Assembly: GCF_003151075.1 (NCBI RefSeq)
Contig: NZ_CP029482.1
Location: forward strand, 1,612,001 to 1,676,000
Length of the DNA stretch: 64,000 nt
Direction: 5' to 3'
Source: Pseudomonas sp. 31-12
GTDB taxonomy: Bacteria; Pseudomonadota; Gammaproteobacteria; Pseudomonadales; Pseudomonadaceae
In this document: positions 1 to 64,000 of the stretch, piece by piece
Numbering within the stretch: the stretch's first letter is position 1
How the letters are laid out: each line of letters begins with the position of its first letter
Translations under genes and position numbers: made by a program
Notes under the pieces: generated by a model
Database searches by the model: none
The model's input: the letters and a program-made list of their open reading frames with translations, nothing else
Told to the model about the DNA's origin: nothing

Positions 1-434
1 TTCTCCAGCAGCATTGGGCGCTTGAGCATGTTCTGTATCTGATCGATGTGTTCGCAGACGCGGTTCAGCGTGGCGTTGTCGTACGCCAGCGGCAGCAGAT
101 CATTGAGGAACACCGGGCCATGGCTGGACCAGGCCAGGTGTTCGGAAAAGGAGTGGGGTTGATAGCGCTCGATCAGCTCGGCAAGGCGTTGCAGGTGTTG
201 AATGTCCAGCGGACCTTCGGCACCGATGGACAGCCCGACGCCATGCAGCGATAGCGGATACTGCTCGCGGATCAACCCCAGGTAGTGATGAAACGGGCCG
301 CCGGCCACCATGTAGTTTTCGGCGTGGACTTCGAAGAACCCGATGTCCGGTTGCGAACCGAGCACTTCGCGCAAGTGCCCGGTCTTGAGCCCCAGTCCGG
401 CGCGGGGCGGGAGCCCGAACGTTGATTGGTTCAT
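1..434 (-). CDS. bufB: DUF692/MNIO-family enzyme (BufB-like), 3' part beyond the window
   Basis: This reading frame starts at an ATG at 434 and runs off the left edge, so only about 144 N-terminal residues are visible. They contain features typical of the DUF692 family (multinuclear non-haem iron-dependent oxidative enzymes, MNIO): GLGLKTGH near the start, EVHAENYM, a LHGVGLSIG stretch with the metal-ligand type His, and SEHLAWSS. Members of the family modify cysteines of small precursor peptides. It starts 26 bases after the stop of the DUF2282 precursor gene, the usual order of bufferin operons, where a DUF2063 partner (BufC) normally follows; that gene would lie outside the window. The ribosome site is weak, which suggests translation coupled to the upstream gene. 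Confidence 0.85.
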
Positions 435-460
435 GGTCGACACTCAGGCTGGGAGGCGGA

Positions 461-769
461 TCAGGCTTTGGCTTTGAAGGCTTCCATTTGACCGAAACCG
501 GTCGGCGAGGTCTTGCTTTCGGTGGTGGCGCAGGTGCCTTTAGGAACCAGTTTCCAGGCGTTTGGCTGGTAGTCGGTTTTCGCGGTGCCTGCGCAGGTGG
601 TGCCCGCGCCAGCAGCGCAATCGTTATGACCTTTCATGGCCACGCCGAAGCATTTTTCCATGTTGCTGTTGTCGGCGGCCTGGACGGTGGAGACAGCGGC
701 CATGCTCAGCGCAGAACCAAGGGCCAGAACGAGGGCGGTAGCGGACAGGGTGCGGGTGGTAGCAGTCAT
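461..769 (-). CDS. bufA1: DUF2282 bufferin-type precursor protein (BufA1-like)
   Basis: The 102-residue product has a clear Sec signal peptide (hydrophobic stretch at about residues 8-26, cleavage likely after VQA) and a short mature part with four cysteines: EKCFG, NDCAA, TTCAG and KGTC. This spacing is characteristic of DUF2282 proteins, now called bufferins: secreted peptides whose cysteines are modified by a DUF692 enzyme and which bind copper in the periplasm. A GGAG ribosome site lies seven bases before the ATG. The modifying enzyme follows immediately on the same strand. That this protein is modified and binds copper is inferred from the family, not seen here. Confidence 0.85.
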
Positions 770-897
770 GATGTTTCTCCGTTGTTTGAGTTTTGGTAAG
801 CCGCGTTTGTGCTGGCTTACCCCTCTAGAGAAAGGTCATCGTGATGCGTTACAGCCCAATGCAAACTTTTTTAAAAAACCTCAAAACACCACAATCC

Positions 898-991
898 CTG
901 TGGGAGCGAGCTTGCTCGCGATAGCGGTGGGTCATCCAACATCTTTGGTGAATGTGATATCGCATCGCGAGCAGGCTCGCTCCCACAGGGG
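898..991. repeat. Paired REP (REPIN-like) element
   Basis: Two oppositely oriented REP sequences (GTGGGAGCGAGCTTGCTCGCGAT and its near complement) flank a short spacer that itself has inverted symmetry (ATCCAACAT / GGTGAATGT). It fills much of the gap between bufA1 and livF. Confidence 0.85.
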
Positions 992-1021
992 ATTTTCATC
1001 GTTAGCGAGTTTGTGTCCGGC

Positions 1022-1053
1022 AAAAAAAACGGCCCGAAGGCCGTTTTTTGTTT
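1022..1053. terminator. Rho-independent terminator after livF
   Basis: The hairpin ACGGCCcgaaGGCCGT has A-rich sequence on one side and T-rich on the other, so it can act in both directions. It lies just beyond the livF stop codon and would end the braC-livHMGF transcript. Confidence 0.85.
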
Positions 1054-1064
1054 ACCGCAAAGAC

Positions 1065-1766
1065 TCAACCACCCAGATACGCTTCGCGCACTTTCGGATC
1101 AGTCAGCAGGGCTTCCCCGGTGCCGGTCATCACCACCCGGCCGTTCTCCAGAACGTAGGCGCGGTCGGCGATTTTCAGCGCCTGGTTGGCGTTCTGCTCT
1201 ACCAGGAACACGGTCACGCCATCCTTGCGCAGCTGTTCGATGATGTCGAAGATCTGCTGGATGATGATCGGTGCCAGGCCCAACGATGGCTCGTCGAGCA
1301 GCAGCAGTTTGGGTTTGCTCATCAGCGCACGGCCGATGGCGAGCATTTGCTGCTCGCCGCCGGACATGGTGCCGCCACGTTGGGCAAAGCGTTCTTTCAG
1401 GCGTGGGAAAAGTTCGAGAACCTTGTCCATCTGTTCCTGATAATCGCCCTTGTTGGTGAAGAACCCGCCCATGGACAGGTTCTCTTCCACGGTCAGACGG
1501 GCAAACACCCGACGACCTTCCGGCACGACCGCAATGCTTTTACGCATGATCTGCGACGAATCCTGGCCGACGAGCTCTTCGCCCATGTAACGTATGCTGC
1601 CGCTGTGGGCTTGCGGCGAACCGCAGAGGGTCATCAGCAAGGTCGACTTGCCGGCACCGTTGGCGCCGATCAGGGTCACGATCTCGCCCTGACGGACTTC
1701 GACGTTGACGCTGTGCAGCGCCTGGATCTTGCCGTAGAAGGTGGAAACGTTTTCGAATTGCAGCAT
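1065..1766 (-). CDS. livF: Branched-chain amino-acid ABC transporter, ATP-binding protein LivF
   Basis: This 233-residue ATPase is one of the two nucleotide-binding subunits that power import of leucine, isoleucine and valine. The Walker A motif GANGAGKST is at about residue 34, the signature MSGGEQQ at about 134, and Walker B LLLLDEPS at about 155 followed by the switch His region (LVEQN). The product ends in EAYLGG, typical for LivF/BraG. Its start codon directly abuts the stop of livG, so the two are translationally coupled. It is the last gene of the five-gene operon and is followed by a strong terminator. Confidence 0.96.
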   Translation of the reverse strand: MLQFENVSTFYGKIQALHSVNVEVRQGEIVTLIGANGAGKSTLLMTLCGSPQAHSGSIRYMGEELVGQDSSQIMRKSIAVVPEGRRVFARLTVEENLSMGGFFTNKGDYQEQMDKVLELFPRLKERFAQRGGTMSGGEQQMLAIGRALMSKPKLLLLDEPSLGLAPIIIQQIFDIIEQLRKDGVTVFLVEQNANQALKIADRAYVLENGRVVMTGTGEALLTDPKVREAYLGG

Positions 1767-2534
1767 TTACGCTTCCCCCAGGTAGGCTTTGATCACTTCA
1801 GGATTGTCGCGAATCTGTTCCGGCGTACCGTCGGCCAGAGGCGTGCCCTGGTTGATCACGACGATGTGGTCGGAAATGCTCATGACCAGTTTCATGTCAT
1901 GTTCGATCAGCAGCACGGTGACGTTGTGCTCTTCACGCAGCATGCTGATCAGCGCCTTGAGGTCCTCGGTTTCCTTCGGGTTCAGGCCGGCGGCCGGTTC
2001 GTCGAGCATGAGGATCCGCGGACGGGTCATCATGCAGCGGGCGATTTCCAGACGACGTTGCTGACCGTAGGCCAGAGTGCCGGCCGGACGGTTGGCGAAT
2101 TGCGTGAGGTTGACCTTGTCCAGCCAGAACTCGGCGAACTCCATGGCCTCGCGTTCGCTTTTGCGGAACCCCGGGGTCTTGAACAGGCCGGACAGGAAGT
2201 TGGTGTTCAGGTGACGGTGCTGCGCGATCAAGAGGTTCTCGACCGCGGTCATGTCCTTGAACAACCGCACGTTCTGGAAGGTGCGCACCACGCCTTTGAG
2301 GGCGATCTTGTGGCCCGGCAGGCCTTCGATCGGCTCACCGTCCAGCAGGATGCTGCCGCCGCTCGGTTTGTAGAAACCGGTCAGGCAGTTGAACACCGTG
2401 GTCTTGCCGGCGCCGTTAGGGCCGATCAATGCAACCACCTGTTTTTCCTTCACGGTCAGGGCCACGCCGTTGACCGCCAGCAAGCCGCCGAAGCGCATGC
2501 TCAGATTTTCGACTTTAAGGATCTCGCGGCTCAT
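1767..2534 (-). CDS. livG: Branched-chain amino-acid ABC transporter, ATP-binding protein LivG
   Basis: This is the second ATPase of the importer, 255 residues and of normal family length. It shows Walker [10 protein letters not shown] at about residue 39, the [13 protein letters not shown] signature region near 150, and Walker [14 protein letters not shown] near 170. The C-terminal [10 protein letters not shown] is typical of LivG/BraF. The start overlaps the end of livM by four bases (ATGA), so it belongs to the same operon. It works at the inner face of the cytoplasmic membrane with LivF, LivH and LivM. Confidence 0.96.
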
Positions 2535-3787
2535 TTGCGCAGCTCCATGTGAGGACGTTGCATGGGCAGCAGGCCTTGAGGACGCCAGATCATCATCAGC
2601 ACCATCAAGGCGCCGAACATCAACATGCGGTACTCACTGAACTCACGCATCATTTCCGGCAACAGGATCATCACCACGGCGGCCAGGATCACTCCCAACT
2701 GCGAGCCCATGCCACCCAATACGACGATGGCGAGAATGATCGCCGACTCGATGAAGGTGAACGACTCCGGCGTCACCAGTCCCTGACGGGCAGCGAAGAA
2801 ACTGCCGGCGAAACCTGCGAAGGCGGCGCCCAGGGTGAAGGCGGAAAGCTTGATGACCGTAGGATTCAGACCCAGCGCACGGCAGGCGATCTCGTCTTCA
2901 CGCAACGCTTCCCACGCACGGCCGATCGGCATGCGCAGCAAACGGTTGATCACGAACAGCGCAGCCAGGGCCAGCAACAGTGCAACCAGGTACAGGAAAA
3001 TCACCTTGTTGATCGAGTTATAGGCCAGGCCGAAGTACTCGTGGAACGTCTGCATGCCTTCTGCCGCTTTGCGCTCGAAGGTGAGCCCGAAGAACGTCGG
3101 CTTCTCGATGTTGCTGATGCCGTTCGGGCCACCAGTGATATCGGTGAGGTTACGCAGGAACAGACGGATGATTTCACCGAAGCCCAGGGTCACGATCGCC
3201 AGGTAGTCGCCGCGCAGACGCAGTACCGGGAAGCCGAGCAGGAAACCGAAAGTGGCCGCCATCAGGCCGGCGATCGGCAGACAGATCCAGAAGCCCAGAC
3301 CCAGATAGTGCGACAGCAATGCATAGCTGTACGCCCCGACGGCATAGAAGCCGACGTAACCCAGGTCGAGCAGGCCGGCCAGGCCGACCACGATGTTCAG
3401 GCCGAGGCCGAGCATCACGTAGATCAGCACCAGCGTGGCGATATCCACCGCACCGCGAGAGCCGAAGAACGGCCAGACCAGAGCACCGACGATCAACGCA
3501 ATGATGATCCAGCGCTGGGTGGTCGGCAGGGTCAGGAAGTTACTGGCCTTGGCCGGAATCAGCGGCATGTTTGGCGACGAGCGCCAGGCCGAGCTAATCT
3601 GTTGATCGAACAGCACCCGCAGGAACATCAGCACCGAGCACACCGCGATAGTGATCAGTGTGGCGCTGCTGGTGCCGTGCACTTCGAGGTGGATGCCGAC
3701 GATGGTCAGTTTCAGACCCAGTACCGGGTAGGCCACGGCCCACACCAGCAAAGCACTGAACAGTGCCTGTTTAAGATTCCTAGTCAT
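2531..3787 (-). CDS. livM: Branched-chain amino-acid ABC transporter permease LivM
   Basis: This 418-residue integral membrane protein is one of the two channel subunits. Multiple hydrophobic helices are visible, including an N-terminal extension with extra helices (residues 1-120) typical of the longer proteobacterial LivM/BraE. The core [24 protein letters not shown] is characteristic of the family, and the coupling loop [16 protein letters not shown] contacts the ATPases. It overlaps livH upstream and livG downstream by four bases each. Confidence 0.96.
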
Positions 3788-4707
3788 ACTTTTTCAACCT
3801 CCGGACGGCCAAGGATGCCGGTCGGCCGGAACAACAGAACCAGAACCAACAAGCCGAAAGCCACGACGTCCTTGTACTGGTCGCCGAAGATATCGGCACC
3901 AAAGGCTTCCGCCACCCCTAATACCAGCCCGCCGAGCATGGCTCCCGGGATGCTGCCGATACCGCCCAGTACCGCTGCGGTGAACGCCTTGAGTCCAACG
4001 AGGAACCCGGCGTTCGGGTTGATCACACCGTATTGCATGCTCAACAAGACGGCCGCGATGGCCGCCAATGCGGCACCGATGACGAAGGTCAGGGCGATGA
4101 TGTTGTTGGTATTGATGCCCAGCAAGTTGGCCATCTTGATGTCTTCGGCACAGGCGCGGCAGGCACGTCCGAGACGAGAGCGGGAGATGAACATTGTCAA
4201 GCCGAGCATGGCGACGAAGGTCACCACGAATACCACGATTTGCATGTAGGAAATCAGCACTTCATGTGCGCCACCTGGCCCGAAGGTGAAGCTGCCGGGG
4301 ATCAGGTTGGCTATGGATTTGTCCTTGGAGTCTTGCGCCAGCAGAACCGTGTTCTGCAGGAAGATCGACATGCCGATGGCGGAAATCAGCGGGATCAGAC
4401 GGTTGCTGCCGCGCAAAGGGCGGTAGGCGACGCGTTCGATGCTGTAACCGTAGGCACTGGTCACGACGATGGTCGCGATGAAAGCAGCGGTAATCAACAG
4501 CGGAACGCTGTCGAGTCCCAGCATGGCCAACCCGGCGATGGCGATGAACGCCACGTAGGAGCCGATCATGTACACCTCGCCGTGGGCGAAGTTGATCATT
4601 CCAATGATGCCGTAAACCATCGTATAGCCGATGGCGATCAGAGCATACGTACTGCCAATGGTCAGGCCATTAACCAGCTGTTGGAGGAAGTGATAGATGT
4701 CAGGCAT
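3784..4707 (-). CDS. livH: Branched-chain amino-acid ABC transporter permease LivH
   Basis: The 307-residue membrane protein is the second channel subunit of the importer. The N-terminal part reads [23 protein letters not shown] in overlapping hydrophobic segments typical of LivH/BraD. The cytoplasmic loop with [16 protein letters not shown] is the conserved EAA-like coupling region. The gene follows braC after a gap of about 230 bases containing a hairpin, so its expression may be lower than that of the binding protein. The reading frame overlaps livM by four bases. Confidence 0.96.
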
Positions 4708-4889
4708 TACAGCGCTCCTAAAAACCTGATACGCATTTCACTGGTGGAGTCATTTTCCCGCTCGAGCCCCGTGGATCTGCATCCACTTCGAGTTCGAGGT
4801 TTGCCAGCGAACCGCTGATGACGGTTTTGAGATTTTCAGGTGGGGAGACTGGCGGATCACGCCAGCGCGGCCCAATACGTTCGTAAAAC

Positions 4890-4915
4890 AAAGCCCACGG
4901 CACGCCGTGGGCTTT
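4890..4915 (-). terminator. Attenuating hairpin between braC and livH
   Basis: A perfect stem (AAAGCCCACGG/CCGTGGGCTTT) with a four-base loop lies about 25 bases beyond the braC stop; on the minus strand it is followed by a short T-rich run. Partial termination here would give more binding protein than membrane components, as is common in periplasmic-binding-protein operons. Confidence 0.75.
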
Positions 4916-4939
4916 ATTGGCAGTCAGTCAGGCAACGCC

Positions 4940-6067
4940 TTACTGAGGCTTGGCTTCAGTTTTAGGTTTGCCGAAGTGCCACTCGTAAACCACAAATTTG
5001 AAGTCCTTCAGGTCGCCTTTGTCGTCGAAGCTCAGGTCGCCGGTTGGCGTCTTGAAGGTGCCTTTGTGGATGGCTTCAGCCACTTTGGCAGTGTCTTCGG
5101 ACTTGGCGGCCTTGATGCCTTCGGCAATCACTTCCACAGCCGAGTAGGCCGGGAACACGAACGGACCGCTCGGGTCTTCTTTCTTCGCTTTGAACGCATC
5201 AGCCAGGGCGATGTTGGCTGGATCTTGGTCGAAGGATTTCGGCAGCGTCACCAGCAGACCTTCCGAAGCTTTCTGAGCGATCTGCGAGATCGAGTCGTTA
5301 CCCACGCCTTCCGGACCCATGAACTTGGCTTTCAGGCCTTTTTCATCCGCCTGGCGCAGGATCAGGCCCAGCTCAGGGTGGTAGCCACCGTAGTAAACGA
5401 AGTCGACGTTGGCTTGCTTGAGTTTCTGGATGATCGACGAGAAGTCCTTGTCGCCGGCGTTGATGCCTTCGAACACGGCAACCTTGGTGCCTTTTTTCTC
5501 GAGGGTTTGTTTAACGGCGGTGGCGATGCCTTCACCGTATTGCTGTTTGTCGTGCAGGACAGCAACGATTTTCGGTTTTACGTGATCGGCGATGTAGTTA
5601 CCGGCGGCAGGGCCTTGGGCGCTGTCCAGACCGATGGTGCGGAACACCATTTTGTAACCACGGGCGGTGATGTCCGGGCTGGTGGCAGCCGGGGTGATCA
5701 TGATCACGCCTTCGTCTTCGTAAATGTCCGAAGCCGGTTGAGTGGAGCTGGAGCACAGGTGACCGACCACAAACTTGACGCCGTCGTTGACGACTTTGTT
5801 CGCGACAGCTACCGCTTGTTTTGGATCACAGGCGTCATCGTATTCAACGGCTTCGAGTTTCTTGCCGTCTACACCGCCTTTGGCGTTGATCTGTTCGATG
5901 GCCATTTTGGCGCCACTGAACTGCATGTCGCCGTATTGGGCTACAGGACCGGTTTTAGGGCCGGCGATGCCGATCTTGATGGTGTCAGCTGCGAACGAAT
6001 GGCTGGCAACCCCGGCCAGAACCATAGCGGCAAACAGTTTGGAAATCTGCTTAGTAGCCTTAGTCAT
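4940..6067 (-). CDS. braC: Branched-chain amino-acid ABC transporter substrate-binding protein
   Basis: The 375-residue periplasmic protein captures branched-chain amino acids (and in some relatives alanine or threonine) and delivers them to LivHM. It begins with a signal peptide (about residues 1-26, ending SHSFA). The mature N-terminus IKIGIAGPKTGPVAQYGD and the ligand-pocket region CSSSTQPASDIY are typical of LivK/BraC. It is the first gene of the operon and is separated from livH by a hairpin. The upstream region holds a striking 16-base palindrome that may regulate the operon. Confidence 0.95.
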   Translation of the reverse strand: MTKATKQISKLFAAMVLAGVASHSFAADTIKIGIAGPKTGPVAQYGDMQFSGAKMAIEQINAKGGVDGKKLEAVEYDDACDPKQAVAVANKVVNDGVKFVVGHLCSSSTQPASDIYEDEGVIMITPAATSPDITARGYKMVFRTIGLDSAQGPAAGNYIADHVKPKIVAVLHDKQQYGEGIATAVKQTLEKKGTKVAVFEGINAGDKDFSSIIQKLKQANVDFVYYGGYHPELGLILRQADEKGLKAKFMGPEGVGNDSISQIAQKASEGLLVTLPKSFDQDPANIALADAFKAKKEDPSGPFVFPAYSAVEVIAEGIKAAKSEDTAKVAEAIHKGTFKTPTGDLSFDDKGDLKDFKFVVYEWHFGKPKTEAKPQ

Positions 6068-6417
6068 AGTGCTCCACTCTTACTGTTGTAGTTTTTATAG
6101 TCCTGGCGCCGTAGCAGCAGAACCGGGTCAGATATCTTCGATATCCTCCGGAAAATGCCCCCGGCAACTGTACCGGTACAGTGTAGAGCGCCAATTGTTA
6201 GCCTGGGAAGCTGGCGCCGGGGGGCAAACCCTGAGGGTGTCGCTTTATTGAAAGAAAAAGACAGAATCGCGGCGGGATGTTAGCTGGCTAATTGCTTGAT
6301 TCAGCAGCATTCCCTGGCTTTCCTGCTCTTTTCATTCGATGACTCAATTGCATCCGGGTTTTTCTGCCAGACCACCGACGTTATCATTCGCGTCGATTTC
6401 TTTTCCGGACAGCGCCC
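6068..6417. other. Intergenic region between divergent braC and the DUF2288 gene
   Basis: This 350-base gap between divergent genes should contain the promoters of both. Apart from the palindromes at 6131-6145 and 6167-6182, no gene or repeat was seen; the half nearer 6418 is AT-richer. Confidence 0.6.
6167..6182. promoter_or_regulatory. Perfect 16-base palindrome upstream of braC
   Basis: ACTGTACCGGTACAGT is perfectly self-complementary and lies about 100 bases before braC. A second dyad, GATATCttcGATATC, lies at 6131-6145. Such sites suit a dimeric regulator. The regulator is not identified and no function is proved. Confidence 0.5.
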
Positions 6418-6723
6418 ATGAATGAAGAACCTAGCACCCTCTATGCCAAGCTGCTTGGTGAAACCGCATCTATTACCTGGAAAGAGTTGGAGCCCTTCTT
6501 CGCCAAGGGTGCCCTATTGTGGGTCAACCCTGGCCTGGATTTGATCGCCGCAGCAGAGGCAGTGGCGACGGATGAAGGGGAGAAAGTGGCTGCCTGGCTG
6601 GCTGCTGACAAGGTCGCCAAGCTCTCTGAAACGCGGGCGCTGGATCTTTTTGAGCGCGACCCGGAGTTGTGGGCCGTGGTGGTTTCGCCGTGGATTCTGA
6701 TCCAGGAAAGGGCGACGAGCTGA
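6418..6723 (+). CDS. DUF2288 family protein
   Basis: The 101-residue acidic, soluble product matches the small DUF2288 family of gamma-proteobacteria. Recognisable pieces are LYAKLLGETASITWKEL near the N-terminus, FFAKGALLWV in the middle and a C-terminal FEVxP-like tract, here VVVSPWILIQERA. No signal peptide or membrane segment is present and the function is unknown. The gene stands alone, divergent from braC and convergent with the tubulin-like gene. A hairpin at 6857-6883 may end its transcript. Confidence 0.85.
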   Translation: MNEEPSTLYAKLLGETASITWKELEPFFAKGALLWVNPGLDLIAAAEAVATDEGEKVAAWLAADKVAKLSETRALDLFERDPELWAVVVSPWILIQERATS

Positions 6724-6856
6724 CTATCTGCACTTTATTGGTGCGCCGTGCGATCGACTAAAAGTGTGTAGGTGAGTAGCGTGATGGCACGTTGCCGTAG
6801 AGAAAGGCCACAGAAGGGTCTTGGCGAGGGTGACGTAAACGTAACGGGAACAGTTT

Positions 6857-6883
6857 ATTGAGCAGCCTTCGGGCTGCTTAATT
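6857..6883 (+). terminator. Hairpin downstream of the DUF2288 gene
   Basis: The stem AGCAGCCttcgGGCTGCT is followed by TTAATTGTTT. It lies between two convergent genes and resembles a rho-independent terminator with an imperfect T tract. Confidence 0.6.
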
Positions 6884-6920
6884 GTTTCTGGATGTTGGTA
6901 TTTATAGTGAATTGGACGCC

Positions 6921-7013
6921 GCCATCGCGGGCAAGCCCGCTCCCACAGTGTCCGTGTCGTGCACAAAATCCATGAACGCCACTGAACCTGTGGGAGCGGG
7001 CTTGCCCGCGATG
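6921..7013. repeat. Paired REP element
   Basis: Two REP cores in opposite orientation (CATCGCGGGCAAGCCCGCTCCCAC and GTGGGAGCGGGCTTGCCCGC) lie in the gap (6724-7026) between the convergent DUF2288 and tubulin-like genes. Confidence 0.85.
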
Positions 7014-7026
7014 TAGTCGACGCAGA

Positions 7027-9222
7027 TCAGAACGTCTTGCCGGTATGGTTATTCAGCGAAATAACCTTGGTCTTGCCAATCCGGTGACGGTAGATCTCGC
7101 GCAGGTACTTGATCGCCTTCTTCACGCAATCGCGCGACAGGCGAATGTCGTTGATCGAGACAAACTTGTCTTTGTCGTTGATCAGCTCGCGGTACTTCTT
7201 CTCGTACATCGGTTTGATCGCGTACCAGTTGGTGTCGAGGATCTTCGCCGGGTTTTCGAACTCGTTGAGCAAGTCGTCGATCAGGTCTTCGTCGAAGTCT
7301 TCATTGATGATGAAGTCCAGGATCGAGTTATCCAGCGTGTCGTCGAAGCGGTACGGGTTCTTCGCGAAACAGCGCTTGATGAACGCGACGATCAGCGTCA
7401 GGAAGTCGTCCGACAGGCACGGGCTCTTGGCGATCAACGTGGTCAGCGACAAGTTGGCCGAGGCGCCGATTACCAGGGCATAACGCTTGAGCGTAGTGTT
7501 CGGGAACAGGCTGTTGAGGTGAGTCTTCAACCGGTTCAGGTCCATGTAGGACAGCTTGTAGTCTTTGGGCAGCGAGACAATCGATACCACCGACGAGCAG
7601 TTCTTGAAGAAGTGCAGGTCGTGCAACGCGGCTGCGTCATAACCGGAGTTCTTGTATTGCTCCAGCGACGCCCGATATCGCTTGGATTCGATCGGCAACA
7701 GGCTGATGCCTTCGATGGCCTGGGTGACCTTGTTGAAGTGCGGCAGGTCGATGGAGCGGAAGAACAGGTCATCAATGTTCAGGCGCTGCGGTTCTTTTTC
7801 GAACACCTTGAACTTGTCGCTGCTCGGCGGCGGCGTTTCCGGTACCACGGATTCGGCGTAGGCAATCGCCACCGGGCCGGCCAGGCTCATGAACAGGTCG
7901 TTGGCGTCGAGGCGAATGGTTTCGCCGATATCGATGCCAGCGCGACGGAAATAGTTCTGGTCGTAGTCAGTCGTGACCGCCTGCGCCGTCAGAATGTTGA
8001 AGATTTGCTGCGAGATGTACTGGTTGGCGTGCTTTTCCATCGCGTTGACGTCGATGTTCTGGATGTTGCCGTCATCGCTTTCTTCGGCATAACGCATGAT
8101 GTCGTTGGAGATCAGCATCATGGCGTTCCATGGGCGGATACGGCCCATGACGCTGGCTTCGCTGCTGTCTTCGTTGGCGAAGTTGTAGGAAAAGTCCCAC
8201 TCTTCCGACAGGTATTTGCACAGCAGGCGACCGGCGTTGATGTGCAGCGCCTCGGACATTTCGCTGCGGTGATCGGAAATGTTCGGCAGCACGCAGATGC
8301 CGCTGGTGAAGATCGGCTCGAAGACAAAGGAGTGACCACTCTTGCCGTCGTGTTCATCCATCGGCTTGGTGTCGAACGTCTTGTTCATGTACGAGTGCTG
8401 CTGGGCCAGGCCGAATTCCGAGGCCATGCCCGAACCGGTACCGCCGCCGGCACTGAAGATCGAGAAGTACAGGCGCGACTGGTTGGCCTTGATCCCGCAG
8501 CTGTCGATCAGGTACGAGTGAATCATCTTCCAGTCCGGGCTGGAGAAACGCTGGGTGTCCTTGTTCAGGATGATCTTGGCCAGGTATTGGCCGAGGATCG
8601 GCGCGTTACCGGCGCCACCGGCGTGGACTTCCGACAAGTCCATGATCTTCATTTTGCTGTAGTCGCGCAGGAAACCGCTTTTTTCGCCTTTGCGCGAGAA
8701 GCGGATGCGACCGGCGATGTCTTTGTCCAGGTCGCCGAGCATCACCAGCGGCTCGACCAGGAACACCGGTTTGGTGGCCTTGTTCGTTCCCAGGCGCAGG
8801 TTGTTGCGGATCCACTGCGCCGGGCTGTAACCCTTTTCGGCGTAGCGTTTGTCCGGCGACAGACGGTCTTCGTTGTTGAATTCGTTGAGGTAAAACTTGC
8901 GGGCGTTGTACACCAGCTCCGCGACGTCCAGCGCAATGTTCGATCCGCAACGTCCCAGCCCGATCAGGCACACCGAAGGGAATTCCTGTTCGTTGTGCTG
9001 TTCGTTGTCGCCTTCCAGGTGCGGTGGGCGCGGAAATACCATGTCGCGCAGGCCATCGAGGTTGTCGAGGATGCGGTCGGTGTTGGTTTCGGTGAAATAC
9101 AGGTATTGCTGACTGGCCAGCGGACGTGACGGGATCAATGGCTTCGACGATGAGGGGCTGTTTGCCGCAGGGCTCAGTGTCAGATCGGAAACCGCAGTGG
9201 CCGGATTATTTTTAGAAGTCAT
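7027..9222 (-). CDS. Tubulin/FtsZ-like GTPase domain protein (chromosomal, solitary)
   Basis: The 731-residue product carries the tubulin-superfamily nucleotide-binding signature SAGGGTGSG at 257-265. An N-terminal glycine loop VCLIGLGRCGSN (84-95) fits the first FtsZ/tubulin loop, and AGGAGN (201-206) is another glycine turn. LDANDLF at 438-444 resembles the catalytic T7 loop of FtsZ (NxDxxD type). The first 80 residues are Ser/Pro-rich and probably disordered. The C-terminal 290 residues have no recognised domain and end in a basic tail. It is much larger than FtsZ (about 390 residues) and is neither a TubZ plasmid protein nor a phage PhuZ by size. No partner gene is adjacent. An in-frame GTG at 9279 is an alternative start, but neither start has a strong ribosome site. 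Function unknown. Confidence 0.8.
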   Translation of the reverse strand: MTSKNNPATAVSDLTLSPAANSPSSSKPLIPSRPLASQQYLYFTETNTDRILDNLDGLRDMVFPRPPHLEGDNEQHNEQEFPSVCLIGLGRCGSNIALDVAELVYNARKFYLNEFNNEDRLSPDKRYAEKGYSPAQWIRNNLRLGTNKATKPVFLVEPLVMLGDLDKDIAGRIRFSRKGEKSGFLRDYSKMKIMDLSEVHAGGAGNAPILGQYLAKIILNKDTQRFSSPDWKMIHSYLIDSCGIKANQSRLYFSIFSAGGGTGSGMASEFGLAQQHSYMNKTFDTKPMDEHDGKSGHSFVFEPIFTSGICVLPNISDHRSEMSEALHINAGRLLCKYLSEEWDFSYNFANEDSSEASVMGRIRPWNAMMLISNDIMRYAEESDDGNIQNIDVNAMEKHANQYISQQIFNILTAQAVTTDYDQNYFRRAGIDIGETIRLDANDLFMSLAGPVAIAYAESVVPETPPPSSDKFKVFEKEPQRLNIDDLFFRSIDLPHFNKVTQAIEGISLLPIESKRYRASLEQYKNSGYDAAALHDLHFFKNCSSVVSIVSLPKDYKLSYMDLNRLKTHLNSLFPNTTLKRYALVIGASANLSLTTLIAKSPCLSDDFLTLIVAFIKRCFAKNPYRFDDTLDNSILDFIINEDFDEDLIDDLLNEFENPAKILDTNWYAIKPMYEKKYRELINDKDKFVSINDIRLSRDCVKKAIKYLREIYRHRIGKTKVISLNNHTGKTF

Positions 9223-9420
9223 TGGGCGCCATGTACCTGGGCTGGTTGGCTCGGCGACACGGTGTCGTCGAACCTTCACGGAATAGGAACTCGCGGCTTT
9301 ATTCAGCGCGTATTTTGCCCAAGCGACAGGGACAAAGCCTGAGCGTCGCTCGGGGGAATCCTTTCCTTAGTCATGATGAATCGGCCAATATTCGGCGATC
9401 TTTAATCAAAAGAAGGCTAA

Positions 9421-10317
9421 ATGATGTCAACGCTACCTTCGTTGAGTTTTGCTGGAATCGGCCTGATGGGCTTGCCCATGTGCCGTCGCCTGTTGGCGGC
9501 GGGGTATCCGCTGACGGTCTGGAATCGCAATCCGGCCAAGTGCGCTCAGCTGGTCGAAGCTGGCGCCCGGCAGGTGTCGACAGCGGCCGAATTGGCTCGG
9601 CATGCCGACGTGGTGATGCTGTGCCTGGCGGACACGGCGGTGGTGCGCGAGGTGGTTTTCGGCCCGGCCGGCATTGCCGAGGGCGCTAAAGGTGGCCAGT
9701 TGCTGGTGGACTTTTCCAGTCTGGAACCGACCGCGACGCGGGAAATGGCCTCGGCGCTCGTCAGCCAATGCGGCATGCGCTGGCTCGACGCGCCGGTGTC
9801 CGGCGGAGTCGTCGGTGCCGAGGCCGGCAGCCTGGCGATTATGGTCGGCGGCGAAGCGCCAGACCTGGAGCGAGTCAGACCGGTGCTGCTGAACCTCGGT
9901 CAACGGGTAACTCACATGGGCGGTGTCGGCGCCGGGCAAGTGACCAAGGCCTGCAATCAGATGATCGTTGCCTGCAATGCGCTGGTGATTGCGGAAGTGG
10001 TGGCGTTGGCCGAGCGCTCCGGGGTCGACGCCCGCCTGATCGCCGAGGCACTGGCGGGAGGCTTCGCTGATTCAAAACCGTTGCAGATCCTCGCTCCGCA
10101 AATGGCCGAGAGCCGTTTCGAGCCGGTGAAGTGGCACGTGCGCACGCTGCTCAAAGACCTCGACACTGCGGTGCAATTCTCCCGCGAACAAGGTTCAGCC
10201 ACGCCGATCAGCGGATTGGCCGCACAACTGATGCGCCTGCATGGGGGGCAGGGCTTTTTGGAAAAGGATCCGTCGACGTTAGTGCAGTTGTACCGCACGC
10301 CAGGCTCAAAGAACTGA
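9421..10317 (+). CDS. NAD(P)-dependent beta-hydroxyacid dehydrogenase (GarR/MmsB-like)
   Basis: The 298-residue product is a cytoplasmic oxidoreductase of the 3-hydroxyisobutyrate / tartronate semialdehyde reductase family. The Rossmann motif GIGLMGLPM lies at about residues 12-20, the substrate loop DAPVSGGVVGAEAG at about 122-135, and the catalytic Lys in GAGQVTKACNQM near 180. The substrate cannot be told from sequence. A GAAGG ribosome site precedes the ATGATG start; 9424 is an alternative start. Its 3' end overlaps the convergent MHYT-GGDEF-EAL gene by about 110 bases. Confidence 0.88.
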   Translation: MMSTLPSLSFAGIGLMGLPMCRRLLAAGYPLTVWNRNPAKCAQLVEAGARQVSTAAELARHADVVMLCLADTAVVREVVFGPAGIAEGAKGGQLLVDFSSLEPTATREMASALVSQCGMRWLDAPVSGGVVGAEAGSLAIMVGGEAPDLERVRPVLLNLGQRVTHMGGVGAGQVTKACNQMIVACNALVIAEVVALAERSGVDARLIAEALAGGFADSKPLQILAPQMAESRFEPVKWHVRTLLKDLDTAVQFSREQGSATPISGLAAQLMRLHGGQGFLEKDPSTLVQLYRTPGSKN

Positions 10318-12490
10318 CACTGCGTGAGTGTTTGCGCTGATTGATTTCGTCCAGTACCGCAGGCAGCTCGGCCAGAGGCACCGGACGGCTGAACAGGTGG
10401 CCCTGAACCAGGTCGCAGCCCTGGCGTTCGAGAAAATCATATTGCTCGGACGTCTCGACGCCCTCGCTGACGACCTGCAAATGCAGGGTGTGGGCCATGA
10501 TGATAATGGCGTTGACGATTTCCATGTCCTGGGTGGCCTTGGGGACGTCCTGAATGAACGAGCGGTCGATTTTCAGTGTGTTCAGCGGCAGGCGCTTGAG
10601 GTAGGCCAGGGATGAATAGCCGGTGCCGAAGTCGTCGATCGACAGCGACACACCGAGTGAACGGATCTGCTTCAGCAGCACCAGGGTGTTGGCGAGGTTG
10701 CCCATCAGCGCGTTTTCGGTCACTTCCAGTTCCAGCCGTTGTGGCGCCACCCCGGCGATGCGCAGGGCGTTTTCGATTTCATCGGCCAGTTCTTCACGGG
10801 CAAGGTTCAGCGGCGAGCAGTTCACGGCAATCTTGAGTTCGTCGCGCCCCTGACGGGACAGTTCTGCAAGGTCCCCGCAGGCCCTGAGCAATACCCAGTT
10901 GTCCAGTTCAGCGATCAGGCCGTTGGCCTCGGCAATGGCAATGAATCGATCCGGTGCCAACAGCCCGTGAACCGGGTGTTGCCAGCGAATCCGCGCTTCG
11001 AGTTTGGTGACCTGGCCGATTTTCAGGTCGTAGATCGGTTGGTAATACAGAGTCAAGCCGTCTTCATTGCGCAGGGCGTGCCGCAGTTCTTCTTCTAGCT
11101 GCAGCTCCAGCGAGGCGCGGGTTTTCATGTGCGGACTGAAAAAATGCAGCCCGTTGCGTCCGCTGCCTTTGGATTGATAAAGCGCCAGATCGGCGTTTTT
11201 CAGCAGTTCCTCGCAGGTTGTACCGTCCTGCGGAAACACGCTGATGCCGATGCTGGTGGTCATGACCATGCTGCGCCCGGCCAGCTCGATGGGGTCTTTC
11301 ATTTTCAGCATGATGCGCTGGGCCATTTGCTGCGCTTCTTCACGGTCACGCAGGTCGATGAGGATGCAGAACTCGTCCCCGCCAAAGCGCGCCACCACAT
11401 CGTCGTGGCTGTGTGCCGAATCCTTGATGTGGCCGGCCAGGACCTTGAGCAATTCGTCGCCGGCATCATGGCCCAGGCTGTCGTTGATCCGCTTGAAGTG
11501 GTCGATGTCGAGGAACATCACCGCCAGCATCCCGCCTTCCTTGGTCTTCTCCAGCAGTTTTTCAACGAAAATCTGGTTGAAGCCACGACGATTGATCAGG
11601 TTGGTCAGTGCGTCGGAGTGCGCCACCTGTTGCAGCGACAAGCGCGCCTGATCCAGTTGGCCGAGCAAGGTGTTGACCCGCTGCAGGTCGCCTTCCTTGT
11701 GTTGCAGCTTCTTGTCGGCGAGTGCCGCGCTGATACTGCTGCCAATGATCAGTAACGTCATCATCGCCACCGTCAATCCCAGCTGCAGGTGGTTGTTGTC
11801 GCCGGGCAGCGGCTGGGCGCTATCGATGGGCAGCACCAGGCTGAGTGCTGCCATGCCAGTGAAATGCATGCTGACGATGCCGGCCCCGAGCACCAGGCTG
11901 GCGGTGTATTTGAGCAGTTGATGAGCGACGCCGCTGCCTTCGCGCAGGTGACGGGAAATCACCAGGGCCGCCAGGCTGGCGCCAATCGCGATCACGACGG
12001 AGAGGACGAACAGGGTGGGGTCGTAATAAGCCGTCGCATTCGACTGCATAGCGGCCATGCCCACGTAGTGCATGGTCGCGATACCCAGGCCGATCCACAC
12101 TGCGGCCCGCAGGGTTTGCCAGAAACTCACATGAGGATGGCTGAGGGTATGCATCGCCAGCCACGAGGCCGTCAGTGCAAATAACAGCGAAATCAGGGTG
12201 ATGGGCAGCTGGTAACTTATTTCGATCGGCGCCTGGAACGCCAGCATGCTGATGAAGTGCATGGCCCAGATACCGCCCGCCAGACACCCGGCACCGACCC
12301 AGCGCCAGAGCCGTTGGGACGCGGGTTTTTCGGCATGGCCGACCCGTTCGGTAATGTCCAGCGTGGCGAAGCCGGTCGCACAGGCGACCACGTAAGCGAG
12401 CAACACCAGAAAGGGGTTATGGACGCAATTGAGTATGACCTGGCCGGTCTCTGGCAGTTGGTTCGTAAAATATAAAGCAGGCCACTCCAT
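10208..12490 (-). CDS. MHYT-GGDEF-EAL cyclic-di-GMP signalling protein
   Basis: The 760-residue inner-membrane protein has seven hydrophobic helices carrying three MHYT-type motifs (MHFISM at 77, MHYVGM at 140, MHFTGM at 208), thought to sense a gas or bind copper. A GGDEF domain follows with an intact GGDEF at 370-374, and then an EAL domain. The EAL signature reads LEARIRW, so the Leu is Arg, but the metal-binding Glu and the downstream NCSPLNL, LEVTEN, DDFGTGYS and EGVET motifs remain. The I-site Arg upstream of GGDEF is absent. It resembles MucR/NbdA proteins of P. aeruginosa and probably both makes and degrades c-di-GMP. The C-terminal tail overlaps the neighbouring gene on the other strand. 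Confidence 0.93.
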   Translation of the reverse strand: MEWPALYFTNQLPETGQVILNCVHNPFLVLLAYVVACATGFATLDITERVGHAEKPASQRLWRWVGAGCLAGGIWAMHFISMLAFQAPIEISYQLPITLISLLFALTASWLAMHTLSHPHVSFWQTLRAAVWIGLGIATMHYVGMAAMQSNATAYYDPTLFVLSVVIAIGASLAALVISRHLREGSGVAHQLLKYTASLVLGAGIVSMHFTGMAALSLVLPIDSAQPLPGDNNHLQLGLTVAMMTLLIIGSSISAALADKKLQHKEGDLQRVNTLLGQLDQARLSLQQVAHSDALTNLINRRGFNQIFVEKLLEKTKEGGMLAVMFLDIDHFKRINDSLGHDAGDELLKVLAGHIKDSAHSHDDVVARFGGDEFCILIDLRDREEAQQMAQRIMLKMKDPIELAGRSMVMTTSIGISVFPQDGTTCEELLKNADLALYQSKGSGRNGLHFFSPHMKTRASLELQLEEELRHALRNEDGLTLYYQPIYDLKIGQVTKLEARIRWQHPVHGLLAPDRFIAIAEANGLIAELDNWVLLRACGDLAELSRQGRDELKIAVNCSPLNLAREELADEIENALRIAGVAPQRLELEVTENALMGNLANTLVLLKQIRSLGVSLSIDDFGTGYSSLAYLKRLPLNTLKIDRSFIQDVPKATQDMEIVNAIIIMAHTLHLQVVSEGVETSEQYDFLERQGCDLVQGHLFSRPVPLAELPAVLDEINQRKHSRSVSSLSLACGTTALTSTDPFPKSPAPHAGASVVRPIR

Positions 12491-12621
12491 CGGACGCCCC
12501 GTATTTATCCAGCCGACACCATTAACCCTGGCGAATGTGTTGGAGTATAGAGGTCATACAAAGAGTGCAAACGGTAGTGGCACATTGCTTCTGATGATTT
12601 TGAAATTACGGGCGTCAGGAA

Positions 12622-12987
12622 TCAGGCGATCTGCTCATAAGGGAACTCGAATTCCGGTTGCAGGGCCGGCAATCCGAACGCTGCCCGTGCCGCATCGCAA
12701 TCCACGTTCGCCTCGCCATTGGCCCAGGAGGCGTCGAATTCCCGGCAGGTGCTGGAACGCTTGTCGTAAATCGAGCACTGCACAGTGCTGCCGACTTCGC
12801 CAACCAGCCCGATGCAGCGAGTGGGTTTGCAGTCCGTGCCCAGCATGGCCACCCGGCTGGGGCTGATGGGCGCGACTAGCTCGTCGGGCACCGTTCCCCC
12901 CGCCGAGGTGCATTCACCCCAGAAAAAAGACACGCGAAAATGAGAACAGCAGGCACCGCAATTCAGACACGGACTGGCTTCGGACAT
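12622..12987 (-). CDS. YkgJ-family zinc/iron-chelating cysteine cluster protein
   Basis: The 121-residue protein has the N-terminal cluster CLNCGACC (residues 7-14) plus further cysteines in TDCKPTRC, VQCSIYDKRSSTC and VDC, the pattern of the YkgJ (CxxCxxCC) family, which is believed to bind a metal ion. It is soluble and its function is unknown. It stands alone, transcribed on the minus strand just before the MHYT-GGDEF-EAL gene; the roughly 130-base gap makes co-transcription possible but not evident. Confidence 0.88.
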   Translation of the reverse strand: MSEASPCLNCGACCSHFRVSFFWGECTSAGGTVPDELVAPISPSRVAMLGTDCKPTRCIGLVGEVGSTVQCSIYDKRSSTCREFDASWANGEANVDCDAARAAFGLPALQPEFEFPYEQIA

Positions 12988-13267
12988 GGGCGATAATCAA
13001 AGAGGGATGGGGGGATTGGTGGGGCTGGCAAGGCCGCTATTCTAGGCTTCGCGCAGGACTTGGGAAGGGGGTGAAAAAGTATTTTTTATGCGACCAATGG
13101 CGGTGAAACACCCACCTCATTCGCACCGCAAATCCAATGTGGGAACGGGTGTTGCGCCATGGGTTGGTATCAGCATTACGAATAATTACAGACAGCTCTG
13201 GCGGGCCTGTCTAGATTGGAGGTTCCGGGGACAGCGAAGCCCCAATAACAATAAAAGAGACGGACCC

Positions 13268-14617
13268 ATGCAGAACTCGACCCAAGCGGCGAATGCCTGG
13301 CGCATTCTGTTCCTGCTGTTCCTGGCCAACCTGTTCAACTTTTTCGATCGTACCATCCCGGCCATCATCATCGAACCGATCCGCATGGAATGGCACCTCA
13401 GCGACTTTCAGCTGGGCATCATCGGCACTGCATTCACCATCGTTTACGCCATTGCCGGCCTTCCTCTTGGGCGTATGGCCGACACCGGTTCGCGCAGCAA
13501 GCTGATGGGTTGGGGCCTGGCGGCGTGGAGCGGTCTGACGGCGGTCAACGGGCTGGTGGGCAGTTTCTGGGCGTTCCTGATCGTGCGCATGGGCGTCGGC
13601 ATCGGCGAAGCCAGTTACGCACCGGCCGCCAACTCGCTGATTGGCGACCTGTTTCCGGCTCATCGTCGCGCCCGGGCGATGGGCATTTTCATGCTCGGCC
13701 TGCCGCTGGGCTTGTTGCTGGCTTTCTTCACCATTGGTGCAATGGTCAAGGCGTTTGACAGCTGGCGGGCGCCGTTCTTTATTGCGGCGGTGCCGGGGCT
13801 GATCCTGGCGATCTTCATGTTCTTCATCAAGGAGCCGAAACGCGGCGCCGCGGAGAGCGTGCAAGTCTCCCAGGAACGCATTGACCGGCCGATCCGCCGC
13901 GTGCTGGCGGTGCCGACTTTCCTGTGGCTGGTGATGGCGGGGCTGTGTTTCAACTTTGCCACCTACGCCTGCAACTCGTTTCTGGTGCCGATGCTGCAGC
14001 GTTACTTCCTGATGCCATTGCAGGAAGCGGCAGTGGCGACCGGGGTGATCGTCGGCGTGACCGGGTTGTTCGGGTTGACGCTCGGCGGCTGGGTCGCCGA
14101 CAAGATTCACCAGCGGGTGGCCAATGGGCGGCTGCTGTTTGCCGCGTTCAGCCTGATCATTTCGACCGTTTGTACCGCGTGGGCGTTACATGCCGGGCGG
14201 ATCGAAATCGGCGTGTTCGTCGCGGTGTTCAGTCTGGGCTGGCTGTTCGCATACAACTTCTATACCTGCGTTTACACGGCGATTCAGGACGTGGTCGAAC
14301 CACGCTTGCGGGCCACGGCGATGGCGTTGTTCTTTGCCGGGTTGTACTTGCTGGGTGGTGGTTTGGGGCCGGTAGTGGTGGGTGGTTTGTCCGACCACTT
14401 CGCACACACAGCGATGGCCGCGGCCGGCGCCGAGCAGATGACCGAGGCGTTCAAGGCTGTCGGGCTGCATGACGCGATGTATTTGATCCCCGTGGCGCTG
14501 TTTTTCACCATGGTGTTTCTGTTCCTGGCTTCGCGGTGTTTTGTTCGGGATGCCAAGCGGATGAAGGACGGGTTGGTCGCTGTGGGTGAGCCTGATGTTG
14601 CAGTGGCGACTGCATAA
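13268..14617 (+). CDS. Spinster-type MFS transporter
   Basis: The 449-residue carrier has twelve predicted membrane helices. The sequence ANLFNFFDRTIPAIIIEPI near the N-terminus and GIGEASYAPAANSLIGDLFP resemble the spinster (Spns-like) branch of the major facilitator superfamily, and GRMADTGSR is the loop 2-3 motif. The substrate is unknown; an organic anion or lipid-like substrate is possible. I chose the ATG at 13268, preceded by an AAAAGAGACGG stretch; a longer frame beginning at 13088 adds residues unlike the family. It is followed by a REP pair and a terminator. Confidence 0.88.
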   Translation: MQNSTQAANAWRILFLLFLANLFNFFDRTIPAIIIEPIRMEWHLSDFQLGIIGTAFTIVYAIAGLPLGRMADTGSRSKLMGWGLAAWSGLTAVNGLVGSFWAFLIVRMGVGIGEASYAPAANSLIGDLFPAHRRARAMGIFMLGLPLGLLLAFFTIGAMVKAFDSWRAPFFIAAVPGLILAIFMFFIKEPKRGAAESVQVSQERIDRPIRRVLAVPTFLWLVMAGLCFNFATYACNSFLVPMLQRYFLMPLQEAAVATGVIVGVTGLFGLTLGGWVADKIHQRVANGRLLFAAFSLIISTVCTAWALHAGRIEIGVFVAVFSLGWLFAYNFYTCVYTAIQDVVEPRLRATAMALFFAGLYLLGGGLGPVVVGGLSDHFAHTAMAAAGAEQMTEAFKAVGLHDAMYLIPVALFFTMVFLFLASRCFVRDAKRMKDGLVAVGEPDVAVATA

Positions 14618-14618
14618 T

Positions 14619-14702
14619 CGCTATCGCCAGCAGGCTGGCTCCCACATTGGATCTACAGCGTTAACAAATCCCCTGTGGGAGCTAGCCTGCTAGCGATGCG
14701 GC
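14619..14702. repeat. Paired REP element
   Basis: Two REP cores in opposite orientation, one of the GCTAGCCTGCTAGC variant, lie just after the MFS gene stop. Confidence 0.85.
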
Positions 14703-14733
14703 CATCAGTATCACTGCATCAAATTTCAGGCAA

Positions 14734-14770
14734 TAAAAAAGGCCCGCATCACTGCGGGCCTTCTTGTTTT
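14734..14770. terminator. Bidirectional terminator between MFS gene and rapA
   Basis: The hairpin GGCCCGCatcactGCGGGCC has AAAAAA on its left and TTCTTGTTTT on its right, so it can serve both the MFS gene (plus) and rapA (minus), which converge here. Confidence 0.88.
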
Positions 14771-14789
14771 CAGCGGTGGAGCAGGGGGG

Positions 14790-17636
14790 TTAACCCGCCA
14801 CCAGCACCCGAATCGCTTCCAGTCGCAGCGCAGCCTTGTCGAGCATGGCCAAACCTTGCTCGCGCTGTTGGCGCAGGGCAACCAGCTCACTGTCGCGCAC
14901 GGTCGGGTTGACCGCTTGCAGTGCGGTCAAACGCGCCAGCTCTTCGTCGGTATCCGCTGCCAGACGACGCTTCGCCTCGGCAACGCGCTCGGCGTGACGC
15001 GGGAAGATTTTCTCTTCGCCGGCGTTGATCCGTGGCGTCAGTTGATCGCGCTGAGCCTGGATGAACTTGTTGGCGCTGGCACGGGGCACGCTTTCCAACT
15101 GGTCGTTCAAGGTCTCGAACGACACCCGGGCCGACAGGTCATTGCCAGTGGTGTCGAGCAGGCAGCGCAGAGCGGCCGGCGGCAGGTAGCGGCCCAGTTG
15201 CAGCGAGCGCGGCGCAACCACTTCGCTGACGTAGAGCAGTTCCAGCAACACGGTGCCAGGTTTCAGCGCCTTGTTCTTGATCAGCGCCACGGCGGTGTTG
15301 CCCATTGAGCCGGACAGGACCAGGTCCATGCCGCCCTGCACCATCGGATGTTCCCAAGTGATGAACTGCATGTCTTCGCGAGACAGCGCCTGGTTACGGT
15401 CGTAGGTGATGGTCACGCCTTCGTCGTCGCCCAGCGGGAAACTGGCGTCGAGCATTTTTTCGCTCGGCTTGAGGATCAGGGCGTTTTCCGAATGGTCTTC
15501 GCTGTCGATGCCGAAAGCGTCGAACAGGGTTTCCATGTAGATCGGCAGGGCGAACTGATCGTCCTGCTCGAGGATGTCCTCGACCAGTGCATCACCTTCG
15601 CCAGCACCGCCGGAGTTGAGTTCCAGCAAGCGGTCACGGCCGGTGTGCAGCTCGGCTTCCAGACGCTCACGCTCGGCGCGGGCTTCGTCGATCAGCGCTT
15701 GCCACTCGCCGTCATCGGCGTTTTCCAGCAGTGGCAACAGACGCGAGCCGAACTGATGCTGCAAGGCGTTGCCGGTCGGGCAGGTGTTGAGGAAAGCGTT
15801 CAGTGCTTCGTGGTACCACTGGAACAGGCGCTCTTGCGGGCTGGTTTCCAGGTACGGCACGTGCAGTTCGATGATGTGCTTCTGACCGATCCGGTCCAGA
15901 CGACCGATCCGCTGTTCCAGCAGGTCCGGGTGCGACGGCAGATCGAACAGCACCAAGTGGTGCGAGAACTGGAAGTTGCGACCCTCACTGCCGATTTCCG
16001 AGCAGATCAGCACTTGCGCACCAAATTCTTCGTCGGCGAAATAGGCGGCGGCGCGGTCACGCTCAAGGATGTTCATGCCTTCGTGGAAGACCGTGGCCGG
16101 AATACCGGAACGCACGCGCAGGGCGTCTTCCAGGTCCATGGCGGTTTCGGCGTGGGCGCAGATCACCAGAACTTTGGTGCGCTTGAGCATTTTCAGCTGA
16201 TCGATCAGCCACTCGACGCGCGGGTCGAATTTCCACCAGCGTTCTTCTTCGTTGGCGTCCGGCTGGGCCTGAAAGCTGACTTCCGGGTACAGCTCGGCGT
16301 GATCGCCCAGCGGCAGTTCGAGGTATTCATCCGGGCACGGCAGCGGGTACGGGTGCAGTTTGCGCTCCGGGAAACCCTGCACGGCAGCGCGGGTGTTACG
16401 GAACAGCACGCGGCCGGTGCCGTGGCGGTCCAGCAGTTCGCGCACCAGACGGGCGCTGGCCTCAATGTCGCCATCGTTCACGGCGGCCAGCAGCGCTTCG
16501 CCTTCGTTGCCGAGGAAACCGTGGATGGTCTTGTGTGCTTCCGGCGACAGGCGCCCCTTGTCCAGCAGCTCCTGAACGGCTTCGGCCACAGGGCGATAGT
16601 TTTCGCTCTCGGCGCGGAAGGCGTGCAGGTCATGGAAACGGTTCGGGTCAAGCAGGCGCAAGCGCGCGAAGTGGCTGTCCTGGCCCAGTTGCTCCGGGGT
16701 CGCGGTCAGCAGCAATACACCGGGAATGACTTCGGCCAGTTGCTCGACCAGCGTGTATTCAGGGCTGGCCTTCTCTTCGTGCCACACCAAATGGTGCGCT
16801 TCGTCGACCACCAGCAGGTCCCAGCCGGCAGCGAACAGCGCGTCCTGGGCTTTCTCGTCGTCCACCAGCCACTCAAGCGCAACCAGCGCGAGTTGGGTGT
16901 CTTCGAACGGGTTGGCAGCATCGCTTTCGATGAAGCGTTCTTCGTCGAACAGCGCGACTTGCAGGTTGAAGCGACGGCGCATCTCGACCAGCCACTGGTG
17001 CTGCAGGTTCTCCGGCACCAGGATCAGTACGCGGTTGGCGCGGCCCGAGAGCAGTTGGCGATGGATCACCAGGCCGGCTTCGATGGTTTTGCCCAAGCCC
17101 ACTTCGTCGGCCAGCAGTACTCGCGGCGCAATGCGGTCGGCGACTTCACGGGCGATGTGCAGCTGATGCGCGATCGGTTGCGCACGCACGCCGCCCAAGC
17201 CCCAGAGCGAGGATTGCAACTGGCGGCTGGTGTGTTCAAGGGTGTTGTAGCGCAGGGAGAACCACGCCAGTGGGTCGATCTGTCCGGCGAACAGACGGTC
17301 GCTGGCCAGACGGAACTGAATGAAGTTCGACAGCTGGGTTTCCGGCAGGGTAACCACTTCGTTTTGCGCGTTGAGGCCGTGGTAGACCAACAGGCCGTCG
17401 ACGTCGTCGACTTCCTGGACGGTCAGTTTCCAGCCTTCGAAGTGAGTGATGGAGTCGCCCGGCGAGAAACGCACGCGGGTGAGGGGCGCATTCCGTAGCG
17501 CGTACTGGCGAGTCTCGCCAGTGGCCGGATAGAGCACGGTCAACAAGCGGCCGTCCTGTGCCAGAACGGTGCCTAAACCCAGCTCGGCTTCGCTGTCACT
17601 GATCCAGCGTTGCCCCGGTTGATACTGCTGCGCCAT
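14790..17636 (-). CDS. rapA: RNA polymerase-associated protein RapA (SWI2/SNF2 ATPase)
   Basis: The 948-residue protein matches RapA in length and order of parts: N-terminal Tudor-like domains (1-110), SNF2 helicase motif I DEVGLGKT at 177-184, a DEAHH box, [19 protein letters not shown] around 310-330, the helicase C motifs [14 protein letters not shown] and [11 protein letters not shown], and the RapA-specific C-terminal domain. It binds RNA polymerase and uses ATP to recycle it after transcription under stress or high salt. It is monocistronic and ends at the bidirectional terminator. Confidence 0.97.
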
Positions 17637-17855
17637 GCTGCCTGACTCCCACCTTGAAAAAGCGGGCTATCTTAACGGAATGAGGGCTTCAGGGCCAAAG
17701 GACTCTCATAAAAACTCGCAGTCTTACGTTAGTCCAACGATGCGATGCTTGCCGGTCGCGGCACCAATCGGTGCCAAACCGGTCACAGTTTGCGACCGAT
17801 GGCTCAAGTCGCCATCCCCGCAGCCGACAGCCTGCTGACAGGAGACTAAATTATT

Positions 17856-18197
17856 ATGCTGCCACCGATGCTCCCCTTGAGTGCCGTGCCTATCACGTCA
17901 CAGCAGGACCCGATCCGCCAGCGCCCGGATATTCCGCCTGTCGTGCCGGTGCAGGAAAGCTCCAATGAAAGCACCATTGACCTGAAACAACGCGATCCCG
18001 AGGAAGCGGCTTTTCAGTTGCGCGAGGAACAGCGGCGCAAGCAGGAGCGGGAACGGCGTCGACGTGAGGCTGATGAGGATCCGGAGGAGCATCTGGCGAT
18101 TCCCGGGACCGAATTGAATGCTGACAACACCGTACCGGTGGCGCCGTTGATGGAAGATCAGCCGCGTCAGGGGTTGTGGGTCGATATTGAGATTTGA
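17856..18197 (+). CDS. Conserved hypothetical protein, charged helical middle
   Basis: The 113-residue product has a Pro-rich N-terminal part, a highly charged segment rich in Arg and Glu (residues about 45-80, probably one long helix) and an acidic C-terminus ending VDIEI. No signal peptide or known domain is seen. An AGGAGA ribosome site supports the ATG. I recall similar short Pseudomonas proteins carrying misleading enzyme names; nothing in this sequence supports an enzyme. Function unknown. Confidence 0.7.
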   Translation: MLPPMLPLSAVPITSQQDPIRQRPDIPPVVPVQESSNESTIDLKQRDPEEAAFQLREEQRRKQERERRRREADEDPEEHLAIPGTELNADNTVPVAPLMEDQPRQGLWVDIEI

Positions 18198-18269
18198 GGG
18201 GGTGGCTGGTCAGCGCTGCCGTCAGACCTCATTATTACGACAAACCTGCCATTCGATGTATTGAGCACC

Positions 18270-18431
18270 ATGAGCCAAGACGACAAGCTGATTGATCTTA
18301 ATTCTGAACGCGCCAAGCGGGTTCATGACCTTAATGAAAAGCGTCTGAATGAAGTGCGCCAGGCGTTTGAACAGGCGATGCCGTTGGGTAAAGCCAAGAA
18401 GAAATCGAAGAACAAGCCGAAAAAGCGTTGA
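18270..18431 (+). CDS. Small basic protein, 53 residues
   Basis: The frame starting MSQDDKLIDLNSERAK ends in a lysine-rich tail (KAKKKSKNKPKKR). The N-terminal two thirds look like an amphipathic helix with alternating acidic and basic residues. Coding use of codons is even and the frame is in good position, about 70 bases after the preceding gene. The strongly basic tail suggests binding to nucleic acid, but that is only a guess. Confidence 0.6.
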   Translation: MSQDDKLIDLNSERAKRVHDLNEKRLNEVRQAFEQAMPLGKAKKKSKNKPKKR

Positions 18432-18575
18432 ATCACCCTGCATCGGTTGATGCAGGTCAGTTATTTCCCCTCCTTTACGCCCTGTCTCGGGCGACATTGA
18501 TCCTGGTCAACTTTCTCTTCTGCCTGATTGGTTAACTTAGCCCTATCGCAACAGGGCAAGTGCAGGAGAGCCGTC

Positions 18576-18689
18576 ATGTTTTTCGACAACGTGGTGATCG
18601 CCGGAGTGCTGACAGTCGGCCTCATGGTTCTGTTTTTTGCAGGGTTTGGGTTTTTTATCTGGAAAGATTCGCATAAGCGTAAGCCGTAG
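18576..18689 (+). CDS. Small single-pass membrane protein, 37 residues
   Basis: The frame begins MFFDNVVIAGVLTVG, continues as one hydrophobic helix of about 22 residues and ends in the charged tail WKDSHKRKP, giving an N-out, C-in orientation by the positive-inside rule. A strong AGGAGAG ribosome site sits seven bases before the ATG and a terminator follows. It is probably a membrane-embedded accessory or regulatory peptide; no partner is indicated by the neighbours. Confidence 0.65.
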   Translation: MFFDNVVIAGVLTVGLMVLFFAGFGFFIWKDSHKRKP

Positions 18690-18724
18690 TTCTTTCTGGA
18701 TGTAATGAGCACGCAAGGCATTTT

Positions 18725-18750
18725 GGGCAACTTCGGTTGCCCTTTTTTTT
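18725..18750 (+). terminator. Rho-independent terminator after the small membrane protein gene
   Basis: The stem GGGCAActtcggTTGCCC is followed by eight T residues, a textbook terminator for the plus strand. Confidence 0.88.
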
Positions 18751-18780
18751 GCCCACGAAAATCTCACTGACAATGAAGAA

Positions 18781-19290
18781 CCCTGTGGGAGCTGGCTTGC
18801 CAGCGATGGCGGCCTGACAGCCGACTTATCTTTTTCAGGTGTACATATCCATTCCTGCGGTAACGGCCACTTATGGTTTCGCTCTTACAGCGACTCCCTT
18901 TGGCAAACGCCCCAAAGGAAGCAAAGGTCTTCGCCCCAACGTCCGGCCCCTCGCCTGGGCTCGGCGTTCCTTCGCTCCGGCATTCATCTGGGGGCATCGC
19001 CTCCGGTTGGCTTCGCTTCAACCTCCTCTCGATGTGTGCGGCTTCGCCGCACGGCGCTCCGCGCCCACCCCCAGATGAACGCCTCCACTCAGCCTCCCGA
19101 CGGGGCGGGTAGATCAAGATCAAGAGCTGCAGGCGAGCTAACGCTCGGCCTGATGAGTGGTGAGAAGCGAGCGGTACACGCCGATTCCTGTGGGAGTTGG
19201 CTTGCCTGCGATGGCGGCCTGACAGCCGACCAATTTCTTGCAGATGTACACCGTCCCACTGTAGGAGCGGGCTTGCTCGCGAAGGTGTCC
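18781..19290. repeat. Composite non-coding repeat block
   Basis: The gap between 18751 and 19342 contains no convincing gene. REP-like ends at 18781-18825 (CTGTGGGAGCTGGCTTGCCAGCGATGG then GCGGCCTGACAGCCGA) and 19188-19290 share the phrase GGCGGCCTGACAGCCGAC. Between them lies about 350 bases with multiple short dyads, such as GTGCGGCTTCGCCGCAC, and runs of CTTCG. It looks like a larger palindromic interspersed repeat flanked by REPs. Short open frames across it on both strands appear to be spurious. Confidence 0.65.
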
Positions 19291-19342
19291 TCTGGGCCAA
19301 CCAATCTCTTTCAACAGACCGGCAATGCCAAAGTTCAGACCA

Positions 19343-19376
19343 TAAAAAAGGCGCGAACCTCACGGAACGCGCCTCT
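19343..19376 (-). terminator. Terminator after the phosphate transporter gene
   Basis: On the minus strand the hairpin GGCGCG/CGCGCC is followed by TTTTTTATGG. It lies about 17 bases beyond the pitA stop codon. Confidence 0.8.
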
Positions 19377-19392
19377 CTGTCGCAGCAATGTA

Positions 19393-20868
19393 TCAGCTGC
19401 CCAGTGCCTTCGACGCCAGCCAGAACAGGCCGGCCGACAAGGCCACTGTCGCTGGCAGGGTCAGGACCCAAGCCAGCAGGATGGTCCGCACAGTGCCGCC
19501 TTGCAGGCCGCTTTTGTTGGCAACCATGGTGCCGGCGACGCCTGAGGACAGGACGTGGGTAGTCGAGACCGGCAGGCTGAAGATGTTGGCCATGCCGATC
19601 AGGCTCGCGGTAGTGATCTGTGCCGACATGCCTTGGGAGTAAGTCATGCCCTGCTTGCCGATCTTCTCGCCGATGGTCAGCACTACGCGCTTCCAGCCGA
19701 CCATAGTACCCAGGCCGAGGGCCAGGGCGACCGCCAGAATCACCCAGAACGGGGCGTATTCGGTGGTGGTGGTCAGGTCTTTGCGCAGTTTGTCCAGGTC
19801 AGCCTTTTCACGGGCAGCGAGGCCAGGCAGCTTGCCGACTTTCTTCGCCGTATCGTCCAGGCAGAGCAGGTAGCGACGCACTTCGATGCGGCTATCCGGC
19901 GACAGCGAGTGGTAATCCGCTACACCTTTAAGGGTGCCGAGGAGGGCGGTGATGGTCGGTTCGGTCTGTTGCGGGTTGCAACGGAATTTCTCCGGCAGAT
20001 CGCCTTCGACGCTTTTGCCCAGGGCCAGGTATTCGCCCAGGGTGTCGGCGTTGCGCTTGTAGAACTGGCTCAGGTGCAGGGTCGCATCGCGAGTCCGTTC
20101 GATCTGGTAGGTCGTGCTGCCCAGGTCGAGTACGAACTGTGCTGGAACGATGCCGATCAGCACCAGCATGATCAGGCCGATACCTTTCTGGCCATCGTTG
20201 GAACCGTGCACGAAGCTCACGGCCATGGCCGAGATCACCAGGACCAGTCGGTTCCAGAACGGCGGGTGTTTCTTGTCATCGATCTTGCGGCGCTGTTCCG
20301 GTGTCTTGTGCATCTTCGACAGGGGGCGCCACCACTTGAGGCCGATCAAAATCAGCGCTGCGACCAGGAAACCCGCCATCGGCGAGAACACCAGCGAAGC
20401 ACCGATATCGATCGCCTTCTGCCAGTTCACGCCATCGGCCAACGGAATGTCGTTGATCAACGCGTTGGCCAGGCCGACACCGAGGATCGAACCGATCAGC
20501 GTATGGGAACTGGAGGCCGGGATACCGAAGTACCAGGTGCCCAGGTTCCAGGTGATGGCGGCGGCGAGCAGCGAGAACACCATGGCCAGCCCGTGACCGG
20601 TGTTCACATTGATCAGCAGTTCTACCGGCAGCAGGTGGACAATGGCATACGCCACGCCGACACCGCCCAGCAGCACGCCGAGAAAGTTGAACACACCGGA
20701 AAAGAACACCGCCAGATGAGGCGGCATGGCTTTGGTGTAGATAACGGTGGCCACCGCGTTAGCGGTGTCATGAAAGCCGTTGATGAACTCGAAGGCGAGG
20801 ACAAAGGCCAGGGCGAGCAAGAGGCTCACAAGCACCCAAGCATCCAGTCCGCTGAATAAATCGATCAT
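19393..20868 (-). CDS. pitA: Inorganic phosphate transporter, PiT family
   Basis: This 491-residue inner-membrane carrier takes up phosphate, usually as a metal-phosphate complex driven by the proton gradient. The PiT signatures are clear: FINGFHDTANAVAT at about residues 28-41 and the repeated counterpart SFVHGSNDGQKGIGL near 220. GIPASSSHTLIGSILG and LPVSTTHVLSSGVAGTM are the paired re-entrant segments. A hydrophilic loop lies in the middle (about 265-365), as in E. coli PitA. The gene is monocistronic with a terminator close behind. No Pho box was recognised upstream. Confidence 0.95.
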   Translation of the reverse strand: MIDLFSGLDAWVLVSLLLALAFVLAFEFINGFHDTANAVATVIYTKAMPPHLAVFFSGVFNFLGVLLGGVGVAYAIVHLLPVELLINVNTGHGLAMVFSLLAAAITWNLGTWYFGIPASSSHTLIGSILGVGLANALINDIPLADGVNWQKAIDIGASLVFSPMAGFLVAALILIGLKWWRPLSKMHKTPEQRRKIDDKKHPPFWNRLVLVISAMAVSFVHGSNDGQKGIGLIMLVLIGIVPAQFVLDLGSTTYQIERTRDATLHLSQFYKRNADTLGEYLALGKSVEGDLPEKFRCNPQQTEPTITALLGTLKGVADYHSLSPDSRIEVRRYLLCLDDTAKKVGKLPGLAAREKADLDKLRKDLTTTTEYAPFWVILAVALALGLGTMVGWKRVVLTIGEKIGKQGMTYSQGMSAQITTASLIGMANIFSLPVSTTHVLSSGVAGTMVANKSGLQGGTVRTILLAWVLTLPATVALSAGLFWLASKALGS

Positions 20869-21245
20869 GAAGGTTTTCTGACCCGGTCATAAGGGGGCGC
20901 GATTATGCCAGAAAAGACTGCTAATCGATGCACTAGGTGCTCATCGGTAACATTCTTCAATGAATTAGTTTGTGACGATAGCTTATCCCCGAGGTTTTTA
21001 CCGGGTTTTGCAAGTCATTGAATTCAGATGAAAAGGCCGCAGCCACAAGGGTTTCGCTCGTGAACTCGAGAGGCTTGAACACTTGTGTGAAAAATCTGAG
21101 AAGAGGGTCAGGCATGTGCCCTTTGCCTCATCCGCAGGGTGAGGTGGCCGCTGCCCGCTTGTAGCGGGCGCGAAAGGCATCATCAGAACACCGCGCTTTT
21201 AACGGGTGCCAATGCAGACCCTTGGAAGGATTCAGGCCGAGGAGG
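20869..21245. other. Intergenic region upstream of pitA
   Basis: About 377 bases without a supported gene. The half near 20869 is AT-richer and should hold the pitA promoter; a short hairpin GCCCGCttgtaGCGGGC lies near 21155. No REP and no Pho box were recognised. Confidence 0.5.
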
Positions 21246-21446
21246 TCATGGCTCTTCGGCTTTGAGTTCCTTTTCCATCTTCTGCAATTCCTGGGTGAAT
21301 GCCTGATCCTGAACGGTGGCGCGTTTACGCCAAGGCTTGCGTTCGGGTTCGGGCTGAGCGGCGTAGGTGGTGACTTCCCCGCCGTAAACTTCCTTGTAAC
21401 GTTGTTCCTGGCGCTCAAGTTCCGCGCGCAGTTCGTCTTTCGTCAC
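21246..21446 (-). CDS. Small conserved hypothetical protein, 66 residues
   Basis: The frame starts at a GTG ([20 protein letters not shown]) preceded by CAGGTAGC and ends [11 protein letters not shown]. It is predicted to be mostly helical and rich in Glu, Gln, Lys and Arg, with a Pro-containing linker in the middle (QPEPERKPW). A longer frame reaching 21593 adds residues without family character. No function can be assigned and the gene stands alone. Confidence 0.6.
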
Positions 21447-22126
21447 AGTGCTACCTGTATGAGTTGAGATAAATTCTGGTGAAACGCGCTGCAGGAATCT
21501 ATTGACCACACTCATCGAAAGGACAATGCCTGACAAAGGCATCGTTTTTACGGCGGGTGAACAATACTTCCATGTTGCAGGCGGCCACGGCACCAGAGAA
21601 AAACAGCTGACGTAGCATCAGTTACCTGTTCCAGCGAGCGCGTTGGCGGAGCATATGAAATGAGCGTCAAGCGCTTGCTGCAGACAGCGACGATAGGATA
21701 CCGGGCTGCCGAGTGACGGAATCGGCACGTAAAAACCGCTTCGTCACTGAGGTGCATTATAGCGGTCGATCCGAAGAACACTATCTCTCGAGAGTTAAAA
21801 GTAGTTCCAGCTGTGTGATTGTTTTGTTACTCGCAACTTTCAGCGACAACTAGGGGGTGGGTGATGTCACATTGCAACGATGTCTTTCTGGCGCCATAAA
21901 GTCGAACAAGTTAACCCCTTACATCAGCCCTCTTAAATCAGTGAAGACTAAAAGCATATAACGAGCTCTGCGCAAATCTTGCGCGCAGGCAGCTATCCTC
22001 CTGCGAGATCGATTGCGATTATCGGTCGAGGGTTCGATAATCGCCCAATCTTGAGGCCTGTGGCTTGTGTGCAGGACCCGAAGCCGCATGTAATAGCTGC
22101 TGATCCGTGTAGGAAAAGAACCAGAA
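21447..22126. other. Long intergenic region upstream of pcaR
   Basis: About 680 bases without a supported gene. It becomes AT-rich from about 21780 to 21970 and holds the dyad with GATAATCG motifs at 22015-22044. No REP was seen. The pcaR promoter should lie within the last 200 bases. Confidence 0.55.
22015..22044. promoter_or_regulatory. Probable PcaR operator upstream of pcaR
   Basis: GCGATTATCGG and GTTCGATAATCGC form an inverted repeat. The right half matches the PcaR box known from pcaIJ promoters (GTTCGATAATCGC). It lies about 80 bases before pcaR, fitting autoregulation. Confidence 0.7.
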
Positions 22127-22969
22127 ATGAACGATCAAATGCGCAATTCCTTCGCTTCAGTGGCGCCGCCGATCGTGGCCTCGCCCGCGAAGCGAATCCA
22201 GGCCCTGACCGGTGATCCGGATTTCATGACATCCCTGGCCCGCGGCCTGGCGGTGGTTCAAGCGTTCCAGGAGCGCAAACGACACCTGACCATTGCCCAG
22301 ATCAGTCATCGCACGGAAATTCCCCGCGCCGCTGTGCGACGTTGCCTGCACACCCTGATAAAACTCGGCTATGCCACCACTGACGGTCGCACCTATTCGC
22401 TGCTGCCCAAAGTGCTGACGCTCGGCCATGCCTATTTGTCCTCGACGCCTCTGGCGGTGTCCGCCCAGCCGTATCTGGACCGCATGAGCGAGCAGCTTCA
22501 CGAGGCTTGCAACATGGCCACGCTGGAAGGTGACGACATTTTGTACATCGCCCGCTCGGCGACCACCCAGCGCCTGATTTCCGTCGACCTGTCGGTGGGC
22601 GGGCGGTTGCCGGCGTATTGCACGTCCATGGGCAGGATCCTTCTTGCAGCACTGGACGACACCTCGCTGCGCGAATACCTCGACCATGCAGAGTTCCAGG
22701 CCAAGACCAGCCGAACCTTGCACACCCCCGAAGCGCTACTCGAATGCCTGCAGGAAGTGCGGCAGCAGGGCTGGTGCATCGTCGATCAGGAACTGGAGCA
22801 AGGCCTGCGCTCGATTGCCGTTCCGGTGTACGACGCCTCCGGCCAGGTGGTCGCAGCGCTCAACGTCAGCACCCACGCCGGGCGGGTCAGCCGCAACGAG
22901 CTGGAGCAACGTTTCTTGCCTGGCCTGCTGAGTGCCAGCCGCGACCTCAGCGCCCAGTTGTTTGCCTAA
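22127..22969 (+). CDS. pcaR: IclR-family regulator PcaR
   Basis: The 280-residue protein is the activator of the beta-ketoadipate pathway that responds to beta-ketoadipate. The N-terminal winged helix-turn-helix (about 35-95: LTIAQISHRTEIPRAAVRR then TLIKLGYATTDG) and the C-terminal IclR effector domain with GGRLPAYCTSMGRILLAA are nearly identical in character to P. putida PcaR. A GTAGGAAA ribosome site precedes the ATG; an ATG at 22139 is a shorter alternative. It heads the pca cluster and has putative binding boxes before itself, pcaK and pcaI. Confidence 0.96.
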   Translation: MNDQMRNSFASVAPPIVASPAKRIQALTGDPDFMTSLARGLAVVQAFQERKRHLTIAQISHRTEIPRAAVRRCLHTLIKLGYATTDGRTYSLLPKVLTLGHAYLSSTPLAVSAQPYLDRMSEQLHEACNMATLEGDDILYIARSATTQRLISVDLSVGGRLPAYCTSMGRILLAALDDTSLREYLDHAEFQAKTSRTLHTPEALLECLQEVRQQGWCIVDQELEQGLRSIAVPVYDASGQVVAALNVSTHAGRVSRNELEQRFLPGLLSASRDLSAQLFA

Positions 22970-22972
22970 GCT

Positions 22973-23007
22973 GTTCGATAAACGCACAGAGTCGCGTTTA
23001 TCGAATT
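22973..23007. promoter_or_regulatory. Probable PcaR operator upstream of pcaK
   Basis: GTTCGATAAACGC and GCGTTTATCGAAT are inverted copies of the PcaR half-site, lying about 90 bases before pcaK and directly after the pcaR stop codon. Confidence 0.75.
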
Positions 23008-23096
23008 GACGCTGTTTCCCCAAGATCTCTAATGTCGCGGCAGCGCCAGCCTTGGCTGGCTCCTGTCCGACTGCGTTCTTGCGTGGAATAAAAATA

Positions 23097-24443
23097 ATGA
23101 ACCAGCCTCAGTCTGCTGTAGGAAACTGCCTCGATGTGCAGTCCTTCATCAATGCTCAACCCATTTCGCGCTACCAGTGGCGAGTGGTGATCCTGTGTTT
23201 CCTGATTGTCTTCCTCGATGGCCTCGACACTGCGGCCATGGGCTTTATCGCGCCTGCCTTGTCGCAGGATTGGGGCATCGACCGCGCCAGTCTCGGCCCG
23301 GTGATGAGTGCGGCGCTGATCGGCATGGTCTTCGGCGCACTGGGTTCCGGTCCCTTGGCTGACCGCTTTGGGCGAAAAGTCGTACTGGTCGGCGCAGTTT
23401 TGTTGTTTGGGGCCTTCAGCCTGGCGTCGGCGTACAGCACCAACGTCGATCAATTGCTGGTGCTGCGCTTCCTCACCGGCCTGGGCCTCGGCGCCGGGAT
23501 GCCGAACGCCACCACGCTGTTGTCGGAATACACCCCGGAGCGAAAAAAATCCCTGCTGGTGACCAGCATGTTCTGCGGTTTCAACCTCGGCATGGCCGGT
23601 GGCGGGTTTATCTCGGCCAAGCTGATTCCTGCCTTTGGCTGGCACAGTCTGCTGCTGATCGGCGGGATCCTGCCGCTGATCCTCGCCGTTGTCTTGCTGT
23701 TCTGGCTGCCGGAGTCGGCACGTTACCTGGTTGTGCGAAACCGTGGCACCGACAAAGTGCGCAAGACCCTCGCACCGATCGATCCAGTCGTTGTCGCCCA
23801 GGCGTCGAGCTTCAGCGTGCCGGAACAGAAAACCGTGAAGGCACGCAACGTGTTCGCCGTGATTTTCTCCGGCACCTATAGCACCGGCACCCTGTTGTTG
23901 TGGCTGACCTACTTCATGGGCCTGGTGATCGTTTACCTGCTGACCAGTTGGCTGCCGACCCTGATGCGTGACAGCGGCGCGAGCATGGAGCAGGCGGCGT
24001 TCATTGGGGCGTTGTTCCAGTTTGGCGGTGTGCTGAGCGCAGTGGGCGTGGGCTGGGCGATGGACCGGTTCAATCCGCACAAGGTCATCGGCATTTTCTA
24101 CTTGATGGCCGGGGTGTTTGCCTACGCGGTAGGGCAGAGCCTGGGCAACATCACGATTCTGGCGACCTTGGTGCTGGTGGCCGGGATGTGCGTCAACGGT
24201 GCGCAATCGGCGATGCCGTCGCTGGCGGCGCGGTTTTATCCGACTCAAGGGCGTGCGACCGGGGTCTCGTGGATGCTGGGGATTGGTCGGTTCGGCGCGA
24301 TCCTCGGGGCGTGGATGGGCGCAACGTTGCTGGGGTTGGGCTGGAATTTTGAACAGGTGCTGACGGCGCTGGTGATTCCGGCGGCGCTGGCGACGACGGC
24401 GGTGGTGATCAAGGGCATGGTCAGTCATGCGGATGCGACCTGA
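23097..24443 (+). CDS. pcaK: 4-hydroxybenzoate/protocatechuate transporter PcaK (MFS)
   Basis: The 448-residue protein, the same length as P. putida PcaK, belongs to the aromatic acid:H+ symporter family. The motif LDGLDTAAMGFIAPAL in helix 1 has the DGxD pattern essential in this family, and GPLADRFGRK is the loop 2-3 MFS motif. It imports 4-hydroxybenzoate and protocatechuate and contributes to chemotaxis toward them in P. putida. I chose the ATG at 23097; a longer upstream frame runs through the operator region. Confidence 0.94.
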   Translation: MNQPQSAVGNCLDVQSFINAQPISRYQWRVVILCFLIVFLDGLDTAAMGFIAPALSQDWGIDRASLGPVMSAALIGMVFGALGSGPLADRFGRKVVLVGAVLLFGAFSLASAYSTNVDQLLVLRFLTGLGLGAGMPNATTLLSEYTPERKKSLLVTSMFCGFNLGMAGGGFISAKLIPAFGWHSLLLIGGILPLILAVVLLFWLPESARYLVVRNRGTDKVRKTLAPIDPVVVAQASSFSVPEQKTVKARNVFAVIFSGTYSTGTLLLWLTYFMGLVIVYLLTSWLPTLMRDSGASMEQAAFIGALFQFGGVLSAVGVGWAMDRFNPHKVIGIFYLMAGVFAYAVGQSLGNITILATLVLVAGMCVNGAQSAMPSLAARFYPTQGRATGVSWMLGIGRFGAILGAWMGATLLGLGWNFEQVLTALVIPAALATTAVVIKGMVSHADAT

Positions 24444-24480
24444 CAGCCTGATCCAGATTCTTTGGCGCGTTTGAGGGCCT

Positions 24481-24546
24481 CTTCGCGGGCAAGCCCGCTC
24501 CCACAAGGATTGCGCATCAACCTGTGGGAGGGCTTGCCCGCGATGC
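24481..24546. repeat. Paired REP element
   Basis: Two opposed REP cores lie between pcaK and pcaI. The second copy (GTGGGAGGGCTTGCCCGCG) lacks two bases of the usual stem. Confidence 0.8.
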
Positions 24547-24576
24547 TTTATGGGATCGGTAGCGAGACAACAATCT

Positions 24577-24612
24577 GTTCGATAAACGAACACTCAGTCG
24601 ATTATCGGATTG
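24577..24612. promoter_or_regulatory. Probable PcaR operator upstream of pcaI
   Basis: GTTCGATAAACGAAC and CGATTATCGGAT repeat the PcaR half-site in inverted form, about 100 bases before pcaI, and would control the nine-gene pcaIJFHGTBDC run. Confidence 0.75.
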
Positions 24613-24711
24613 TTTGGCGTTTTGCACAGGCTTAACCTTCAGTCATTCCGGCGCTGAACCTCGCGCCTTTTTTATCCACTGTCGGTTCATAACAAAACGG
24701 GAGCCTGCCCC

Positions 24712-25569
24712 ATGGCTGAAATCCTTTCGCTGCACGACGCGGTGAAGCAATTCGTCAACGACGGCGACACCGTCGCGCTCGAAGGCTTCACTCACCTGAT
24801 CCCTACGGCGGCGGGTCACGAAATCATTCGTCAGGGCAAGAAAGACCTGACGCTGGTGCGGATGACGCCTGACCTGATCTACGACCAGTTGATCGGCGCC
24901 GGTTGTGCTCGCAAGCTGATTTTCTCCTGGGGCGGCAACCCGGGTGTCGGTTCGTTGCACCGTCTGCGTGACGCCGTAGAGAAACAGTGGCCGCATGCGC
25001 TGGAAATCGAAGAACACAGCCACGCCGACCTGGCCAATGCCTACGTCGCTGGCGCCTCCGGCCTACCGTTCGCGGTGCTGCGTGCCTACGCCGGTTCCGA
25101 CCTGCCGAAGGTCAACCCGCTGATCAAAACTGTTACCTGCCCGTTTACCGGCGAAGTGTTGGCTGCGGTGCCATCGGTGCGCCCGGACATCACCGTGATT
25201 CACGCGCAGAAAGCCGACCGCAAAGGCAACGTGCTGCTGTGGGGCATTCTCGGCGTGCAGAAAGAAGCGGCGTTGGCCGCCAAGCGCTGCATCGTTACCG
25301 TCGAAGAAATCGTCGACGACCTCAATGCACCGATGAATTCCTGCGTGTTGCCGACCTGGGCCTTGAGCGCGGTGTGCCACGTCCCTGGCGGCGCGCATCC
25401 GTCCTACGCCCACGGTTACAACGAGCGTGACAACCGCTTCTACCAGGCCTGGGACCCGATTGCCCGCGACCGTGACACCTTCACCGCGTGGATCAACGAA
25501 TACATCCATGGCTGCGCTGACTTCAGCGAGTTCCAGGCCAAGCTGGCCGCTGCTTCGGAGGCCAAGTAA
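24712..25569 (+). CDS. pcaI: 3-oxoadipate CoA-transferase subunit A
   Basis: The 285-residue alpha subunit, with PcaJ, transfers CoA from succinyl-CoA to beta-ketoadipate in the cytoplasm. The CoA-transferase family I alpha domain begins with SLHDAVKQFVNDGDTVALEGF and contains GCARKLIFSWGGNPGVGS. It is the long type I form found in Pseudomonas, with a distinctive C-terminal part (NERDNRFYQAWDPIARD). It opens the operon, and its TAA stop overlaps the ATG of pcaJ by one base. Confidence 0.95.
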   Translation: MAEILSLHDAVKQFVNDGDTVALEGFTHLIPTAAGHEIIRQGKKDLTLVRMTPDLIYDQLIGAGCARKLIFSWGGNPGVGSLHRLRDAVEKQWPHALEIEEHSHADLANAYVAGASGLPFAVLRAYAGSDLPKVNPLIKTVTCPFTGEVLAAVPSVRPDITVIHAQKADRKGNVLLWGILGVQKEAALAAKRCIVTVEEIVDDLNAPMNSCVLPTWALSAVCHVPGGAHPSYAHGYNERDNRFYQAWDPIARDRDTFTAWINEYIHGCADFSEFQAKLAAASEAK

Positions 25570-26348
25570 TGACTTACACCACCAATGAAATGATGACCGT
25601 CGCCGCGGCCCGCCGTCTGAAAAACGGTTCGGTGTGCTTCGTCGGCATCGGCCTGCCGTCGAAAGCTGCCAACCTGGCGCGCCTGACGTCTTCGCCGGAT
25701 GTGGTCCTGATCTACGAATCGGGTCCGATCGGTGCCAAGCCGAGCGTACTGCCGCTGTCGATCGGCGACGGTGAACTGGCGGAAACCGCCGACACCGTCG
25801 TTCCGACCGGTGAGATTTTTCGCTACTGGTTGCAGGGCGGACGCATCGACGTCGGTTTTCTCGGCGCCGCGCAGGTCGACCGTTTCGGCAACATCAACAC
25901 CACCGTGGTCGGCGATTACCACGCGCCGAAAGTGCGCCTGCCGGGTGCCGGTGGCGCGCCGGAGATTGCCGGTTCGGCCAAAAGCGTTTTGATCATCCTT
26001 AAACAGTCCGCGCGTTCCTTTGTCGACAAGCTCGACTTCATTACCTCGGTCGGCCACGGCGAGGGCGGTGATTCGCGCAAGCGTCTCGGCCTGCCGGGCG
26101 CAGGTCCTGTCGGCATCATCACCGACCTGTGCATCATGGAGCCGGAAGCGGACACCCATGAATTCGTGGTCACCGCGCTGCACCCCGGCGTGACCCGCGA
26201 GCAAGTGATTGCCGCCACCGGTTGGGCGATTCGTTTCGCAGACACGGTTGAAAATACCGCCGAGCCCACCGACGTTGAATTGAAGGCGCTCAGGGATCTG
26301 GAAGCCCGCACCGCCGCCGCCCACGGCCAAGCCCCCGGAGAAGCGTGA
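25569..26348 (+). CDS. pcaJ: 3-oxoadipate CoA-transferase subunit B
   Basis: The 259-residue beta subunit carries the catalytic glutamate of family I CoA-transferases, expected in the segment [12 protein letters not shown] near residue 50 (the ESG motif). The C-terminal half contains [17 protein letters not shown]. It is coupled to pcaI by the overlap TAATG and to pcaF by TGATG, so the three products are made together. Product: beta-ketoadipyl-CoA. Confidence 0.95.
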
Positions 26349-27550
26349 TGCGCGACGTTTATATCTGCGATGCAATTCGCACCCCCATCGGTCGTTTCGG
26401 TGGTGGCCTGTCGGCGGTTCGTGCTGACGACCTGGCTGCCGTGCCGATCAAGGCCTTGATCGAGCGCAACCCGTCGGTGGACTGGACAGCCGTGGACGAG
26501 GTGTTCCTCGGTTGCGCCAACCAGGCCGGCGAAGACAATCGCAACGTTGCACGCATGGCGCTGCTGCTGGCCGGGCTGCCGGAAAGCATTCCCGGCGTTA
26601 CGCTCAATCGCCTCTGCGCCTCGGGTATGGATGCCATCGGCACCGCATTCCGCGCCATCGCCAGCGGTGAAATGGAGCTGGCGATTGCCGGCGGCGTCGA
26701 GTCGATGTCCCGCGCACCGTTCGTGATGGGCAAGGCCGATGCGGCGTTCTCGCGCAACATGAAGCTGGAAGACACCACCATCGGCTGGCGTTTCATCAAC
26801 CCGTTGATGAAAGCCCAATACGGTGTCGATGCGATGCCGCAAACCGCTGACAACGTGGCGGACGACTACGAAGTTTCCCGCGAGGATCAGGACGCTTTCG
26901 CCCTGCGCAGTCAGCAGCGCACGGCCGCCGCACAAGCTGCAGGATTTTTCGCTGAAGAAATCGTTGAAGTGCGGATTGCCCACAAGAAAGGGGACACCGT
27001 CGTCAGTCAGGATGAGCATCCACGTGCCGACACCACCCTTGAAACCCTGGCCAGACTGAAACCGGTCAACGGTCTTGACAAAACCGTCACCGCCGGCAAT
27101 GCCTCGGGCGTGAACGACGGTGCGGCGGCGCTGATTCTGGCCTCCGCCGAAGCGGTGAAGAAACACGGCCTGACCGCCCGCGCCAAAGTGCTGGGCATGG
27201 CGAGCGCCGGCGTCGCACCACGGGTGATGGGCATCGGCCCGGTGCCGGCGGTGCGCAAACTGATCGAGCGCCTCGGTCTGGCGGTCAACGATTTCGACGT
27301 GATCGAACTCAATGAAGCCTTCGCCAGCCAAGGTTTAGCGGTGCTGCGCGAGCTGGGGCTGGCGGACGATGCGGCTCAGGTCAATCCGAACGGTGGCGCC
27401 ATTGCCTTGGGCCATCCGTTGGGCATGAGCGGTGCGCGTCTGGTCCTGACCGCGTTGCATCAGCTTGAAAAAACCGGTGGCAAGAAAGGTCTGGCGACCA
27501 TGTGCGTCGGTGTCGGCCAGGGCCTGGCCTTGGCCATCGAGCGCGTCTGA
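26348..27550 (+). CDS. pcaF: 3-oxoadipyl-CoA thiolase
   Basis: The 400-residue thiolase cleaves beta-ketoadipyl-CoA with CoA to acetyl-CoA and succinyl-CoA, the last step of the pathway. Active-site features are visible: the nucleophilic Cys in [12 protein letters not shown] near residue 90, [13 protein letters not shown], the His in [19 protein letters not shown] near 355, and the second Cys in [10 protein letters not shown] near 388. The ATG overlaps the pcaJ stop by one base; an in-frame GTG at 26345 is just upstream. Confidence 0.96.
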
Positions 27551-27585
27551 CGCCCGGCAGACTCATAAGAACAGAGGAAAGCGAA

Positions 27586-28290
27586 ATGACTGACAAGCCT
27601 GGTTACCGTCGCCCACAGGAAGGCACCCAGCCGGAGTACCTGCACCCGACTTATCAATCCACCAACCGTCGCGCGCCGTCCAAGCCGTTGGTGTTTTTGC
27701 CTCATTCATTGTCGGAAATCACCGGCCCGACCATCGGCGCCGAGCGTGTTAGCGAGAAGGACAACGACCTGACCGCCCAACACCAGGGCGAACCGTTGGG
27801 TGAGCGCATCATCATCCACGGCCGCGTGCTGGATGAAGACGGCTTGCCTGTCCCGGGGATTCTGGTGGAGATCTGGCAGGCCAATGCCGCCGGTCGCTAC
27901 AACCATGCCCGCGACCTGCACGATGCGCCGCTGGACCCGAACTTCACCGGCACCGGCCGCACCGTGACCGACGCCGATGGCTGGTACCAGTTCCAGACCA
28001 TCAAGCCCGGCGCTTACCCATGGGGCAATCACCACAATGCGTGGCGCCCGGCGCACATCCATTTCTCGCTGTTCGGGCCGAGCATCCTGACGCGCCTGGT
28101 CACGCAGATGTATTTCCCTGGCGACCCGTTGCTGGCTTATGACCCGATCTATAACTGCGTGCCGGACACCCGTGCCAAAGAGCGTTTGATCGCGATGTTC
28201 GATCTGGAAAAAACCATCCCTTCCTATGCCCTCGGTTATCGCTGGGACATCGTCTTGCGCGGCCGCGAAGCCACGCCGATGGAGAAATAA
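27586..28290 (+). CDS. pcaH: Protocatechuate 3,4-dioxygenase beta subunit
   Basis: The 234-residue subunit holds the non-haem ferric iron of the intradiol dioxygenase that opens the protocatechuate ring to 3-carboxy-cis,cis-muconate. The expected ligands are present: Tyr in AAGRYNHARD (about 107), Tyr in PGAYPWGNHHNAW (about 147), and two His in RPAHIHFS (about 160 and 162). An AGAGGAAAG ribosome site precedes the ATG at 27586. Its stop is followed by the pcaG start after one base. Confidence 0.96.
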   Translation: MTDKPGYRRPQEGTQPEYLHPTYQSTNRRAPSKPLVFLPHSLSEITGPTIGAERVSEKDNDLTAQHQGEPLGERIIIHGRVLDEDGLPVPGILVEIWQANAAGRYNHARDLHDAPLDPNFTGTGRTVTDADGWYQFQTIKPGAYPWGNHHNAWRPAHIHFSLFGPSILTRLVTQMYFPGDPLLAYDPIYNCVPDTRAKERLIAMFDLEKTIPSYALGYRWDIVLRGREATPMEK

Positions 28291-28291
28291 G

Positions 28292-28858
28292 ATGACGCTG
28301 AACGCGACCACGTCCCACACCGTCGGGCCGTATTACCACATCGGCCTGACCTGGCTGAACCGCGAAGACCTGACCGTCGAACAAACCCTCGGCGAGCGCG
28401 TGTCAATCACCGGGCAAGTCGTCGATGGCAACGGCGACTTCGTCAACGACGCGATGCTGGAAGTCTGGCAGGCCAACGCTGCCGGCAAGTACGACCACCC
28501 CGAAGACGACCAGGCCAAACCCCTGGACCCGAACTTCGAAGGCTTCGGCCGGGTGCCGGTGGATGCCGAAGGGCGTTTTCGTTTCACCACCATTAAGCCA
28601 GGCACCGTGGAAGGCCTGAAGGGCTCGACCCAGGCGCCGCACCTGGTGGTGCTGGTGTTTGCTCGCGGGTTGGTGAAGCACTTGCTGACGCGGATTTACT
28701 TTGAGGGCGAATCGGCGAACGTCGAGGATCCGCTGCTGGAGTGTGTGCCGGCTGAACGCCGCAGTACCTTGTTGGCGAAGCAGGATGCGTCCGGTGTGTA
28801 CCAGTGGAATGTGATCCTGCAAGGCACGGATGCCGAGACGGTGTTCTTCGATTACTGA
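28292..28858 (+). CDS. pcaG: Protocatechuate 3,4-dioxygenase alpha subunit
   Basis: The 188-residue alpha subunit is homologous to PcaH but lacks the iron ligands, as is usual. It shares VGPYYHIGLTW at the N-terminus and EVWQANAAGKYDHPEDD. Together with PcaH it forms the (alpha-beta-Fe)12 enzyme and shapes the substrate pocket. It directly follows pcaH. A REP pair separates it from pcaT, so downstream expression may be lower or partly independent. Confidence 0.96.
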   Translation: MTLNATTSHTVGPYYHIGLTWLNREDLTVEQTLGERVSITGQVVDGNGDFVNDAMLEVWQANAAGKYDHPEDDQAKPLDPNFEGFGRVPVDAEGRFRFTTIKPGTVEGLKGSTQAPHLVVLVFARGLVKHLLTRIYFEGESANVEDPLLECVPAERRSTLLAKQDASGVYQWNVILQGTDAETVFFDY

Positions 28859-28872
28859 GTAACAACACAAAA

Positions 28873-28969
28873 ACCTGTGGGAGCGGGCTTGCCCGCGATG
28901 ACTGAGTCACATCCAGCATAAAAGGTGGCTGACCCAACGCTATCGCGGGCAAGCCCGCTCCCACAGGGA
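28873..28969. repeat. Paired REP element inside the pca operon
   Basis: Two opposed REP cores (GTGGGAGCGGGCTTGCCCGCGAT and the reverse) lie between pcaG and pcaT. As a strong transcribed hairpin pair it could stabilise the upstream mRNA. Confidence 0.85.
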
Positions 28970-29050
28970 TTGGTGTTGCGGATCTATCTGTGGAACGAGA
29001 CTGTTGCAAAGTGTGTCTAGAATGTCATGGTCCCCAAAGAGTGAAAATCA

Positions 29051-30355
29051 ATGACAACCCCCACCGCTATTCCAGCGCATTACACCGGCGAAGAGCGCAG
29101 CAAGCGCATCTTCGCGATTGTCGGTGCCTCGTCCGGCAACCTCGTTGAATGGTTCGACTTCTACGTCTACGCCTTTTGCGCGATCTACTTCGCGCCGGCC
29201 TTTTTTCCGTCCGATAACCCGACTGTGCAGCTGGTCAACACGGCTGGCGTGTTCGCGGCCGGGTTCCTGATGCGACCGATTGGCGGCTGGATTTTCGGCC
29301 GTGTCGCGGACAAGCACGGGCGCAAGAATTCGATGCTGATCTCGATTCTGATGATGTGCTTCGGCTCGTTGCTCATCGCCTGCCTGCCGACCTACAAGGA
29401 CATCGGCGTCTGGGCGCCGATCATGCTGTTGTTCGCCCGCTTGCTGCAGGGCCTGTCGGTGGGCGGGGAGTACGGCACCACCGCGACCTACATGAGCGAA
29501 GTCGCCCTCAAGGGCCAGCGCGGTTTCTTCGCCTCGTTCCAGTACGTGACGCTGATCGGTGGGCAGTTGCTGGCGGTGTCGCTGGTGGTGGTCCTGCAGC
29601 AGTTCCTCACCGAAGATGACCTGCGTGCCTACGGCTGGCGGATTCCGTTTGTGGTTGGTGCTGTGGCCGCATTGATCTCGCTGTTCCTGCGTCGCTCGCT
29701 CAAGGAAACCACCAGCAAGGAAATGCGCGACAACAAGGATGCCGGCAGCATCCGCGCGTTGTTCCGCGACCACAAAGCCGCGTTTATTACCGTGCTCGGA
29801 TACACCGCCGGTGGCTCGCTGATTTTCTACACTTTCACCACGTACATGCAGAAGTACCTGGTGAACACCGCCGGCATGCACGCCAAGACCGCGAGCTACA
29901 TCATGACTGGCGCGCTGTTCCTTTATATGTGCATGCAGCCGCTGTTCGGCATGCTCGCGGACAAGATCGGCCGCCGTAATTCGATGCTGTGGTTCGGCGC
30001 CCTCGGGACGCTGTGCACCGTGCCGATCCTGCTGAGCCTGAAAAGTGTCAGCAGTCCGTTCCTCGCCTTTGTGCTGATTACCGTGGCGCTGGCCATTGTC
30101 AGTTTCTACACCTCGATCAGTGGCCTTGTAAAAGCCGAAATGTTCCCGCCGGAAGTGCGCGCACTGGGGGTCGGCCTGGCGTACGCGGTAGCCAACGCGA
30201 TCTTCGGTGGCTCGGCGGAATATGTGGCCCTGAGCCTGAAAGCCGTGGGCATGGAAAACTCCTTCTACTGGTACGTGACGGTGATGATGGCGGTGGCGTT
30301 CCTGTTCAGCCTGCGCCTGCCGAAACAGGCCAAGTATTTGCACCACGACCTTTGA
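29051..30355 (+). CDS. pcaT: MFS dicarboxylate transporter PcaT
   Basis: The 434-residue carrier belongs to the metabolite:H+ symporter (MHS) branch of the MFS. It has the signature [14 protein letters not shown] near residue 28, [18 protein letters not shown] near 75 and [14 protein letters not shown] near 135. PcaT of P. putida imports beta-ketoadipate and adipate, and its position between pcaHG and pcaB supports the same role. Twelve membrane helices are expected. Confidence 0.92.
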
Positions 30356-30400
30356 TCCATCCGCGTGGGCCCGACCGGCCCGCGCTTTCAGGAACTGTTT

Positions 30401-31765
30401 ATGAACCAGCGACCGGGCAATCAACTGTTCGATGCCTATTTCACCGCCCGCGACATGCGAGAAGTGTTCTGCGATCAGGGCCGGGTTCAGGCCATGCTCG
30501 ATTTCGAATCGGCACTGGCCCGGGCCGAGGCGCGGGTGGGCTTGATTCCGCAATCGGTTGTCGCATCGATTGAAGCGGCTTGTGTCGCAGGGCATTACGA
30601 CTTTGCTGCGCTCGGCGAGGCGATTGCCACGGCGGGCAATTCGGCGATTCCGCTGGTCAAGGCGTTGGGTAAACAGATCGCGACCACCGATGCTGAAGCC
30701 GAGCGCTATGTGCATCTGGGCGCGACCAGTCAGGACGTGATGGACACGGGACTGGTGTTGCAACTGCGCCGCGCGCTGGAACTGATCGAAAGCGATCTGG
30801 CGCAACTGGGTGAAACGCTGGCGACCCAGGCGCTGCGCTTCGTTGCCACGCCGCTGGCCGGGCGCACTTGGTTGCAACACGCAACGCCCGTCACCCTCGG
30901 CATGAAAATCGCCGGTTGGCTGGGCGCTGTGACCCGCAGTCGGCAACGTCTGCAAGAACTCAAACCACGCCTGCTGGTGCTGCAATTCGGCGGCGCCTCC
31001 GGAACCCTCGCGGCCCTCGGCGAGCAGGCGATTCCAATTGCCGAAGCCTTGGCCGGTGAGCTGCAACTGACATTGCCGGATCAACCCTGGCACACCCAGC
31101 GTGATCGCCTGGTGGAGTTCGGCGCAGTGCTCGGTTTGATCGCCGGCAGCCTCGGCAAACTCGGCCGCGACATCAGCCTGTTGATGCAGACCGAAGCCGG
31201 CGAAGTGTTCGAGCCGTCGGCACCAGGCAAGGGCGGTTCGTCGACGATGCCGCACAAACGCAACCCCGTCGGCGCCGCGGTGCTGATCGGTGCGGCGACC
31301 CGGGTTCCCGGTTTGCTCTCGACTCTGTTCAGCGCCATGCCGCAGGAACACGAGCGCAGCCTGGGCCTGTGGCATGCCGAATGGGAAACCCTGCCGGAGA
31401 TTTGCTGCCTGGTGTCCGGCAGCCTCAAACAAGCGTTGCTGGTGGCGGACGGACTGGAAGTCGACGCCGATCGTATGGCCCGCAACCTCGACCTGACCCA
31501 AGGCCTGGTGCTGGCCGAAGCGGTGAGCATCGTCCTCGCGCAACGGTTAGGGCGCGATACCGCGCACCATCTGCTGGAGCAATGCTGCAAACGTGCGGTG
31601 GCCGAGCAACGGCACTTGCGAGCGGTACTCGGCGACGAGCCGCAAGTGACTGCCGAGCTGTCTGACATTGAACTCGATCGTCTGCTGGACCCCGCCCATT
31701 ACCTCGGTCAGGCCCATGCCTGGGTCAAGCGAGCGGTGGCTGAACACTCTGCGTTGACTGCCTGA
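30401..31765 (+). CDS. pcaB: 3-carboxy-cis,cis-muconate cycloisomerase
   Basis: The 454-residue enzyme belongs to the fumarase/aspartase superfamily and converts 3-carboxy-cis,cis-muconate to gamma-carboxymuconolactone. The superfamily signature GGSSTMPHKRNPV lies near residues 280-292, and GATSQDVMDTGL near 107-118 is the second conserved region. The start at 30401 is chosen because MNQRPGNQLFDAYFT matches the family; upstream in-frame codons lack support. It is followed by pcaD 11 bases later. Confidence 0.95.
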   Translation: MNQRPGNQLFDAYFTARDMREVFCDQGRVQAMLDFESALARAEARVGLIPQSVVASIEAACVAGHYDFAALGEAIATAGNSAIPLVKALGKQIATTDAEAERYVHLGATSQDVMDTGLVLQLRRALELIESDLAQLGETLATQALRFVATPLAGRTWLQHATPVTLGMKIAGWLGAVTRSRQRLQELKPRLLVLQFGGASGTLAALGEQAIPIAEALAGELQLTLPDQPWHTQRDRLVEFGAVLGLIAGSLGKLGRDISLLMQTEAGEVFEPSAPGKGGSSTMPHKRNPVGAAVLIGAATRVPGLLSTLFSAMPQEHERSLGLWHAEWETLPEICCLVSGSLKQALLVADGLEVDADRMARNLDLTQGLVLAEAVSIVLAQRLGRDTAHHLLEQCCKRAVAEQRHLRAVLGDEPQVTAELSDIELDRLLDPAHYLGQAHAWVKRAVAEHSALTA

Positions 31766-31776
31766 AGGAGATTGCT

Positions 31777-32568
31777 GTGGCTTTCGTACAACTCGCCGAG
31801 GGCGAACTGCATTACCAACTCGATGGACCAGACGATGCGCCGGTGCTGGTGTTGTCCAATTCGCTGGGCACCGACCTGCACATGTGGGACGCGCAAATCG
31901 CCGCATTCTCCGAGCATTTGCGCGTGTTGCGTTTCGACACCCGGGGTCACGGCCAATCGCTGGTCACGCCGGGGCCTTACAGCATCGAGCAACTGGGCCG
32001 CGACGTGCTGGCGCTGCTGGATGCGCTGCACATCGAGCGTGCGCATTTTTGCGGTCTGTCCATGGGTGGTTTGATCGGCCAGTGGCTGGGCATCAACGCC
32101 GGCGAGCGGCTGAACAAACTGGTGGTGTGCAACACCGCCGCGAAAATCGGCGATCCGTCGGTGTGGAACCCACGGATTGAAACCGTGCTGCGGGACGGTC
32201 CGGTCGCGATGGTCGCCTTGCGCGATGCATCGATTGCGCGCTGGTTTACCCCTGACTTTGCCGAGGCCAATCCGGCTGCTGCGAAGCGTATTACCGACAT
32301 GCTCGCGGCCACTTCGCCGCAAGGCTATGCCGCCAATTGCGCGGCCGTGCGCGATGCCGACTTCCGCGATCAGCTGTCCGCGATCAAGGTGCCGCTGCTG
32401 GTCATCGCCGGCACTGAAGACGCGGTGACGCCGCCGTCCGGTGGGCACTTTATCCAGGAGCATGTGCAGGGCGCCGAGTACGCCGAGTTCTACGCCGCGC
32501 ATTTGTCCAACGTCCAGGCCGGTGCTGCGTTCAGCGACCGGGTCCTGACGTTTTTGTCAGCTGATTAA
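31777..32568 (+). CDS. pcaD: 3-oxoadipate enol-lactonase
   Basis: The 263-residue alpha/beta-hydrolase opens beta-ketoadipate enol-lactone to beta-ketoadipate. The nucleophile elbow is CGLSMGGLIGQ (Ser near residue 94), with the acid in IAGTEDAVTPP and the His in AHLSNVQA near the C-terminus. It starts with GTG after an AAGGAG ribosome site. The closely spaced pcaC follows 10 bases after the stop. Confidence 0.95.
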   Translation: MAFVQLAEGELHYQLDGPDDAPVLVLSNSLGTDLHMWDAQIAAFSEHLRVLRFDTRGHGQSLVTPGPYSIEQLGRDVLALLDALHIERAHFCGLSMGGLIGQWLGINAGERLNKLVVCNTAAKIGDPSVWNPRIETVLRDGPVAMVALRDASIARWFTPDFAEANPAAAKRITDMLAATSPQGYAANCAAVRDADFRDQLSAIKVPLLVIAGTEDAVTPPSGGHFIQEHVQGAEYAEFYAAHLSNVQAGAAFSDRVLTFLSAD

Positions 32569-32578
32569 GGGGATTGTT

Positions 32579-32971
32579 GTGGACGAGAAACAACGTTACG
32601 ACGAAGGCCTGGAAGTTCGTCGCGCGGTGCTTGGCGACGCCCATGTCGATCGCAGCCTGAATGCGCTGACCGAGTTCAACTCGGAGTTTCAGGAAATGAT
32701 CACCCGTCATGCCTGGGGCGACATCTGGACCCGCCCAGGCCTGCCGCGCCATACCCGCAGCCTGATCACCATCGCGATGTTGATCGGCATGAACCGCAAC
32801 GAAGAACTCAAACTGCACCTGCGCGCCGCCGCCAACAACGGCGTGACCCGCGACGAGATCAAGGAAGTGATCATGCAGAGCGCGATCTACTGCGGTATTC
32901 CGGCGGCCAACGCGACGTTTCATTTGGCGGAGTCGGTTTGGGATGAGCTTGGCGTCGAATCCCGGGAGTGA
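32579..32971 (+). CDS. pcaC: 4-carboxymuconolactone decarboxylase
   Basis: The 130-residue enzyme removes CO2 from gamma-carboxymuconolactone to give beta-ketoadipate enol-lactone. It is an all-helical AhpD-like protein with WGDIWTRPGLPRHTRSLITIAM and the conserved HLRAAANNGVTRDEIKEVIMQ segment carrying the catalytic His and Glu. It starts with GTG after AAGGGGA. It is the last gene of the operon and is followed by a REP pair rather than a clear terminator. Confidence 0.95.
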   Translation: MDEKQRYDEGLEVRRAVLGDAHVDRSLNALTEFNSEFQEMITRHAWGDIWTRPGLPRHTRSLITIAMLIGMNRNEELKLHLRAAANNGVTRDEIKEVIMQSAIYCGIPAANATFHLAESVWDELGVESRE

Positions 32972-33001
32972 TCCTGGCGATTTGCGGTGTCTGAGCTGAC
33001 G

Positions 33002-33100
33002 CCTTCGCGGGCAAACCCGCTCCCACAGGGATCTTCAGTGAATACGAAACTTGTGTTCACACCGGACCACTGTGGGAGCGGGCTTGCCCGCGAAGGCGGT
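33002..33100. repeat. Paired REP element
   Basis: Two opposed REP cores lie between the convergent pcaC and tam-like genes. Confidence 0.85.
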
Positions 33101-33126
33101 GGGTCAGCCTGCATCAATTTCGAAAT

Positions 33127-33942
33127 TTAAACGGTCGCGACAATGAAGATCCGCTTGAACGGAAACAACGTGCGCCCATCGCTCTCATGGGGGTAATGCG
33201 CATGCACCCGCATCATGAAGTGATAGATGAACCGCGCCTGTTCCTCGTCCTTCAACCCTTGCATCACCGTCCGCAAGGCCGAGACCTTGATCCAGTCATA
33301 AATCGGCGACTTGCCGTCCACGACCTGCAACTGCGAGGTTTCCCAGATATCCAGTGTCCGGGTAATCGTTGAGAGCAACCGGTGGTAATTTTCCAGCGAC
33401 AGCAACGGCCGCGCCGCCATCCTCTCGCGCAGTTGCGGGGAGCCGAGCGGTTTGCCGTCGGAGCCACCATCGTTGAGGGTGTCGAGCACCAGTTGATACC
33501 ACACCGCATCCCGCCAGTCGGGCATGTGCGCCGCCAGACAACCACCCGGGTTGAGATAACCGAGCAAGCGCGGCAGAAGCTGTTCGTGATTGTCGATGAA
33601 ATGCAGCACTGAGGCGGCAAAGAGCAGGTCGGCGGGTTGCTCCGGCTGCCAGTTCTGTAGATCGCACTGCTTCCACAGCGCCTTGATCGGCAAGCATTGC
33701 GCCTCCTGAAGCATCTTCTCCGAACTGTCGATGCCCATCAGGTACGCAGGGGGCCAGCGTTTGGCCAAAGCTTGCGTCGCAATGCCGGTCCCGCAGCCGA
33801 GGTCGTAGATGCGTTTGGGGTTTTCAAGGTCGACGCGGTCGAGTAGCTCGATCACCGGCCGTTGTCGAAGCCGGGAGAATTGCTGGTAGGCCTTGGCATC
33901 CCAGTCGCTTTTGACGGGAGCCGATTTGAGTGGCGTGATCAT
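33127..33942 (-). CDS. tam: Trans-aconitate 2-methyltransferase-like SAM methyltransferase
   Basis: The 271-residue class I methyltransferase has the SAM motif YDLGCGTGIATQALA near residue 46, LMGIDSSEKML (acidic loop) near 68 and FAASVLHFID near 108. The order and the C-terminal half resemble Tam, which methylates trans-aconitate, an inhibitory by-product of the TCA cycle. The exact substrate is not proved by sequence. It separates the pca operon from the porin gene and is transcribed toward pcaC. Codon use is like its neighbours. Confidence 0.75.
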   Translation of the reverse strand: MITPLKSAPVKSDWDAKAYQQFSRLRQRPVIELLDRVDLENPKRIYDLGCGTGIATQALAKRWPPAYLMGIDSSEKMLQEAQCLPIKALWKQCDLQNWQPEQPADLLFAASVLHFIDNHEQLLPRLLGYLNPGGCLAAHMPDWRDAVWYQLVLDTLNDGGSDGKPLGSPQLRERMAARPLLSLENYHRLLSTITRTLDIWETSQLQVVDGKSPIYDWIKVSALRTVMQGLKDEEQARFIYHFMMRVHAHYPHESDGRTLFPFKRIFIVATV

Positions 33943-34137
33943 GAGGTGGTCCTCTGGTGATCAAGTGGTGTCTTCCGATGACAGCCTGGCTCAAGTCTTG
34001 CGGACCAACATCAACAGATAACGGAAGTGGGAAGGGTTGAGTTCGCCTGACTCCTGTCAGGTTTTTCTCTGTAATGGATCGTTGGTAAAGCGCCAGGCTA
34101 GCTGACAGGCGGCCGGCTAGATGCCGCGCTATCGTTC

Positions 34138-34230
34138 TTCGCGGGCAAGCCTTGCTCCTGCAGAAATCGAGTTGGCCGCCAATGTTGCAGCCAACCCGTG
34201 ACCTGTAGGAGCAAGGCTTGCCCGCGAAGG
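34138..34230. repeat. Paired REP element, GCAAGGCTTGC variant
   Basis: GCGGGCAAGCCTTGCTCCTGC and GTAGGAGCAAGGCTTGCCCGC are opposed REP variants within the 300-base gap between the tam-like gene and the porin gene. Nothing else was recognised in that gap. Confidence 0.85.
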
Positions 34231-34242
34231 TGCCCTTGAGAC

Positions 34243-35502
34243 TTACAACAAACTGATCGGATAGCTGACGATCAACCGGTTCTCATCGAACTCGTTATTG
34301 CTGAAGTCCCGGCGCATCGTCGAGTTGCGCCATTTGACGTTCAGGTCCTTGAGCACGCCGCTTTGCACGGTGTAGCCCAGTTCGCTTTCGCGGCCCCATT
34401 CCTTGCCGTCGGTGATGGTGCCGGTGTGCACGTTGTCGCCGCTGATGTAGCGGTTCATCAGGGTCAGGCCGGGGATGCCGAGGGCGACGAAGTTGTAGTC
34501 GTGGCGCACCTGCCAGGATTTTTCCCGGGCGTTGTCATAACTGGCGTTGTAGCTGTCGTTGGCCAGGGTGCCGCCGCTGGTGCCGTTGACCCGCATCCAG
34601 GCGCTGTCGCCGGTGAGTTTTTGCAGGCCGACGTAAAAGGTGTGACCGCCGTATTTGGCCGAGAACAGGCCTGACCAGGTCTTGTTGTCCAGGTCGCCGG
34701 CCCGGGCGCTGCCGTCTTCCTGGCCATAAAAGAAACCCAGGTTGGCGCCCAGCGTCCAGTCGCCGATGGGCTGACTGTGAATCAGGTTTACGTATTGCTG
34801 GCTGTAAATGTCTTTGAGTTCGGCATTCCACAGGCCGATCTGGGTGCGCTTGTCGTTGAAGGCGTATTCACCGCCCTGGAAGTTGAAGCGGTCAGAGGTG
34901 AAGGTCGGTTTTCCGGTCATCGACATATCGTTCATGCTGCTGTCGTCGCGCGGGCTGTTGGCGCGGAACTGGCCGCCATAGAGCGTCAGGCCGGCGATTT
35001 CTTTCGAGGTGATCTGCCCGCCACGGAAGGTTTGCGGCAGGGAGCGACCGTCGTCCGAGCGCAGGATCGGCAGCACCGGCATCCATTCGCCCACCTTGAT
35101 TTCGGTCTGCGACAGCCTGGCCTTGAATGCCACGTTGGTGCGCCCGAAGTTGTCCGCCGGGCGGCCGTCGTGATCCAGCGGCAGCAACTGCGTCCCGCCC
35201 GTGCCTTTTCCGCCGTCGAGCTTCACCGAGTACAACCCCAGCACGTCCATGCCGAAGCCGACGGTGCCCTGGGTGAAGCCGGATTTGGCGTCGAGAATGA
35301 AGCTTTGCGTCCATTCTTCAGCCTTGCCCTGAGCCTTGGTCGGGTTGGTGAAATTGCGGTTGATGTAGAAGTTGCGCAGGTTCAGGTTGACCTTGGCGCC
35401 TTCGACAAAACCCGATTCCTCAGCCATGGCGGGCAGGGCCGCGCTGGCCAGGGCGATGGCAATCAGGCTGGGGAAATAATACTGCGCGGTGGAAGGCGTC
35501 AT
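34243..35502 (-). CDS. OprD-family outer-membrane porin (BenF/PcaP-like)
   Basis: The 419-residue protein has a signal peptide (LASAALPAMAEE, cleavage near residue 27) and the OprD-type start FVEGAKVNLNLRNFYINR. It keeps the basic-ladder region typical of aromatic-acid OprD members and ends with a beta-strand, VSYPISLL. OprD-family channels pass specific organic acids; next to the pca cluster it most probably admits an aromatic acid such as 4-hydroxybenzoate or protocatechuate, like PcaP of P. putida KT2440. This substrate assignment is inference from position. Confidence 0.88.
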   Translation of the reverse strand: MTPSTAQYYFPSLIAIALASAALPAMAEESGFVEGAKVNLNLRNFYINRNFTNPTKAQGKAEEWTQSFILDAKSGFTQGTVGFGMDVLGLYSVKLDGGKGTGGTQLLPLDHDGRPADNFGRTNVAFKARLSQTEIKVGEWMPVLPILRSDDGRSLPQTFRGGQITSKEIAGLTLYGGQFRANSPRDDSSMNDMSMTGKPTFTSDRFNFQGGEYAFNDKRTQIGLWNAELKDIYSQQYVNLIHSQPIGDWTLGANLGFFYGQEDGSARAGDLDNKTWSGLFSAKYGGHTFYVGLQKLTGDSAWMRVNGTSGGTLANDSYNASYDNAREKSWQVRHDYNFVALGIPGLTLMNRYISGDNVHTGTITDGKEWGRESELGYTVQSGVLKDLNVKWRNSTMRRDFSNNEFDENRLIVSYPISLL

Positions 35503-35767
35503 GGGCTCGGGTCTCTCTAATTGTTAGGGATGAAACGGGGCACTGCCGCAACGTCGGGTTGCAGACTAGGTTTTGAATTGGTGAAGAACGGGAGCGGAAT
35601 CAGCCGGACAGGGCAGGGCGCGGGGGCATGGTGTCGAACCTGATGTTATTGGTCTTGTGCGACGAATGGTGCGGGGAATGGACTGGATGGTTCAATCGGG
35701 AAAAGCGGGTTTTGGGCGGTTATCGAACGCATGTTGGTTTGAGGTTCTGCGTCGTATGTGCCTGCCT

Positions 35768-35863
35768 CATCGCGAGCAGGCTCGCTCCCACAATGGTCAT
35801 TCTGTGTGCATGCGATTGTTGGCAAATACAGATCCCCTGTAGGAGCGAGTCTGCTCGCGAAGG
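35768..35863. repeat. Paired REP element
   Basis: CATCGCGAGCAGGCTCGCTCCCAC and GTAGGAGCGAGTCTGCTCGCG are opposed REP cores. Confidence 0.85.
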
Positions 35864-35900
35864 GGCCAGCCCTGACAACACACCTTTTCCAGCCGCCAAC

Positions 35901-35933
35901 AAAAAGCCCACCAAAAGGTGGGCTTGATGTTTT
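35901..35933 (-). terminator. Terminator after emhC
   Basis: The hairpin AGCCCACCaaaaGGTGGGCT has AAAAA on its left, giving a T run on the minus strand just beyond the emhC stop codon. Confidence 0.85.
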
Positions 35934-35943
35934 CACAGCGCTA

Positions 35944-37404
35944 TCAGAACAACTTCATCTTCGGCGCTTCTTCTTTCTGTGGTTCGACTTTCGCCGTCTG
36001 CTCGTTCCAGCCACCACCCAATGCCTTGTACAGATTGACCGCACTGACCAGCTGCGCCAGACGATCAGTGATCAGCACCTGTTGGGCACTGAACAGCTGA
36101 CGCTGGGCGTCGAGGAAGGTCAGGTTGCTGTCGACACCGATACGGTAGCGACGCTCGGCCAGACGGTAGTAGTCCTGGTTGGCGGTGACGAAATCACGCT
36201 GGGCCTGCAACTGATCGGTGTAGGTCTGGCGGGCGGCCAGGCCGTCGGCGACTTCCTGGAAGGCCGTTTGAATGGACTTCTCGTAGTTCGCCACGCCGAT
36301 GTCTTTCTGGATTTTCGAGTAATCCAGGCTGGCGCGCAGGCTGCCGGCGTTGAAGATCGGCAGGTTTATCTGCGGCGAGAACAACCAGGTGCCCGAACCG
36401 CCCTTGAACAGACCGGACAAGTCCGGGCTCAAGGTCCCGGCGTTGGCCGTCAGGCTGATGCTCGGGAAGAACGCCGCCCGTGCCGCGCCGATGTTGGCGT
36501 TGGCCGCTTTCAGGTTGTATTCGGCCTGGAGGATATCCGGACGACGTTGCAGCAAGTCCGATGGCAGACCGGGCGGCACGTCGCTTAGCAGGTCGTCAGC
36601 CAGTGGCTTGGCGGCTTGCAGATTGGCCGGGATGCCGGTGCCGAGCAGCAGCACCAGGCTGTTTTCGTCCTGCGCGACCTGACGGGTGTACTTGGCCAAT
36701 TGCGCCCGGGCGTTTTCCACCGAGGTACGCGACTGGGCCAGGTCCAGGGCCGAGGCGACCCCGACTTCGTTGCTGCGCGAGGTGAGCTTGTAGCTCTCCT
36801 CGAATGCACCAAGGGTGTCCTGAGTCAGTTTCAGCAGTTCCTTGTCCGCCTGCCAGGTCAGGTAGGCGTTGGCCACGCTGGCCACCAGGCTGATCTGCGT
36901 GCTGCGACGACCTTCTTCGGTAGCGAAGTACTGCTGCAGGGCTTCTTCGCTCAGGCTGCGAACCCGACCGAACAGGTCGAGTTCATAAGCGCTGATGCCG
37001 ACGGTAGCCGAATACGAACTGCTGATACCCGCTTCGCCGGTCTGCGAAGCACGTGCCGGTAGGCGCTGACGGCTGCCGGTGCCATTGGCCGAAACCGCCG
37101 GGAACAGATCGGCACGCTGGATGCGGTATTGAGCCGCGAACGCGTCGATGTTCAGGGCCGCAACACGCAGGTCACGGTTGTTTTCCAGGGCGACCTGGAT
37201 CAGCTGTTGCAGTGCCGGGTCATGGAAAAACTGCTTCCAGCCCTGTTCGGCGGCGGCCTGTGCAGGCGCCTGGGCCGACGAGTACGCCGGGCCCTGCGGG
37301 TATTGCGCTGCCACCGGTGCATCAGGCTGCTGATAATCGGGGATCAGCGAGCAGCCGCTCAGCACGAAGGCGGCAACTGCGATGGAGAGTAGCGACTTGC
37401 TCAT
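35944..37404 (-). CDS. emhC: RND efflux outer-membrane channel EmhC (TtgC/OprM-type)
   Basis: The 486-residue lipoprotein channel has the lipobox LSGCSL (Cys near residue 18) and two repeated outer-membrane efflux protein domains. The long helices carry [19 protein letters not shown] and [20 protein letters not shown], both typical of OprM. It forms the exit duct of the tripartite EmhABC pump, which expels polycyclic aromatics, antibiotics and dyes in P. fluorescens. It overlaps emhB by four bases and is followed by a terminator. Confidence 0.95.
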
Positions 37405-40400
37405 TGGCCAGCCTCTTTAGAAGGTTCAATTGCATCGTCCTGATCGGCTTTTTTGCGCTGGCCAATCGACGACACGGTGACGAAGAACAGTGGGACCCAG
37501 AAGATCGCCAGGACCGTGGCGGTGATCATACCGCCAATAACGCCCGTACCGATCGCATGCTGGCTACCTGAACCTGCGCCGGTGGAAATCGCCAGCGGTA
37601 CTACGCCGAGGACGAAGGCGAGCGAGGTCATGATGATCGGTCGCAAACGCATCCGGCACGCTTCGATCGCCGCTTCGCGCAGGCTACGCCCTTGCTCATG
37701 CAGTTCCTTGGCGAACTCGACGATCAGAATGGCGTTTTTCGCCGCCAGACCGATGGTTGTCAACAGGCCCACCTGGAAGTAAACGTCGTTGGAGAGCCCC
37801 CGCAGACTGGTGGCCAACAGTGCCCCGATGATCCCCAAAGGCACCACCAGCATCACCGCGATCGGAATCGACCAGCTTTCGTACAGCGCCGCCAGGCAGA
37901 GGAACACCATCAGCAGCGACAACGCGTACAGCGCGGGCGCTTGTGAGCCGGACAGTCGCTCTTCGTACGACAGACCGGTCCAGGAAATACCGACACCGGC
38001 CGGCAGTTTCTTCGCCAGGGCTTCGACCTCCGCCATGGCTTCACCGGTGGAGTAGCCCGGAGCCGGAGCGCCGAGGATTTCCATGGCTTCTACGCCGTTG
38101 TAACGTGAAAGCTTCGGCGCGCCGTAGATCCACTCGCCCTTGGCGAAGGCCGAGAAGGGCACCATGGTGCCTGCGGCGTTACGCACATACCATTTCTTGA
38201 TGTCTTCCGGGCTCATGCGCGAATTGGGCTGACCTTGCACGTAGACTTTCTTCACCCGACCACGGTCGATGAAGTCGTTGACGTAGCTACTGCCCAAGGC
38301 AATCGACAGGGTGCTGTTGATGTCGGTGAGGGTCAGGCCCAGGGCGCTGGCCTTCTCGTCATCGATTTCCAACTGGTATTGCGGCTCGTCGTTCAAGCCG
38401 TTCGGACGCACCTGATAGAGCACCTTGCTCTGCGCCGCCATGCCGAGGAACTGGTTGCGAGCTTCCATCAACTTTTCGTGACCGATACCGGCACGGTCTT
38501 GCAGGAACACGTCGAAACCGGTGGCGTTACCCAACTCCAGTACCGCCGGTGGCGCGAAGGCGAACACCATCGCATCGCGGAAGGTGAAGAAGTGCTGCTG
38601 GGCGCGGGCGGCGAGTTTGAACACGCTGTTGTCCGCATCCCGCTGATCCCACGGCTTGAGCATGATGAACGCCAGGCCCGAGCTTTGGCCACGACCGGCG
38701 AAGTTGAAGCCGTTGACCGTAAAGACCGAGGCTACAGCGCTCGATTCCTTATCCAGCAGGTAGGAGCGCATCTCATCGATCACCACCTGCGTGCGCTCGG
38801 CGCTGGAGCCGGCCGGGGTTTGCACCTGGGCAAACAGCACGCCCTGGTCTTCTTCCGGCAGGAACGCCGTTGGAATGCGGGTGAACAGCCAGATCATGCC
38901 GACGACAATGATCAGGTAGGCCAGCAGGTACGGCGCTTTGTGCGTGAGCATGTTGCCGACGCCACGCTCGTAGCTTTTGACACCACGGTCAAAGCTGCGG
39001 TTGAACCAGCCGAAGAAGCCGCGTTTCGGTGTGCCGTGCTCGCCTTTCGGAATCGCCTTGAGCATGGTGGCGCAAAGGGCCGGGGTGAAGATCAGTGCGA
39101 CCAACACGGACAGCGCCATGGCCGAGACGATGGTGATCGAGAACTGCTTGTAGATCACGCCCGTGGAGCCGCTGAAGAACGCCATCGGCAACAGTACCGC
39201 CGACAGCACCAGGGCGATACCGACCAACGCACCCTGGATCTGCCCCATGGATTTCTTGGTGGCCTCCTTGGGTGACAAGCCTTCTTCGCTCATGACCCGT
39301 TCGACGTTTTCCACCACGACGATGGCATCGTCCACCAGCAAGCCGATGGCCAGCACCATACCGAACATGGTCAGGGTGTTGATGCTGAAACCGAACGCCG
39401 CGAGGATCCCGAACGTACCCAGCAGTACCACCGGCACAGTCATCGTGGTGATGACGGTGGCGCGGAAGTTTTGCAGGAACAGGAACATCACCAGGAACAC
39501 CAGCACGATCGCTTCGACCAGGGTTTCAACCACACCCTTGATCGACTCGGTGACCACCGGGGTGGTGTCGTACGGGAAGACCACTTCCATGCCTTGCGGG
39601 AAGAACGGCTTGAGCGTGTTGATGGTGTTGCGCAGCGCTTTCGCGGTGTCGAGGGCGTTGGCCCCGTTGGCCAGTTTCACCGCCAGACCGGAGGCCGGAG
39701 CACCGTTGAACTGCGCGTTGATGCTGTAGTTCTCACCACCCAGACCTACGTCGGCGACATCGGACAGACGCACTTGCGAACCGTCCTTGTTGACCTTGAG
39801 CAGGATCTTGTTGAACTGCTCGGCGGTCTGCAGACGGGTCTTGCCGATGATGGTGGCGTTCAACTGCTGGCCAGGCGCAGCCGGCAGGCCGCCCAGTTGA
39901 CCGGAGGACACCTGGATGTTCTGCGCGGCGATAGCCGCTTTCACGTCCACGGGCGTCAGGTTGAAGTTGTTCAGCTTGGCCGGGTCGAGCCAGACACGCA
40001 TCGCGTACTGGGAACCGAAGACCTGGAAGTCACCGACACCGGCGGTCCGCGAGATCGGGTCCTGCATGTTCGACACGATGTAGTTGGACAGGTCGTCCTT
40101 GGTCATGCTGCCGTCACGCGACACCACGCCGATCACCAACAGGAAGTTCTTCACGGCCTTGGTCACGCGGATACCCTGTTGCTGCACTTCTTGCGGCAGC
40201 AGCGGGGTGGCCAGGTTCAGTTTGTTCTGGACCTGAACCTGCGCGGTATCGGAGTTGGTGCCCTGCTCGAAAGTCGCGGTAATGGTCATGCTGCCGTCGG
40301 AGTTACTTTCCGAGGAGACATAACGCAGGTTATCGATACCGTTGAGCTGTTGTTCGATGACCTGAACCACGGTGTCCTGCACGGTTTGTGCGGACGCGCC

Positions 40401-40550
40401 TGGGTAGGTCACCTGGATCGCAATGGCCGGAGGCGCAATGCTCGGGTATTGGTTGATCGGGAGTTTGAGAATCGAGAGTGCCCCGACCAGCATGATCACC
40501 AGGGCAATTACCCAGGCGAAAATCGGACGGTCGATAAAAAATTTCGACAT
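37401..40550 (-). CDS. emhB: RND efflux pump inner-membrane transporter EmhB (TtgB/MexB-type)
   Basis: The 1049-residue HAE1-family pump has the usual twelve helices and two large periplasmic loops. The N-terminus [16 protein letters not shown], the proton-relay pair in [23 protein letters not shown] (two Asp in helix 4) and the C-terminal block [26 protein letters not shown] are characteristic. It captures hydrophobic drugs and solvents from the membrane and periplasm. It sits three bases after emhA and overlaps emhC. Confidence 0.97.
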
Positions 40551-40553
40551 GGT

Positions 40554-41711
40554 TTACTCCCCTTTGCCGCTGGAAGCCTTGTCAGCTGCCTGTGCGGGGG
40601 CCGGGTTCTTTGCGCCAACGTTAGTCGCTTCACTGGCTTTGACTTCGATGCCAGGTTTGACGAATTGCAGTCCTTCGGTGATCAGGCGATCGCCGGCTTT
40701 CAGACCGTCTTCGATCAGCCATTGGCTGCCGACGGTGCGGCTGGCCTTGAGCTGACGCAGTTCGACCTTGTTGTCAGCGCCCACGACCAGTGCGGTCGGT
40801 GTGCCTTTGAGGTCGCGGGTCACGCCTTGTTGCGGCGCCAGAATCGCGGCGGCGTTCACGCCGGATTTGAGCTGGGCGTGCACGAACATGCCCGGAAGCA
40901 GCGTGTGATCCGGGTTCGGGAACACTGCACGCAAGGTCACGGAGCCGGTGGTTTGATCAACCGAGACTTCGGAGAATTCGAGCTTGCCTTCCTGCTTGTA
41001 CTCGCTGCCGTCTTCGAGGGTCAGCTTGACTGCCGCGGCCGTGTCGCCAGCCTTTTGCAGGCGACCGCTTTCCAGTTCGCGACGCAGCTCAAGCAGCTCG
41101 ACGGACGACTGGGTGACGTCGACGTAAATCGGGTCGAGTTGCTGGATCACCGCCATGGCGTCGGCCTGGCCGTTGCTGACCAGCGCGCCCTCGGTCACGT
41201 TCGAGCGGCCGATGCGACCGGAGATCGGTGCGTAGACCTTGGTGTAACGCACGTTGATCTGAGCGGATTGCAGGGAGGCTTCCGATTGCAAACGATTGGC
41301 CAGCGCCGTGTCGTATTCCTGACGGCTGACGGCCTGCTCGTTGACCAGCTGCTTATAGCGGTCGGAGATCGACTTGGTCTGTTGAAGGTTGGCTTCGGCG
41401 CTTTTCAGCGTTGCTTCATAAACGGCCGGATCGATCTGATACAGCTGCTGACCGGCCTTGACGTCGCCGCCTTCCTTGAACAGACGCTTGAGAATGATGC
41501 CGTTGACCTGTGGGCGAACTTCGGCAATGCGGAACGCACTGGTGCGCCCCGGAAGCTCGGACGTCAGGGTAAAGGCTTGAGGTTGCAGGGTAACCACGCC
41601 GACCTGAGGAGGCGGTGCGGCGGGTGCCGCTTCTTCCTTTTTGCATCCGCTGAGCAGTGATGCGAGGGCGACGGCGGCGACCAGAGCGGTAACAGCTGGC
41701 TTGAATTGCAT
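40554..41711 (-). CDS. emhA: RND efflux periplasmic adaptor EmhA (TtgA/MexA-type)
   Basis: The 385-residue membrane-fusion lipoprotein starts MQFKPAVTALVAAV and has a lipobox LLSGCKK (Cys near residue 23). The lipoyl halves are RTSAFRIAEVRPQVNGII and APISGRIGRSNVTEGALV, with the alpha-helical hairpin between. It couples EmhB to EmhC. The ATG at 41711 is preferred to the longer frame reaching 41747. It is the first gene of the operon, divergent from emhR, with the repressor operator in the gap. Confidence 0.95.
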   Translation of the reverse strand: MQFKPAVTALVAAVALASLLSGCKKEEAAPAAPPPQVGVVTLQPQAFTLTSELPGRTSAFRIAEVRPQVNGIILKRLFKEGGDVKAGQQLYQIDPAVYEATLKSAEANLQQTKSISDRYKQLVNEQAVSRQEYDTALANRLQSEASLQSAQINVRYTKVYAPISGRIGRSNVTEGALVSNGQADAMAVIQQLDPIYVDVTQSSVELLELRRELESGRLQKAGDTAAAVKLTLEDGSEYKQEGKLEFSEVSVDQTTGSVTLRAVFPNPDHTLLPGMFVHAQLKSGVNAAAILAPQQGVTRDLKGTPTALVVGADNKVELRQLKASRTVGSQWLIEDGLKAGDRLITEGLQFVKPGIEVKASEATNVGAKNPAPAQAADKASSGKGE

Positions 41712-41802
41712 GAAAATCCTCGGGTCAGGCGCGCAAGAAACGCACAAGAAATGTGGAAGGGTAAAAAATGAGTGCCGGGTGGATAAGTAGCTTGCTAAGG
41801 AA

Positions 41803-41832
41803 TATACTTACGTTCATGGTTGTTTGTAAACA
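41803..41832. promoter_or_regulatory. EmhR/TtgR-type operator between emhA and emhR
   Basis: Read on the minus strand the segment is close to the P. putida TtgR operator: GTTTACAAACAACCATG then AACGTAAGTATA. It lies between the divergent emhABC and emhR genes, where it would overlap both promoters. Confidence 0.85.
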
Positions 41833-41977
41833 CCTTGACTGCGTATCCACCCTGTTACCAACGCCCGTCAAAGGTTCGAATTGTAAGCCGGGGGACGAGA
41901 CCCGAGAGCGCTCGCCCCACTTTTGTTCAGCGGCTGTTCAGACATCGCTGAAGCACCCTGATTGAGGTTTTACTGCC

Positions 41978-42610
41978 ATGGTCCGTCGTACCAAAGAGGA
42001 AGCTCAAGAAACCCGCAGCCAGATTCTGGAAGCAGCAGAGAAAGCCTTTTATGAAAGGGGCGTGGCGCGTACGACGCTGGCGGACATCGCGACCCTGGCC
42101 GGCGTGACTCGCGGAGCCATCTACTGGCATTTCAGCAACAAGGCGGACCTGGTGCAGGCGATGCTGGATAGCTTGAAAGAGCCGCTGGATGAAATGGCCA
42201 GGGCCAGTGAAAGCGAAGATGAACTCGATCCGCTGGGCTGCATGCGCAAACTGCTGATTCATTTGTTTCATCAAGTTGCCCTGGACCCGAAAACCCGACG
42301 CATCAATGAGATTTTGTTTCATAAGTGCGAATTCACCGATGAAATGTGCGACCTGCGTCAGCAGCGCCGTGAGGTCAGCCTCGATTGCAATGTGCGAATC
42401 GCCCTGGCCCTGAGTAATGCGGTGAATCGGGGGCAAATGCCCGAAGACCTCGACACGGCCCGTGCGGCCATCAGCCTGCACGCCTACATCGATGGCATGC
42501 TTTACCAATGGCTATTGGCCCCCGAGAGTTTTCAACTGCACACCGAGGCCGAGCGTTGGGTCAATGCAGGGTTGGACATGCTGCGTTTGAGCCCCAGCCT
42601 GCGCAAATGA
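41978..42610 (+). CDS. emhR: TetR-family repressor of the RND pump (EmhR/TtgR)
   Basis: The 210-residue protein has the TetR DNA-binding domain at the N-terminus ([16 protein letters not shown], then [21 protein letters not shown]) and the ligand domain with [10 protein letters not shown] and [25 protein letters not shown]. Its length and these blocks match TtgR of P. putida, which leaves its operator when it binds plant phenolics or antibiotics. It is divergent from emhABC and probably represses both itself and the pump. A hairpin follows the gene. Confidence 0.95.
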
Positions 42611-42645
42611 AACAAAATGCTTAATTGGATCCGGTTGTGTCAACC

Positions 42646-42683
42646 ATTAAGGCGAGCTTTGATCCTTCAATGCTCGCCTTAAT
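42646..42683. terminator. Hairpin downstream of emhR
   Basis: ATTAAGGCGAGC and GCTCGCCTTAAT form a 12-base stem with a loop of about 14 bases. The U run is short, so it is only a probable terminator between the convergent emhR and the secreted-protein gene. Confidence 0.6.
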
Positions 42684-42825
42684 GCACAGGGGTGCTTTTA
42701 TATACGTACGCTCGCCAGGTTGAAAGGTAGCGAGCTACGTATTTTGTAGGGATTTTGTGTCGAGTGTGTGAACGGCTGTAAACATCACGGCACCCCAAGC
42801 CGCCCATCAGGTCATTTGTTGAACG

Positions 42826-43311
42826 TTAAAACAACGGTGTAGCTGAACGGGGGCTGGACAGACGTTCGGAAATATAGCTATTGCAGCTATATCCCGAGGT
42901 GCCCCGTCCCGAGCTTGTTTGTTCCCACGCCGGTTTGTAGCTGGGCTCCAGTGCCCCAAAGCCAACCGGAGCATTCATTAACGTTTTTAAACGGCATCGA
43001 AATCCATTAACTTCATAATCGATGAAATTACTGATGGGCGCGACTTTTTTTCGAGTGGGTTGCCAGCCGGACTGATCATAAGTAAAAGCACGCTGGTATG
43101 GGATGTCCAGCGATTCCTCGGTGCCCGGGCCGATGTTAAAGCTGGTCAGGGGGGCGCTAAGTTCTGCCTCGAGCCCGCCGTGCTGTTTTAACTTTAATGT
43201 GCCGAACGTATTGTTGATGATTTTTATCGTTACAACGGTATCTGCCAAGCTATAGGAAAAAGGAGCGCAAGTTGCTAATAGTGCAAATATCAGTTTTTTT
43301 ACCATGTTCAT
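42826..43311 (-). CDS. Secreted protein of unknown function, paralogue 2
   Basis: The 161-residue product has a signal peptide (VKKLIFALLATCAPFSYSLA) and a mature part with beta-type sequence TVVTIKIINNTFGTLKLK and two cysteines (FRCRL and YSCNSY) likely to form a disulfide. No known domain was recognised. It aligns by eye with the upstream protein at several points: a VxIxNxT strand, an SxF(T/N) strand before Pro-rich turns, and the two Cys regions. The DNA is AT-richer than its surroundings, which may mean recent acquisition. A small beta-sandwich such as a lipid-binding protein is possible but not shown. Confidence 0.6.
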   Translation of the reverse strand: MNMVKKLIFALLATCAPFSYSLADTVVTIKIINNTFGTLKLKQHGGLEAELSAPLTSFNIGPGTEESLDIPYQRAFTYDQSGWQPTRKKVAPISNFIDYEVNGFRCRLKTLMNAPVGFGALEPSYKPAWEQTSSGRGTSGYSCNSYISERLSSPRSATPLF

Positions 43312-43349
43312 GATTTTTTTTGGCCAGGGTGAATATGAATTGAAATGAG

Positions 43350-43856
43350 TTATTCAAGGCTGAACTGAATGCTGTAGCTATAGGGGAGAGTACTGATGAC
43401 TTCGAAGATGTCTGTCGTACAATCCGCCGGTTCGACACCGATGGACTTCCCGTTGCCGGACCAATGAGCAGGTTTTAGAAGGTCGGTTACCTTGATGGTG
43501 GCGGTGAACTGGCATTCCTTTTTTCCTGAGGCATAGGCAAACGTTTCGGTGAGTATTCTAGGGTTATCACGGGTAATTGATCTGAAAGGTTCCGGATAGT
43601 GCGTGGGAAAATTCAGTACCGCGTTAATGGGTACCGTGAAATCAGAAATCGCATTGCCTCGGTCGGTTTGCTTCTGCGATGGCCGAGACAGCGTTAATTC
43701 TTCCGATGTCAGGTTTTTAATATAGTAGTGAATGGTCGTGTCGTTGATGTTGTCGGATTCATCAATGGTTTTATAGTCCCCGTATTTGGCGAAGCCGTAG
43801 GGGGAGAATGCTAACGTTGTAAAGATGATCAGTACAGTCTTTGCACAGTTGTGCAT
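43350..43856 (-). CDS. Secreted protein of unknown function, paralogue 1
   Basis: The 168-residue product begins MHNCAKTVLIIFTTLAF, a signal peptide likely cleaved after GFA. The mature part has TTIHYYIKNLTSEELTLS, ISDFTVPINAVLNF and two cysteines (KKECQF, PADCTTD). An AAGGAG ribosome site lies eight bases before the ATG at 43856. It is followed 38 bases later by its apparent paralogue in the same direction. Function unknown. The low GC content and the pairing suggest a mobile or fast-evolving surface or secreted component. Confidence 0.6.
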   Translation of the reverse strand: MHNCAKTVLIIFTTLAFSPYGFAKYGDYKTIDESDNINDTTIHYYIKNLTSEELTLSRPSQKQTDRGNAISDFTVPINAVLNFPTHYPEPFRSITRDNPRILTETFAYASGKKECQFTATIKVTDLLKPAHWSGNGKSIGVEPADCTTDIFEVISTLPYSYSIQFSLE

Positions 43857-44031
43857 GATGAGCGCTCCTTGTCTCAAGTTGAGGTTTCTACAAAAGTTGG
43901 TTTCTCTGCTCTTGTTTTATTAATGTAGAGGTGCTGTCGAAAGTGAGCCAGCGTAAATGTATTGGCGGTTGTTTCGCTGAGAAGAGTTTGTTGTTCTTAA
44001 GGGGGGCATAGGCTTGTTGTTTTTCGTTGAT

Positions 44032-44070
44032 AAAAAAAGCCCCGGCTCTTTCGAGTCGGGGCTTTTTGCT
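44032..44070. terminator. Terminator after xenB
   Basis: AAAAAAAGCCCCGgctctttcgagtCGGGGCTTTTT is a strong hairpin with A and T tracts on both sides, lying just beyond the xenB stop codon. Confidence 0.88.
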
Positions 44071-44081
44071 ATTAATAAAAA

Positions 44082-45131
44082 TTACATTACCGGATAGTCG
44101 ATATATCCCACCGGGCCCTTGGCGTAGAACAGCTCTGGACGCGCTTCGTTAAGCGGCGCATCAGCCTTCAAGCGTGCCGGCAGGTCCGGGTTGGCAATGA
44201 ACGGCACGCCGAAGGCGACCGCATCGGCCTTGCCGCTGGCCAGCCAGGCGTTGGCGCTGTCCTTGGTGAAACGTTCGTTGACGATGTACGGGCCGCCGAA
44301 GGCTTCCTTGAGTTGTGGGCCAAGGCTGTCGCCGGCTTCTTTCTCGCGGGAGCAGATAAAGGCGATGCCACGTTTGCCCAGTTCGCGAGCGACGTAGGTG
44401 AACGTCTCGGCCAGGTTGTCGTCGCCCATGTCATGGGAGTCGGCACGCGGAGCCAGGTGCACACCGACGCGGCCGGCGCCCCAGACTTCGATCGCGGCGT
44501 CGGTCACTTCCAGCAACAGGCGTGCACGGTTTTCCAGGGAGCCACCGTACTGGTCGGTGCGCTGGTTGGTGCTGCTTTGCAGGAACTGATCGAGCAGGTA
44601 ACCGTTGGCGCCGTGGATTTCCACGCCGTCGAAACCAGCGGCCTTGGCGTTCTCGGCACCGGTGCGGTAGGCGTCGACGATGTCGGCGATTTCAGCGGTT
44701 TCCAGAGCACGCGGGGTTGGGTAGTCGGCCAATGGGCGAACCAGGCTGACGTGGCCCTTAGGCTGGATGGCGCTTGGTGCGACCGGCGCTTCACCGTTCA
44801 GGTACGACTCGTGGGAAACCCGGCCGACGTGCCACAGTTGCAGGAAGATCTTGCCGCCAGCGCCGTGAATCGCTTTGGTCACGTTGGACCAGCCACGCAC
44901 CTGATCGTTGGACCAGATGCCCGGGGTGTCCGGGTAGCCGACGCCCATTGGCGTGACCGATGTGGCCTCGCTGAGGATCAGGCCGGCCGAGGCGCGTTGT
45001 ACGTAATATTCAGCCATCAGCGCGTTTGGCACACGGCCTTCGTCGGCGCGGCAGCGGGTCAGTGGCGCCATGATAATGCGGTTGGCCAGCTCGATGTCGC
45101 CCAGTTTGATCGGATCGAAAATAGTCGTCAT
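44082..45131 (-). CDS. xenB: Old yellow enzyme-family ene-reductase (XenB-like)
   Basis: The 349-residue flavoprotein has the length of the xenobiotic reductase XenB of P. fluorescens. It has the OYE features: NRIIMAPLTRCRAD, the substrate-binding pair in DGVEIHGANGYLLDQFLQ (His and Asn), QLWHVGR for FMN contact and NQRTDQYGGSLENRARLLLE. Such enzymes use NADPH and FMN to reduce activated alkenes, quinones, nitroglycerin and TNT. It lies 23 bases after an MFS exporter gene and an ArsR regulator, which suggests a role against reactive electrophiles. Confidence 0.92.
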   Translation of the reverse strand: MTTIFDPIKLGDIELANRIIMAPLTRCRADEGRVPNALMAEYYVQRASAGLILSEATSVTPMGVGYPDTPGIWSNDQVRGWSNVTKAIHGAGGKIFLQLWHVGRVSHESYLNGEAPVAPSAIQPKGHVSLVRPLADYPTPRALETAEIADIVDAYRTGAENAKAAGFDGVEIHGANGYLLDQFLQSSTNQRTDQYGGSLENRARLLLEVTDAAIEVWGAGRVGVHLAPRADSHDMGDDNLAETFTYVARELGKRGIAFICSREKEAGDSLGPQLKEAFGGPYIVNERFTKDSANAWLASGKADAVAFGVPFIANPDLPARLKADAPLNEARPELFYAKGPVGYIDYPVM

Positions 45132-45154
45132 TTCAGTACAACCCTCGTGAGGTA

Positions 45155-46321
45155 TCAGTTAGTCGCAGGAGCCAGCTCGGGATTACCGCGCTGACGGAAA
45201 GTAATCAGGGTCACCAGCAGGGCGAGTACCGCCAGTGCTGCTGCCGCGAGCGGCACGCTGGTCAGGCCGAAACCGTGGGCGATGACGCTGCCGCCGACCC
45301 AGGCGCCCAAGGCGTTGCCGATGTTGAAAGCGCCGATGTTCAGGGTCGACACCAGATTCGGTGCGGCCTTGCCGTAGGTCACCACGTTCACTTGCAGGGC
45401 AGGCACGGCAGCGAAACACGCGGTGGCCCAAAGGAATAAAGTGATTTCGGCAGGAATCAGCGCGACGCTGGTCCAGGTCAGTACGGTCGAGATCACGGCC
45501 ATCGAGATGAAGACGCCGATCAGCGTCGCGGCCATGCCTTTGTCGGCCAGCTTGCCGCCGATGATGTTGCCGACCGTCAGGCCCAGGCCGATGAGCATAA
45601 GGGTCCAGGTCACGCCTTTGGGCGATACGCCGGTGACATCGCCGAGCAGCGGAGCGACGTAAGTGAACAGGGTGAATACCGACGCCGCGAACAACGCCGT
45701 CATGCTCAGGGACAACCAGATCCCGGCGCCTTTGAGGGCGCGCAGTTCGGCGCGCATGTCGAGTTTCTCTTCATCGCGCTTGGCCGGCAGGAAGCGGATC
45801 AGGCCAATCAGCGCGATCACACCAATCACGGTCACTGCCCAGAAGGTCGAGCGCCAGCCGGCTTCCTGACCGAGCGCGGTGCCCAGCGGAACGCCGAGTA
45901 CGTTGGCCAGGGTCAGGCCGGTGAACATCAAGGCCACGGCGGATGCGCGTTTGTTCGCCGGAACGAGTCCTGCCGCCACCACCGAACCGATACCGAAGAA
46001 CGCACCATGGCAGAGGGCCGTGACCACACGGGCAAACATCAGCACGTTGTAATCGGTGGCCATGGCACAGAGCAGGTTGCCGATGATGAAAATGCCCATC
46101 AACGCTACCAGTGCAGCCTTGCGCGGTAATCTGGAGGTGGCCAGTGCCATGAATGGCGCACCGATGGCCACGCCCAGGGCGTAACCGGTCACCAGCCAGC
46201 CAGCGCCGGGGATCGACACGCCGAGGTCCGCCGCCACATCGGGCAGCAAGCCCATGATGACGAACTCGGTGGTGCCGATGGCGAAGGCGCTCAAGGCCAG
46301 AATGAGTAGCGAGAGGGGCAT
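45155..46321 (-). CDS. MFS drug-efflux type transporter (DHA1 family, YdhP-like)
   Basis: The 388-residue carrier with twelve helices starts MPLSLLILALSAFAIGTTEFVIMGLLPDVA in overlapping segments, the signature of the sugar-efflux/chloramphenicol-resistance type DHA1 exporters. It has the GAPFMALATSRLPRK loop and VVTALCHGAFFGIG antiporter-type helix. The substrate is unknown. It begins three bases after the ArsR-type regulator and is followed by xenB, forming a three-gene operon. Confidence 0.88.
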   Translation of the reverse strand: MPLSLLILALSAFAIGTTEFVIMGLLPDVAADLGVSIPGAGWLVTGYALGVAIGAPFMALATSRLPRKAALVALMGIFIIGNLLCAMATDYNVLMFARVVTALCHGAFFGIGSVVAAGLVPANKRASAVALMFTGLTLANVLGVPLGTALGQEAGWRSTFWAVTVIGVIALIGLIRFLPAKRDEEKLDMRAELRALKGAGIWLSLSMTALFAASVFTLFTYVAPLLGDVTGVSPKGVTWTLMLIGLGLTVGNIIGGKLADKGMAATLIGVFISMAVISTVLTWTSVALIPAEITLFLWATACFAAVPALQVNVVTYGKAAPNLVSTLNIGAFNIGNALGAWVGGSVIAHGFGLTSVPLAAAALAVLALLVTLITFRQRGNPELAPATN

Positions 46322-46324
46322 TGT

Positions 46325-46645
46325 TCAGTTCCTTGTCGGAGCGCTGAGCTCCTTGACGATGGCGTCGAGGAACGCCTGAATCACGTCCTCGTTGCGTTTG
46401 AAAAAGTGCCATTGACCGGCTTTCTGGCTGCTGATCAGTCCCGCACGTTGCAAGTTCGCCAGATGGGCGGACACGGTCGACTGCGACAGGCCGCAGCGTT
46501 GATCGATCTGTCCGGCGCAAATGCCGTACTCGTGGTTGTGGATCTGTTCCGGGAACTGGGTCTTGGGGTCTTTCAGCCAGATGAGGATGTCTCGGCGTAC
46601 TGGGTGTGCCAGGGCTTTTATTATTTCGTCGAGGTCGATGGTCAT
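46325..46645 (-). CDS. ArsR-family winged-helix repressor
   Basis: The 106-residue regulator has the DNA-recognition helix LSQSTVSAHLANLQRAGLI (about residues 53-71) after an N-terminal dimerisation helix (LDEIIKALAHPVRRDILIWL). The usual ArsR metal site CVC is absent. Two cysteines, Cys43 and Cys51, lie just before the recognition helix and might sense oxidants or electrophiles. It heads the operon with the MFS exporter and xenB, and a 10-base perfect inverted repeat lies about 30 to 70 bases upstream. Confidence 0.88.
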   Translation of the reverse strand: MTIDLDEIIKALAHPVRRDILIWLKDPKTQFPEQIHNHEYGICAGQIDQRCGLSQSTVSAHLANLQRAGLISSQKAGQWHFFKRNEDVIQAFLDAIVKELSAPTRN

Positions 46646-46673
46646 GGGTTTGGGCTCGTGATGAGTAAAACGC

Positions 46674-46717
46674 TATATCGCGATGAGGCGAACTTTAAAT
46701 CGCTACTTCGCGATATA
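46674..46717. promoter_or_regulatory. Operator-like inverted repeat upstream of the ArsR gene
   Basis: TATATCGCGA (46674-46683) and TCGCGATATA (46708-46717) are perfect inverted copies with a 24-base spacer holding a related partial copy (ATCGCTACTTCGCG). It is the likely self-regulatory site of the ArsR-family protein. Confidence 0.75.
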
Positions 46718-46816
46718 CCAATATGATTTTGGTCTGACGACCGCATAAATTGGTATATCGGGTTATAACGATACGTTGAGTGTCAACATACAAAGGGGCA
46801 GTGCTAAGCTGCGCTC

Positions 46817-47395
46817 ATGAACTATCTCGCACATCTTCACCTCGGTGGCCAGCGCCCCGGTCAATTGCTCGGCAGTTTGTATGGCGATTTCGTCAAGGGA
46901 CGGCTGCAAGGGCAGTTCGACCCGGAGATCGAAGGGGCCATCCAGTTGCATCGCAGCATCGACGTATTTACCGACCGCCACCCGTTGGTGGATGTCTCGT
47001 TGTCGCGGTTTTCCATCACACGTCGGCGTTACGCCGGGATCGTGCTCGACGTGTTTTTCGACCACTGCCTGGCGCGGAACTGGACGCTCTACTCGGACCA
47101 GCCGCTGGAGCGATTCACCTCGGATGTCTATCGGGTGCTGTCCGCCGAGGCGCAATTGCCGGAACGGCTGGCGATGATCGCGCCGCACATGGTGGCGAAT
47201 GACTGGTTGGGTTCTTATCAGGAGTTTGGAGTGCTGGAGCAGGTGCTGCGGGGGATTTCGCGGCGGTTGACCCGGCCTGAGGAATTGGCCGGGGCGATGC
47301 AGGAATTGCGGGGTTTGTATGAGCCGTTGAGTGATGACTTTCGGTTGTTTTATCCGCAGCTGCAGGATTTCGCGCAAAACTATCCAGCACCCTAA
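46817..47395 (+). CDS. acpH: Acyl-carrier-protein phosphodiesterase
   Basis: The 192-residue enzyme removes the phosphopantetheine arm from acyl-carrier protein. It shows the AcpH/HD-like features: MNYLAHLHLGG, GSLYGDFVKG (Asp), LHRSIDVFTDRHP (metal His and Asp) and VLDVFFDHCLARNW. It stands alone on the plus strand, divergent from the ArsR gene and convergent with olsA. A REP pair follows the stop. The olsBA genes next to it also use acyl-ACP, but no functional link is shown. Confidence 0.92.
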   Translation: MNYLAHLHLGGQRPGQLLGSLYGDFVKGRLQGQFDPEIEGAIQLHRSIDVFTDRHPLVDVSLSRFSITRRRYAGIVLDVFFDHCLARNWTLYSDQPLERFTSDVYRVLSAEAQLPERLAMIAPHMVANDWLGSYQEFGVLEQVLRGISRRLTRPEELAGAMQELRGLYEPLSDDFRLFYPQLQDFAQNYPAP

Positions 47396-47399
47396 ACCT

Positions 47400-47491
47400 C
47401 TGTGGGAGCGAGCCTGCTCGCGATTTCGGTGTGTCATTCAGCATCATTGTTGAATGTAAAACCGCTATCGCGAGCAGGCTCGCTCCCACAG
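47400..47491. repeat. Paired REP element
   Basis: Opposed REP cores (GTGGGAGCGAGCCTGCTCGCGAT and reverse) enclose CATTCAGCATcattGTTGAATGT, an internal second dyad. It lies between acpH and olsA, which converge. Confidence 0.88.
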
Positions 47492-47518
47492 TTTTTTTGT
47501 TTCTTCAGGGGATTTGTG

Positions 47519-48310
47519 TCAGGCCGCGATTGCAGGGCGCAGCGGTTCCGGTTGCGCTTGAGGGATCGCCCCAAACAACGCCTTCTGCACCGACTGCTGT
47601 GCCTCGAACGCCAGCGCCGCACGCTCGCGACCTTCGCAAGCAATCGGCTTGAGCACTTTGATTTCCACTTCCCCGCGATCATTGGCAAACAAGCGCATCA
47701 AGTGCGACAGCAAATCATCATCGCCAATGAACGGCGCCAGGGAATCGAGTTCACCGTCACGCAGATAACGAATCGCCACCGGCTGCAGCTTCACTTCGGA
47801 ATCAATCGCCGCTGACAGCAAGCGGCCATGAAAGGTACGTAACGAACGCCCATTGGTGGTGGTGCCTTCCGGGAACATCAACAGCGGATGTTCCTGCGCC
47901 AGGTGGCGCGTCATCTGTTTGCGAATCAGCTGGCTGTCACCCGAGCCACGACGGATAAACAGGCTGCCGGCCTTGGCCGCCAACCAACCAGCCACCGGCC
48001 AGGTGCGTACTTCGGCCTTGGACAGAAACGACATCGGCGTGAGCATGCCCAGCAACGGAATGTCGGTCCAGGACACGTGATTGCTGACCCAGAGCATCGG
48101 CTCCTTCGGCAGTTCCCCGTGAACCGTCACGCGAAAGGGCAGGGCGTTGCTCAACCGCGCCATGAAAAACCGCGACCAGCGCTGGCGGCGGACCATCGAA
48201 TGAGCAATGCCCAGACGCTCGAACAGCCCGAACACGCTGGCCATGCTCAAACCCAGTGCGACCACGATCAGCACTCGCGCAATCCGCGCGTACACCCGCA
48301 ACCGGCTCAT
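47519..48310 (-). CDS. olsA: Lyso-ornithine lipid O-acyltransferase
   Basis: The 263-residue membrane-associated enzyme of the PlsC family acylates lyso-ornithine lipid to ornithine lipid, using acyl-ACP. The acyltransferase motifs are visible: WVSNHVSWTDIPLL (catalytic HxxxxD near residues 77-82), SKAEVRTWPVAGWLA and FPEGTTTNGRSLR. An N-terminal membrane helix is present. It overlaps olsB by one base (TGATG). Ornithine lipids replace phospholipids when phosphate is low. Confidence 0.92.
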   Translation of the reverse strand: MSRLRVYARIARVLIVVALGLSMASVFGLFERLGIAHSMVRRQRWSRFFMARLSNALPFRVTVHGELPKEPMLWVSNHVSWTDIPLLGMLTPMSFLSKAEVRTWPVAGWLAAKAGSLFIRRGSGDSQLIRKQMTRHLAQEHPLLMFPEGTTTNGRSLRTFHGRLLSAAIDSEVKLQPVAIRYLRDGELDSLAPFIGDDDLLSHLMRLFANDRGEVEIKVLKPIACEGRERAALAFEAQQSVQKALFGAIPQAQPEPLRPAIAA

Positions 48311-49065
48311 CAGACCGCCGCCTTGAAGTGTTTGGCATAACGCGGGCAGAGTTCGTCGCGCTTGAGCAGGATGAACACGTCGGCGACCTGGAAGTCTTCA
48401 TCCCAGCACGGCTCGCCGCAGATCTTCGCGCCAAGACGCATGTAGGCCTTGAGCAGCGGCGGCATTTCGGCGATCACGTTGGACGGGAGGTCCAAAACCG
48501 GCAGCGGCTTTTTCGGCTCGGCGCGCAGGTGTTCGGTGCACAGGTAGCGTTCACGCAGACGCTGCATGATCGCGTGGGCCTGAATCCCGCCGTCCTGCAT
48601 CGGAATGCTCGCGCAACCCATCAAATAGCTGTAGCCGCCCTGATTCAGCACCTCGGCCAGTTCGCCCCAGAGCACCGCGATGGTGCCGCCGTTGCGATAA
48701 GCCGGGTCGACGCAGGTGCGGCCGATTTCCAGGATCGGGCCCTTCAAATGCACCAGGCCGTGCAGGCTGAATTCTTCTTCGCTGTAGAACTTGCCCAGGC
48801 TGCTGGCCGCCGTGTGGTCGAGCAAACGGGTGGTCGCCACCAGGCGCCCGGTGTTCAAGTCACGCACGCCGATGTGGGCGCAATGAACATCATAGTCGTC
48901 CATGTCCAGACCCAGCTCCGCGCCTTTGAGCTTGGCGTTGAACTCGCCGCTGAAGACGTTGAAGCGCAAGGCCTGGGCTTCCTGCAAGGCCTCGGCGCCC
49001 ACCAGGCGTTCGGCTTGCAGGCGGCGTTCATTGCCGGTGTCGCTGATGCGGGCGATCTGAGTCAT
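48310..49065 (-). CDS. olsB: L-ornithine N(alpha)-acyltransferase
   Basis: The 251-residue enzyme transfers a 3-hydroxyacyl group from ACP to ornithine, the first step of ornithine-lipid synthesis. It shows the OlsB/GNAT blocks [47 protein letters not shown] and [18 protein letters not shown] prefer the ATG at 49065, with a GGAGA site, to a longer frame reaching 49107. It is the first gene of the olsBA operon. Confidence 0.94.
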
Positions 49066-49220
49066 TGGGAATCTCCGTGCGGGCTGTTCACCCGTCTTGG
49101 GTTGCAAGCCGATCGACTTTCTTTATGCAGCCGTGTTGTGCAAAGTCAGGCTATGTAGCCCCGGTGTCATCGCCATGAAGCTTTGGTGATGCTTATATGA
49201 CAGCCCACAAGGAGCCTCTT

Positions 49221-50108
49221 ATGCCCTGGCAAAACCTGTTGAATCGCCGCGATCGCCTGCCCGTCAACCCGGACCTGGCGGAGGGTTTCGCGACCTTGTT
49301 GCACACGTTGGGCACGGTCTCGCCCTTCGAACTGGCGGTGGTCGGCGGGCGGCTGATGGCGACGCCGGGGCTGGCGTTTCTGGTGGGGTATCAGGCGGCG
49401 TTGCGCATGCTCTGGCCAAGCGCGCCCCTGAGCCTCGGCGCGTTGTGTGCCACCGAACAGCGCAGCCTGCGGGTGGCGGAGATGCAGACGCGTCTGAGCG
49501 ATTTGCGCGTAAGTGGGCGCAAAGATTTCGTCACCGCTGGCGATGCGGCCGACTGGCTGCTGGTTGCTGCGCGCAGTGAAGGGCCCGGCGAAACTCCGCG
49601 CTTGAGTCTGGCGGTGGTCTATCCCGATGAGCCCGGCGTGCGCCTGGAAAAACTCCCGGCCATCGCGCTGATGCCGGACATCAGCCACGGTCGGTTGTTT
49701 CTCGACAACGCACTGTGTGAATTGCTGGCGGGGGATGGCTGGGATGCCTATGTCAAACCGTTCCGCACGCTGGAAGACATTTATGTACTGAGCGCAATGA
49801 CGGCGTGGCTGTATGGGGTGGGTCAGGACAGTGACTGGCCGCAAGCCCTGCAATTGCGGTTGCTGGCGCTGTTGGCCGGGTGCGCGGAAGTCAGCCGGCA
49901 AGCGCCGAACAATCTGGCCGGGCATGTGCTGCTGGGGGGATTGTTTGCGCAATTCGAGGGGCTCAAGGCTGAGGTCAATCTGGCACTGGTCGATGGCCCG
50001 CAGCATTGGGCGGCGATGTGGCAGCGCGATCAGAGTGTGATGGATCTGGCGGCGGGCGCGCGGGGGAAGCGGTTGGCTAAAGCACTCGCGGGATCTTCAT
50101 TGAGTTGA
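49221..50108 (+). CDS. Short acyl-CoA dehydrogenase-like protein
   Basis: The 295-residue product resembles acyl-CoA dehydrogenases in its middle and C-terminal parts: LRVSGRKDFVTAGDAADWLLVAAR (beta domain) and PFRTLEDIYVLSAM. It is about 80 residues shorter than the family norm and the usual N-terminal helices and catalytic-base region are not obvious, so enzyme activity is uncertain. An AAGGAG site lies six bases before the ATG at 49221. It is divergent from olsB and alone on its strand. Confidence 0.72.
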   Translation: MPWQNLLNRRDRLPVNPDLAEGFATLLHTLGTVSPFELAVVGGRLMATPGLAFLVGYQAALRMLWPSAPLSLGALCATEQRSLRVAEMQTRLSDLRVSGRKDFVTAGDAADWLLVAARSEGPGETPRLSLAVVYPDEPGVRLEKLPAIALMPDISHGRLFLDNALCELLAGDGWDAYVKPFRTLEDIYVLSAMTAWLYGVGQDSDWPQALQLRLLALLAGCAEVSRQAPNNLAGHVLLGGLFAQFEGLKAEVNLALVDGPQHWAAMWQRDQSVMDLAAGARGKRLAKALAGSSLS

Positions 50109-50114
50109 CTGGCC

Positions 50115-50191
50115 CCTTCGCGAGCAAGCCCGCTCCCACATTTTTAAATGCGTTCCCTGTGGGAGCTGGCTTGCTCGCGAAGACGGCCTGA
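50115..50191. repeat. Paired REP element
   Basis: CCTTCGCGAGCAAGCCCGCTCCCAC and GTGGGAGCTGGCTTGCTCGCGAAG are opposed REP cores with a short spacer. Confidence 0.85.
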
Positions 50192-50264
50192 CAGGCGGCA
50201 CAAACGCCAAAACTGTCATCAACCTCGACTAGGCTCTGCAGGTTCATCCCTCCGAGCCCCCGCC

Positions 50265-51359
50265 ATGTTCAAAGGCTTGCCCCTGATTTTCATGCTGCTG
50301 CTCAGCTTCACGGCCCACGCCGAAACCTGGCCCGCCGAGCAATGGTCGTCCGCTCCGACGGTCACCGGTCCAGCCCTTCAAGCCCTGGAAACCTACGCCT
50401 TCCCACCCCGCGATGACACCACCCGACAAGGCATACGCACCGATGCCTTGCTGGTGGTCCGCGACGGGCAACTGATCTACGAACGCTACGCCGGTGCGAC
50501 CACGGCCGACACTCCACACCTGACCTGGTCCATCAGCAAAAGCCTGATGGCCACGGTCCTCGGAGTCGCCTACGGCGAAGGCCTGTTCAAGCTCCAGGAC
50601 CCGGCGCTGAAGTTTTATCCGCCACTTGCAAAACACCCGGCGATCACCCTGGCCGACCTGCTGCACTGGGCTTCAGGCCTGGACTGGCAGGAAGACTACG
50701 AATACGCCCCGTTGAAGTCCTCGGTAGTGGCGATGCTCTACACCCGAGGTCATCACGACATGGCGGCATTTACCGCCGACCACAACGAATACGCGCGGCC
50801 CGGCCAGGCCTTTCGCTATTCCAGCGGTGACAGCAACCTGTTGTCCGCGGCGCTGAAAAACATCATCGGCCCGGCGCGTTACCCGGACTATCCATGGACT
50901 GCATTGTTCGAGCCGTTAGGCATTCGCCACGCCGCCTGGGAAACCGATGACGCGGGCACGTTCGTCGCTTCCTCCTATGCCTACCTCACCGCCCGGGACC
51001 TGGCGCGAGTTGGCCTGCTGATGGCGCGCGACGGTCGCTGGGGGGATCGGCAACTGCTGCCCAAAGACTGGGTCGTCTTCAACCGCGAGCCGTTCGCCCA
51101 CTATCAAGCCCATCAGGACGAGGCGGTTCCCGGCGGCCATTGGTGGCTCAATAGCGCGGTGGAGGGCGCCGCGCGACCCTGGCCGGATGCGCCGGCCGAC
51201 ACCTTTGCCGCATTGGGTCATTGGGGTCAGGCGATGTACGTGATTCCCAGTGAAAACCTGGTGATCGTGCGCTACGGCGATGATCGCGATGAGCGTTACC
51301 AGCACAACGAATTGCTCAAGCTTGCGCTCAAGGCCTTTGCCGGGGCGGTGCAGCCATGA
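50265..51359 (+). CDS. Secreted serine hydrolase, beta-lactamase/penicillin-binding family
   Basis: The 364-residue protein has a signal peptide (LPLIFMLLLSFTAHA) and class C beta-lactamase-type catalytic features: SxxK as SISK near residue 91 and YxS as RYSSGDSN near 187. The HxG/KTG-like third motif is replaced by GHWGQAMYV. Relatives include esterases, D-aminopeptidases and 6-aminohexanoate hydrolases, so the substrate is unknown. Its stop codon overlaps the start of the next small gene (ATGA). Confidence 0.86.
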   Translation: MFKGLPLIFMLLLSFTAHAETWPAEQWSSAPTVTGPALQALETYAFPPRDDTTRQGIRTDALLVVRDGQLIYERYAGATTADTPHLTWSISKSLMATVLGVAYGEGLFKLQDPALKFYPPLAKHPAITLADLLHWASGLDWQEDYEYAPLKSSVVAMLYTRGHHDMAAFTADHNEYARPGQAFRYSSGDSNLLSAALKNIIGPARYPDYPWTALFEPLGIRHAAWETDDAGTFVASSYAYLTARDLARVGLLMARDGRWGDRQLLPKDWVVFNREPFAHYQAHQDEAVPGGHWWLNSAVEGAARPWPDAPADTFAALGHWGQAMYVIPSENLVIVRYGDDRDERYQHNELLKLALKAFAGAVQP

Positions 51360-51679
51360 ACAACTTCATTCGTCACCGGCCGTTCAGCACGTTGTGGCTG
51401 GTACTGCTGGTCGCCTTGCTCGGCGGGGTCTGGCAGGAGCGCGTGGCGTTGTGGGCGTTCCCCGACATCATCAGCGCCTACACTGCCAAAGAGTATTGTT
51501 CGTGCCGGTACGTGATGGGTAACCAGGCGGAGTACTGCCACAGCTATGTAAAACAGTGGCTGCCCACCAGCGGCTTCACCGATGACCCCGCCAGCAAGCG
51601 CGTGACCGTCAGCGGCATGGGCCGCAGCAACAGTGCGCAATGGATTGGCGAACGCCAAGGCTGTCGCCTGCAACCCTGA
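51356..51679 (+). CDS. Small membrane-anchored Cys-containing protein
   Basis: The 107-residue product has an N-terminal membrane helix (FSTLWLVLLVALLGGVW) and a periplasmic part with four cysteines: YCSCRY, YCHSY and GCRLQP. The close CxC and the two further cysteines could bind a metal or form disulfides. Translation is coupled to the serine hydrolase through ATGA, so the two proteins probably work together. I do not recognise a named family. Confidence 0.65.
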   Translation: MNNFIRHRPFSTLWLVLLVALLGGVWQERVALWAFPDIISAYTAKEYCSCRYVMGNQAEYCHSYVKQWLPTSGFTDDPASKRVTVSGMGRSNSAQWIGERQGCRLQP

Positions 51680-51712
51680 ATGCGCCGATGTTCCTTTTGG
51701 CGAGTGGGCTGT

Positions 51713-51833
51713 TGTGGCGAGGGGGTTTACCCCCGTTCGGCTGCGAAGCAGTCGTAAACCTGAAAACACGGTCTGACTGATAAATCGAATGGGGCCGCTT
51801 CGCGACCCAACGGGGGCAAGCCCCCTCGCCACA
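51713..51833. repeat. Long palindromic repeat, copy 1 of 3
   Basis: TGTGGCGAGGGGGTTTACCCC and GGGGCAAGCCCCCTCGCCACA are opposed ends around a middle with TTCGGCTGCGAAGCAGTCGTAAA and GGCCGCTTCGCGACCCAACG. The same element recurs at 58437-58557 and 60979-61100. It is distinct from the REP cores in this window. Confidence 0.88.
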
Positions 51834-51917
51834 ATGGCCGGTGTCAGTGATGGACAGTTTGCATCTGGCTCGCGGGCGGTTAAGGTTCGCTCAGGTTTAT
51901 TTCCCCCACGAGTCTTT

Positions 51918-52508
51918 ATGTTCAAGCGGTCCCTTTCCAAAACCCTGTCCTTCCTGCTGCTGGCCGGCGCTTCGTTGTCGGCCCAAGCCAATTGGTACCT
52001 CGACGGCGAGTCCTCGCGGCTGTCGTTCATCAGCACCAAAAACACCAACATCTCCGAAGTGCAGCGCTTCCTGGTGTTGCACGGCAAGGTCAGTCCCAAA
52101 GGCCTGGCCGAGGTGGAAGTCGAGATGGAGTCGGTGAACAGCGGCATCCCGCTGCGTGACGAACGCATGCGCAAGGAGCTGTTCGAGATCCAGACCTTTC
52201 CCGAAGCGCTGATTACCACGCAGATCGATCTGCGCCCGATCAACGACCTCGCGCCCGGTGCCCAGTTGGAGCTGCGTTTGCCGCTGACCGTCAACCTCCA
52301 CGGTAAAACTCACGAATACAATGCCGAACTGCTGGCGACCCGTCTCGATGATCGACGCTTCCAGGTGGTGACCCTCGAGCCGCTGATCATCAATGCCGAA
52401 GACTTCGATCTGGCTCCGGGCCTGGAAAGTTTGCGCAAGGTCGCCGGTTTGTCGGCCATCAGTCTGTCGGTGCCGGTGGGTGCTGTGCTGATTTTCACGG
52501 CGCGCTGA
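51918..52508 (+). CDS. YceI-family periplasmic protein
   Basis: The 196-residue product has a signal peptide (TLSFLLLAGASLSAQA) and the YceI fold signatures WYLDGESSRLSFIS, VEMESVNSGIPLRDERMRKELF and LPLTVNLHGKTHEYNAEL. YceI proteins are lipocalin-like barrels that bind polyprenoid or lipid molecules. The start at 51918 gives the signal peptide directly. The gene is followed one base later by the clsB-type gene, suggesting co-expression with a membrane-lipid enzyme. Confidence 0.92.
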   Translation: MFKRSLSKTLSFLLLAGASLSAQANWYLDGESSRLSFISTKNTNISEVQRFLVLHGKVSPKGLAEVEVEMESVNSGIPLRDERMRKELFEIQTFPEALITTQIDLRPINDLAPGAQLELRLPLTVNLHGKTHEYNAELLATRLDDRRFQVVTLEPLIINAEDFDLAPGLESLRKVAGLSAISLSVPVGAVLIFTAR

Positions 52509-52509
52509 C

Positions 52510-53667
52510 ATGGCCGGTGCGATCTTCCCCTGGCGTGCAGGCAACCATTTCGAACTGCTGATCGACGGCCCGGAGTTTTTCCCGCGCATGTTGGTTGCGA
52601 TTGCTCGCGCCGAAGAACAGGTCGAGCTGGAGCTGTACCTGGTCGAGGCGGGGGCCTGCGCCGAGGCGATGGTGCAGGCGTTGGTTCAGGCCGCCGAGCG
52701 TGGTGTACGCGTGCGCTGCCTGTTCGATGATTACGGCAGCCTCGCGTTCACCCTGACTTTGCGTCAGCGTTTGACGGCGGCGGGTGTGGAGCTGAGGTTC
52801 TACAATCGGCTGAGCTGGCGGCGTTGGGTCGGTAACTTCTACCGCGATCACCGCAAGCTGCTATTGGTCGATCAGAGCTTGGCCGTGGTGGGCGGCACAG
52901 GCGTTACGGATGAATTCTGGACGCCGGGTGAAGACACCAGCGAGTGGCATGAAGTGATGGTGGAAATCACCGGCCCCTTGGTCATTGACTGGCAGTTGCT
53001 GTTCGACCGGCAATGGATCGCCAACCGCCACCGCCGCGCCTGGAAACCTGCATCGCACTTCGGCTTGCCGCGTCTGCCACGGGTGCCGTCCACGGGCGAG
53101 GGCATGGGCCGGGTGGCCTATGCCGACGCCCGCCAGCACCGCGACATCCTGCAATCGCTGATTCGTGCGCTCAACAGCGGCCAGCGCCGGATCTGGTTGG
53201 CCACACCGTATTTTTTGCCGACCTGGAAAGTCCGCCGCTCATTGCGCAGGGCCGCGGCTCGTGGCGTCGATGTGTGTCTGCTGCTGACCGGGCCGCGCAC
53301 CGATCACCCGTCGGTGCGCTACGCCGGGCACCGCTACTATCCGCGACTGCTCAGGTCCGGGGTAAAAATCTTCGAATACCAGCCGTGTTTCCTGCACCTG
53401 AAAATGGTACTGATCGATGATTGGGTGAGCATCGGTTCGTGCAATTTCGACCACTGGAATCTGCGCTTCAATCTGGAAGCCAACCTTGAGGCGCTGGACC
53501 CGGGGCTGACGCGGGCGGTGGTGGCGAGTTTCGAGAAGGACTTTGCGCAGAGCCAGGAGGTCAGCCTGGAGGCATGGAAACGCCGACCGCTGTGGCGGCG
53601 GGTCAAGCAACGGGTTTGGGGATGGGTGGATCGGCTGGTGGTGAACCTGTTGGATCGACGGGGATAG
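52510..53667 (+). CDS. clsB: Cardiolipin synthase B-type phospholipase D
   Basis: The 385-residue enzyme has two HxK(x4)D motifs: FYRDHRKLLLVDQS near residue 117 and CFLHLKMVLIDDWVSIGSCNFD near 300. This is the two-domain phospholipase D arrangement of ClsB, which joins phosphatidyl groups to make cardiolipin. Family length is close to E. coli ClsB (about 413 residues). It is in tandem with the yceI gene. The C-terminus is strongly basic. Confidence 0.9.
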   Translation: MAGAIFPWRAGNHFELLIDGPEFFPRMLVAIARAEEQVELELYLVEAGACAEAMVQALVQAAERGVRVRCLFDDYGSLAFTLTLRQRLTAAGVELRFYNRLSWRRWVGNFYRDHRKLLLVDQSLAVVGGTGVTDEFWTPGEDTSEWHEVMVEITGPLVIDWQLLFDRQWIANRHRRAWKPASHFGLPRLPRVPSTGEGMGRVAYADARQHRDILQSLIRALNSGQRRIWLATPYFLPTWKVRRSLRRAAARGVDVCLLLTGPRTDHPSVRYAGHRYYPRLLRSGVKIFEYQPCFLHLKMVLIDDWVSIGSCNFDHWNLRFNLEANLEALDPGLTRAVVASFEKDFAQSQEVSLEAWKRRPLWRRVKQRVWGWVDRLVVNLLDRRG

Positions 53668-53685
53668 CCGTCACACCAAAAACCA

Positions 53686-53779
53686 CTGTGGGAGCGGGCT
53701 TGCCCGCGATGAGGCCATAACATCCAACATTTATGTTGACTGTTACACCGTCATCGCGGGCAAGCCCGCTCCCACAGGT
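53686..53779. repeat. Paired REP element
   Basis: Two opposed REP cores enclose ACATCCAACATttaTGTTGACTGT, an internal dyad. It lies between the convergent clsB and bglX genes. Confidence 0.88.
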
Positions 53780-53799
53780 ACTTCATATGGCTTTAAGGG

Positions 53800-56091
53800 T
53801 TACAGCAACTCAAAGCTCTGCTGCGTCACATCCTGGGAATCCAGGCCGATCTGCACGTTGAACTTGCCAGGCTCTGCCGCGTATTTGAGCTGGGCATTGA
53901 AGAACTTCAGGTCGTCCTCGGTGATTGTGAAGTGCACGACTTTCTGTTCGCCAGCCTTCAGCGTGATTTTCTGGAAGTTCTTCAGTTCCTTGACGGGGCG
54001 GATGATCGAGCCGGTCACGTCCTGGATGTACAACTGCACCACGGTTTCGCCGTCACGCTTGCCGGTGTTTTTCACCATCACGCTGGCGTCGAGTTTGCCG
54101 GTCTTGTTCAGTGTGGTCGAGGACAAGGCCATGTCGCTCAGGCTGAAATCGGTGTAGCTCAGGCCGAAACCAAACGGGAACAGCGGGCCGGTGGTGTCAT
54201 CGAAATACTGCGAGGTGTAGTTGCCCGGTTTGCCCGGCGTGAATGGCCGGCCAATGCTCAGGTGGTTGTAGTAGGTCGGAATCTGGCCCACCGAACGCGC
54301 GAAGGTGATCGGCAGTTTGCCCGACGGGTTGTAGTCGCCGAACAGCACGTCGGCGATGGCGTTGCCGCCTTCGGTGCCGCTGAACCAGGTTTCCAGAATC
54401 GCGTCAGCCTGTTCTTTCTCTTCGAGAATCGACAGCGGACGGCCGTTCATCAACACCAGCACCAGCGGTTTGCCAGTGGCTTTCAGGGCCTTGATCAGGT
54501 CGCGCTGGTTGGAAGGGATGTTGAGGTCGGTACGACTCGACGATTCGTGGGACATGCCACGGGATTCGCCGACCGCTGCAACGACCACATCAGCCTCCTT
54601 GGCGGCTTTCACCGCTTCATCGATCAGCAGTTGCGCCGAACGTGGATCATCCACCACTTCCGGAGCATCGAAGTTGAGGAAGTTCAGGTAATCCAGGACT
54701 TTCTTGTCGCTGGTGATGTTGGCGCCACGGGCGTAGATCAGCGTCGATTTGTCTGCCACGGCGGCGTTCATGCCGTCGAACAGCGTGACCGATTGCGCCG
54801 GACGGCCAGCGGCGGCCCAACTGCCCATCATGTCGATCGGCGCCTTGGCCAGCGGACCGACCAGGGCGATTTTCGCGGTTTTCTTCAACGGCAGGGTTTC
54901 GCCCTGGTTCTTCAGCAACACCAGGCTGCGGCGCGCCACGTCACGGGCCTCGGCACGGTGCAGACGGCTTTCGGCGTAAGTGTCGGCCGGATCGTCTTCA
55001 GCCTTGCCGATGCGCAGGTACGGGTCTTTGAACAGGCCCATGTCGTACTTCGCGGCGAGCACTTCACGCACGGCGTTATCGATGTCTTTTTGTTCGATCT
55101 CGCCGGCCTTCAACAGCCCCGGCAGCTCTTTGCCATACAGGGTGTCGTTCATGCTCATGTCGATGCCGGCCTTGATCGCCAGCTTCGCGGCTTCGCGACC
55201 GTCAGCGGCAACGCCGTGCTTGATCAGCTCGAAAATCGCCCCGTGGTCGCTGACTGCCAGGCCCTTGAAGCCCCATTCCTTGCGCAACAGGTCATTCATC
55301 AGCCAGGTGTTGGCGGTGGCGGGCACGCCGTTGATCGAGTTCAGCGCGACCATGACGCCACCCGCGCCGGCGTCGATGGCAGCGCGGTACGGTGGCAGGT
55401 AGTCCTGGTACATTTTGACCGGGCTCATGTCGACGACGTTGTAGTCGCGACCGCCCTCGACCGCGCCGTACAAGGCGAAGTGCTTGACGCTGGCCATGAT
55501 GCTGTCGGCCGCGTTCGCGCCGGTGCCCTGGAAGGCCCGGACCATGACGCCGGCAATGCGCGACACCAGGTACGTGTCTTCGCCGAAGCCTTCGGAGGTG
55601 CGGCCCCAACGAGGGTCACGGGAAACATCGACCATGGGCGCGAAGGTAATGTCGAGGCTGTCTGCCGCGGCTTCCTTGGCGGCGATGCGCCCGGACAGGC
55701 CGATGGCGTCCATGTCCCAGCTCGAAGCCAGGGCAATCGGGATCGGGAAAATGGTGCGGTGACCGTGGATCACGTCATAGGCGAAGAACATCGGGATCTT
55801 CAACCGGCTGCGCATGGCCGCGTCCTGCATCGGACGGTTTTCCGGGCGCGTGATCGAGTTGAACGTGCCGCCGATGTTGCCCGCGGCGATTTCCTTGCGG
55901 ATCATCTCCCGAGGCATTTCAGGGCCGATGCTGATCAGGCGCAACTGGCCGATCTTTTCATCGAGGGTCATCTGCTTCATCAGGTTGCTGATGAAGGCGT
56001 CCTTGTTTTCCAGAGGTGCGGGCGTCGTGGCGGCCAATACGGTATGACTGGCCAGGCTGACGAACAGGCCCAGCAAACACAGCTTCTTCAT
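53800..56091 (-). CDS. bglX: Periplasmic beta-glucosidase BglX (GH3)
   Basis: The 763-residue exported enzyme has a signal peptide (LCLLGLFVSLASHTVLA), the GH3 N-terminal barrel with PRWGRTSEGFGEDTYL and the nucleophile Asp in LAVSDHGAIFEL (near residue 285), a C-terminal alpha/beta domain, and a fibronectin type III-like end (NTGKRDGETVVQLYIQD). It cleaves beta-glucosides in the periplasm. The length matches E. coli BglX. The start at 56091 gives a better signal peptide than the longer frame at 56106. Monocistronic. Confidence 0.95.
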   Translation of the reverse strand: MKKLCLLGLFVSLASHTVLAATTPAPLENKDAFISNLMKQMTLDEKIGQLRLISIGPEMPREMIRKEIAAGNIGGTFNSITRPENRPMQDAAMRSRLKIPMFFAYDVIHGHRTIFPIPIALASSWDMDAIGLSGRIAAKEAAADSLDITFAPMVDVSRDPRWGRTSEGFGEDTYLVSRIAGVMVRAFQGTGANAADSIMASVKHFALYGAVEGGRDYNVVDMSPVKMYQDYLPPYRAAIDAGAGGVMVALNSINGVPATANTWLMNDLLRKEWGFKGLAVSDHGAIFELIKHGVAADGREAAKLAIKAGIDMSMNDTLYGKELPGLLKAGEIEQKDIDNAVREVLAAKYDMGLFKDPYLRIGKAEDDPADTYAESRLHRAEARDVARRSLVLLKNQGETLPLKKTAKIALVGPLAKAPIDMMGSWAAAGRPAQSVTLFDGMNAAVADKSTLIYARGANITSDKKVLDYLNFLNFDAPEVVDDPRSAQLLIDEAVKAAKEADVVVAAVGESRGMSHESSSRTDLNIPSNQRDLIKALKATGKPLVLVLMNGRPLSILEEKEQADAILETWFSGTEGGNAIADVLFGDYNPSGKLPITFARSVGQIPTYYNHLSIGRPFTPGKPGNYTSQYFDDTTGPLFPFGFGLSYTDFSLSDMALSSTTLNKTGKLDASVMVKNTGKRDGETVVQLYIQDVTGSIIRPVKELKNFQKITLKAGEQKVVHFTITEDDLKFFNAQLKYAAEPGKFNVQIGLDSQDVTQQSFELL

Positions 56092-56327
56092 GAATGGTTT
56101 TCTCAAAGGCCTAAACGGCAGTGAATACGGGCCGGTCAGCCAAAATTTAGGGAGCGACTATTGTTGTTCAGGTAAATGCAGCACACTTCTGCAGTGTTTT
56201 AGCGCTGGGGCATCTTTTAGCCCATTGGCGCGATGCAATCCAGTGGCGGCGGCAGATTATGCCCCAAGAGACCGCTCAGAAGGTGCTGGTTGTTTTTCAA
56301 CGGAATGTGCAAGGGAGCGTCAACCAG

Positions 56328-56939
56328 ATGAATGTACGACACCACTATCGGTCGAGCCTGCAGGTTGCAGCCTTGATGTTGCTCACCACGTTGCTGGCGG
56401 GCTGCGGCATCAACAACATTCCGACCCTCGACGAACAGGCCAAGGCCGCCTGGAGCCAGGTGCAGAACCAGTACCAGCGCCGCGCCGACCTGATCCCCAA
56501 CCTGGTGGAGACCGTCAAGGGTTACGCCAAACACGAAGAAGAAACCCTGACCGCGGTGATCGAAGCCCGGGCCAAGGCGACCTCGATCCAGGTCGATGCC
56601 AGCACCCTGGACAACCCGGAAAAACTCAAGCAGTTCCAGCAGGCGCAGGATCAGCTGACCGGTGCCTTGAGCCGTTTGATGGTGGTGTCCGAGCGTTACC
56701 CGGACCTCAAGGCCAACCAGAATTTCCTCGCGTTGCAATCGCAGCTCGAAGGCACCGAGAACCGCATCGCCGTGGCGCGTCGCGATTTCATCCTCGCGGT
56801 GCAGAAGTACAACACCGAAATCCGCACATTCCCGGGTCGCCTGTGGCACACCGTGATGTACAGCGATTTGCCGATCCGCGAAACCTTCGAGGCCACCAGC
56901 CCCGGCGCCGAAAAAGCACCTGAAGTGAAGTTCCAGTAA
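56328..56939 (+). CDS. lemA: LemA-family lipoprotein
   Basis: The 203-residue protein has a lipobox LLAGCGINN (Cys near residue 25) and the LemA domain start IPTLDEQAKAAWSQVQNQYQRRADLIPNLVETVKGYAKHE in overlapping pieces. It is mostly helical. LemA proteins occur widely beside TPM-domain genes, as here, but their biochemical role is unresolved. The ATG at 56328 has a GGGAG site; the upstream frame from 56259 looks non-coding. Two TPM genes follow. Confidence 0.93.
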   Translation: MNVRHHYRSSLQVAALMLLTTLLAGCGINNIPTLDEQAKAAWSQVQNQYQRRADLIPNLVETVKGYAKHEEETLTAVIEARAKATSIQVDASTLDNPEKLKQFQQAQDQLTGALSRLMVVSERYPDLKANQNFLALQSQLEGTENRIAVARRDFILAVQKYNTEIRTFPGRLWHTVMYSDLPIRETFEATSPGAEKAPEVKFQ

Positions 56940-56982
56940 GCACCGGGACGGGTTCGACGCATCACCACGGATGAGGTTGCCA

Positions 56983-57741
56983 ATGCGCGTGTTGAAAGTG
57001 GGCCTGGTGCTGTTGCTGTGGGTGTTTACCCTGGCAGCCCAGGCCGAGTTGAAGTTTCCGCCACTGACCGGACGGGTGGTCGATAACGCCCAGATGATCG
57101 AGCCGTCGGTGCGCGAGCAGCTGACGCAACAACTCCAGGCCCATGAAACAGCCACCGGCGAGCAATTGGTGGTGGTGACGGTGCCGGACCTGCAGGGCAC
57201 CGACATTGCGGATTTCGGTTATCAACTGGGACGCCACTGGGGCATCGGCCAGAAGGACAAAAACACCGGCGCGCTGCTGATCGTTGCGCGTGATGATCGT
57301 AAATTGCGTATCGAAGTCGGTTACGGCCTGGAAGATCGCCTGACCGATGCGCAGAGTTCGGTGATCATCAACCAGGTGATCACGCCAGCGTTCAAGACCG
57401 GCAACTTCAGCAAAGGCATCAGCGACGGGGTCGCCGCGATGCTGGTGGTGTTGGGCGGCAATTCGCTGGACGAGCCGTCGACGGTCTATGAGCCGCGCGG
57501 GGATGAGGGCGACGATTTCTTTTCGCGTCATCCGGGCGTGTTCGTGTTTCTGGTGATGCTGTTCATCCTGACGATTTTCGTCTGCCAGATGCTCGGGATC
57601 CTGCCCAGCGGTGGTGGCGGTGGCCGAGGCAGTTCGGGCGGCGGTTTCGGCGGTGGCGGTTTTGGCGGCGGTGGTGGAGGCGGGGGCTTCAGTGGTGGCG
57701 GCGGCAGTTTCGGGGGCGGCGGTTCGTCGGGCGGCTGGTGA
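56983..57741 (+). CDS. TPM-domain (YgcG-type) membrane protein with Gly-rich tail
   Basis: The 252-residue protein has a signal sequence (VGLVLLLWVFTLAAQA), then the TPM domain beginning LTGRVVDNAQMIEPSVREQL with LRIEVGYGLEDRLTD, one membrane helix near residues 180-200, and a C-terminal tail composed almost wholly of Gly, Ser and Phe. ATG 56971 is an alternative start. TPM proteins pair with LemA; the tail is probably disordered. Confidence 0.9.
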   Translation: MRVLKVGLVLLLWVFTLAAQAELKFPPLTGRVVDNAQMIEPSVREQLTQQLQAHETATGEQLVVVTVPDLQGTDIADFGYQLGRHWGIGQKDKNTGALLIVARDDRKLRIEVGYGLEDRLTDAQSSVIINQVITPAFKTGNFSKGISDGVAAMLVVLGGNSLDEPSTVYEPRGDEGDDFFSRHPGVFVFLVMLFILTIFVCQMLGILPSGGGGGRGSSGGGFGGGGFGGGGGGGGFSGGGGSFGGGGSSGGW

Positions 57742-57769
57742 GAATAATAATGAGCAGGCACTTTTAACC

Positions 57770-58387
57770 ATGGCATTACTGACTGAACACGAACAACGCA
57801 AAGTCGCCGAGGCGATTGCCCGGGTCGAGCGCGACACCGACGCCGAACTGGTGACCGTGCTCGCGGCCCGCGCCGACGACTATGCGTACATCCCGCTGCT
57901 CTGGGCCAGCCTGCTGGCGCTGGTGGTGCCGGGTGTCGTGCATTACCTGACCGGCTGGCTGACCATGCACAGTTTGCTGCTGGTGCAATGGATCAGTTTC
58001 ATCGTGCTGTGCCTGGTGTTCCGGATTCCGAAAGTCACCACGCACCTGATCCCGCGCTCGGTGCGTCACTGGCGTGCGTCAAATCTGGCGCGCCGGCAGT
58101 TCCTGGAGCAGAACCTGCACCACACGGTGGGCAGCACCGGCATGCTGATTTTCGTCTGCGAAGCCGAGCGCTATGTGGAGATTCTGGTGGATGAAGGGAT
58201 TTCCAAACGGCTGGACAACAAGAACTGGGACGCGATTGTTGCGGCGTTTACGCAACAGGTGAAACAGGGACAGACGTTGCAGGGGTTTGTGACGTGTGTG
58301 GAGGCGTGTGGCGAGTTGCTCAAGGTGCATGTGCCGGTGACGCATGTGAGGAATGAATTGCCGAATCGGTTGGTGGTGTTGGGCTGA
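57770..58387 (+). CDS. TPM-domain membrane protein, second copy
   Basis: The 205-residue product begins MALLTEHEQRKVAEAIARVE, with the TPM N-terminal helix and an RADDYAYIP segment. It has two membrane helices around residues 42-62 and 68-85 and a C-terminal half with RYVEILVDEGISKRLD, which is the conserved TPM beta-strand. It follows the first TPM gene by 28 bases and closes the lemA-TPM-TPM cassette. Confidence 0.88.
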   Translation: MALLTEHEQRKVAEAIARVERDTDAELVTVLAARADDYAYIPLLWASLLALVVPGVVHYLTGWLTMHSLLLVQWISFIVLCLVFRIPKVTTHLIPRSVRHWRASNLARRQFLEQNLHHTVGSTGMLIFVCEAERYVEILVDEGISKRLDNKNWDAIVAAFTQQVKQGQTLQGFVTCVEACGELLKVHVPVTHVRNELPNRLVVLG

Positions 58388-58436
58388 CGTCCTTTTCAGT
58401 CTGGAGACGGATGCGCTTCTGTGGCAAGGGAGCTTT

Positions 58437-58557
58437 TGTGGCGAGGGGACTTGTCCCCGTTCGGCTGCGAAGCAGTCGTAAAAACTGAGAACGCGGTCTG
58501 ACTGGTGATCGAAGGGGGCCGCTTCGCGACCCAACGGGGACAAGTCCCCTCGCCACA
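58437..58557. repeat. Long palindromic repeat, copy 2 of 3
   Basis: TGTGGCGAGGGGACTTGTCCCC and GGGGACAAGTCCCCTCGCCACA form the ends, with the same TTCGGCTGCGAAGCAGTCGTAAA and GGCCGCTTCGCGACCCAACG inner parts as copy 1. Confidence 0.9.
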
Positions 58558-58676
58558 GGGGACTCGACTTGCCTCACGATTCGCACCGTTCGGTAAATAA
58601 CTGCGTGTCCCGAACGACCATCCCCCCTAAAATACCCGCCATTCCCCGATCCGCACCGCCCGAGGCCGCTTTTCCC

Positions 58677-59891
58677 ATGTCTGCCACCGCCACTCCCGCC
58701 AGCCTCGCGCCGGATCACCACGCCCAGTTCATCGACCTGCTGCAAACCAGCCTCGACGCCAACGGCTTCATCAAACTGGTCCTGGCCAAGTACGTCGGCA
58801 CCGAAACCGATTTGCAGCGGCTGATCATCAAGCAACTGACGGTCAAGGATCAGCCGTGCTTGTCCTTCGTCTACCGCTACAAAACCCGCGACATCACCAA
58901 GAACCTGCCGCTTGCCGAGGGCGTCGCGACTATCACCGCGCTGTTGCCGGCCTCGTTCAAAAATGCGCATTTACTGTCGTTGACTGACGAAGCCCAGCTC
59001 GAATACAGCAAAAAGGGCAAGTCTTCGCTGTTCAAGAGCAAACCTCAGCAATTGCGTGAAGTGCCGTCTGCCGAACATAACCGTGAGAAAAACCGCTTCC
59101 TCGACCTGAGCCGGCCGTTCCTCGCCGACCTCGGTGTGACGAACAGCAAGCACGAGCTGATCCCGGCGATGTCGCGCAAGTGGAAGCAGATCAACAAGTT
59201 CATCGAAGTCTTCAGCCATGCGCTGACGACCTCGCCGCTGGCGCTGGACAAACCGGTGCAGGTGGCGGATTTCGGCTCGGGCAAGGGTTACCTGACGTTC
59301 GCGATCCACGACTACCTGCGCAACACCTTGAAGGCCGAAGGCGTGGTGACCGGCGTCGAGTTGCGCGAAGAAATGGTCAGCCTGTGCAATGCCGCCGCCG
59401 CCAAGCTTGAGCATCCGGGGCTGGTATTCAAGTGCGGTGACGTACGCAGCGTCGCGCCGAGCGAGCTGGACGTGATGATCGCGCTGCACGCCTGCGACGT
59501 CGCCACCGACTATGCGATCCACACTGGTATCCGTTCCGGCGCCTCGATCATCATGTGCTCGCCGTGCTGCCACAAACAGATTCGCCTGCAAATCCAGAGC
59601 CCGGCGCTGCTCAAGCCGATGCTGCAATACGGTCTGCATCTGGGCCAGCAAGCGGAAATGGTCACCGACAGCTTGCGTGCGCTGTTCCTGGAAGCCTGTG
59701 GTTATGAAACCAAAGTGTTCGAGTTCATCTCACTGGACCACACCAACAAGAACAAGATGATCCTGGCGGTCAAACGCGCCGAGCCGGTGGACCCGGCCCA
59801 GCTGTTGGTGAAGATTCAGGAACTGAAGGATTTCTACCACATCACCGAACATTGCCTCGAAACCCTGCTGCGGACTGACGGCTACCTCTGA
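58677..59891 (+). CDS. Class I SAM-dependent methyltransferase (GSTCD-like)
   Basis: The 404-residue protein has a Rossmann methyltransferase domain in its second half: VADFGSGKGYLTFAIHDYL near residue 200, GVELREEMVSLCN near 230 and MIALHACDVATDYAI near 268, followed by MCSPCCHKQIR. This CCHK segment occurs in a family of methyltransferases related to the eukaryotic GSTCD/METTL-type proteins. The N-terminal 150 residues are not recognised. Substrate unknown, possibly RNA. Confidence 0.82.
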   Translation: MSATATPASLAPDHHAQFIDLLQTSLDANGFIKLVLAKYVGTETDLQRLIIKQLTVKDQPCLSFVYRYKTRDITKNLPLAEGVATITALLPASFKNAHLLSLTDEAQLEYSKKGKSSLFKSKPQQLREVPSAEHNREKNRFLDLSRPFLADLGVTNSKHELIPAMSRKWKQINKFIEVFSHALTTSPLALDKPVQVADFGSGKGYLTFAIHDYLRNTLKAEGVVTGVELREEMVSLCNAAAAKLEHPGLVFKCGDVRSVAPSELDVMIALHACDVATDYAIHTGIRSGASIIMCSPCCHKQIRLQIQSPALLKPMLQYGLHLGQQAEMVTDSLRALFLEACGYETKVFEFISLDHTNKNKMILAVKRAEPVDPAQLLVKIQELKDFYHITEHCLETLLRTDGYL

Positions 59892-59903
59892 TCCCCAGCG
59901 ATC

Positions 59904-59996
59904 CTGTGGGAGCTAGCCTGCTAGCGATGGCGGCTCTACATTCAGCATAAATGTTGAATATTACGGCCCCTTCGCGAGCAAGCCCGCTCCCACATG
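59904..59996. repeat. Paired REP element overlapping the 3' end of the EamA transporter gene
   Basis: GTGGGAGCTAGCCTGCTAGCGATGG and TTCGCGAGCAAGCCCGCTCCCAC are opposed REP cores around ACATTCAGCATaaATGTTGAATAT. The second core reads in frame into the transporter gene and supplies its last codons. Confidence 0.88.
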
Positions 59997-60866
59997 GGGT
60001 TTGATGGCGGTCTTGCGTCCGAGCATCACTGTAACGATCACCCCGGCCGCAAACAGCCAGGTGATGGGCTCGATGTGTTCACCGAAGAACAACGCCGAAA
60101 ACGCGATGGTGAAGAAGATCTGCAACAGTTGGATTTGACTGACTCGGGCAATGCCGCCCATGGCCAACCCGGCGTACCAGGCAAAGAACCCGATGAACTG
60201 TGAAAACAGCGAAACGTAACCAAACGCCCACCAGGTCTTGGCCGAAATTTCGCCCTGATGTTGCAGCGCCAAATACACCACAGGCCCGATCAACAACGGC
60301 GTCGACAACACCAGCGCCCAGCAGATCACCTGCCAGCCGCCCATCTCCTTGGCCAACCGGCCGCCCTCGGCATAACCCAGACCGCCCACGGCAATAGCGC
60401 CGAGCATCAGCAAATCACAGGCCTGAATGCTGCCGGCCCCGCTGATCAGCGCGTAACCCAACACCAGCGCACTGCCCAGCGCGGCGCAGGCCCAGAAGGC
60501 TTTTGACGGTCGCTCATGGGACAGCCACGCGGCGTATAGCGCGACGCACAGCGGTTGCAAACCGTTGACCAACGCGCCGTGAGACGCCGGTAAGGTTTGC
60601 ATGGCCCAGGCCGACAACACCGGGAAGCCAAGGATCACGCCGGCGATCACCAGTGTCAGGCCTTTGATCTGTTTCCAGGTCGGCCATTTTTCCCGGCGCC
60701 ACAGCAACAACATCGCCGCCGGCACCGCTGCAAACAGCGCCCGGCCCAGGCCGTTGAGCAGCGGATGAATTTCCTGCACGACGATCCGCGTGAAGGGCAG
60801 GGTGAGGCTGAAGATCACAACGCCGAGCAGGCCGAGGGCCATGCCGGTGTTTTCGCGCGAGGACAT
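59961..60866 (-). CDS. EamA/DMT-family transporter
   Basis: The 301-residue protein has ten hydrophobic helices in two EamA repeats (LGLLGVVIFSLTLPFTRIV near the start and YAEGGRLAKEMGGWQVICW near the middle). It is of the drug/metabolite transporter family; substrates of such proteins include amino acids and nucleosides, and it is not identified here. The last dozen residues (HVGAGLLAKGP) are encoded by a REP core, not by ancestral coding sequence. Confidence 0.86.
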   Translation of the reverse strand: MSSRENTGMALGLLGVVIFSLTLPFTRIVVQEIHPLLNGLGRALFAAVPAAMLLLWRREKWPTWKQIKGLTLVIAGVILGFPVLSAWAMQTLPASHGALVNGLQPLCVALYAAWLSHERPSKAFWACAALGSALVLGYALISGAGSIQACDLLMLGAIAVGGLGYAEGGRLAKEMGGWQVICWALVLSTPLLIGPVVYLALQHQGEISAKTWWAFGYVSLFSQFIGFFAWYAGLAMGGIARVSQIQLLQIFFTIAFSALFFGEHIEPITWLFAAGVIVTVMLGRKTAIKPHVGAGLLAKGP

Positions 60867-60978
60867 GATGAGGGACCAGAATCCAGGGTGAGTGGGGGTG
60901 TATTCATCTAGCCATAACTCAATGGTTTTGGCGCTTACAGCTGGGAACAGAAATATCCGTACAGTTGAGCGCGATTCT

Positions 60979-61100
60979 TGTGGCGAGGGAGCTTGCTCCC
61001 GTTCGGCTGCGCAGCAGTCGTAAAACCTGGAGACCTGATTCTCCGGGAAGAATGCAGGGGGCCGCTTCGCAGCCCAGCGGGAGCAAGCTCCCTCGCCACA
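60979..61100. repeat. Long palindromic repeat, copy 3 of 3
   Basis: TGTGGCGAGGGAGCTTGCTCCC and GGGAGCAAGCTCCCTCGCCACA form the ends, with TTCGGCTGCGCAGCAGTCGTAAAA and GGCCGCTTCGCAGCCCAGCG inside. It fills most of the gap between the EamA gene and the DJ-1/PfpI gene. Confidence 0.9.
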
Positions 61101-61207
61101 AAGGCCAAACTCAAACCTACATTGTCAGTAGTAGGTGGTTATTACCCGACCTCGCAGATAAGGACTACCTTGAATACTCCTACGTATTTCCCAGAGGAGT
61201 CCTCCCC

Positions 61208-61789
61208 ATGGCTGCCAAGAAAATTCTGATGCTGGTCGGCGATTACGTCGAAGACTACGAAGTGATGGTGCCGTTCCAGGCGCTGCTGATGGTCGGCCAC
61301 AAGGTACACGCCGTTTGCCCGGATAAATCCGCCGGCCAGACAGTACGCACAGCCATTCACGACTTCGAAGGCGATCAGACCTACAGCGAAAAACCCGGCC
61401 ACCTGTTTGCCCTGAACTTCGACTTCGCCAAGGTCGCTGAATCCGACTACGACGCGCTGCTGATCCCCGGCGGTCGGGCGCCGGAATACCTGCGCCTGAA
61501 CGAAAAAGTCCTGGAACTGGTGCGGGCGTTCGACAAGGCCGGCAAGCCGATCGCTGCCGTGTGCCACGGCGCGCAATTGCTGGCGGCCGCGGGGATTCTC
61601 GAAGGTCGCGAGTGCAGCGCTTATCCTGCCTGCGCGCCGGAAGTGCGTCTGGCCGGCGGTACGTTCATCGATATCCCGGTGACGGAAGGTCACGTACAAG
61701 GCAATCTGGCCACTGCCCCGGCCTGGCCGGCGCATCCGAGCTGGCTCGCCGGTTTCCTCGGGTTGCTGGGCACCAAAATCACGCTGTAA
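61208..61789 (+). CDS. DJ-1/PfpI-family protein
   Basis: The 193-residue protein has the family features: [14 protein letters not shown] at the N-terminus (Glu in the active site), [12 protein letters not shown] and the nucleophile Cys in [14 protein letters not shown] near residue 120. Members act as glyoxalase III, deglycase-like or chaperone-like enzymes; this one is not further assigned. An AGAGGAG ribosome site precedes the ATG. It is followed by the RHH-like gene with a gap of 14 bases. Confidence 0.9.
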
Positions 61790-61803
61790 TGAGGGACTTT
61801 TCC

Positions 61804-62109
61804 ATGTGCGAGCTCTACGTCAAAGCCGATCCGATTCTCTACGAGTCGCGCTCCCGCTCGCTGCGCATCTGCGGGGTGGTCACCACCCTGCGGCTGGAGA
61901 ATCAGTTCTGGGACATACTCAGCGAAATCGCCGAAGTCGATGGCATGACCACTAACCAGTTGATCGCCAAGCTGTATGAAGAGGTGATGGACTACCGCGG
62001 CGAAGTGGTGAATTTCGCCTCGTTTTTGCGGGTCAGTTGTACGCGGTATTTGAGTCAGCGACGGGTGCAGGCGCCGGAGTTGTCGGTGGTGCGGGCGGTG
62101 GTGAAATAG
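61804..62109 (+). CDS. Ribbon-helix-helix-like domain protein
   Basis: The 101-residue product contains SLRICGVVTTLRLENQFWDIL followed by TNQLIAKLYEEV, in the pattern of a beta-strand plus two helices of ribbon-helix-helix DNA-binding proteins (DUF4399/RHH_4-like). The C-terminus is basic (CTRYLSQRRVQ). It lies directly behind the DJ-1/PfpI gene, so the two may be co-transcribed, but no target is known. Confidence 0.75.
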   Translation: MCELYVKADPILYESRSRSLRICGVVTTLRLENQFWDILSEIAEVDGMTTNQLIAKLYEEVMDYRGEVVNFASFLRVSCTRYLSQRRVQAPELSVVRAVVK

Positions 62110-62126
62110 CGTAGACCGTGTCGACC

Positions 62127-62193
62127 CCTTCGCGAGCAAACCCGCTCCCACAAGGATCACACTGAACCTGTGGGAGCGGGCTTGCCCGCGATG
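62127..62193. repeat. Paired REP element
   Basis: CCTTCGCGAGCAAACCCGCTCCCAC and GTGGGAGCGGGCTTGCCCGCGATGG are opposed REP cores with a 17-base spacer. Confidence 0.85.
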
Positions 62194-62273
62194 GGGCCCT
62201 GACAGGCGACAGAAATCCCGGCGTGGTCTTTACTCTGAAGCGCGAAACCTCTCAATCGCCAAGGAGAAAGAGC

Positions 62274-62618
62274 ATGTCCGGATGGTACGAAGTAAGCAAA
62301 AGCAGCAACGGTCAGTTCAAGTTTGTACTGAAGGCCGCCAACGCCGAAACCATTCTGACCAGCGAGCTGTACACCACTCGCAGCGCTGCCGACAACGGCA
62401 TTGCTTCGGTGCAGAAGAACAGCCCGCTGGATGAGCGCTACGAAAAGAAAACCACCAAGGATGGCCATCCTTACTTCAACCTCAAGGCCGGTAACCACGA
62501 GATTATCGGTAGCAGCGAGACCTATTCTTCCGCTGGCGCGATGGATAAAGGCATCGCCAGCGTCAAGGCCAACGGGCCAACCACCGTGATCAAGGACAAG
62601 ACCTTGCCGGTACTGTGA
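62274..62618 (+). CDS. YegP-family protein (DUF1508 repeats)
   Basis: The 114-residue product has two DUF1508 repeats, each about 50 residues: GWYEVSKSSNGQFKFVLKAANAETIL with LYTTRSAADNGIASVQKN, and GHPYFNLKAGNHEIIGSSETYSS with AMDKGIASVKAN. The fold is a small alpha-beta dimer; the function is unknown. An AAGGAGA site precedes the ATG at 62274. A REP pair follows. Confidence 0.92.
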   Translation: MSGWYEVSKSSNGQFKFVLKAANAETILTSELYTTRSAADNGIASVQKNSPLDERYEKKTTKDGHPYFNLKAGNHEIIGSSETYSSAGAMDKGIASVKANGPTTVIKDKTLPVL

Positions 62619-62647
62619 CCACACCTTTCAAACCCAAAACAAATCCA

Positions 62648-62740
62648 CTGTGGGAGCTAGCCTGCTAGCGATGGCTGCTTAACATTCGACGAAGATGTTG
62701 AATGTCTGGCCGCTATCGCTAGCAGGCTAGCTCCCACATT
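62648..62740. repeat. Paired REP element
   Basis: GTGGGAGCTAGCCTGCTAGCGATGG and CTATCGCTAGCAGGCTAGCTCCCAC are opposed REP cores enclosing AACATTCGACGAAGATGTTGAATGT, an internal dyad. Confidence 0.88.
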
Positions 62741-62761
62741 GGTTTTTTGTGAACTTCGAGA

Positions 62762-63649
62762 TCAGCGCAAGGCTTTCAACAAGGTTTGTAGCTGGTTAAC
62801 TCCAGCCTCACCAAGCGGAGATACCGGCAACCGCGGATCACCCACTTCCAGCCCGGTCGCCCGCAGCCCGGCCTTGATCGTCGCCGGCAACCCGCCCTTG
62901 AGAATGAAGTCCAGCACCGGCAACTGGCGATAGAACAACTCACGCGCCTTGCCCAGGTCGTTGGCCAAAACCGCTTCATACAAATCGAGATTGAGCTGCG
63001 GAATCAGGTTCGGCGCAGCTGTGCACCAGCCTTTCGCACCCGCCGCAAACGCTTCCAGCGCCAACGGATTGCAGCCGTTGTAGAACGGCACCTGACCGTC
63101 GCCCAGCAGTTGCAGCTTGTGCATGCGCTGGATGTCGCCGGTGCTCTCCTTGACCATGGTCACGTTCTCCACGGTGTTGACGATCCGCAGGATCAGGTCC
63201 ACCGACATGTCGGTGCCGCTGGTGGCCGGGTTGTTGTAGAGCATGATCGGTACGCCAATGCTCTCGCCGATGGCGCGGTAGTGGGCGAGGATTTCCGCTT
63301 CGCTGAGTTTCCAGTAGGACGTCGGCAGCACCATCACCACATCAGCCCCGTGGGCTTCGGCGAAACGCGCACGACGCACGGCTTTGGCGGTGGTCAGGTC
63401 GGACACGCTGACGATGGTCGGTACGCGCTTGGCCACATGCTTGATGCTGAACTCGCTGACCTGATCCCACTCCGCGTCGCTCAGGTAAGCGCCTTCGCCG
63501 GTGCTGCCCAGCGGGGCGATGGCGTGGACGCCGCCGTCGATCAAACGGTCGATGGAACGCCCGAGCGCGTCGAGATCAACGCCTTCGCCGTTGGCGGTGA
63601 ACGGGGTGATGGTGTAGCCAATGATGCCGTGAATGGTAGGGGTCGACAT
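62762..63649 (-). CDS. Dihydrodipicolinate synthase-family lyase/aldolase
   Basis: The 295-residue TIM-barrel protein has the DapA family signs: GYTITPFTANGEGVD, GSTGEGAYLSDAEW (the GxxGE motif near residue 47), PIMLYNNPATSGTDMS (Tyr near 137) and the Schiff-base Lys in VTMVKESTGD near 166. True DapA keeps a Tyr-Thr-Tyr triad and a downstream Arg, and this protein is best placed in the broad family of pyruvate-using aldolases, whose substrate differs by branch. It lies 29 bases after the class II aldolase gene and is probably co-expressed with it. Confidence 0.88.
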   Translation of the reverse strand: MSTPTIHGIIGYTITPFTANGEGVDLDALGRSIDRLIDGGVHAIAPLGSTGEGAYLSDAEWDQVSEFSIKHVAKRVPTIVSVSDLTTAKAVRRARFAEAHGADVVMVLPTSYWKLSEAEILAHYRAIGESIGVPIMLYNNPATSGTDMSVDLILRIVNTVENVTMVKESTGDIQRMHKLQLLGDGQVPFYNGCNPLALEAFAAGAKGWCTAAPNLIPQLNLDLYEAVLANDLGKARELFYRQLPVLDFILKGGLPATIKAGLRATGLEVGDPRLPVSPLGEAGVNQLQTLLKALR

Positions 63650-63678
63650 GCTGTGTCTCCTTCAGAAAATGATCGGGT

Positions 63679-64000
63679 TCAGTTCAGGCAATCGGCGTGT
63701 TGACGCAGGTTCTGCCGGGCGTAGTAGTTGAACGCGGCGCCGTGGCGCTTGGGTTTCGAGATCCAGTCATGGGCTTCGCGGCCCAGTTCCGGCAGGATCG
63801 GCTTGATCGTCCCGGCACTCATCGCCAGCAGTTGCAGCTTCGCCGCACGCTCAATCAATTGAGCGATGACACAGGCTTCTTCGATGGTGGTGCCGGTGGA
63901 CAGCTGGCCGTGGTGCGACAGCAGAATGGCCCGTTTATCGCCCAGTGCGCCGGCGATCAAATCACCTTCTTCGTTGCCTACCGGCACACCCGGCCAGCCT
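63679..64000 (-). CDS. Class II aldolase/adducin-family protein, 5' part beyond the window
   Basis: The frame is open from the right edge, so the N-terminus is missing. The visible C-terminal 106 residues include GWPGVPVGNEEGDLIAGALGDKRAILLSHHGQL, with the HHG motif (metal His), and IERAAKLQLLAMSAG. Enzymes of this family cleave or isomerise sugar phosphates and related acids using a divalent metal. It is on the same strand as the DapA-like gene and immediately upstream of it, so the pair may form one catabolic step chain. Substrate unknown. Confidence 0.85.
   Translation of the reverse strand, partial: GWPGVPVGNEEGDLIAGALGDKRAILLSHHGQLSTGTTIEEACVIAQLIERAAKLQLLAMSAGTIKPILPELGREAHDWISKPKRHGAAFNYYARQNLRQHADCLN

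Follow-up and report, generated by a model that had tools for sequence, protein, structure and literature searches.

Does a Pseudomonas chromosome that already carries ftsZ encode a second tubulin-type protein, and what might such a protein do there? The question was raised by a gene in a 64,000-nucleotide stretch of Pseudomonas sp. 31-12 DNA (the window, whose positions are used below), in which a sequence-only reading had seen a solitary, chromosomal tubulin/FtsZ-like GTPase with extra domains. That reading held a second cytoskeletal GTPase in such a position to be notable. As a novelty this does not stand, since such a family, FtsZl2, has been on record since 2010, its type being a P. fluorescens protein, as the available excerpts of the paper concerned show (PMC2875224). 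What the gene product is likely to be, where it occurs, and what stands beside it are taken in turn.

The gene and its family

The gene lies on the minus strand, which the earlier reading had left unstated, at 7027-9222, with an ATG at 9222 and its stop at 7027, and encodes a predicted FtsZl2-type GTPase of the tubulin superfamily of 731 amino acids; the open reading frame, the family alignments and the predominance of synonymous change all mark it as a gene. An alternative GTG start at 9279 would give 750 amino acids. Across 45 near relatives the Met at residue 1 never varies; its place in the family alignment A1 is no evidence for the start because the starts in A1 were chosen by hand, and the ATG is a provisional choice. 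Against 15 relatives of equal length, 113-170 codon differences are synonymous and 9-28 non-synonymous, with most changes at third positions, and the gene is under purifying selection. No Rfam match was found at 6000-9700 and no promoter-like sites at 6300-9600. Just downstream of the gene is an inverted pair of REP-type repeats (6925-6947 and 6989-7011); the repeat, TCGCGGGCAAGCCCGCTCCCACA, has 22 matches in the window at three or fewer mismatches and none in 100 shuffles, and REP-type repeats occupy 20 further places in the window, often as inverted pairs. Many long shadow frames lie opposite likely genes on both strands between 422 and 20868, as expected of a GC-rich genome; one of these, at 7045-9129 on the plus strand (694 amino acids), is opposite the FtsZl2 gene.

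With 731 amino acids against 401 for the FtsZ frame of the same genome, the earlier description of the protein as about twice the size of FtsZ is fair, and the motifs that had been quoted are where they were placed, VCLIGLGRCGSN at residues 84-95, SAGGGTGSG at 257-265 and LDANDLF at 438-444. The N-terminal 80 residues had been called disordered, which is overlong: residues 1-36 (9115-9222, minus strand) form a variable leader in which 0 of 36 columns are invariant among 28 members, whereas residues 37-80 hold a conserved block, with 6 of 44 columns invariant. Hydropathy revealed no transmembrane segment in the protein (maximum 19-residue mean 1.4).

The 28 aligned members were picked from fetched loci and are 57-88% identical to the query, and 313 of the 731 query positions are invariant across them. 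The loop names T1 to T7 follow general usage and the 2010 paper, with T6, T7 and helix H7 assigned by eye and position only. So named, the T1, T3, T6 and T7 motifs occur in 28/28 members and T4 in 27/28, in constant order. T1 is GLGRCGSN at residues 88-95 (8938-8961, this and the following loops all on the minus strand), read as G[L/F]GRCGSN in every member; the T3-like loop GGAGNAP at 202-208 (8599-8619), likewise in all 28, is paired by hhalign with FtsZ GAGANP; and the T4 signature loop AGGGTGSG at 258-265 (8428-8451) falls within the sub-threshold Pfam Tubulin match, which covers residues 253-269. The S6-T6-like segment WNAMMLISND at 365-374 (8101-8130) is WN[AS]M[ML]LISND in 28/28 members, and the T7-like loop RLDANDLF at 437-444 (7891-7914) is equally constant. 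By eye the latter resembles NVDFAD of FtsZ, and its Asp439 and Asp442 are candidate catalytic residues. The FtsZ of the same genome has its own motifs in the same order (GVGGGGGN, GLGAGANP, GGGTGTG, PNEKLL and NVDFAD). The one T4 exception, an otherwise intact copy at 7923-10115 of locus L151 (genome G193), reads GGGTDSG instead of GGGTGSG; either the variant is inactive or the change could stem from a sequencing error.

Searches against family models gave scores of 18.1 bits for PF00091 (Tubulin), of 33 required, and 16.5 bits for PF13809 (Tubulin_2), of 27 required. A profile search against Tubulin_2 and FtsZ models had been proposed. The two tubulin families were the best, both being matched by 19 of the 20 members scanned (best E 0.0018 for Tubulin and 0.0013 for Tubulin_2), but curated cut-offs were unreached. 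Pfam showed no FtsZ_C match in the protein, NCBIfam no tubulin-type match, PADLOC nothing, and no solved PDB chain matched by sequence; matches to MIF4G, Imm42 and YhgE/Pip were sporadic or sub-threshold and were dropped. Local hhalign comparison with 31 FtsZ sequences placed T1, T3 and T4 in register (P 0.0072, probability 5%) and set FtsZ T6 and T7 opposite other residues; with alignment A1, T3-T4 alone were in register with FtsZ (P 0.014), global mode against the 31 FtsZ yielded no related alignment, and a home-made profile comparison recovered only the GGGTGSGMA segment. AlphaFold2 models of the whole protein (45 rows, mean pLDDT 29.8) and of residues 536-731 (24 rows, pLDDT 39.3), both built from near-identical relatives only, were uninformative on the tubulin fold, and because both are pLDDT-poor the fold assignment rests on sequence.

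From these results one might suppose that GGGTGSG is coincidental and that the protein is an unrelated nucleotide-binding protein, for example of Rossmann type. GLGRCGSN is also like a generic nucleotide-binding loop, and the lack of any family model over cut-off, the pLDDT-poor models and the hhalign result at T6 and T7 would all suit that reading. It is nonetheless extremely unlikely when set against five motifs or motif-like segments that stand in FtsZ order and are near-invariant, the recurrence of Tubulin and Tubulin_2 as best families, and a published HHpred match of PFL_1302 to PF00091 (PMC2875224, in the excerpts available). Membership of the FtsZ/tubulin superfamily is thus supported by colinear near-invariant motifs, weak Pfam matches, the hhalign register at T1, T3 and T4, and the published analysis of FtsZl2.

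In that analysis Makarova and Koonin (2010) took PFL_1302 of P. fluorescens Pf-5 as the basis of FtsZl2, via the motif GGGTG(S/T)G; its available excerpts describe a protein with all the motifs of the nucleotide domain, including T6-H7-T7, with inserts between T1 and T4 and with some 300 C-terminal residues that have no known relatives, found in Proteobacteria (PMC2875224). They report no gene association, predict filaments, and regard a division role as unlikely. On the tested features the present gene fits FtsZl2, the comparison with PFL_1302 being one by description: in common are the genus Pseudomonas, the T1, T4, T6 and T7 motifs, additional residues separating T1 from T4, a C-terminal region of similar length (about 300 residues) and a co-resident FtsZ, and by description no difference between the proteins was found. 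In the genome of strain 31-12, PF00091 matches only the canonical FtsZ, located elsewhere, and PF13809 only the FtsZl2 gene, below cut-off; the gene, present as one copy, is the sole tubulin-like gene found there besides ftsZ, and for this reason we infer that it is the orthologue of PFL_1302.

Canonical FtsZ (PF00091 plus FtsZ_C) shares with the protein the order of T1, T3, T4, T6 and T7 and the two T7 aspartates, and differs in its length of about 400 residues, in its FtsZ_C domain and in being encoded by a separate gene of the same genome; FtsZl2 also stays sub-threshold in Pfam. FtsZl1/Tubulin_2 is another diverged tubulin relative of bacteria that carries a large extension at its C-terminus, and a sub-threshold PF13809 match is shared with it; however, the PF13809 cut-off is unreached and no vWA, OmpA or kinase gene was recognised beside FtsZl2. 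FtsZl2 keeps T6-H7-T7, which in FtsZl1 was not confidently identified, according to the same excerpts (PMC2875224). In the literature searched, the names FtsZl2 and PFL_1302 appear in PMC2875224 alone, and there was no experimental study of FtsZl2 among the matches listed. A 2023 census, by the part of its text available, gathered sequences with PF00091 (PMC9871819), and FtsZl2 was probably outside it, being below that cut-off.

Distribution and genomic setting

A contig scan confirmed 565 of 579 pattern-matching stretches as FtsZl2, the best 80 of the 565 being all from Pseudomonas. Conservation across the genus, put forward earlier as a check, was borne out: 194 of 298 sampled genomes match, strain 31-12 included (192/288 among those of good quality), and 104 have no match. 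Partial or two-piece genes are found in four of the 194 (G254, G067, G075 and G269). The genomes lacking a match, together with these partial copies, indicate that FtsZl2 is not essential and argue against a division role. At the G067 locus (L159, 8001-9233), otherwise a syntenic Pseudomonas locus, FtsZl2 lacks its N-terminal part and the dehydrogenase gene next to it is missing too, which suggests one deletion. Over ten loci taken at even steps from 80 kept, FtsZl2 is 96-99% identical, RapA 97-99% and LivK 94-98%. Lower values are seen for the adjacent dehydrogenase, at 87-90%, and for the GGDEF-EAL gene of the same loci, which is 77-84% identical in nine and in two pieces in one.

Outside the genus the distribution is patchy. 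In class, phylum and order samples that overlap one another, there were matches in 2 of 369 genomes of the class (strain 31-12 included), in 10 of 398 of the phylum, six of these in the same genus (again with strain 31-12), and, with a family profile, in 13 of 244 of the order, with three from the same genus (strain 31-12 among them), seven from genus g280, two from g478 and one from g275. Of the remaining phylum matches, those in G789 and G804 are about 70% identical and that in G1023 is a broken copy; the one in G710 was rejected as spurious since it sits in a low-complexity frame. The G1023 copy (L146, 7784-10407) is in several pieces, and the frame between two of them (8767-9399) is presumably that of an SGNH/GDSL-hydrolase-like protein. 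Within the order, FtsZl2 from other genera is 57-72% identical to the query. A copy from another order, on a contig of 9384 bases (L143, genome G333), is as close or closer at 72-75%, and could reflect horizontal transfer or a contaminating contig.

The view that FtsZl2 is an accessory FtsZ paralogue working in division, co-assembling with FtsZ or modulating the Z ring, can point to the canonical FtsZ in the same genome and to the GTPase motifs common to both proteins. The 104 genomes of the genus without a match and the missing FtsZ_C match make this view distinctly unlikely, as do the loci that were read, in which no division genes were recognised beside FtsZl2. Makarova and Koonin also thought a division role unlikely, in the text available (PMC2875224).

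Four genes around FtsZl2 in the window were identified with Pfam; the names of its other neighbours are provisional. At 1065-4707 is what we take to be a branched-chain amino-acid ABC transporter set, followed by a periplasmic binding protein of a branched-chain amino-acid transporter (4940-6067) and a DUF2288 gene (6418-6723); on the other side is an NAD-binding gene of hydroxyisobutyrate-dehydrogenase type (9421-10317). Among 25 Pseudomonas loci that were compared, 17 have the liv genes close by (10/10 of the near ones and 7/15 of the more distant), and the liv, DUF2288 and dehydrogenase neighbours were found in Pseudomonas loci only. In the g280 loci the recurring neighbours include what is probably an exopolyphosphatase-like gene, plus others. 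No orthologous partner gene common to several genera emerged among the loci compared. The description of the gene as solitary therefore needs dividing: it is chromosomal and has no cross-genus orthologous partner, but different GGDEF genes recur nearby. The absence of plasmid or phage genes beside it, also claimed, held in that none was recognised among neighbours whose names are mostly provisional.

Bacteria and phages also have tubulin relatives that do not act in division, TubZ, RepX and PhuZ. A domesticated plasmid- or phage-type tubulin of the TubZ/PhuZ kind, now chromosomal, would fit a single gene with a patchy distribution outside Pseudomonas. FtsZl2 differs from such proteins in having no plasmid or phage match: searches of 72,556 plasmid records and 50,697 phage records returned no match, none of 123 pattern matches in viral contigs was confirmed, and there was no PHROG for the query. 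With the liv genes nearby in most of the Pseudomonas loci compared, this origin is to be regarded as exceedingly improbable.

GGDEF genes near FtsZl2

In the window, a MHYT-GGDEF-EAL gene assigned with Pfam (10208-12490, minus strand), a possible linked c-di-GMP gene, is separated from FtsZl2 by one opposite-strand gene. The surroundings of 47 FtsZl2 loci were compared, comprising the window, 26 earlier loci and 20 fresh ones, some with short flanks or a broken FtsZl2. A GGDEF domain lies within 6 kb in 29 of the 47, three of these having two, and 32/32 such domains are on the strand of FtsZl2; in the fresh set alone the counts are 13 of 20 loci and 16/16 on the same strand. Loci with such a GGDEF gene include L143, L144, L148, L149, L151, L154, L155, L213, L214, L216, L217, L250-L253 and the window. 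For comparison, 40 control regions, each surrounding a central frame, were taken at set places from ten genomes that carry FtsZl2, a few with flanks just short of 6 kb; a separate GGDEF gene is within 6 kb in five (three on the same strand, two on the opposite), and in one further region the central frame is itself a GGDEF gene.

The 32 genes belong to five different groups, with one fragment. MHYT-GGDEF-EAL occurs in 16 loci, on the 5' side of FtsZl2 in 13 and on its 3' side in the other three; an ammonium transporter-PAS-GGDEF-EAL gene in 5 of 7 g280 loci; PAS-GGDEF-EAL in G333; NMT1-GGDEF in three loci, the third by group and the others by Pfam scan; and a short GGDEF protein, assigned without Pfam scan, in six. 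Three of the five genera have such neighbours (Pseudomonas, g280 and that of G333), and g275 and g478 have none.

These counts are to be read with the abundance of GGDEF genes in mind (35-62 matches per genome, but 4-5 in g478, over 27 genomes), and with the fact that adjacent genes are often on the same strand anyway. The family was picked after looking at the loci, those of Pseudomonas share ancestry and come nowhere near being independent, and only one new arrangement came from the fresh set; grouping loci by shared neighbours into independent contexts merged nearly all the Pseudomonas loci and was unusable. Because the loci are non-independent and the test post hoc, a link between FtsZl2 and c-di-GMP is suggested only. 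The 2010 excerpts report no gene association for FtsZl2, a point on which the present loci may differ from them; a reviewer of that paper mentioned a diguanylate phosphodiesterase beside an FtsZl1 gene (PMC2875224). That five different GGDEF genes share the strand of FtsZl2, across three genera, raises the idea that a filament may respond to c-di-GMP output or help to organise it, motility and attachment being examples; in its full form, in which FtsZl2 makes a GTP-driven filament system of its own that works outside division and is tied into cyclic-di-GMP signalling, the idea is tentative and, on present evidence, rather doubtful.

A predicted non-division polymer

Taken together, these observations make it quite probable that the gene encodes an FtsZl2-family protein, which most likely would form a GTP-dependent head-to-tail polymer with a role outside division. 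The protein would be cytoplasmic, with a tubulin-type nucleotide domain at about residues 80-460 and, after it, about 290 C-terminal residues peculiar to the family. The invariance of the residues is best fitted by GTP binding through loops T1 to T6 and a site between subunits that is completed by T7, such that Asp439 and Asp442 of one subunit would complete the GTPase site of the next during head-to-tail assembly. The presence of a canonical ftsZ, and the third or so of sampled genus genomes without a match, point to a conditional scaffold outside cell division.

The C-terminal region (residues 445-731; 7030-7890, minus strand) comprises 287 residues past T7 with no Pfam family over cut-off. 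Two of its segments are highly conserved among the 28 members (536-602, with 40 of 67 columns invariant, and 657-695, with 24 of 39), and a basic amphipathic stretch at about 693-713 has a hydrophobic moment of 0.61-0.63 and a net charge of +4; an acidic amphipathic stretch at 645-664 outscores it. The conserved and basic stretches suggest a binding or anchoring module, which may anchor the filament or couple it to the inner membrane or to a partner. An FtsZ-like C-terminal domain, seen by eye as strand-helix-strand-strand at residues 545-600, is not claimed because the profile comparison gave it no support.

The same region bears on whether long filaments form at all. FtsZl2 might instead be a tubulin-fold GTP-binding switch or small oligomer in which the C-terminal region blocks or replaces the longitudinal contacts, and both the size of this family-specific region, in which no similarity to the FtsZ C-domain was detected, and the T1-T4 and T6-like to T7-like spacings, larger than in FtsZ, can be cited for it. 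Such a switch is unlikely: both T7-like aspartates are invariant in 28/28 members, which is what a GTPase site completed by the next subunit would require, and filaments are what Makarova and Koonin predicted for the family in the excerpts available (PMC2875224).

In summary, a head-to-tail polymer of non-division role is the preferred reading of a tubulin relative that is as conserved as RapA and LivK and matched in about two thirds of the sampled genomes of the genus. With Pfam tubulin cut-offs unreached and no tubulin-type match in NCBIfam, it probably escapes annotation and censuses that rely on such models. If FtsZl2 does polymerise, a common and tractable genus would hold a cytoskeleton that has gone unstudied; a first testable hint at its job comes from the GGDEF genes that recur nearby.
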